Below, one piece after another: positions 1 to 29,326 of a stretch of DNA of 29,326 bases. The DNA is taken from IMG/VR virus record IMGVR_UViG_3300037189_005515, positions 1 to 29,326 of that record. One strand, given 5' to 3'. Under the pieces are notes generated by a model. That model did no database searches, was not told the origin of the DNA, and saw only the letters and a list, made by a program, of their open reading frames with translations. The first letter of the stretch is position 1. Each line of letters starts with the position of its first letter. Both the position numbers and the translations under genes were made by a program. The stretch is from a virus.

Positions 1-1256
1 TCTGGGAAGTCATTACGCTCTTCATTAATAAACCGGCCAAATAGTAGGTCGTACTTGATTGGATCAACCTCTGTGATTCCAAGGGCGTAGCAGACTAATG
101 ACCCAGCCGCTGATCCACGACCGGGACCAACAAGAATCCCGTTCTCCTTAGACCAATTAATCATATCTGATACGACTAAGAAGTAGGGGGCAAACTTCTT
201 CTTCCTGATTACTTCAAGTTCTGTATCCAGCCTTTCATCATAAACAGAATCATTAATGCCTCTTCTAACCAATCCCTCGCGGCACAACTCATACAATTTA
301 TCGTTGGCACTACGCTTAGAAACTGGAAGCAAATCTACATTCTGAACATAGTCATAATCACCAATTTGATCTACAACAGAAAGAGTATTCTCATAGATAT
401 CAGTGCGAGAAATTCCCTGAGCCTCAAGATGCTGCATTATTTCAGCGCGTGACTGGATGTAGACATCGATATCCTTGAAACTGATCGGACGATCAGGATA
501 TAGGTAGTCAAGTCTCTCAAAGATATCTTTCATACCGCGAGACTTTTCAAACTCTGCTTCCTTATTGACATTAGGTTTGGTAGATAGGATTAGCAAAGCC
601 TCTTCTACCGCACGCTGGTCAGCAGTGGCAAAATGACAGTCAGACGTAACAATAGGACCAACGTTATATTCATCTGCCAATGACAGCAGTCTCATATTCA
701 ATTCGACTGGGTTGTGTGGCTGAATCTCAACAAAGAAGTCTCTGTCAAAGCGGTTTTTAAACCATCGCATAAGAGCGGTGATACGCTCCTCATTCTCACG
801 TTCGATTGCCTTGGAAATAAGTCCATTCATGCAGCCGGAAAGAACAATAAGGCCATCACCATAGTCATCTAGTAGTTCAAGGTCGATGCGGGGCTTACGA
901 TAGAAGCCCTCTGTCCATGCAACCTCAGACATGTGATGAAGATTCTTAAGTCCCGCCTGATTCTTTGCTAGCAAAATAATATGATTAAATACCTGAGTAT
1001 TATCATCACGATTCTTAATATCACGACGGTCAAAACGATCAGTTTCAGAGATATAAGCCTCTACACCAAGAATCGGCTTCATGCCAAGTTCCTTAGCGGC
1101 ACGCTGCATATCACGGTGACTAGAAAGAGTCCCGTGATCAGTTACTGAAACAGCAGTTTGACCAAGTTCCTTGGCAGCAGAAAGCAATTCGTGCGGTGAG
1201 CAAAGGCCGTCCATCAGTGAATATTGTGAATGACAATGCAGATGCGCGAAGTCCAT
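1..1256 (-). CDS. dnaE: DNA polymerase III alpha subunit (DnaE-like), N-terminal part, cut by window edge
   Basis: This is the replicative DNA polymerase of the C family, probably copying the phage genome with the helicase, primase and SSB encoded just upstream. The reading frame is open to base 1 and gives 418 residues. The PHP domain comes first, with HLHCHSQYS at residues 5-13, TDHG at 39-42 and GVEAY at 64-68. Its metal-binding histidines look intact, so proofreading or pyrophosphatase activity is possible. The polymerase core begins with VGPGRGSAAGS at 376-386 and continues to RFINEERNDFP, the usual run-up to the catalytic PDxDxD motif. The window ends exactly there; the next partial codon starts GA, which fits Asp. 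ATG at 1256 is preceded by AAGGA. Identification of the family is firm; the palm, fingers and C-terminal domains are outside the window. Confidence 0.93.
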   Translation of the reverse strand, partial: MDFAHLHCHSQYSLMDGLCSPHELLSAAKELGQTAVSVTDHGTLSSHRDMQRAAKELGMKPILGVEAYISETDRFDRRDIKNRDDNTQVFNHIILLAKNQAGLKNLHHMSEVAWTEGFYRKPRIDLELLDDYGDGLIVLSGCMNGLISKAIERENEERITALMRWFKNRFDRDFFVEIQPHNPVELNMRLLSLADEYNVGPIVTSDCHFATADQRAVEEALLILSTKPNVNKEAEFEKSRGMKDIFERLDYLYPDRPISFKDIDVYIQSRAEIMQHLEAQGISRTDIYENTLSVVDQIGDYDYVQNVDLLPVSKRSANDKLYELCREGLVRRGINDSVYDERLDTELEVIRKKKFAPYFLVVSDMINWSKENGILVGPGRGSAAGSLVCYALGITEVDPIKYDLLFGRFINEERNDFP

Positions 1257-1267
1257 TTACTTCCTTA

Positions 1268-1873
1268 CTAATAATTGTTCAATAGGGGTTGTCTGTCGAT
1301 ACTTACCTGATGCATCCAAGCGCCGCTCTTATCAGCACTTTTCATAATAGGAGGAAATCTTCCCTCTATTTGAGCAATACCGGGATTTACTCCGCCATGA
1401 TGGATATCATCAAAATATACTATAGCATCATCTGCTAAATGTTTTTCCCATGATTCGTAATCTTGAATTACCGCCTCAGCACTATGATATCCATCAATAA
1501 ATAATAAACCTACCTTGGGACCAGTATATTTTTCTGATTCAAGGTACGAGTATCCAGTAATCCTAGTAACTAAAGTATTGTCAATTCCTAATCTATCTAG
1601 ATTAGCATTATAATCATCTAGCGAGGAATATGCAATACCGGCTTCAACATAAGCACTCTCATTATCATGAGGATCAATAGAATATATGTGCGACCCAGTT
1701 GAACCGAAAGCCATTATTGAAGTTGATCGTCCCTTGTACGCACCAATTTCAATTATTGCTTGATCTTCTGGGACCGAACTAGCACATAGATAAAGAAGTT
1801 CTGCCTCTTTACGGAAGAACCATCCATCAATAGTATCTGTATGCTCCCAGAATGAATTTAAATCATAAATCAT
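1268..1873 (-). CDS. Class I SAM-dependent methyltransferase, Methyltransf_24-like
   Basis: This 201-residue protein has a Rossmann-type methyltransferase layout. Motif I, IEIGAYKG, lies at residues 41-48 and follows a hydrophobic strand. An acidic residue that could bind SAM ribose is D67 in SIDPHD. FIDGYH at 125-130 and YFDDIHHG at 153-160 are typical of the family that includes sugar O-methyltransferases and cephalosporin-hydroxylase-like proteins. The substrate cannot be told. It lies between the SSB and polymerase genes, so a role in nucleotide, DNA or capsular sugar modification is possible, but that is inference. ATG at 1873 follows GGAG with good spacing. A GC-rich hairpin stands between it and the SSB gene, so it may be expressed at a lower level than SSB. 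Confidence 0.75.
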   Translation of the reverse strand: MIYDLNSFWEHTDTIDGWFFRKEAELLYLCASSVPEDQAIIEIGAYKGRSTSIMAFGSTGSHIYSIDPHDNESAYVEAGIAYSSLDDYNANLDRLGIDNTLVTRITGYSYLESEKYTGPKVGLLFIDGYHSAEAVIQDYESWEKHLADDAIVYFDDIHHGGVNPGIAQIEGRFPPIMKSADKSGAWMHQVSIDRQPLLNNY

Positions 1874-1890
1874 TTTATCTCCAAATTTTA

Positions 1891-1912
1891 GGTGGGGGCC
1901 TAAGCCCCCACC
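1891..1912 (-). terminator. GC-rich hairpin between SSB and methyltransferase genes
   Basis: GGTGGGGGC pairs perfectly with GCCCCCACC around a 4-base loop, giving a 9-bp stem 9 bases after the SSB stop. On the minus strand it is followed by TAAAATTT rather than a clean T run, so it may be a weak terminator, an mRNA 3'-end stabiliser for the SSB message, or a 5' stabiliser for the methyltransferase message. It is the most GC-rich stretch nearby. Confidence 0.5.
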
Positions 1913-1921
1913 CTTATTATT

Positions 1922-2584
1922 TTACCATTCGCTAGATGATGATGTTGATACATCATCGTGAGATGATCCAGTACCAACATAAAATGCTTCCTGCTCTGCA
2001 TATGGAACATCACGAACAGCGATCTTCTCTAAATCATAAAGTTCATATTCATTACCAGATTTTGCATCTGATGTGGGAAGCGGAATAATACTATAATTAG
2101 TCTCAGTTCCCATTCCCGCACGCTTCAAACGCCATACAACATTTGTAATGCTGCCAGTTTCTCCAGCATATTGGATTACTTCTGGCGTTGCAGACTTTGG
2201 CCCAGAACCCTGTGAAAGAATTGCAACGTAAGGGTCTTCTGCTCCATCATCAACTAAAACATTAATGTATAGACGACTACGACCTTTCCATCCAGCCTTA
2301 GGGTCTTTACGATGCTGCTCACAACCATAGCATCGACCTTGATCATCAATGCTACAAAGAGCCTTGCGACGATAATCTGAAGGATTTGTATGCTCAACCG
2401 CAATAAATCCAGCGCCTGCTGCACTATCATATGCGGGAGAATCAGGGTCAAGTTCCTGAAGAAATCTAATTTTTACACTCTGACCATCATTGATTTTAAG
2501 CCAACGGCCTCGTACTCCATCGCCACCAGATGAGGGCTTATCCAGTGCCCGATTCATTGCATTTAAACCTTTAACAATACCCAT
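1922..2584 (-). CDS. Single-stranded DNA binding protein, T4 gp32-like with zinc site
   Basis: This 220-residue protein most likely coats single-stranded DNA during replication. It has a potential zinc site H65-x11-C77-x7-C85-x2-C88, which is very close to the HxCxCxC zinc site of T4 gp32 (His64, Cys77, Cys87, Cys90). A conserved-looking strand RLYINVLV follows at 104-111, as in gp32, where the Zn module is followed by the OB-fold core. The C-terminal tail is Ser/Asp rich and ends in EW, resembling the acidic partner-binding tails of SSBs that end in an aromatic residue. The gene has its own strong predicted promoter and an AGGAGA ribosome binding site, which suits an abundant protein. Primase lies upstream and the polymerase two genes downstream. 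The assignment rests on motif spacing and context. Confidence 0.72.
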   Translation of the reverse strand: MGIVKGLNAMNRALDKPSSGGDGVRGRWLKINDGQSVKIRFLQELDPDSPAYDSAAGAGFIAVEHTNPSDYRRKALCSIDDQGRCYGCEQHRKDPKAGWKGRSRLYINVLVDDGAEDPYVAILSQGSGPKSATPEVIQYAGETGSITNVVWRLKRAGMGTETNYSIIPLPTSDAKSGNEYELYDLEKIAVRDVPYAEQEAFYVGTGSSHDDVSTSSSSEW

Positions 2585-2613
2585 TTTATATCTCCTAATA
2601 TATGTTTTGTGTA

Positions 2614-2631
2614 AGGGCTATATGTTGCCCT
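2614..2631 (-). other. Small hairpin in the SSB leader
   Basis: AGGGC pairs with GCCCT around an 8-base loop in the 5' leader of the SSB message, between the predicted start site and the ribosome binding site. The stem is only 5 bp, so a function such as leader stabilisation or autogenous control is speculative. Confidence 0.25.
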
Positions 2632-2639
2632 GTACTAAT

Positions 2640-2668
2640 ATTATACCATTTAGTAGAGGTTTCGTGAA
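2640..2668 (-). promoter_or_regulatory. Extended -10 promoter for the SSB gene
   Basis: On the minus strand TTCACG, 17 bases, then TATAAT preceded by TGG forms a perfect -10 with the extended TGN element and a 4/6 -35. Transcription would start near 2633 and give a leader of about 50 bases before the SSB ATG at 2584. The -35 overlaps the end of the primase gene. Confidence 0.55.
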
Positions 2669-3684
2669 GTGTATTCTACATGAGGCATAGAATTTTTTAT
2701 ACAAGCCACTATCTCTTCATCTGTCAAATCACCAGCATCTTTTGCATCATGCGGATAAACAATTGAATCATTCCACATTGCCCATTCAATATCTTTATTT
2801 GATAAAGAATTTGCTATAGACATTCCTAAATCTCTGCCGGGATTATGACCCTTGCATTTCTCAGGATAACATTTTCTACAATTGTCAGCAATATGATTTT
2901 CACGATTATCAAAATCTGTCATGATAATTATTTTGCTGAAATATCTGTTAAGATTTGCGAGATTGTCCTTGGATATGTATCCCCCCAGAGTGGCGACCAC
3001 GTTAGGAAATCCAGCGCCGTGGATTCTAATTGCGTCAAATGAAGATTCGCAGACGATGACTGTGCCACCGCACCTCTTTGCTCTATGCAAATTGAACAAT
3101 GTCTTGGATCGTGGGAGATTTCTTGAGTTCTTAAATGACTTTTCATATATACCTCTTCCTACCAGTCCAACTGGAATGCCATCAGGACTATGCACTGGAA
3201 CAATAATCATATCCTGTTTTTCAGAATACCCCAGTCTGAAGTACTCTATTAGTTCATTATTAATACCGCGACTACCTAAATAATTTTGAGCATCATAGTG
3301 TATTAACATAAAGTCATACATAATATCAAGTTTAGCCTGATCAAACGGAACAAAGTCCGGTCTATCATCTAATAGATAGGCAAGTTCATCCTCAAAATTT
3401 ACGACTGTTTCATTTTTACATGACTGAATAAATCTCATCGCTTCAAAATCGTTACGGTGAGATATTTCTTTTACCAGTTCCAGAATCGTGCCAGCGGCAT
3501 CACATGATGGATTAAAGCACAGGTACAACCCTTTCGTGTGGCTAACCGAAAAGGATGGAGTGTTTCTATTTCCATGAAATGGGCACAAGCAAAGAAAGTC
3601 ATTATACGTTTCTCCAAAGATTTTTAGTCCCAACCCACTAAGAATAGACTTAACGTGGGCAGGACTATATGTATCCATAAGCAT
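2650..3684 (-). CDS. dnaG: DnaG-type DNA primase with extra CCCH loop in the TOPRIM domain
   Basis: This protein makes RNA primers at the fork. The N-terminal CHC2 zinc finger shows CPFH at residues 34-37, C56 and C61. A TOPRIM catalytic domain follows, with the acidic residue E213 in VCESSFDAIR and the DxD pair in TDFDN at 256-260. At 344 residues it is much shorter than bacterial DnaG (about 580), so the C-terminal helicase-binding domain is reduced or absent, as in many phage primases. Unusually, CRKC at 269-272 with C277 and H280 forms a potential second zinc site between the DxD motif and GRDLG at 283-287. The start at 3684 forms a TAATG overlap with the 94-residue gene upstream, so translation is probably coupled. 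It sits between helicase and SSB genes. Confidence 0.88.
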   Translation of the reverse strand: MLMDTYSPAHVKSILSGLGLKIFGETYNDFLCLCPFHGNRNTPSFSVSHTKGLYLCFNPSCDAAGTILELVKEISHRNDFEAMRFIQSCKNETVVNFEDELAYLLDDRPDFVPFDQAKLDIMYDFMLIHYDAQNYLGSRGINNELIEYFRLGYSEKQDMIIVPVHSPDGIPVGLVGRGIYEKSFKNSRNLPRSKTLFNLHRAKRCGGTVIVCESSFDAIRIHGAGFPNVVATLGGYISKDNLANLNRYFSKIIIMTDFDNRENHIADNCRKCYPEKCKGHNPGRDLGMSIANSLSNKDIEWAMWNDSIVYPHDAKDAGDLTDEEIVACIKNSMPHVEYTSRNLY

Positions 3685-3968
3685 TAATGATCCCTTGGTA
3701 GTAACCTTTGCCCTGCCAGTCCTTCATATTGCAGAGCCTTCTTCTTTCCAACAAATATACCATGAACATATATTTGAAAACTATACTGATCTTTAACTTG
3801 ATCATATTCAAGATGAAACTGTGAATCAAGGTCCAAGACGGGGATATATCCAGACATTCTCATGCTATGAATAATCGTATTCTCATACTGGGCACGCATC
3901 CTAGGTATTGATGAATCATCTTTTATAATTCCATCAAAGCCAAAAGTTTTTATTTTTCGATTATTCAT
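3684..3968 (-). CDS. Small protein of unknown function between helicase and primase
   Basis: I do not recognise this 94-residue protein. It looks soluble and compact, with mixed alpha/beta character; there is no signal peptide, membrane segment or cysteine motif. Its place between helicase and primase, with a TAATG overlap into primase, suggests a replication accessory role, but nothing in the residues proves it. Its expression may be specially controlled: the AAGGA ribosome binding site at 3981-3977 lies in one arm of a 15-base inverted repeat, and an extended -10 promoter lies in the loop of that repeat. Confidence 0.7.
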   Translation of the reverse strand: MNNRKIKTFGFDGIIKDDSSIPRMRAQYENTIIHSMRMSGYIPVLDLDSQFHLEYDQVKDQYSFQIYVHGIFVGKKKALQYEGLAGQRLLPRDH

Positions 3969-3971
3969 AAT

Positions 3972-4018
3972 AGTTATCCTTATTCTATATTTATAATTAT
4001 ATCAGAATTAGGATAACT
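3972..4018 (-). promoter_or_regulatory. Inverted repeat that can hide the ribosome binding site of the 94-residue gene
   Basis: On the minus strand AGTTATCCTAATTCT (4018-4004) is an inverted match, 14 of 15 bases, to AGAATAAGGATAACT (3986-3972), with a 17-base loop. The first arm spans the stop codon of the helicase gene. The second arm holds AAGGA, the ribosome binding site of the next gene, whose ATG is at 3968. In a read-through message the hairpin would mask this site unless a ribosome finishing the helicase gene opens it. It could also be a dyad operator around the promoter in the loop. Confidence 0.6.
3996..4004 (-). promoter_or_regulatory. Extended -10 promoter inside the inverted-repeat loop
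   Basis: TGA followed by a perfect TATAAT lies almost wholly in the loop of the inverted repeat at 3972-4018. Start of transcription would be near 3989, giving a leader of about 21 bases that carries only the 3' arm, so the ribosome binding site would be free. No good -35 is seen. Confidence 0.45.
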
Positions 4019-5231
4019 CTTCGTAAATCTCTTTCACAATTCCGCGATCAATATCCCAGTCAAGGTAGAATCCAAACTCTGTACCGTGACGATTTTTACG
4101 ATGAACAACTTCAATAATATTAGTATCTGGTGTTCTATGTACTGCTAGGGCCATATCAGCGTCATACTCAATAGCCTTTGACCATGCAACTTGAGAAAGC
4201 ATCGGTGGATTATCTTGATCAGAAACATCATCCATCGTAGCCGCCGTAATATCAATCACAGGGATATTATTGCTCACCGCAAGGAGTTTGAATTCACGAG
4301 AAATATTACGATTTCTTTCTACTTCATTCTTTGACTTCTTAGTATCATTAAACAATTGATGATAGTCAAGGATTACTAGGTCAGGGCGATGTTGATCAAT
4401 CTTTCCCTGAACAGTCTGTGGAGTAACATCTGCCGTACCTTCATTAGATACTAGAACAAATCCATTCTTATCTGCAAATTTTTTAGAAGCCCAATGATTG
4501 AAGTCATCCAAATTAATATCACCGCGAGAGAACTGGCTGGCACGGAAAATTCCAGAACCAAGCATCGTATAAATACGGTCGCGCATATTCTCTGGACTCA
4601 TTTCCAATGATACAATCATAGGCTTGAATCCTTGCTCCCATGCCTTGCAGGCAAGGTACGATGTAAACCATGTCTTTCCACGACCGGGCCAACCAATAGC
4701 CACAATTAAATGGCCGGGTGCCATTCCAGTAGGGTAGGCCAAATCGATAGCCTTGAAGCCGGTAGAAATACCGGGACTACCACCCATTTGAGCGGCACGT
4801 TCACGAACTGCTTCAATGTGTCGCTCGGCATCTTCCCAATCAGTAATGTCCAAGTCTCTTACATTATTAGTATATTTTGCTAGGCCAGAGATTTCTGTCT
4901 GAATATCTGATATTACGCGAGAAGCAGCATTACCTTTAAGGTTTGAACCAGCATTCAAAAGAATCTTCTTAACTTGAGCAGAAAGGTATTCATTCTTTAA
5001 CTGATCAACATAGTATGCAGTCTCAGCCTTTACCTGCTGCGGAATGAAGTCCTTATACCTATCGGTAAGAATTTCAACGTCTGGAACAGCGCGAAACTTA
5101 TAATAATAAGCCTTCAAACCTTCCCATACATCACGATGTGAAATAAAAATATCATCCACATTATCTGCTAATAGGGTTGAAATATCCTTATTCTTACATA
5201 CTGCACTAATAACTGCTGACTCAGTGTTCAC
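4008..5231 (-). CDS. dnaB: Replicative DNA helicase, DnaB-like
   Basis: This 407-residue protein should unwind the phage fork as a hexamer. Residues 1-120 form a helical N-terminal domain of the DnaB type, then a linker leads to a RecA-like motor. Walker A is GWPGRGKT at 180-187, the likely catalytic Glu is in SLEM at 208-211, and Walker B is LVILDY at 285-290. HRKNRHG at 377-383 fits the beta-hairpin arginine-finger region. The length is close to short phage DnaB-type helicases (bacterial DnaB is about 470). The start overlaps the end of the 111-residue gene by 11 bases, and primase follows after one small gene, so the fork proteins are made as one block. Confidence 0.92.
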   Translation of the reverse strand: MNTESAVISAVCKNKDISTLLADNVDDIFISHRDVWEGLKAYYYKFRAVPDVEILTDRYKDFIPQQVKAETAYYVDQLKNEYLSAQVKKILLNAGSNLKGNAASRVISDIQTEISGLAKYTNNVRDLDITDWEDAERHIEAVRERAAQMGGSPGISTGFKAIDLAYPTGMAPGHLIVAIGWPGRGKTWFTSYLACKAWEQGFKPMIVSLEMSPENMRDRIYTMLGSGIFRASQFSRGDINLDDFNHWASKKFADKNGFVLVSNEGTADVTPQTVQGKIDQHRPDLVILDYHQLFNDTKKSKNEVERNRNISREFKLLAVSNNIPVIDITAATMDDVSDQDNPPMLSQVAWSKAIEYDADMALAVHRTPDTNIIEVVHRKNRHGTEFGFYLDWDIDRGIVKEIYEELS

Positions 5232-5556
5232 TATTCTCCTTCACCATCTGCTTGGTCTTCTCCCTCATCATAACACGCTTACGCATATCTTCTTCAGACT
5301 TTTTCAACATATCATCTAAACGATCAAAATTGTACAGGAACCATTGTAAAGTATGTCCAGAACGATTAGATAATCTAAAATAGTATGATATAAGTTCTTT
5401 GGCTCTATCAAAACCAACACTTTCTACAACATCTATCATGGCCCATTTATCACGATACTTATTTAAAGTACATGGCTTATTATATCTGTCTAAATATAGT
5501 GACGAGTATAGATCAAGCAGGGAGAAGGCAAGTTTATTATCATTAGCCTTAGCCAT
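5221..5556 (-). CDS. Small helical protein upstream of the helicase, possible helicase accessory
   Basis: This 111-residue protein is mostly predicted helix and charged at the C-terminus, with RAKELISYYF and LQWFLYNFDRLDDML as amphipathic segments. It overlaps the helicase gene by 11 bases at its 3' end and the 72-residue gene by 8 bases at its 5' end, so the three are translationally linked. Helicase loaders often lie next to phage DnaB genes and small helical loaders exist, so that is one candidate role; I see no AAA+ Walker motif, so a DnaC-type ATPase loader is excluded. The function remains unknown. Confidence 0.68.
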   Translation of the reverse strand: MAKANDNKLAFSLLDLYSSLYLDRYNKPCTLNKYRDKWAMIDVVESVGFDRAKELISYYFRLSNRSGHTLQWFLYNFDRLDDMLKKSEEDMRKRVMMREKTKQMVKENSEH

Positions 5557-5767
5557 TACCCTTAATTTCCTTCTGAATCTCGTTTACCTTTTCGACAACC
5601 TTATTTTCAACAAAAGAATAGACTCGCTCAGTAGCGGCATCTACAGTTTCACCGTCACGAACATAATCTTCTACACCGATGGATACGCGAAGATTTTCAA
5701 AATTACCAAGATTCTTTGTGAACCCCAGTTCAACCCTTACGTTTGTCACTGGTTTTGTCTCTGTCAT
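5549..5767 (-). CDS. Small conserved-looking protein of unknown function
   Basis: The 72-residue product begins with a beta-rich half containing VRVELGFTKNLGNFENLRV, then GVEDYVRDGETVDAATERVYSFVENKVV, which reads as an amphipathic helix. It has no cysteine, signal or membrane segment. The composition and ordered look argue for a real gene, and it overlaps both neighbours (38 bases with the 75-residue gene upstream and 8 bases with the gene downstream). I cannot name the function; its place in the block leading to the helicase hints at DNA metabolism. Confidence 0.62.
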   Translation of the reverse strand: MTETKPVTNVRVELGFTKNLGNFENLRVSIGVEDYVRDGETVDAATERVYSFVENKVVEKVNEIQKEIKGNG

Positions 5768-5957
5768 TTCTCTCCTGACTTATAAATCCAATAGGTAGTT
5801 CTTCAACATCGCCATCATTTAGTCTTTCAGCAAAAATTATCCATCTATCTGATATTGCTATCAAAGAATCGACATCTCTATGCTCAAGTGCTAGTTGTGT
5901 GGCCTTCTCTAAAGTACTGAAAGTTTTTTTAACAGACTTTTTATATTGTTTGTCCAT
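5730..5957 (-). CDS. Small charged protein of unknown function
   Basis: I chose ATG at 5957 because it forms a TAATG overlap with the stop of the HTH gene, the same junction type used at 3684, 8117, 16263 and 26246; a longer frame from 5978 would add seven residues. The product is 75 residues: a basic N-terminus (DKQYKKSVKK), a central helix with ALEHRDVDSLIAISDRWI and a charged tail rich in Lys, Arg and Asp. Nothing in it points to a known family. It overlaps the 72-residue gene by 38 bases. Confidence 0.6.
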   Translation of the reverse strand: MDKQYKKSVKKTFSTLEKATQLALEHRDVDSLIAISDRWIIFAERLNDGDVEELPIGFISQERNDRDKTSDKRKG

Positions 5958-6472
5958 TACCATTCCGGCTGCTTCCATACTGGAAGGAAGTCGCCGTTGT
6001 CTCCCTTCACATATAGTATAGTATCATTTCTAAGAATTGCTTCCAACTCTTTTTTGCTAGGAGCATTGGTTGGATTTTTAACACCATCAAATCTTGGCCT
6101 GCCAAGATTCACTGTAATTATATAATCATGTAACGCACGGATATCATCTTCACTGAAAAAATATCGTCCTTGTTTTTCAGGGTATCCTATTGTATAAGTT
6201 CTTTGTGGTGGTCTTATGCATCCAGTATTAACATATCTTTTAATGCTATCTGGGTATCTATCAAAAATTTTGGCTACATCTTTAAATGAATAAGCACGTT
6301 GCATACGAGAACGACTATCTGATAAAACGTATGCAACGCGCTCACTCTTAGGATAATTCCATGCAATAAGTAAATCTTCTGGACGATTTACAATTAATGT
6401 TTTATGAAGATCATTGTTCAGGAAAAAATACCTGAGCGTCTTAGAAGTTTTTCTTCTTTTTGAGTTAACCAT
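5957..6472 (-). CDS. MerR/excisionase-like helix-turn-helix DNA-binding protein
   Basis: The 171-residue product carries a winged helix-turn-helix at about residues 59-118: AYSFKDVAKIFDRYPDSIKR reads as the two HTH helices and GRYFFSEDDIRALHDYI as the wing strand and following helix seen in MerR, excisionase and HTH_17 domains. The N-terminus is basic (KRRKTSKTLR) and may aid DNA binding. The C-terminus (DTILYVKGDNGDFLPVW) is of unknown role. It may regulate phage transcription, such as the switch between replication and structural genes, but the target is unknown. The start is uncertain: it overlaps the zinc-ribbon gene by 55 bases and has only a weak GGGG close to the ATG, so a later start is possible. 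Confidence 0.66.
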   Translation of the reverse strand: MVNSKRRKTSKTLRYFFLNNDLHKTLIVNRPEDLLIAWNYPKSERVAYVLSDSRSRMQRAYSFKDVAKIFDRYPDSIKRYVNTGCIRPPQRTYTIGYPEKQGRYFFSEDDIRALHDYIITVNLGRPRFDGVKNPTNAPSKKELEAILRNDTILYVKGDNGDFLPVWKQPEW

Positions 6473-6603
6473 GACCCCAGTCCATTATTTGATCTATTTA
6501 TAAACCATCTTTTACCACACATAGAACAGAATAATTCTATTCTAACGTATGAGGAATAACATCGGTCTACAAAAACTCGTCCCTTGCATTTTTTACAATT
6601 CAT
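6418..6603 (-). CDS. Small zinc-ribbon protein
   Basis: This 61-residue protein has two CxxC knuckles, C3-x2-C6 and C26-x2-C29, spaced as in a single zinc ribbon, with basic residues around them and a basic C-terminus (KEEKLLRRSG). It could bind nucleic acid or a protein. No clear ribosome binding site precedes ATG at 6603, so translation may be coupled to the holin gene that ends 8 bases upstream. It overlaps the HTH gene by 55 bases in another frame; the four cysteines in correct spacing favour it as a real gene. Confidence 0.6.
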   Translation of the reverse strand: MNCKKCKGRVFVDRCYSSYVRIELFCSMCGKRWFINRSNNGLGSWLTQKEEKLLRRSGIFS

Positions 6604-6611
6604 GTTATTTA

Positions 6612-6869
6612 TTACGGCTGTAATCCATTTGAACTGTTGTTAGAGACAACAGTCTCGCTTGCTAGTGATGGGCCATAATTTCCAACATTAGCACTGACAA
6701 TAGAGGTAAGAACTGAAATTATTGCTGCCGTTCCACTTACTGCAAGTGCCTGTGTCCAATCAACATCCAAAACTGTTACTGAGCCAGCAGCAAAAACTGC
6801 TACTAGGGCTTGGGCAAATGTTTTCAATGCTCTTTCTAGTACTGCTAGTCCAAACTGTTTATTCCACAT
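6612..6869 (-). CDS. Holin, r1t-like
   Basis: The 85-residue product has two hydrophobic stretches, about residues 17-36 and 42-62, and a polar C-terminus, with the family look of r1t-type holins (ERALKTFAQALVA at the N-side, then an Asp-rich turn and AAIISVLTSIVS). Such proteins form holes in the cytoplasmic membrane and time lysis. The ribosome binding site AAGGAG is strong and the ATG at 6869 lies 9 bases after the metallophosphoesterase gene. No endolysin is next to it in this window, so the partner enzyme must be encoded elsewhere or be unusual. Confidence 0.8.
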   Translation of the reverse strand: MWNKQFGLAVLERALKTFAQALVAVFAAGSVTVLDVDWTQALAVSGTAAIISVLTSIVSANVGNYGPSLASETVVSNNSSNGLQP

Positions 6870-6878
6870 TTTTTCTCC

Positions 6879-7634
6879 TTAAGCGGTAAACGTCTTACCA
6901 TCTACTACGCATGTATAGTCATGGATTTGAATTAATTGAACATGAGGATAATCATTAACCACATGAGCGACAGCAAATCCCGCCTGCCAGTTCTTTTGGA
7001 TAGAGTAATCCATCTGATCTTCATCACATAAGTGACCAATCTCAAATCCTCGTAATTCCTGACCAGTTAAATTATAAGTCTGGAAATATGATCCCATCCG
7101 ATGTGAGTGTCCACGAACTAATGAAACACCCCAATTATTTACATCATTTCTTACTGATTCTCCAGAATGTTTGGAAATAGATTCACCATGATGTCCATAC
7201 ATATCTCCAAAACGTTTGACTGGGGGGTCTTGCCAAAGATGCCATTCAAAACCATTTTTCTTATATTCATATAAAGTATCTGGATTCAAAAGTTCTAGGA
7301 ATTGCGGAGCCTTCTTAGCAAGGTAGTCTCCATGCCTAGTCCAGCCATGATTACCATCATGAAAATGTTTATCAGCATTAGGGGCAAGTCGTTTGATTTC
7401 TGCTAGGAAATCTCTTGTACCTTGCACTCCACCATCATTGATTGAGATTGAGGCTTCAAGTGGTTTACCCTCTGCCCAACGGCTTGTTGAATCTGCATCA
7501 TCAATATCACCTAGCAAATCAATAGCATCTGGCTTTAACCATTTTAAAACTTTAAACCATAATTCTACTTTACGAGGATCATGGCGGGGAAAATGTACGT
7601 CCGAAACCATCAACCATTTTAGATCGTTAGTCAA
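6879..7634 (-). CDS. Metallophosphoesterase, calcineurin-like
   Basis: The 251-residue protein has the full set of calcineurin-type metal motifs: SDVH with D12 and H14, GDxxD at 42-46, DGNH at 93-96, H148/H149 and GHSH at 175-178. These bind two metal ions for phosphomonoester or phosphodiester hydrolysis. No signal peptide is seen. The substrate is unknown; phage enzymes of this fold include nucleic acid phosphatases, 2',3' cyclic phosphodiesterases and DNA repair-like nucleases. It lies between tail-tip genes and the holin, so it belongs to the late block. The start is TTG at 7634 with AAAGGA at good distance; no in-frame ATG gives a complete DxH motif. Confidence 0.82.
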   Translation of the reverse strand: MTNDLKWLMVSDVHFPRHDPRKVELWFKVLKWLKPDAIDLLGDIDDADSTSRWAEGKPLEASISINDGGVQGTRDFLAEIKRLAPNADKHFHDGNHGWTRHGDYLAKKAPQFLELLNPDTLYEYKKNGFEWHLWQDPPVKRFGDMYGHHGESISKHSGESVRNDVNNWGVSLVRGHSHRMGSYFQTYNLTGQELRGFEIGHLCDEDQMDYSIQKNWQAGFAVAHVVNDYPHVQLIQIHDYTCVVDGKTFTA

Positions 7635-7652
7635 TTTATATCCTTTGTTAGA

Positions 7653-8117
7653 TTAAATATTTGCAGATTCTACGCCAATTGCTATTACGTTCACAACAAT
7701 GCTTCCATTATATTTTGTTGAACTTGGATTATATGCGTGAACTTTGCATCCATCTTTTGTTATGGCAGATACACAGGCAAACACATATCCACTAGATGGA
7801 GTAACTTCTGCGGTGGCAGTGACATGCGGGGCCTGCGAAAATACACCATTGAATGGTACATTAAAGGTTTGTAAAAGTCCAGTACCGTTAACCCTATTTG
7901 AATATCTAGTTGAATATATTCTTGTTTCTTCCGCCCCGTAAGTTGTAAGTGTGGTTGCACCAGTATGCATTGTGTACAAACCTTTTTTATTTGTGTTTAC
8001 TTGGTTTAAACCTAAATCAGTACAAAAATCATATAAGGTATTGATTGTTTCAGCCATATTAGTAATTAATGTTGCTGAAATTACACCATTATTGGCTGTA
8101 TTATTTACAGCAGCCAT
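7653..8117 (-). CDS. Tail-tip protein with lectin-like C-terminal domain
   Basis: The 154-residue product looks like a small receptor-binding or tip protein. Residues 1-45 are a helical N-terminus. Residues 85-152 form a beta-rich domain that aligns by eye with the last 80 residues of the 543-residue protein: both share F..xF...P.VT, a run of alternating hydrophobics, YN.SS and a final IA.G. This pattern is seen in H-type-lectin-like domains at phage fibre ends. The gene starts in a TAATG overlap with the coiled-coil gene. Binding to a host sugar is inferred. Confidence 0.6.
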   Translation of the reverse strand: MAAVNNTANNGVISATLITNMAETINTLYDFCTDLGLNQVNTNKKGLYTMHTGATTLTTYGAEETRIYSTRYSNRVNGTGLLQTFNVPFNGVFSQAPHVTATAEVTPSSGYVFACVSAITKDGCKVHAYNPSSTKYNGSIVVNVIAIGVESANI

Positions 8118-8305
8118 TACTTACCATCATCCTGTTGAGCAGATTGCTGTTGTGATAATGCTTCTAGTTGTGCATCTTTAGCCTGAATTTCTTGAGTAGC
8201 CTGAGCCTTAAGTACAGCGAGGCGGGTTTCATATTCAGAAGTAATCTGACCAATACGTTGTTGTAGTTCTTGCACTACAAGTTCCAATGTTCTATCTTGT
8301 GACAT
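8117..8305 (-). CDS. Small coiled-coil protein
   Basis: The 62-residue product is almost entirely a predicted coiled coil, with heptad hydrophobics in LELVVQELQQRIGQITSEYETR and a Gln-rich C-terminus. It has no membrane segment, so it is not a spanin or holin by itself. It may oligomerise, for example as a trimerising adaptor or chaperone for the tip protein encoded immediately downstream through a TAATG overlap. Its own ribosome binding site AAAGGA and extended -10 promoter suggest it starts a short transcription unit. Confidence 0.62.
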   Translation of the reverse strand: MSQDRTLELVVQELQQRIGQITSEYETRLAVLKAQATQEIQAKDAQLEALSQQQSAQQDDGK

Positions 8306-8328
8306 GATTATCCTTTCATTTAGATATT

Positions 8329-8337
8329 AGTATATCA
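8329..8337 (-). promoter_or_regulatory. Extended -10 promoter before the coiled-coil gene
   Basis: TGA followed by TATACT (5/6) sits in the 42-base gap. Transcription would begin near 8322 and give a leader of about 17 bases with AAAGGA. No convincing -35 is seen. Confidence 0.4.
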
Positions 8338-8347
8338 TAAGAATTAT

Positions 8348-9979
8348 TTAACTGCCTGCCGCTATCCATGCAACGCCCACGCCGACACTGGCGATACTAC
8401 TACTACCAACATTATAAACATATAGGTTAAATCCAGAAGCGGTAGTTGATATTGCCCTTGGTACTAATGTTGCTGTACCACCGGGAGCAGTTGACAAACT
8501 AACTGTAACATAGGGTACTGAATTAAATGGCGTTGCAAATGTTACTTGTACAAATGCTCCAGCAGCAACGGCATATGAAGCAGTTACAGTAGTACTACCA
8601 CCTTGCACTGCTTTTGTTGGGACATCATTAAAATTAATTATTGTATTAGAAGTAGCAGAACCAAAATATATTTGGTTGTTCTGTCCTGAATCTACATCTA
8701 TAAAAAATCCTTTTTTAGTACCCGGTGCTGGCGACCAATTAGTATAAAATGATGTAGCATTTCCATTAAAATGAAACTCAGTAGCACTAATATAAAAATC
8801 ACTTTGTATTCCGCCACTAGACATCCCATACGTCCACGGTGTATTTACAGTATAAATACTTACGCCAGAAGTAGTTCCTCCACCGGATATATCTTCATAA
8901 TACGTTGAAAGATTAAAATTAGAAGTTTGATAGTTTACAAATGTTCCGCTACCCGGTGGTATTTCAACTGATTGAATATTAGTGCTTGGATAAAAATCTA
9001 CTCTTCCAGATGCTGATTGATAAGATAATGAGGATGTAGATATTAACCAATTACTTATTTGTCCAGTAACTGCTTTTAAAGAGCCTGTATTTGTAATACT
9101 AAATGGTGCATTTGCTGCTGTTGAATTTCCTGCCCAAAAAGAGTACAGTCCACTATTTGCTAATGCTACATAACTTGTACCAGTACCACTATACAATGAA
9201 GAGGCAGTTACTGTCCAGCCCGCAATTGAAGCACCGCCACTTGTAAATTTTACTGTATCAGATAATGTAAAATTACCAGCAGTATCTAAATAAAATGGAG
9301 TGTTTGCATTTGCAGAAGCACCAGTGCCACTATAAAGTTGTCCTAGGGGCGAAGATGCATTTGATTTTATAACTATAGGTGTAGTGTTTCCAACACTTAT
9401 TTGTTGATTAGCCTGAAGAGTTCCTGTTACTATCTTATCAGCACTAAGGTCAGAAATATAGGCATTTGCAAAATATGTTGTTGTCTGTGGCAGAACTCCA
9501 CTAGAGAACTCAGACTTATTACCACTTCTATCTACCGCCCTGATAAAGAAATACAATGATGTTAGAACATTAGTAGGAGCAACAATTGATGCGGTTCCAG
9601 ATACCGGAACAGTCAATGTCGCTTCACTATTTACACCATCTACCCTAGCATACCTCACATCACCCAGTTTTGTTGCTGAGGATGCTACGTTGACACTGGC
9701 AGCATATACCTCAAAGTACGCAGTATCAGTTTCAATCACTTGTGAGGCACTAGTATATCCATTTATTTTTACTCTTGTAGTTAAGGTATTTAAATAATCT
9801 GCGGAATTATTTGATACTAATACTAACGCTGCTGATGGGGTAGATGGAGCAGTTGTATCTGCTGTAGCCGTGAATGTAAACTTATTTGACCAATCAGAGA
9901 ATGACGCGCCATCCTTAGCGCGTATTTGAACATCATATGATTTACCGGGCACAAGACCCTTTATTTGAATGTTAGCCAT
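8348..9979 (-). CDS. Tail-tip/fibre protein beginning with half a fibronectin type III domain
   Basis: The 543-residue product begins in the middle of a fibronectin type III fold: residues 2-38 (IKGLVPGKSYDVQIRAKDG, then SDWS) are the strands E, F and G with no strands A to C. A second, complete-looking FN3 spans about 44-162 (ending RAVDRSGNKSEFSS). ADKIVTGTL at 180-188 is a hallmark seen in phage tip proteins. A beta-rich middle follows, and residues 455-543 form a lectin-like end similar to the 154-residue protein. It is probably the tail-tip fibre or receptor-binding protein. ATG at 9979 follows AGGAGA, 8 bases after the preceding gene. The missing half of the first FN3 appears to be at the end of the gene at 11159-11548. 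Confidence 0.75.
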   Translation of the reverse strand: MANIQIKGLVPGKSYDVQIRAKDGASFSDWSNKFTFTATADTTAPSTPSAALVLVSNNSADYLNTLTTRVKINGYTSASQVIETDTAYFEVYAASVNVASSATKLGDVRYARVDGVNSEATLTVPVSGTASIVAPTNVLTSLYFFIRAVDRSGNKSEFSSGVLPQTTTYFANAYISDLSADKIVTGTLQANQQISVGNTTPIVIKSNASSPLGQLYSGTGASANANTPFYLDTAGNFTLSDTVKFTSGGASIAGWTVTASSLYSGTGTSYVALANSGLYSFWAGNSTAANAPFSITNTGSLKAVTGQISNWLISTSSLSYQSASGRVDFYPSTNIQSVEIPPGSGTFVNYQTSNFNLSTYYEDISGGGTTSGVSIYTVNTPWTYGMSSGGIQSDFYISATEFHFNGNATSFYTNWSPAPGTKKGFFIDVDSGQNNQIYFGSATSNTIINFNDVPTKAVQGGSTTVTASYAVAAGAFVQVTFATPFNSVPYVTVSLSTAPGGTATLVPRAISTTASGFNLYVYNVGSSSIASVGVGVAWIAAGS

Positions 9980-9987
9980 TTATTCTC

Positions 9988-11157
9988 CTATGAATATAAG
10001 TATATCTCATATTCAATATCTACGGATTCCTGTGCTGCTTTTATTATTGGACTTGGAAGAACCGATCTTGAAACTAATCCATGATAAATATTAAAATTAT
10101 TAGAATGACTAAATTTCAAAGAATCAAAATAGAGAGCCACGGAACCTGACGGGCAAATATAGGATATTTCAAGTTTTGATAATATATCATTATATAGTGA
10201 ACCTTTAGATATTGTTCCTTCTAAAAAGTTAACGCCCGCAGATACACCAGCATTAGAAATTAAAGTTATAGCATTATCTGGACTAGAAGAAGTAATAGTT
10301 GAAGTATCTTGACCCTTTACAGTAATTGATGCTGTTCCTGTTGAATATACAAGGAGTTTAGCCGTGTCAAAATTATTGGAAAATCTTTGCGTATCAATCT
10401 CAAGTGACCCGGCTGGAGAACTTGCTGATCCAATTGCTATAGAAGAACTTGTTGATCCTAAAACTACTCTTTGTGAAGATGTTGAAACTGCTACATTTAA
10501 TGTTTTATTAGAAAGTCTTGGAGAATATAATGCATAGGTACTTGTTGAAGTACCGCCTGTCCATCCTAAATTGGATACATCTTCATCAAAATTCGTTAAT
10601 ATTTTATCCTCAAATAAATCTGGTGTTTGATTAATCGCATTTGTAAAAACTCCTAATTCATAAATTATGCAATCTATTCCTTCTGGAATAGTAGCCTTGA
10701 ATTTAACACTTTTAGGAGTTTTAAAATATCCTGTAGCACCAGACATTGATGCAGTATTAGGATGAGACATTGTTAGACTAGCACCAGATATTGAAACTAT
10801 AGATACAGTTGCAGATGAATTTATACCTGTTCCTGTCAATGACTGCCCAACGCTTAATCCTGCTGAAGAGCCTACAACAACTTGTGTAGAACCAGCAGAA
10901 CCACTAATTGTAGTAGATGTAATAATACTATTTATTGGACTTCTAGTTGTTATTGCAAATCTTGATATTTCATAATTTAATTTATAATCATTAATTGTAG
11001 CAGCAGTATTATATGCACCTACAGCAATAGATGAGGCCCAATCTTCAATGATGCCAGCCATATATTGATGAATTACATCTTTACCATTTGAAGTAATAAG
11101 ATTATTACTTTCTGAAATCATTTCATCATTTTTATAAACTCTATAAATACCATGCAT
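9988..11157 (-). CDS. Minor tail protein lying between the halves of a split FN3
   Basis: I chose ATG at 11157, with GGTGG upstream, over the GTG at 11169. The 389-residue product begins with HGIYRVYKNDEMISESNNLI and LAG-type residues (YMAGIIEDWASSIAVG), a pattern of actinophage-type minor tail proteins. About residues 85-145 hold a repetitive Ser/Thr/Gly module (VVVGSSAGLSVGQSLTGTGI) that appears inserted between two parts of the N-terminal domain, since PKSVKFKATIPEGIDCIIYE resumes afterwards. The C-terminal 190 residues look like a carbohydrate-binding beta-sandwich. It overlaps the preceding stop closely and ends 8 bases before the next gene, so it belongs to the tip operon. Specific role unknown. 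Confidence 0.65.
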   Translation of the reverse strand: MHGIYRVYKNDEMISESNNLITSNGKDVIHQYMAGIIEDWASSIAVGAYNTAATINDYKLNYEISRFAITTRSPINSIITSTTISGSAGSTQVVVGSSAGLSVGQSLTGTGINSSATVSIVSISGASLTMSHPNTASMSGATGYFKTPKSVKFKATIPEGIDCIIYELGVFTNAINQTPDLFEDKILTNFDEDVSNLGWTGGTSTSTYALYSPRLSNKTLNVAVSTSSQRVVLGSTSSSIAIGSASSPAGSLEIDTQRFSNNFDTAKLLVYSTGTASITVKGQDTSTITSSSPDNAITLISNAGVSAGVNFLEGTISKGSLYNDILSKLEISYICPSGSVALYFDSLKFSHSNNFNIYHGLVSRSVLPSPIIKAAQESVDIEYEIYLYS

Positions 11158-11158
11158 A

Positions 11159-11548
11159 TTAACCACCACTCAATCTAAACTCATACTCTGCCGCGCCTAA
11201 AACATCATTACAAGAAATGGTTGCTGTAACCGTTGTTCCACCATCAGCAGAAAGTTCAATATTTTGTGACACAAGGGCTAGATTATCTGGGGTTGCAATA
11301 TCCTTTGGTGTAAATGGTTGTATCTGAATATTTGGAAGTTCTGGTGGCGTCCACTCATATGGTTCTTGTGTAATTAAATTTGGACTATCTTGAACATCAT
11401 TATTAACTTCGGCAGATAATAATCCATATAAAGTTTCTGCTACGCTTTCAGTATCACTAATTTGATCTAATTGTTGAACTGCTTGACGTGAACCCACCTG
11501 TTCAGCAATTAAATTTTTAATTATAGATACGATATCAGAGTCAGACAT
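11159..11548 (-). CDS. Tail protein ending in an FN3 N-terminal half
   Basis: The 129-residue product has a helical N-terminus (residues 1-50), a Pro-rich linker (PYEWTPPELPNIQIQPFTP) and then residues 86-129, which read as strands A to C of a fibronectin type III domain: TPDNLALVS, ADGGTTVTATIS and AAEYEFRLS, before stopping abruptly after SGG. The remaining strands are absent here but match the start of the 543-residue protein two genes on. It lacks any ribosome binding site; a strong promoter places the RNA start on the A of its ATG, so it may be leaderless. A role in the tail tip is inferred. Confidence 0.66.
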   Translation of the reverse strand: MSDSDIVSIIKNLIAEQVGSRQAVQQLDQISDTESVAETLYGLLSAEVNNDVQDSPNLITQEPYEWTPPELPNIQIQPFTPKDIATPDNLALVSQNIELSADGGTTVTATISCNDVLGAAEYEFRLSGG

Positions 11549-11554
11549 ATTATA

Positions 11555-11582
11555 ATTATACCATTACGACTAAATATGTAAA
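11555..11582 (-). promoter_or_regulatory. Strong promoter, TTTACA-16-TGG-TATAAT, for a possible leaderless mRNA
   Basis: The minus strand has TTTACA (5/6), 16 bases, then TATAAT preceded by TGG. The expected start base, about 7 after the -10, is the A of ATG at 11548. This is the best promoter in the window and serves the tip genes. Confidence 0.6.
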
Positions 11583-14500
11583 CTTCTCAATTTGAGATTA
11601 GTTGCCATGCCGCCCTCTCCAAAGGAGTGTTCTACTGATGAAAGTACAAATGATGCTGATATATTTTTTAATGAATATGTCATATATACATAATCTCCCG
11701 GTTCAAGGCCGGGGTTGCCAAATGTTTCTATAGCATAAAGTTGATTCATTGCATATAAGTTTTTAGATATATCTGAATTAATTGTTTCAGCAACATTTTG
11801 ACTGGTACACCAAGGAGCATTAATTTCAATATTTTGTAGCCCCGGCATGGTACTTACTTTTGTAGTAAATTTTTGATCAGCCTGTACTACTATGGCTTTG
11901 CCAGCAATTCCTAATGAATTTGCCTCACCACTTTCAATTACTGGAAATAGTACTGTATTAGACCTATTTCTTACTGCAATTTTTGTTCTAAATGGAGTTC
12001 CGATTAATGTTGATATTTGAAAATCATCTGGGTTAGCATTATAAAATCCCACTAGACCGCTTGGCTCTGTAATTTCATAATGATAATATGGAATATCACC
12101 ATTAAATTTAACGTCATATATAGATATTCCTCTAAGTAATGGTTTTGTTTTAAATGAAAATGGTCTTTGAACGGCTGCGGGAGTACCATATGGAGAAAGC
12201 AAGTAATCTAAACTATTTTTAGGTTCTAAGGTATTAAACCCATCCTCATCTCCACCAATATGCTGACCATTACAGACAGCCTCTAGAGAATTAATATAAA
12301 TAGTAGTATCTGCAACATTATTTCTACTAAATAATCCAAATGTTCTACCGGCCCTAACAAGTCCCGGCGCTACAATTTTATCTGTAAACTTGTTATTTGC
12401 AAGATTTTTAAATTGAACAATTTTTCCATTAACTTTAATTGTTATAGTTTTTGTTTTTATATCTACATAAAGATCAATAACATAATTTGTTGAAGGTTTT
12501 TTCTGTGGTGGTGTTAGCCAAACAACGTGTCCTCTACTTTTAATAATTTTTTTAGTCTTTGGGTCTCTTTTTGGAACACCTTTTGTATTTATATATGTAT
12601 CCTCAATCATATAATCTTTAATCATATATGCAACTTTATTCGAATTTGCAATTGCACCATATCTAATATGACCGGGATTTTTAGCGCCTTTCTTTGTATT
12701 AAATTCTATAAACATTCCTGTAGCAAAATTTGCTGCAACTCCATATGTAAAACTTACAGCACCACCAGAAGAAGTTGGATCAGCACCAATAAATATTCCA
12801 ACTGAACCTAAATTATCCTTAGGTTTTATTGAAACTTGATAATGATTATATAATTCACTATCTTTTTGGTAGAAACCTAAATAATTAATTCCATTTTTAG
12901 GAGAAACTATAAGTGGCACCCCACTAGAATTTGTATCAACACTTTGTCCCAAAGTCATCGAATGTCCGACGCCTTTAAATACACTAGAATCAGAAAAAGT
13001 ATTTTTATATTGATGTGCAGCAGCATTAGTACCGAAAAGTCCGCGTTGAACATTCATAAGGTATCCAGTTGGATAATATGATATATGAGATACAGATTTA
13101 GATGCAACTCCCGCACATGAAATATTATAGTTAGAAACAGCAGTATCTTTAAATGTGAATGTAGCAGATGTTGTTGCAGTTAATGTTACAAATTTATTAA
13201 ACGTATCTGGCACAGAAATATAAATTGTATCTCCTACTGCATAAGTATTATATGCAGTTATTGTAACAGTTCCTACCGAAGCATTTCCTGAAGCAGCAGT
13301 TATTGCTACAGCATTATCTGAACCTATGCGATTTGCTACCTTATTCAATAAATCTTCATTAGAGGTAATAGTTTCATTAACAGAATATCCTGCTAAATAT
13401 GGAGTAAATGCATATTCTTTACCACCCCAGTATATAATTTCATTTTCAATGATCCCATATCCACTAAAATTATAAATTTTTCTTTGAAGTGTATTAGCAG
13501 ATGCTCCAGCATTCCATAATGCTGTTCCTGCTTTTATTTTATTATCATCAATAGCAATTGGATATTCTATATACGCACAGTCAAGGGCGCGTTTATCATT
13601 TGGTTTCCATGGCGTTTGAGAATAATTTGACAACACTTTTTGACCACCATCAACATTTTCATATGCATTTTTAACAGTATTTGCTGCTGAATATGAAAGA
13701 TTTCTATATGTGGTAGTAATTGTTCCAATTGGTTCTTTAAAATCTTGAGTTATTGTTGAAATATTAGGAATAAAAGAATTAGATGCCGTATCAGTTAATT
13801 GAAAATATCCAGATAGTCCATATGAAGAATTTGAATATGTTGTTGACACTGATTCTCTTAATAAATCTTTGAACTGTAAAATACCATTATTGTCAAAGGA
13901 GAATGAAATTTGCCAACTTAAAAATATTTCGGAGAGCGCAGCCCATAATGTTTTTTCATTACTAGAAAAGAAAATATTATTAGTACCATATCTTTTTATT
14001 GATATACCATCAGATACTTGCTGCAATGATGTACGATCATAGTCTGAAAACCCGCCAGCCTGAAGTAAACACTCAACTATTTTTTTCCAGTCACCTATTT
14101 GATGTGGAGTTTCTGATGACATTAATAATAAATCTGGTGCATTCATTGTTTGTAACTGTTTACCATAATCTGAAAGTGGAATTGAAACTGTTTCAATCCC
14201 ATCCATTGACCAATTATTAGCATACATTGTTGCAAGTTTAACTTGTGCGCTGGAAGAAGGACTCACAGTATCATAAATATTTGAATATATTGTAAACTTT
14301 ACTTCTGGCATAATAAGCCCTGAAAGTGGACTATTACTATTATTATTAAATACTTGAAATACTGAACCGCTATTTCCAATAACATATCTAGGTAAGTTTT
14401 CTAGCACAATGTTTCCATCATTTGTGCTAGACATACCAACTGGTACAGGTAAGTTTCCTTCATCTATACTTAATTTAACATTTCCACTTACCATAAAATT

Positions 14501-15724
14501 ACTTAAATCTAACTTAAGCCTTGGAGATATCTCTATGACCCTAACTCTTAAATATTTATCTGTATCATCACTATAGATTGCCCCACTTAAATTAAATAGT
14601 ACACGAATACCTTCTATATTTTTATAGTTAGAAGTAGAAAGTGTTCCACTCACTGAATCAATTTGTGGATATGTTATTGATCCAGTTGTCCATGCAGATG
14701 CAGACCCATTCCACCTTAAAATAAATGAACCATTTTGAATAACTGATGCTGTACTTATTGTTGCAGCAGTATTCCAAGTTCCTGATTCTTTTACATATAC
14801 CGTAACATTTGTGATTTTACCATCATACATGTTTGGCATATCAATATTTTGAGTTTTAATATATATTTCATTAGTTTTTACTGATGTATTATATACAGAG
14901 AATATATTAAATGATGCTGTTGTAAGACTATCTCCAGACCGTGGAGTTATAAAATATTTAAATTCATTAAATGGACTAAGTGCAGTGGGAATTAAGTTAA
15001 TATCGTTCTTAGGACCATCTATAAATCCATCCATAGTAATATAGTATTGAGAAATAATATTATACGGTGAAGTTGTACTCAAAAGATCATTCTCAAGTAA
15101 TTGATCCCCCGGCCTATGTGGAGTAAATATTTCAGAAAGTCTATCTACCTGTAATTCAAGAATCTCGTCAGAAGAAACTTTAGCCACACTAAAATTCTTA
15201 AAAGCAACACTTGCAGTTCCTGAAGTAATCGTTGCACATGCTTTTATTGATATATCAATCCTATCAAATTTTGTGCTACTTTCTGAATTACCAGTAAATA
15301 TTATTTCAAATTTATTATAAACATTATCAACAAGTTTTACTGTTTTAACATCTATATATTGTGACTGAGCATTTCCTGCATAGTATGGAGTTATTTTAAT
15401 TAAATAATCTGTATAAATATCATCAAACGATGAGGGGAAGGCTGTTATTTTTGCATCAAATGTAACTCTAACAGCATTTTCTAAGTTTAATGTTGAAAGA
15501 CCAGTGATTGATGATGCTGAAGTGAAAGTATTAGAATTTACACTTATTGTTGCTGATGACGTTGAAGTTACATAATAATTATTCGCAGCAGAATTACCAG
15601 AATAATATCCATAAATATCCGGCTGAGTATATAAATGATGATTCCACTGAGCATGAATAGTTTGATCAGTATCTAGGAATTGCTTAGTTTTAACAAGATC
15701 AAGTGCTGTATCTTTAACCGTCAT
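11570..15724 (-). CDS. Large baseplate hub / tail-associated protein with carbohydrate-binding insert
   Basis: The 1384-residue protein is probably the tail hub (gp27/Tal-like). Residues 50-190 look like a carbohydrate-binding beta-sandwich. Residues 530-700 (DWKKIVECLLQAGGF onwards) form the hub-like core; a typical hub end, PGDYVYMTYSLKN then FVLSSVEHSF and ATNLKLRSL, closes the protein at 1330-1384. Between these, residues 803-875 are a Thr/Ser-rich module and 950-1155 resemble a concanavalin/LamG-type sandwich (KPKDNLGSVGIFIGAD to TTIYINSLEAVCNG). YPTGYLMNVQRGLFGT at 885-900 links them. It could hold the tail to cell-wall sugars while the fibres search. The gene overlaps its neighbour by ATGA at the start. 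No peptidase motif is visible. Confidence 0.72.
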   Translation of the reverse strand: MTVKDTALDLVKTKQFLDTDQTIHAQWNHHLYTQPDIYGYYSGNSAANNYYVTSTSSATISVNSNTFTSASSITGLSTLNLENAVRVTFDAKITAFPSSFDDIYTDYLIKITPYYAGNAQSQYIDVKTVKLVDNVYNKFEIIFTGNSESSTKFDRIDISIKACATITSGTASVAFKNFSVAKVSSDEILELQVDRLSEIFTPHRPGDQLLENDLLSTTSPYNIISQYYITMDGFIDGPKNDINLIPTALSPFNEFKYFITPRSGDSLTTASFNIFSVYNTSVKTNEIYIKTQNIDMPNMYDGKITNVTVYVKESGTWNTAATISTASVIQNGSFILRWNGSASAWTTGSITYPQIDSVSGTLSTSNYKNIEGIRVLFNLSGAIYSDDTDKYLRVRVIEISPRLKLDLSNFMVSGNVKLSIDEGNLPVPVGMSSTNDGNIVLENLPRYVIGNSGSVFQVFNNNSNSPLSGLIMPEVKFTIYSNIYDTVSPSSSAQVKLATMYANNWSMDGIETVSIPLSDYGKQLQTMNAPDLLLMSSETPHQIGDWKKIVECLLQAGGFSDYDRTSLQQVSDGISIKRYGTNNIFFSSNEKTLWAALSEIFLSWQISFSFDNNGILQFKDLLRESVSTTYSNSSYGLSGYFQLTDTASNSFIPNISTITQDFKEPIGTITTTYRNLSYSAANTVKNAYENVDGGQKVLSNYSQTPWKPNDKRALDCAYIEYPIAIDDNKIKAGTALWNAGASANTLQRKIYNFSGYGIIENEIIYWGGKEYAFTPYLAGYSVNETITSNEDLLNKVANRIGSDNAVAITAASGNASVGTVTITAYNTYAVGDTIYISVPDTFNKFVTLTATTSATFTFKDTAVSNYNISCAGVASKSVSHISYYPTGYLMNVQRGLFGTNAAAHQYKNTFSDSSVFKGVGHSMTLGQSVDTNSSGVPLIVSPKNGINYLGFYQKDSELYNHYQVSIKPKDNLGSVGIFIGADPTSSGGAVSFTYGVAANFATGMFIEFNTKKGAKNPGHIRYGAIANSNKVAYMIKDYMIEDTYINTKGVPKRDPKTKKIIKSRGHVVWLTPPQKKPSTNYVIDLYVDIKTKTITIKVNGKIVQFKNLANNKFTDKIVAPGLVRAGRTFGLFSRNNVADTTIYINSLEAVCNGQHIGGDEDGFNTLEPKNSLDYLLSPYGTPAAVQRPFSFKTKPLLRGISIYDVKFNGDIPYYHYEITEPSGLVGFYNANPDDFQISTLIGTPFRTKIAVRNRSNTVLFPVIESGEANSLGIAGKAIVVQADQKFTTKVSTMPGLQNIEINAPWCTSQNVAETINSDISKNLYAMNQLYAIETFGNPGLEPGDYVYMTYSLKNISASFVLSSVEHSFGEGGMATNLKLRSLHI

Positions 15725-16263
15725 TATACCTCTTTAAGTGTCATAGACACATCCCATAAATCATACCTACCTGTGACTACTGTACCGCCGCCATAATATC
15801 TTTTATTAACCGTAATAGAAAATGAATCTATATAGAAGTTTACAGATGTACTATTTGTGGGTGATGCTGTTGGCATTGTAGTTACGGAACCTCCTGCTGC
15901 TGGATTAATAACTAAACCGCCAGAAGATGCTGTTCCTGATCCTGCTAAATCAGCAAATATATACCCTGTAAGGGTAGTATTATAATTATTATTATAGAAT
16001 AATTGCAAGTCTTTTGCCCCTGCCCCATAATCTACCGTAATAGATGATGATGAAGGTAAATTTGACCATGATAACGATAGGCTTCTTTTACCGGCAACAA
16101 CAAATTTTCTAGTATCTCCATTAGCCATCTGTACGGATTTTTCATACCTATCAAAGCCTAACTGGAATGGGGCGCGGGAATGATCAGAAAGCATAAAATA
16201 ATTACTTGCTGTTGAAGGATAGTATCCTTTCAATATTATAGCCGGGGCCAATTGAAATGCCAT
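15724..16263 (-). CDS. Distal tail-like minor tail protein
   Basis: The 179-residue product follows the tape measure gene directly, the usual place for the distal tail protein (Dit), and precedes the hub. Residues 15-70 (FMLSDHSRAPFQ, then DTRKFVVAGKRSLSLSW) form a beta-rich start like a tail-tube or Dit belt domain; residues 130-179 are again beta-rich and end in SMTLKEV. A Gly/Ala/Ser-rich central loop is present. It starts in a TAATG overlap with the tape measure gene stop. Identification rests mainly on position and size, so it may be another minor tail protein. Confidence 0.55.
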   Translation of the reverse strand: MAFQLAPAIILKGYYPSTASNYFMLSDHSRAPFQLGFDRYEKSVQMANGDTRKFVVAGKRSLSLSWSNLPSSSSITVDYGAGAKDLQLFYNNNYNTTLTGYIFADLAGSGTASSGGLVINPAAGGSVTTMPTASPTNSTSVNFYIDSFSITVNKRYYGGGTVVTGRYDLWDVSMTLKEV

Positions 16264-19200
16264 TACATCACCCTATTAGTTCTAATCTGTCTCGTCATTG
16301 TTGCATTAATCTTGTTAATAACAATATCAGCAATTTGTTCAGGAGATTTATTTGCACCATTAATATGGATATGATTAGTAATATCTCCCATACCCATTTT
16401 ACCATCTGCAATTGATTCTAGCAAGGGAGTCAACTTATCAGTTAATTCTCTAGTTACTACTGTTTCACCAGTTTGTAGTAAAGCAGCAACTTCACCAGTT
16501 TTAGAATACCCAACCTTAGTTCCATCATGATATTTTGGAAGAACCATTCCACCCATTCCATAGGCACTAGTTATATTTCTTGCCATTGGAGAGAAATCTG
16601 AGGTTGCTTTTAATGTTCCTGTAGCAGCAGAAAAAGGAATTTGTCCAGCGGCTCTGGGTGCCCTAGGCGCAGGATTTGCAGTAGTTCCTGCACGACTAGG
16701 TGTTGGTGGTTGTGTTGGTCTTGGTCGTGGGGCAGGTGCTGGAGTAGGAGTTGAGGTTACTGTATTTGCAAGCCTTCGTGCCTGCAAAAATCCCCAGTCT
16801 CCCACACCAGTACCATTTGGCCCATAAATATTTGAAATATTTACTCCACGGCCTCCGCTTGACTGTAATATTCTTCCTCCACCATAATAAAATGCAACGT
16901 GATTTGGATCATGAACGCCGCGACTATCTTGAGGACCATTAGCAGTTCTCCAGAATACTAAATCTCCCGGTTTCATTTTTGAACTACGATAATCTTTTGT
17001 TACAAGACTACCAAATTGCATCTGAGTTGGAGAAAATGATTCTAAATCCATTCCTATTTCTTTTAGAACAGCATGAGTAAAATTAGAACATCCAAATCCT
17101 TTTTTAAAGGCTTCATTAAAAGTAAAAGCCAAATCGCTATACCCACCCTGTGAATCTTTATGTGCATAGTCAATTTGACCAGCATAATTACTAGCCCACT
17201 TCATTAATGCTGGAAAATCACGGTTGCCACCTCTATATTTTACATATGAATGCCATGGACCCGGTGGATAGGATGATGAAGAACCAGAACCAGTAGTAGA
17301 ACTACCACCATTAGAGCCACCACTACTAGCACCACTGGAACCAAGACGGGACATTAATAATTTAGCAATTGATGGATATGCTCCAGACGCAGGATGTTTA
17401 CCCATATTAGACCAAGATGTTCTGTTCCCATTATCATCAACAATCCAACTTGGATGAGATTTTATTAATCCAGCAACATCAACAATATGCATATTTGAAT
17501 GTCTTGAATTTACTGCTGCAATAGTTGAATTATATTTTTGAGCCTTATTCCAAGCATTTGTATACCAATATACATCTCTGTCTGTTCCGGCAAGGCTCAT
17601 AACTTTTTCTATTTCAGCATCAAACATCGACGCATTGAACCCGGCCTCAAAGTGTCCTGTGGGATAGGGGCCGGGACCATTAGTTCCAAGAGATACTGCT
17701 ATTTTATTAGGCCAATTCTTTATAGAAGAACCCCATTTAGAAATAGCCTGAGTAGGAGTTATACCACCCTGATAAGCCTTTCTAACAGGTCTTCCTGCAT
17801 AAGTATCTGTAAAGTATGGGTCGGTATCTCTCATTATAGAGTCACCCATCATTACTAATCCACCATTAGCATATTTCTTAGCATTAACAGCATCAAAGAA
17901 GCCGGTTCCATAATGACCAACCGCATCTGCTTGAATAACATATTCACCATTTGAAAGCATTGCAGGAATACGATCATCTTTAGGACCGCCCGGTCCAGAA
18001 ATTGGGCCTCCAGTTGCCCTTCCAGCGGGTGGAGTTGATCCAACAAGGCTTCTTACTTGATTAAATACTTCTTGATGAGCCTCTACTTGTTTTATAGAGC
18101 CATAGAAAGAAAACATAGCGCCACTGATTGCCTGATCAGATGTTAATGGTGTTTTACTATTTGTTAATCTATTTAAAGCATCTTGGACAATTATTGTAAG
18201 TCCAGTCTCGCTAATAATACCTTTAAGTGATTCAACAAGTGCGTTAAATTTTGCTGGGTCAAATGATCCCTTACTGGTCTTAGCCCAAAGATCGGCAATA
18301 TATTGATTTGCTTTATCTGCCGGTACACCCATAGCAACAAGTTGATCACGCAATTTAGCAATTAGACTATCTTTTAATGCTGATTCGGGAGTAGAGAAAT
18401 ATACAATTTTTAATTTATCCTGAATTTGCTGTAGAACTGTTTGTGCCTTGTCACCAGCAGCAGTTTGTTGATCTTCTTGCGCTTTTGCTGATTTTGCTGC
18501 TGCATCAGCCGATTGCTTAGCAGCATCAGATAACTGCTTAGCCCGATCTTCAGCCTTTCTTCTGGCCTCAAGTGCTTTAACTTCAGCATCTCGTACTCTT
18601 TCAATACGCTTCTTTTCTGCCTCAGCCGCAGTAATTTTCTTATCTTCAACAGCAGTAATTCTTTTTTCTTTATCATCAGCGGCTTTTTTATCTTGTTCAT
18701 TAGCCAATTGTTGACGTAATAAATCAGCACCAGCAAGATCACCAGAAGCCAAGGCTTCATTAATTTGTTTCTTAAGACCCATTTCAGTCAATAGGAAGTC
18801 ATTATTAGCCTGTTGTTCTTCTCTAAGTTTACGACGAGCGTCACGTTCTTTATTGATTTTATCAATAATTTTATCTTGTGCATCGGCAAGTTTATCATAT
18901 TTAGATTTTATTGCTTCGTCTTCTGCCTTACGCTTATCTTCTTGTGCGAACTGTGCTTGAAGTTCAGCAACTTTATCTGGCTGTGAAGAACCAGAATCTG
19001 TTGAACTACTAGAACTTGTTTTAGAATTACCTTTAATGTCTTCTGCAACTTTACTTGCAATATCAGATAGAGCAGCCTTATCTTGATATGTTCTAACAAT
19101 AAAGTCCATATATACTGGGTCTCTTGCAGCCTTTCTAAATGTATCAATATCTGTTATTACTCCACGCATCATCAAGGCTGACGCTCTAGAAATATTAGCA

Positions 19201-22200
19201 AATGATACATCTCCTTCTCTAGCAAGACCGTTCATTGCATCTGCAAGTTCTGGCGATACATTTTCACGAATATTTGAAACTAATGAATTGAATTGACCAG
19301 TCATCATCTGGCCCTGTTCCTTAGTCTGATTACTATATAATGCGTAATCGCCAAATACGCTTTTCATTGCATTGGCAAAATTTTCAATTGGCATAGTTTG
19401 ATATGCAGAAAGCATTGATTCTGTTAAATGATCATAGGATTCTGCCGTAATAGTTACAGCCTTAGATATATCAATATTATTTTGTACTAGTACGCCTTTG
19501 CTGGATGTGGCAGTAAGAAATTCTTTTGTTGATCGACCTTTAACATTATTAGCCGCAGCATTTGCCGCAGCAACTGCTGTTTGTAACTCAAGGGCGCGTT
19601 GTTGAAAAGCATCAAGTGGGTCTTTAAAAGATTTTTCATCTATTTTTAGATTGAATCCAACTGCAAGGTCTTTTCTTCCAGTTTTTAACAAAATGGCGGC
19701 TATATCTTCCTTGGCATTTTTTTCACCAAATCCGGCAATTATATCTGACTGGTATCTATCAATTAATAACTTAACTGCGGCTTTCGGATCAGCATTCTTT
19801 ATTTGTTCTAAGAAATTTTTCGTTCCTTCATCAGCCGCATTGCCATATGCCTCTGCAAGTTTATTTACACTATCAGTAGCCTCTTTTGTATTTTCTACAA
19901 GGCCAGCAATTGGATTCTGCAATTCATATACGCTTACTCCAAAATGCTCCGCTGCGACTGAACTTATTCTAAATGACTCTGTTGTAGCATCTCTAAATGC
20001 TACCCAATCACTATGAAGTTTATATAAAAATGCTCCTAGTCCTGCTAGTGCAGCAACTGCTGCTGTAGCCAATATTGCTGCTGTTGATAATCCAGATAGT
20101 AGAGGTGCCATAGACAATGCCATACCACCGTACATCATTGCATTATTACCCATAGACATACCAGCCATGCTAAGACCCATACCAGCCATACCAGCACCCA
20201 TTTGTACCCCTGTACCTTTCATGAACATGGCTGCTCTCATAGCAGCGCCCTTGAGTCCAAGCATTGCTCCAGATGTTTCAATTGCCGCGCCAGACGCGGC
20301 ATCAAGTGCTATGATAAGTCTTCCTCTAGAATCTAATAATTTAATTATTTGACTTCCATCGGCAAGATATTTTATGGATACATTTTCCATAGCCATTAAT
20401 TGTTGATTTGTTGCAGATTGAATCAATGTTCCTCTGATAGCGGCTTGTTCAGCCTCAGTCATATTTGCTGCACCCTTCATCTGGGCAGTTTTTGCTGCAA
20501 CTAAATCTGCTGCAATTGATAGTTCTGTAGCAGATATTTGTTGCTCTAAAGCAACACTTAACATAGAAGTAATTCCAGTTAATCTTGCTACTTCTGCTGC
20601 TGCTTTTTCAACAGCAACGGTGTCTACAGTTGTGGCACTTTCTAGTCTTGTTAATTTTGCCTGAGCAGAATTAAGTTTTGCTGTATATGAAGTATATGAT
20701 GCACTCAGGGCATCTCTTTTCATTTCTTCAACTTGAGAGCCGTTAATTCTAAGTGCAGTTTCTACATCGATTGCTGATATTAACATACCTTGAGAATCAA
20801 TAACTTGTATGAGCCTATTTCCAGCAGCATCAGTCAACGATTTGTATCTATTTCCTGAAGCCAGTTCCTCTTGAGTCATCATGGTACGAACAGCATTTTG
20901 TTCTTCTAAGGTTAATCCTTGTCTACGCAATGCAGTCATAACTCTTTTACGAGTAAGACTTTCTTCTCTAAGGGCTTGCTCATATCCTCCGAGAAGGGAT
21001 TCAACTTCATCTATTTTAAGATTTAATTCTTTAACATTTGTTGAAGCCTTAATCATACTTGCAGCATAATCGCTGATTGAACCTTCTAAAACTTTATTTT
21101 TAGAGTCTAAAGTTATTAATGTTTCTTTTCCATCTATAAGTGCAACAATGTATGCAGTCTTTCCATTAATAACGGCATTGCTTATTTCTACTTCTTTTCC
21201 AGTATATTCTTTAGTAGCAAGCACCCTCTGTTGTATAGACTCTATTTCCTGTTCTTTAGAAACAACATATCCAGAGTAAAATTTATTATTTGCTCCAGCG
21301 GCGGCAGCAGATTCCAACTTCAAACTAGCAAGAAGTTTTTTCTTTTCAGCAACAAGCAGTTTAGATATTGCTGCGTCATCAGTGACTGTTGGCCCAGTCA
21401 TAGTTGCTATTTGCGATGCATAATACTGGCCTCTAGTATCACTGAGCATTTTTTTCAATGGCTGTATTGTTCTACCCGGTCCTGCACTTCTAGTTCCTGC
21501 TGCCTGTGCTGACATTGTTGCCATCATTATTTGTCTTTGCACATCATCAGTTTCTGCCAAAAGTTTTATCATGAGAAGGTCTATTTCTTTTTCATACTTA
21601 TCCTTCCCGCCCAAAACTTGTTCTATGATTGGTTGTAACTGAGCGACGGCAGATGCTCTAGTTTTTGTACTTCTAGACCCAAGTCTGTCAACAATTTTAT
21701 TTAATTCTATTGCATCTTTTTCACTAAGAGTTTTGGCATGTTCAGCCAAAGCATTCATATTTACAAGGAATCTTACATGGTTATTTCTAAATGTTTCAAC
21801 GCTTGGATATAATTGGGCCATTATTTGACCATTTTGTGCTGCCAGCCTTGCTTGATTTGGGTCCATTCCAACTAGGGCCGCTTGCTCAAGGAAGATGGTA
21901 GACCTTTGTGTGACCGCCTGCGCTTCCGACATTCTAAGTGTCACCATGTTATGATATTGATTCAATGATGTTTGAAGTGCGGCTGCTTGACCAGTTGTGA
22001 ATATACCAGTTGTCGGAAAAAGTGTTGCGCCTCCCGGTCCCTTACCTATTAGGGCGGTTGCCTTTTTTAATTCAGCATTTTGCTCAAATGCCGGTTTTAA
22101 TAATGATGCATTTGGATATGCGTGTGTCCATTGGGCTGTTCCAGTTAGAGCAAGATTTCTACCGCTTTTTTGTGTTGCAAGGCTTGCAATAATTGCAGCA

Positions 22201-24224
22201 TTTGATGCTGCCATAGCGGCTGGACTAACATATGCACCAGTTCCACCCCACGGAGCAGCGGGAGAGGTTGGGCCTGCTCCTGCACCTCCCATACCGGCTG
22301 GTGGTCGTGCTACTCCAGATAAAGTGCCGGTTTTTGAAAGAGATATATATTCTTGTAATTCAAGATTCAATTTTGAGAGTGCCATTTTTACAATATCAAT
22401 TGATCCAGCCTCTTTAATCATTTTTTCACTAAATAGTTCAGCAGCATTTGCTGCCGCTAATGATTCAGCAGTGGCTACTTTTCCAAAACCTCTAAATCCA
22501 TTAGCAAGATTCTTAACAGTTACTAGACCTTTACCTAAGAATCCAAAGAAGTTTCCTAACAATCCGGCTGTCATTACTAAAGGACCAACTATTGCAGTTC
22601 CTAATCCTAAATATTTGACAAGGTTCAGTAGTTGTGGATTTTTATTTACAAAATTTGTTATTTTTGAAAAAAATTCCATTAAAGTTGTAAATATTTCTGT
22701 GAATTTTTCTCCAATTGGCACTAGCGACATGCGTAGTGATTCTATTGCTCTTTGATATCTACCACTTGCAGATTCAGTTACTTGTTTCATATTGGATGCT
22801 GCAAGTGCAGCAAGTTGTCCTGAACTAGCACCCATAAGTTCAAATACTCTAGCAGTTTGCGTACCCTTTGAATTTATATTGTCAAGTAGGGCAGCAATTC
22901 TTGCAAACTGGAACTTACCAAAAATTTGTTCAATTGCTCTTGCCCTAGATAATTTATCAAGTTTATTTAACTGTTCTGCTAGAAGTTTAAATGTTGCTAC
23001 TGGAGTACCGCCAGTTGCATTAACTAGTCCAACTAGATCAATTCCAAGTTCTTTTATTGATTTTTTAGTTTCTTTTGTGGGATTAATAAGTGAAGCCATA
23101 GATGATTTAATAGCATTAGCGGCTTCAGATGCAGGGATACCAGCCTCAGCCATTGCAGCCATCATAACTGCCAAATCTTTAACTGAGCCACCAAGTTCAT
23201 CAACAACTGGGGCGGCCCTAGGAATTGAGTCTGTAAGGTCTTGAAGACTTAGGCTTGACTGGTTTGATACACCGATCAGGAAGTCCATAGCCTGTGTTAA
23301 ATCCTGAGTACTCATTTTAAAAACATTTTGTAATGAAATGGTTGTTTTTACAGAATCTTGTTGACTAACTTCTCCAAGAATAGCAATCCTACTTGCTTCT
23401 TTTGTTGCCGCAAGTAATTTAGGCCCTTCTAAACCAGTAGCAGCAAGGTCGGCGGCGAATGCCGCAGTTTTATCAATAGACTGTCCCCATGCGCTTGCAA
23501 GTTCTGAAGAAAGTCCAGTAACATCTGATCTTATTTTTTTAAGCGTAGAATCAGAAGCAGGAACAAGACCCGTTCCATATACCTTTTGCATTCTAACAAG
23601 TTCTTTGTCAAATTGAAGAAATGTCTCAGAGGCTTGTTTCCCAAACATCATAATTGGTAGAGTCAAGCCTACACTTAGTTGGCGACCGGCCCATTGAGTA
23701 TTCTTACCCCATTTAATTAATTCATCTGCACCATTTCTAAGAGAAAGATTGTATAACTCCTGGTGTTTTTTGGCAATTGCAGTAGCATTAGCAATAGCAT
23801 TTATTTTTCTTGGAGTATCTACATAAACTCTACCTTGAGTAAATGGATCAGTTCTCATAATAGATTGGCTTAATCTAACCTGTTGCTCTGCTAGTTGCCT
23901 TAGAGAACCTTGAGTTGAGTTAGACCCACGCTTGACAACATCAAAATACTGTCCAAGTTTAAGGGTTTGATTCTGTAGAGATTGACCAAATTTTTCTGTT
24001 ACACCTTGAGTTTGAACAACACTTATATGAAATGCACCAGATGATTGAAATATTTTGTCATATTGAGCGGTCATTTGTTTCATACGAGACATTTGATCAT
24101 TACTCATACCAACACCCATAGAAGAGTTATTGATTTGTTCAACGCTTCTACGAACTTGGTCTAACTGTGTCTTTAATTGTGAAAAGTTTCCAGTTGCAAC
24201 AAAATTAAGTTCTACGCGACTCAT
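16263..24224 (-). CDS. Tape measure protein with SGNH esterase and NlpC/P60 peptidase domains
   Basis: This 2653-residue protein sets tail length. Residues 190-450 match TP901-type tape measure proteins. Hydrophobic stretches lie near 530-568 and 1343-1401, and a long charged coiled coil near 1748-1928. The C-terminal part holds two enzyme-like domains. An SGNH hydrolase resembling OatA-type esterases shows MGDSIM with S2129, LGTNG with N2182 and H2277, but no Asp three residues before that His. An NlpC/P60 domain shows GCSNF with C2379, NHVAFYYG with H2442 and Q2454 as the third residue. Both sit between two GG-P-I/IPA-LSNGEYV type tape measure motifs (2069-2125 and 2556-2590). They could open peptidoglycan at DNA entry. 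The start follows the chaperone stop by 6 bases with no clear ribosome binding site, so coupling is likely. Confidence 0.9.
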   Translation of the reverse strand: MSRVELNFVATGNFSQLKTQLDQVRRSVEQINNSSMGVGMSNDQMSRMKQMTAQYDKIFQSSGAFHISVVQTQGVTEKFGQSLQNQTLKLGQYFDVVKRGSNSTQGSLRQLAEQQVRLSQSIMRTDPFTQGRVYVDTPRKINAIANATAIAKKHQELYNLSLRNGADELIKWGKNTQWAGRQLSVGLTLPIMMFGKQASETFLQFDKELVRMQKVYGTGLVPASDSTLKKIRSDVTGLSSELASAWGQSIDKTAAFAADLAATGLEGPKLLAATKEASRIAILGEVSQQDSVKTTISLQNVFKMSTQDLTQAMDFLIGVSNQSSLSLQDLTDSIPRAAPVVDELGGSVKDLAVMMAAMAEAGIPASEAANAIKSSMASLINPTKETKKSIKELGIDLVGLVNATGGTPVATFKLLAEQLNKLDKLSRARAIEQIFGKFQFARIAALLDNINSKGTQTARVFELMGASSGQLAALAASNMKQVTESASGRYQRAIESLRMSLVPIGEKFTEIFTTLMEFFSKITNFVNKNPQLLNLVKYLGLGTAIVGPLVMTAGLLGNFFGFLGKGLVTVKNLANGFRGFGKVATAESLAAANAAELFSEKMIKEAGSIDIVKMALSKLNLELQEYISLSKTGTLSGVARPPAGMGGAGAGPTSPAAPWGGTGAYVSPAAMAASNAAIIASLATQKSGRNLALTGTAQWTHAYPNASLLKPAFEQNAELKKATALIGKGPGGATLFPTTGIFTTGQAAALQTSLNQYHNMVTLRMSEAQAVTQRSTIFLEQAALVGMDPNQARLAAQNGQIMAQLYPSVETFRNNHVRFLVNMNALAEHAKTLSEKDAIELNKIVDRLGSRSTKTRASAVAQLQPIIEQVLGGKDKYEKEIDLLMIKLLAETDDVQRQIMMATMSAQAAGTRSAGPGRTIQPLKKMLSDTRGQYYASQIATMTGPTVTDDAAISKLLVAEKKKLLASLKLESAAAAGANNKFYSGYVVSKEQEIESIQQRVLATKEYTGKEVEISNAVINGKTAYIVALIDGKETLITLDSKNKVLEGSISDYAASMIKASTNVKELNLKIDEVESLLGGYEQALREESLTRKRVMTALRRQGLTLEEQNAVRTMMTQEELASGNRYKSLTDAAGNRLIQVIDSQGMLISAIDVETALRINGSQVEEMKRDALSASYTSYTAKLNSAQAKLTRLESATTVDTVAVEKAAAEVARLTGITSMLSVALEQQISATELSIAADLVAAKTAQMKGAANMTEAEQAAIRGTLIQSATNQQLMAMENVSIKYLADGSQIIKLLDSRGRLIIALDAASGAAIETSGAMLGLKGAAMRAAMFMKGTGVQMGAGMAGMGLSMAGMSMGNNAMMYGGMALSMAPLLSGLSTAAILATAAVAALAGLGAFLYKLHSDWVAFRDATTESFRISSVAAEHFGVSVYELQNPIAGLVENTKEATDSVNKLAEAYGNAADEGTKNFLEQIKNADPKAAVKLLIDRYQSDIIAGFGEKNAKEDIAAILLKTGRKDLAVGFNLKIDEKSFKDPLDAFQQRALELQTAVAAANAAANNVKGRSTKEFLTATSSKGVLVQNNIDISKAVTITAESYDHLTESMLSAYQTMPIENFANAMKSVFGDYALYSNQTKEQGQMMTGQFNSLVSNIRENVSPELADAMNGLAREGDVSFANISRASALMMRGVITDIDTFRKAARDPVYMDFIVRTYQDKAALSDIASKVAEDIKGNSKTSSSSSTDSGSSQPDKVAELQAQFAQEDKRKAEDEAIKSKYDKLADAQDKIIDKINKERDARRKLREEQQANNDFLLTEMGLKKQINEALASGDLAGADLLRQQLANEQDKKAADDKEKRITAVEDKKITAAEAEKKRIERVRDAEVKALEARRKAEDRAKQLSDAAKQSADAAAKSAKAQEDQQTAAGDKAQTVLQQIQDKLKIVYFSTPESALKDSLIAKLRDQLVAMGVPADKANQYIADLWAKTSKGSFDPAKFNALVESLKGIISETGLTIIVQDALNRLTNSKTPLTSDQAISGAMFSFYGSIKQVEAHQEVFNQVRSLVGSTPPAGRATGGPISGPGGPKDDRIPAMLSNGEYVIQADAVGHYGTGFFDAVNAKKYANGGLVMMGDSIMRDTDPYFTDTYAGRPVRKAYQGGITPTQAISKWGSSIKNWPNKIAVSLGTNGPGPYPTGHFEAGFNASMFDAEIEKVMSLAGTDRDVYWYTNAWNKAQKYNSTIAAVNSRHSNMHIVDVAGLIKSHPSWIVDDNGNRTSWSNMGKHPASGAYPSIAKLLMSRLGSSGASSGGSNGGSSTTGSGSSSSYPPGPWHSYVKYRGGNRDFPALMKWASNYAGQIDYAHKDSQGGYSDLAFTFNEAFKKGFGCSNFTHAVLKEIGMDLESFSPTQMQFGSLVTKDYRSSKMKPGDLVFWRTANGPQDSRGVHDPNHVAFYYGGGRILQSSGGRGVNISNIYGPNGTGVGDWGFLQARRLANTVTSTPTPAPAPRPRPTQPPTPSRAGTTANPAPRAPRAAGQIPFSAATGTLKATSDFSPMARNITSAYGMGGMVLPKYHDGTKVGYSKTGEVAALLQTGETVVTRELTDKLTPLLESIADGKMGMGDITNHIHINGANKSPEQIADIVINKINATMTRQIRTNRVM

Positions 24225-24230
24225 ATAAGA

Positions 24231-24841
24231 TTACCCGCCAACTTTTTCATATCCAAGGCCCTGATCAATTCCAAACCCAACCTTTTCTGCTGCACTTCCA
24301 TTGAGAGATGTAATATCTCTTGTAACTGTTTCTTCGTCAAGGTCAACTCCTTGCATAGCAGCGAGGAACTTGTGGTGTCTATGCTCTTTATCTCGCATAG
24401 ATTCAACTGTAAGTATGAGTTCTTCAATTGTAAGTGATTCCTCAAGTTCATCATAATTTTTCCAATGACCAAGCAAAAATGCTTCTGACTCTAGGGAGGC
24501 TAAGTCTAGTTTGTCCCAACTAGAGCCGCCCCCAGTAGGTTTGGGTCATTAAGTTTAAGCCCTCCAGCCACTTCAAGAATTTTCATCATAGTAGGTACTT
24601 CAATAGACTCTTCAAAAATTTCTTTATCTTTTGCTAATTCTGGTTTAATTACTTCCATGCATACCATGCACGCTTCAATGAAAACATCCATTGCAGCAGT
24701 TTCATCTTCTATATCTGAATCATCTAGTTTTTTAATTACATCCATAAATTTTCTTAAATTTTTAATTGGTAATGGACGAACGTTAATAACATCACCGTTA
24801 GTCAATTGAATTTCTATTTGATCATATACTGTGGTTGCCAA
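24231..24841 (-). CDS. Tail assembly chaperone GT fusion, made by -1 frameshift
   Basis: Ribosomes reading gene G that slip by -1 at CCCAAAC (24545-24539) enter the T frame and end at 24231. The predicted fusion is 203 residues: 101 from the G frame and 102 from the T frame. The junction reads LNDPN then PTGGGSSWDKLDL, and the T part includes FLLGHWKNYDELEESLT and ends in VGG. Such G and GT proteins bind the tape measure and the tube subunit in lambda-like phages and occur at low GT to G ratio. The T frame has no good start of its own: the frame opens just before the slip site, and the only internal start is a TTG at 24476 without a ribosome binding site. It lies directly before the tape measure gene, as in other siphoviruses. 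Confidence 0.85.
24505..24524 (-). other. Hairpin downstream of the slip site, covering the G stop codon
   Basis: TCTAGTT pairs with AACTAGA around a 6-base loop, 14 bases after the slippery heptamer. The G stop codon TAG lies in the 3' arm. It may stimulate slippage, although the spacing is longer than the usual 5-9 bases. Confidence 0.4.
24506..24841 (-). CDS. Tail assembly chaperone G
   Basis: The 111-residue product is a tail assembly chaperone, made in most translation events. It is acidic and mostly helical after a beta start (YDQIEIQLTNGDVINVRPLPIKNLRKF), ending in LVGTN. It lies between the major tail protein and the tape measure gene, the invariant place of the G gene. The start is TTG at 24841, preceded by a perfect AGGAGG five bases upstream, which is a rare start with a strong site. 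A terminator and an extended -10 promoter precede it. The last part of the gene holds the -1 slip site that yields the GT fusion. Confidence 0.88.
   Translation of the reverse strand: MATTVYDQIEIQLTNGDVINVRPLPIKNLRKFMDVIKKLDDSDIEDETAAMDVFIEACMVCMEVIKPELAKDKEIFEESIEVPTMMKILEVAGGLKLNDPNLLGAALVGTN
24539..24545 (-). promoter_or_regulatory. Slippery heptamer C CCA AAC for -1 frameshifting
   Basis: The zero-frame codons are GAC CCA AAC. Both tRNAs can re-pair one base back on CCC and AAA, so this is a canonical X XXY YYZ site. The -1 frame has TGA and TAA immediately before it and is then open to 24231. The overlap of the two frames leaves little room for any other site. Confidence 0.8.
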
Positions 24842-24864
24842 GACTTCCTCCTAGTGTCATCTAA

Positions 24865-24873
24865 ATTATAGCA
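24865..24873 (-). promoter_or_regulatory. Extended -10 promoter for the tail chaperone and tape measure block
   Basis: TGC followed by a perfect TATAAT sits just after the major tail terminator. Transcription would begin near 24858, 17 bases before the TTG start and just before AGGAGG. No clear -35 is seen. Confidence 0.45.
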
Positions 24874-24886
24874 AAGTAGTGCATTA

Positions 24887-24923
24887 AAACATAAAAGAAA
24901 GCCCCCGCCTTTTGAGCGGGGAC
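24887..24923 (-). terminator. Rho-independent terminator after the major tail protein
   Basis: GTCCCCGC pairs with GCGGGGGC (8 bp including one G-T pair) around a 7-base loop and is followed on the minus strand by TTTCTTTTATGTTTT. It lies 24 bases past the major tail protein stop and would limit read-through to the chaperones and tape measure, which are needed in small amounts. Confidence 0.8.
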
Positions 24924-24946
24924 AATCTTTAAACTATTAAGTTATA

Positions 24947-25654
24947 TTATATTGCTGTGTATGCACTTGTGTAAATTCTGTCAAGAATCTTTCCATATTC
25001 TGAACCGTTCCACCCAGTATCTGGGAGGCAACGGAAAGTTACGGGGAATACTGTTGCTGAATCACGCTTAAGGCCATGTGCTACTGTATCCATAGATACA
25101 ACACGACGGGCTAGGTAAATTCTTTCAGTAAAGTTTCCTGTTGTTGGGGCTGTATTACCAGCGGTTCCCCAGACTGTTCCTTCAGGAGCAGACTGGCTTA
25201 CAGCAATAATTGCTCTTTCAATTGGTTCGGCACCAAGTGACCCTGCTCCGAGTGACAGAGTTGTACTGGATGCTGTGAAAGATGTAACACTCTGCTGACC
25301 GAAAGCAAGTTCCATGTTTTGGAGTGTTGCTTCAGTCAATGAAGTCTTCAGAGTCACACGAAGTGACTGCTTGAAAATCTTTGCAACGTCAAGTAATTGA
25401 TCTACTGTAACTTCACCATAATTTGGTTCGTAAGAGATTTCTAAACCTTCTGTTGTAAGACCGGCCTCTCTCCAGTTTGTTGAATCACTTCTTAGTGTTT
25501 TTGCTGCACTATCTGTACTTGCACCAGTAATTGCTGATGCTGATGCACCCCACTCATTTGATGCACCGTTGTAACCGGGACGACTTGCTCCTGCACTGAC
25601 ACTAACAAATAGGTTGGCTGCACCAACCACCACGTTTCTAACGTCAACTGCCAT
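24947..25654 (-). CDS. Major tail protein (tail tube)
   Basis: This 235-residue protein should be the tube subunit polymerised along the tape measure. It starts MAVDVRNVVVGAANLFVSV, a common opening of siphovirus tail tube proteins, and has ISYEPNYGEVTVDQLLDVAKIF and RLARRV-type beta elements expected for this fold. It lies between the tail terminator and the chaperones, has a strong site AAAGGTGGTGA, its own extended -10 candidate and a terminator behind it, all consistent with high expression. Only one tube gene and no sheath gene is seen, which supports siphovirus morphology. Confidence 0.85.
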   Translation of the reverse strand: MAVDVRNVVVGAANLFVSVSAGASRPGYNGASNEWGASASAITGASTDSAAKTLRSDSTNWREAGLTTEGLEISYEPNYGEVTVDQLLDVAKIFKQSLRVTLKTSLTEATLQNMELAFGQQSVTSFTASSTTLSLGAGSLGAEPIERAIIAVSQSAPEGTVWGTAGNTAPTTGNFTERIYLARRVVSMDTVAHGLKRDSATVFPVTFRCLPDTGWNGSEYGKILDRIYTSAYTAI

Positions 25655-25709
25655 TTATTTTCACCACCTTTATTTTATATATAATTTTGGGTGACACTTC
25701 CTCATTAAC

Positions 25710-25718
25710 ATAATATCA
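25710..25718 (-). promoter_or_regulatory. Extended -10 promoter candidate for the major tail protein
   Basis: TGA followed by TATTAT (5/6) lies in the 82-base gap, giving a leader of nearly 50 bases with AAAGGTGGTGA near its end. No convincing -35 is seen. Confidence 0.35.
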
Positions 25719-25736
25719 TAGAAGCATCTGAAAGCA

Positions 25737-26246
25737 TTATGTAGAATATCTTCCAAGGTGATTAATTTCTCTGACATACTGGTATGTGATTTTTACTGTA
25801 CCAGCCTGAGTGCCACCTTCTTGATCACCATATTCTGGAGATATTATTCCATCTACATAAATTTTTAAAAATCTAAATATAGATGGTCTTGCAAAGTTAT
25901 TAACATCATTTGCTGACTGATCAAATCTTCTAAAAACATCTTTAACCAATTCAAGTATTTCATATATTTTTTCATAATTAATTGCTAAAACATATAAATT
26001 AACAGTTTCCTGACAAATCCAATATTGATCATCATAGGATTCAGTTTCAATATCATAAATTATGTATGGAACACCGGGTAAAAGATTTTGAAACTCTGGA
26101 ACTTGTTGTGCTGGAATTATTGGATTTAAATATGCATTAAATGATTCTGACCAATAATCATTAGCAGAAAGAATATTAGTATTTTTTAATTCATCCCATA
26201 AGTATGACCTTATATCTGAAAAAGCAATTTTAGAATAATTAGCCAT
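25737..26246 (-). CDS. Tail terminator protein
   Basis: The 169-residue protein lies directly before the major tail protein, where siphoviruses encode the protein that caps the tube and joins it to the head. The sequence fits: a helical opening (FSDIRSYLWDELKN), then beta strands in PYIIYDIETESY and CQETVNLYVLAINYEKIYEILELV followed by a helix with DVFRRFD and an end with TVKITYQYVREI, the alpha/beta order of the gpU/gp17 family. The start forms a TAATG overlap with the gene before it. Assignment combines fold pattern and place. Confidence 0.7.
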   Translation of the reverse strand: MANYSKIAFSDIRSYLWDELKNTNILSANDYWSESFNAYLNPIIPAQQVPEFQNLLPGVPYIIYDIETESYDDQYWICQETVNLYVLAINYEKIYEILELVKDVFRRFDQSANDVNNFARPSIFRFLKIYVDGIISPEYGDQEGGTQAGTVKITYQYVREINHLGRYST

Positions 26247-26965
26247 TAAAAATCTCTCCTAGAATAATCATACTTTTCACATACAGAGGCTATACATTTT
26301 ATAATATCTGATGAATCAAAATTGTTCTTACTCATTGTTTTAGAAATATCTTTTGAAAGATTTTCAAAAATTCCACTATTTACTATGGCTGGCCTTAACA
26401 TAGTTTTTTCCCATTTGTTAGCAAATTTTTCTACAGCCCCAGTTGTTCCATCTCCACCGGGCCTTCTTATTGTAATAAATGTACCTCTACGCTTGAATAC
26501 AATATCTCTTCCAGTTGTAGTATAAGCAATATTTCTTCTTGCTACAAAGGATAGGGGGCTATTAGATTCCATTGCCTCTGCCTTATTTTTGAAAACTGTG
26601 GTTCTTGTTACAGATTTTCCATTCGGACCCGGCCTCTGTAATCTTTTTGGAATAGGAACTTTTGTTTTTGATTTATTAAATCTAATAGATAATGTTATAT
26701 TATTTGAGTCAGCACCAGATTTTAAAACAGTAAAAAGTCTAGAATTATTTACACCAACCTTATCCCATTCATAAATATGATGATAAACTTTTTTATTTGT
26801 TTTTGCAGCAGAATTTAAATCTTTTACAAATTTTTTTGCAGCAATCGATCCAGCAGCCCTTGTAACATTATTCATATTTCTTTTAGATGGCAAGTCGTCA
26901 AGACTTTTTGTTAACTTGTTCATTTGTCTTTTAAAATTATTTAAATTAATTTCAACCTGTATCAT
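26246..26965 (-). CDS. HK97 gp10-like neck / tail completion protein
   Basis: The 239-residue product is basic and begins with a long amphipathic helix (LNNFKRQMNKLTKSLDDLPSK), then RAAGSIAAKKFVKDL, as in the gp10-like family of neck proteins between head closure and tail terminator. The C-terminal half (residues 100-205) is rich in Lys/Arg strands including RPGPNGKS and RRGTFITIRRPGG. It overlaps the head closure gene by 14 bases. It is somewhat longer than usual family members (about 130-190). The identification is mainly by order and the N-terminal pattern. Confidence 0.58.
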   Translation of the reverse strand: MIQVEINLNNFKRQMNKLTKSLDDLPSKRNMNNVTRAAGSIAAKKFVKDLNSAAKTNKKVYHHIYEWDKVGVNNSRLFTVLKSGADSNNITLSIRFNKSKTKVPIPKRLQRPGPNGKSVTRTTVFKNKAEAMESNSPLSFVARRNIAYTTTGRDIVFKRRGTFITIRRPGGDGTTGAVEKFANKWEKTMLRPAIVNSGIFENLSKDISKTMSKNNFDSSDIIKCIASVCEKYDYSRRDF

Positions 26966-27398
26966 TATTTTGCACGTTTACCCTTTCTAGAGTTACGTCA
27001 TAATGCGAAAGTCTGCCAAACGGATCGGTCATAGGGTGGCATGAAAATACTTCAAATATTGTTGGAGGGTTACTATTCAAATCATTTTGATTAAAAATTA
27101 TTTGATTGTCTGATGATCTAATATTAGTGATTCTCCATCTTTTTGATAGTTGGCTTATAAACTTTCCTCTTAATTGTAATGATTCTTTATATCCAATAGG
27201 GCCATTAGAAAATTCTTTTCCATCGGCTCTTGTTGAAGCACCACTAGATTTAGCAGGTTCAATTAAACATCTGACTGTTTTTAAATATTCCCAGTGTCTT
27301 TCTATTGATCCAGTAGTAGGATTTTGAGTATTTTCTTGAATATATATATCTGCATACATATTCATTATTGTTGATATATATGAGTTATTCATATACAT
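26952..27398 (-). CDS. Head closure protein
   Basis: The 148-residue product fits the head closure (SPP1 gp16-like stopper) family: small, mostly beta, with YADIYIQENTQNPTTGSIER and a WEYLKTVRCLIEPAKS strand near the start, a disordered loop that holds KEFSNGPIGYKES, and RWRITNIRSSDNQIIF then IFEVFSCHPMTDPFG. It lies between the head-tail adaptor and the gp10-like gene, exactly where such a protein is expected. It would close the portal after packaging and dock the tail. It shares a TAATG junction with the adaptor. Confidence 0.7.
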   Translation of the reverse strand: MYMNNSYISTIMNMYADIYIQENTQNPTTGSIERHWEYLKTVRCLIEPAKSSGASTRADGKEFSNGPIGYKESLQLRGKFISQLSKRWRITNIRSSDNQIIFNQNDLNSNPPTIFEVFSCHPMTDPFGRLSHYDVTLERVNVQNNDTG

Positions 27399-28333
27399 TA
27401 TATGATCACGATTCCAACATTCTTATACGAATCAAGTATGGAATCAACGATTGAGTTTCCAGTTCCTACAAATGCCGCCGAGTTAATATCGAATGATATT
27501 TCACTAAGATTAACTTTACTCAAATACTTATTTCTCCATTGATAATCTCTAGATAGAATATCTCCAGCCAACATAACAGTTGCAGCACGAATATCTTGAG
27601 GAACGTTTTGCCATCCAATAATTCCGCTTACAGTATATCTTTTACCATTAACAAAACGATTTTTAGAAGTTGTACCGAATGGATCATATGCTCTGTTTAC
27701 TGATTCATTAGGTGGACTTGGAATAAGAATTGTTTTTCCAGTATCACTTAATGTAAGATCATAGTCGCTTAATGAATTAACATATGGTGTTTTTTGATAC
27801 ACAAGAAATTCATTCTCATATATTGAACTTACAGAGAGCATTTTTTCAGTTAAGAATAATGTATCTGTTCCAATGCCATACATAGTTTGCTGTGAGTCTC
27901 TTTTGCTAAAAGTTTGCATAGTATAATTATTTATTTGTATTCTAGCAAGTCTTTCAGCAAAAAGTATCTGTTCCGGCTCTATGTAGTTTTCATCCGATGG
28001 GGCCTTTCCAATACTTAACTCATATATAATATCTGAAAGAGTAGCATATGGAGTTACAACGCCAGCATAACTATTTTCCTGTACTTGATATGAATTAAAA
28101 CTATAGTTCCATTGAATTCTTAAAACCCTATCCACACTTGATAAATTTGGTGTAATTTGATAATAAAATTCTCCTGTGACGCCAGTTGCAATGGCTGAGC
28201 CACTTTCAATAAGTACATCAGTATCAGCATTATATACATTTATTGTTGGTGTACTGTCTGGATCAGTAGGAACATTATTTTTATATAAAATTATTTCATG
28301 TTTATGAAATGTGTTGGTAAAAATTTCATGCAA
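27398..28333 (-). CDS. Head-tail adaptor with N-terminal Ig-like domain
   Basis: The 311-residue protein appears to join two parts. Residues 1-92 look like an Ig-like beta-sandwich (HEIILYKNNVPTDPDSTPTINVYN, ATGVTGEFYYQITP, LRIQWNYSF), a type seen at the start of phage decoration and baseplate proteins. Residues 95-311 start with YATLSDIIYELSIGKAPSDENY and contain helices such as ILFAERLARIQINNYTMQTF and IRAATVMLAGDILSR, as in gp6/gp15-type adaptors that bind the portal. Family adaptors are usually 100-200 residues, so the extra domain explains the length. The start is TTG at 28333 with GGAGG eight bases upstream; the neighbouring ATG is in another frame. Confidence 0.65.
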   Translation of the reverse strand: MHEIFTNTFHKHEIILYKNNVPTDPDSTPTINVYNADTDVLIESGSAIATGVTGEFYYQITPNLSSVDRVLRIQWNYSFNSYQVQENSYAGVVTPYATLSDIIYELSIGKAPSDENYIEPEQILFAERLARIQINNYTMQTFSKRDSQQTMYGIGTDTLFLTEKMLSVSSIYENEFLVYQKTPYVNSLSDYDLTLSDTGKTILIPSPPNESVNRAYDPFGTTSKNRFVNGKRYTVSGIIGWQNVPQDIRAATVMLAGDILSRDYQWRNKYLSKVNLSEISFDINSAAFVGTGNSIVDSILDSYKNVGIVII

Positions 28334-28348
28334 CTAAAACGCCTCCGA

Positions 28349-28759
28349 TTAGGAATAATATTCCTGAATTTCTTTTGGGGTAGCAAGCCTAAATCCACTT
28401 TCAGTATCAAAAATAAATTGTGCTTGATTCTCTGTCATTGCTACGAATGGATGGTCGCGGGTAAAAGTAAATCCAGCAGTTTGATACATACCATTTTGAC
28501 GATCCATTTTTACTAGAACAGTATTTTGTCCATCAGTATCTAAAACTCTAAGTGCATCGCCAGCGACATAATCTGCTTCAATCATATCAGCAGGGTCTTC
28601 TTTTTCAATATCAGAAAATTTTTCATAAAGATCATATGTTACACCTTCTTCTTCAAGAAGTTCAATGATGGCTGCTTTAGATTTAGCATCTTCTAAATCT
28701 ACGCCAAAACTTTCCGCTACTGATCGTAGTTCATTAATTTTTAATGATTGGAATGACAT
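28349..28759 (-). CDS. Capsid-associated protein with SAP/HeH-like N-terminus
   Basis: The 136-residue product begins LKINELRSVAESFGVDL followed by KSKAAIIELLEEEGV, the two-helix pattern of SAP, HeH or LEM domains, which often bind nucleic acid. The rest is a mix of strands (GDALRVLDTDGQNTVLVKMDR, GFTFTRDHPFVAM) and ends in a helix. It sits directly after the major capsid gene, where many actinophages and other siphoviruses have such a gene; it may help head completion or bind packaged DNA. It starts after the capsid terminator with its own extended -10 promoter and AAAGGAAC site. Confidence 0.6.
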   Translation of the reverse strand: MSFQSLKINELRSVAESFGVDLEDAKSKAAIIELLEEEGVTYDLYEKFSDIEKEDPADMIEADYVAGDALRVLDTDGQNTVLVKMDRQNGMYQTAGFTFTRDHPFVAMTENQAQFIFDTESGFRLATPKEIQEYYS

Positions 28760-28783
28760 TTTTGTTCCTTTCTCTTTACGTCT

Positions 28784-28792
28784 AGTATACCA
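28784..28792 (-). promoter_or_regulatory. Extended -10 promoter after the capsid terminator
   Basis: TGG followed by TATACT (5/6) lies just beyond the T tract of the capsid terminator. Transcription would begin near 28777 and give an 18-base leader with AAAGGAAC. The -35 is poor. Confidence 0.4.
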
Positions 28793-28827
28793 GAAAACAG
28801 AAAAGAGAGGGAATAAATCCCTCTCTT
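28793..28827 (-). terminator. Rho-independent terminator after the major capsid gene
   Basis: AAGAGAGGGA and TCCCTCTCTT form a perfect 10-bp stem with a 5-base loop, followed on the minus strand by TTCTGTTTTC. It lies 19 bases after the capsid stop and should end most capsid transcripts. Confidence 0.78.
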
Positions 28828-28846
28828 AACTGTGATAATAAAATTA

Positions 28847-29326
28847 TCAGACGACGCTGGACTGCTTCCACTTTGTAACTGATGTGGGTGATGCGAGGGC
28901 ACCAGAAGTAGAAGTCTGTGAAGACTGTACTGCTGTTCCACCAATTCCAATGTTGTGTACAACAACGTGGGCGTCAAGATTTTCAATTGCACAACCTACA
29001 CGAATGAAGAGTGTGTATTCAATTGAATCCTTCTTGGGGATGAATGTGCGATATACAGTGATGTCACGCTTAATTCCAACAATGAAGTTCTGTGGGAATG
29101 TAAGATGAAGTTCACCAGTAGTTGCTGTTTCAGGCAAGAGGGGTACGTTGACAACGGGGATTCCGAAAGCGAATGGTGTCATTACGCCACCGGCACCATC
29201 GTTAGCGGCTACATCTCCACGAATAACACCTGAAGAGATGTCAAATGGTGTTCCAAGGTTCTGGGCACCAGTGTTCTTGGCAAGGTTGAACAGGTAATCC
29301 TGAACCAAGTTAGAACTTGTGAAGAA
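28847..29326 (-). CDS. Major capsid protein, HK97 fold, C-terminal part cut by window edge
   Basis: The frame is open to the right edge, giving the last 159 residues. The pattern fits the end of an HK97-fold capsid protein: PFAFGIPVVNVPLLP, an axial-domain strand (FPQNFIVGIKRDITVYRTFI), then KKDSIEYTLFIRVGCAIENLDAHVVVHNI, which matches the usual GIREDITV and RVDG-type ending. It ends with a Ser/Thr-rich tail (SSQTSTSGALASPT). An internal TTG at 29308 is unlikely to be the real start because the frame continues upstream. A terminator follows. Portal, protease and scaffold would be expected beyond the window edge. Confidence 0.85.
   Translation of the reverse strand, partial: FFTSSNLVQDYLFNLAKNTGAQNLGTPFDISSGVIRGDVAANDGAGGVMTPFAFGIPVVNVPLLPETATTGELHLTFPQNFIVGIKRDITVYRTFIPKKDSIEYTLFIRVGCAIENLDAHVVVHNIGIGGTAVQSSQTSTSGALASPTSVTKWKQSSVV

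Follow-up and report, generated by a model that had tools for sequence, protein, structure and literature searches.

The window analysed here comprises positions 1 to 29,326 of the IMG/VR virus record IMGVR_UViG_3300037189_005515. At 8,348 to 11,548, it was found that three genes follow one another on the minus strand. The first is a small gene (11159..11548) for a putative adaptor protein of 129 residues, whose residues ~84-129 constitute the first half of a fibronectin type III (FN3) domain (strands A, B, and C). This half is encoded by the last 45 codons, which together with the stop codon occupy 11159..11296, and the match of the HMM smC ends one residue before the stop. The last is a large gene (8348..9979) for a fibre or minor tail protein of 543 residues, and its first part (9857..9979) encodes the second half of the domain (strands E, F, and G), as seen from Pfam fn3, the HMM lgN, and the modelled strands. 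Between them lies a complete tail-protein gene (9988..11169), whose product belongs to the PHROG 9983 family (7.6e-21) and has 393 residues from a GTG at 11169 or 389 residues from an ATG at 11157. With the GTG start, the middle gene overlaps the small gene by 11 bases. Directly upstream of the small gene, on the same strand, is a Tal-like tail-hub gene (11570..15724; PHROG 10359 minor tail protein, 4.6e-36), which was used as the anchor for comparing loci. The original prediction placed a 389-residue gene between genes of 129 and 543 residues that share one FN3 domain; its coordinates are correct, and the reading held, with the same cut and the same middle-gene family recurring in relatives. 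Neither direct nor inverted repeats were found at the borders of the middle gene, in agreement with the lack of a target-site repeat noted there.

The large protein starts partway into the domain, since the fn3 profile is covered from position 51 only. Residues 4-36 match profile positions 51-83 of 84 with 26.6 bits, above the gathering cut-off of 25, while the HMM lgN matches from residue 1. The protein also shows the profile of strands E-F-G with the L-x-PG-x-x-Y motif. Thus, it opens at the FN3 E-strand as had been predicted. A mis-annotated start was ruled out by an in-frame TAA immediately before the ATG, and an AGGAG ribosome site precedes this ATG. After the second FN3 half (residues 1-40), the protein continues with a second FN3-like domain, a fibre region, and an H-type lectin-like end (Pfam H_lectin, residues 477-540). 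Both this C-terminus (8348-8550) and a separate 154-residue protein (7653-8117) resemble H-type lectin domains, the latter weakly, and the two are possibly paralogous binding modules. The large proteins of the window (8348-9100) and of its closest relative, locus L003 (L003:3600-4445), are nearly identical to about residue 300 and diverge strongly after it. The divergent ends would fit swapped receptor-binding ends.

For the small protein, Pfam fn3 gives no match to the first half alone, and joining both halves did not raise the score above that of the second half. PDB profile matches to FN3 chains begin mostly in the second half. Among PHROG families, the small protein had only a weak match (0.011), and its C-terminus weakly matches the C-terminal end of PHROG 11696, a family without an assigned function. 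The assignment of this half to strands A-B-C, as originally proposed, is therefore based on its conservation in dozens of relatives and on composite structure models instead of Pfam. About ten residues are absent between the halves at the place of strand D, also as proposed. The last 44 residues of the small protein are more conserved than its remainder in 9/9 pairs. Between the window and L003, the first half has 10 synonymous and 7 non-synonymous codon changes, and the second half 12 and 3. Could the half-domains be an evolutionary relic of an ancient gene interruption, no longer forming an FN3? A gap that includes strand D might suggest so, but the better conservation of the halves, these synonymous and non-synonymous counts, and the fixed ends over very distant phages all speak against a relic, which I consider very improbable. 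The suggestion that each protein has lost the domain is contradicted, as both halves are kept.

Is this cut common in other phages? All three genes, with their ends unchanged, are present in L003 (62-87% identity). When the middle and hub proteins were used as tblastn queries, matches were obtained in Streptomyces phages (Stanwilliamsviridae) and Rhodococcus phages. In Faust, Comrade, Muntaha, Tomas, Coruscant, Braelyn, Trina, and Francesca, the hub gene is followed by a small "hypothetical protein", a tail protein, and a long minor tail protein. Their small proteins end with motifs such as ATEYDVRMTKA-stop or VEYEIRITQ-stop, and the long minor tail protein starts with MTRILLRDLEPGRLYHIQARATNG. 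Environmental phages have the split too, in dozens of cases. Scanning viral contigs with the hub as anchor yielded 73 loci, and profiles for both halves and for the middle gene were run on all loci. The order small-middle-large was observed in 39/39 non-redundant loci matched confidently by all three profiles; among these, the distance from the end of the first half to the stop is 0-2 residues in 34/39, and the second half begins at most nine residues from the start in 38/39. Since the profiles were built from members of the loci on which they were run, these counts show consistency and not independent discovery. In 22 further split loci, the middle gene is present while the halves are too divergent for one profile, and several that were inspected show the same cut. 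In split loci, the middle gene always lies between the halves; 130 phage records carry it. Neighbouring genes of the locus usually overlap by 4 bases in the relatives. No relative was found in bacterial genome contigs. The ends of both halves recur among phages of 20-35% protein identity, and a chance resemblance was ruled out by the dozens of relatives with the same ends.

Some lineages have longer chains. L107, L108, L110, and their relatives have a complete extra FN3 appended to the small protein after the first half (L107:10940-11641, L108:10499-11224, and L110:10844-11572), while in L113 and L100 the second half sits behind another domain and a linker. Even in these longer chains, the absent half is not supplied in cis. 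L076 (9192-12009) has three tandem small-protein paralogues followed by one middle and one large gene; each paralogue carries the end of the FN3 half with strand C, and their C-terminal parts differ. In L131, L141, and L145, the Tal hub protein itself is divided into two genes.

In the window, the small and large genes lie in the same frame, 1569 bases apart, which would be in favour of a single chain made across the middle gene by splicing or by ribosome bypassing. However, the frames differ in most relatives, the borders have no repeats, and the middle gene, conserved and overlapping, is a tail gene and not an intron; it is extremely improbable that a single chain arises in this way. An intron, intein, or bypass element that would join the coding parts into one product was rejected on these grounds.

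The shared frame of the small and large genes in the window and five other loci was used for modelling. A read-through translation was folded with AlphaFold as one chain, with a shallow six-row alignment of these loci, stops read as glycine, and the out-of-frame filler joining the halves, both of which are present letter for letter. The model of the window has 583 residues, 394 of them filler (pLDDT 20-31, against 49-73 for the halves). Strands were predicted at residues 91-99, 105-114, and 121-127 (A, B, and C) and at composite residues 524-532, 537-546, and 557-560 (E, F, and G). In VIA-align, the model matched 4lsd_B (Z 10.6, rmsd 2.5, 91 aligned of 94, range 83..563), and 4yfe_A gave Z 10.1 and rmsd 1.9 over 82 aligned residues. 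The ranges in this model run from residue 79-85 to 561-573, and the top 50 VIA-align rows are all FN3 or FN3-derived except one chitinase row (5gzt_B) whose fold was unchecked. A replicate with L077/Trina, with 265 filler residues and halves at pLDDT 58-78, matched 7u7n_C (Z 11.1, rmsd 2.0, 92 aligned, range 67..420). Foldseek alone found no match below E 0.1 for the composite models. Where strand D would be expected, the L077 model has an additional strand made of filler residues 114-122; the real composite may thus be without D or obtain it from another source. In two lineages, the composite models align over both halves with FN3 domains, the fold of which is a seven-stranded sandwich, at moderate pLDDT and with strand D missing or derived from filler. 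The models suggest that the halves are fold-compatible with one complete FN3 sandwich in both lineages, as seen on one chain and not as separate chains.

These results point to an old and maintained joint, in which a composite FN3 is probably assembled in trans between the small adaptor and the fibre protein. The C-terminus of the small protein would give strands A-B-C and the N-terminus of the large fibre protein strands E-F-G; in the assembled tail, the two separate chains would pair, and their halves would complete each other into one beta-sandwich. The composite domain would be located in the virion between the hub and the fibre, tethering the fibre to the adaptor near the Tal hub with no covalent link. 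Folding together as a split domain, which was one of the fates originally considered for the halves, is now the best explanation. Alternatively, the halves may not meet, and each may find its completion elsewhere, for instance in an edge strand of the middle protein, in the Tal hub, or in an adjacent copy of the same protein. The absence of strand D would fit such a partner, and a conserved beta strand (VDIEYEIYL-type) forms the end of the middle protein, right before the large gene. Moreover, strand donation is known between other tail proteins: in DT57C, strands of one protein complete the sheet of the other in the LtfA-LtfC pair to attach the fibre (PMC10713586). On the other hand, the cut point matches one FN3 exactly, the modelled sandwich forms without a third protein, and both halves vanish together in a clade of fused relatives described below. 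Completion by other partners is therefore judged unlikely.

In the original prediction, the simplest reading was that a tail gene had been inserted into what was ancestrally one gene, and homologues with one chain and loci without the 389-residue gene were to be sought. A scan using candidates from the first locus set did find single-chain loci. The N-terminus of these fused proteins has the small-protein motif KRxT..I...DPR, being the best non-member matches of that profile, and is followed directly by the next FN3 of the large protein. The middle gene was found in 0/16 of the fused records (23-92 kb), while it was detected in 4/4 split controls. However, none of the fused forms holds the FN3 in question. 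The refuting condition of the original prediction, halves that are always separate with no fused form, does not apply, since there are fused forms and these are without the domain. The FN3 that comes first in these proteins matches the second one of the large protein (2.7e-7 for L126 and 1.6e-6 for L124), with no match to the composite FN3 or to either half, and the profile comparison between the composite FN3 and FN3 no. 2 of the large protein revealed a shared edge only. Thus, the idea that the fused relatives have a rejoined FN3 was ruled out.

A tree of the Tal hub proteins with 78 tips (17 fused and 61 split loci) was used to assess which state is older. All 17 fused tips fall into a single clade (SH 0.81) nested in a well-supported group of split loci (1.0). 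The polarity of this tree comes from branch-length rooting, which involves rate assumptions and no outgroup; the best root lies elsewhere (CV 0.080), while a root on the fused stem has CV 0.433 and ranks 114 of 153 branches. Since the fused clade is nested, the fused-stem root is poor, and the split FN3 is absent from the fused proteins, the split appears from these sequence comparisons to be older within the sampled range, and fusion by deletion appears derived. One deletion of the first half, the middle gene, and the second half would yield the fused form. The existence of single-chain relatives without the middle gene would at first favour an insertion within this phage group, but they form a nested clade, are without the FN3 that was split, and are explained by that one deletion. 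An insertion within the group is thus quite unlikely, although one may have preceded the sampled radiation. The fused clade lost both halves and the middle gene together. Because it was lost with the joint, the middle protein probably acts at or near the joint.

FN3 links in phage tails are already known; new here is a link cut inside the domain. In phage T5, a string of FN3 domains from the hub to the central fibre is shared by BHPpb3 (two domains) and pb4 (three), and the hub-fibre joint moves when infection is triggered (PMC10038345). The domain layout proposed here resembles that of T5 in that an FN3 chain between hub and fibre would be divided over two proteins. The gene placement is also of the T5 type, with the genes lying directly after the hub gene in the order Tal-small-middle-large and the FN3 at the hub-fibre boundary. 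However, the T5 break falls between complete FN3 domains, whereas here it falls inside one domain, with a further gene between the two proteins. In lambda, FNIII-1 and FNIII-2 of gpJ carry the fibre below the hub, and the tail domains that are spread over more than one gene are not the same in lambda and T5 (PMC10721106). While gpJ forms a single covalent chain whose FN3 domains are complete, there are two chains here and one FN3 is cut. In DT57C, the donation amounts to one or two added edge strands, compared with half a domain here. According to PMC11666773, which cites Dutta 2005, an FN3 engineered with a cut in the CD loop (4-45 + 46-98) reassembles from two peptides, in vitro with a stability below that of the intact form. 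This split FN3 or split monobody is cut in the loop after strand C, as here; it is man-made and keeps strand D, whereas the natural version is mostly without D and lies in a virus tail over two genes. The PHROG 11696 and PHROG 9983 entries make no mention of a split domain or a partnership.

No natural split FN3 was found in the literature searched. The split FN3 locus is real and conserved and, in that literature, undescribed. FN3 is usually treated as indivisible, with break points regarded as annotation noise. In this case, the break is a feature that very distant phages maintain, and it falls at the loop that protein engineers picked for split FN3. If assembly in trans is true, it would assign a role to an unnamed small protein encoded beside the tail genes in about 130 sequenced phages, account for the fixed three-gene order, and reveal a way of joining and swapping tail parts. 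The claim is directly testable in cultured Streptomyces phages. A broader version, rather doubtful at present, would be that small adaptors, each with its own head, can be exchanged for one another and dock into the same fibre via the half-domain (compare the three tandem small paralogues of L076), that the middle protein is a chaperone or clamp, and that this is general in actinobacterial phage tails.

Elsewhere in the window, the tape measure protein (16263-24224) has an NlpC/P60 domain (4.4e-11) preceded by an SGNH-like stretch (MMGDSIMRDT).
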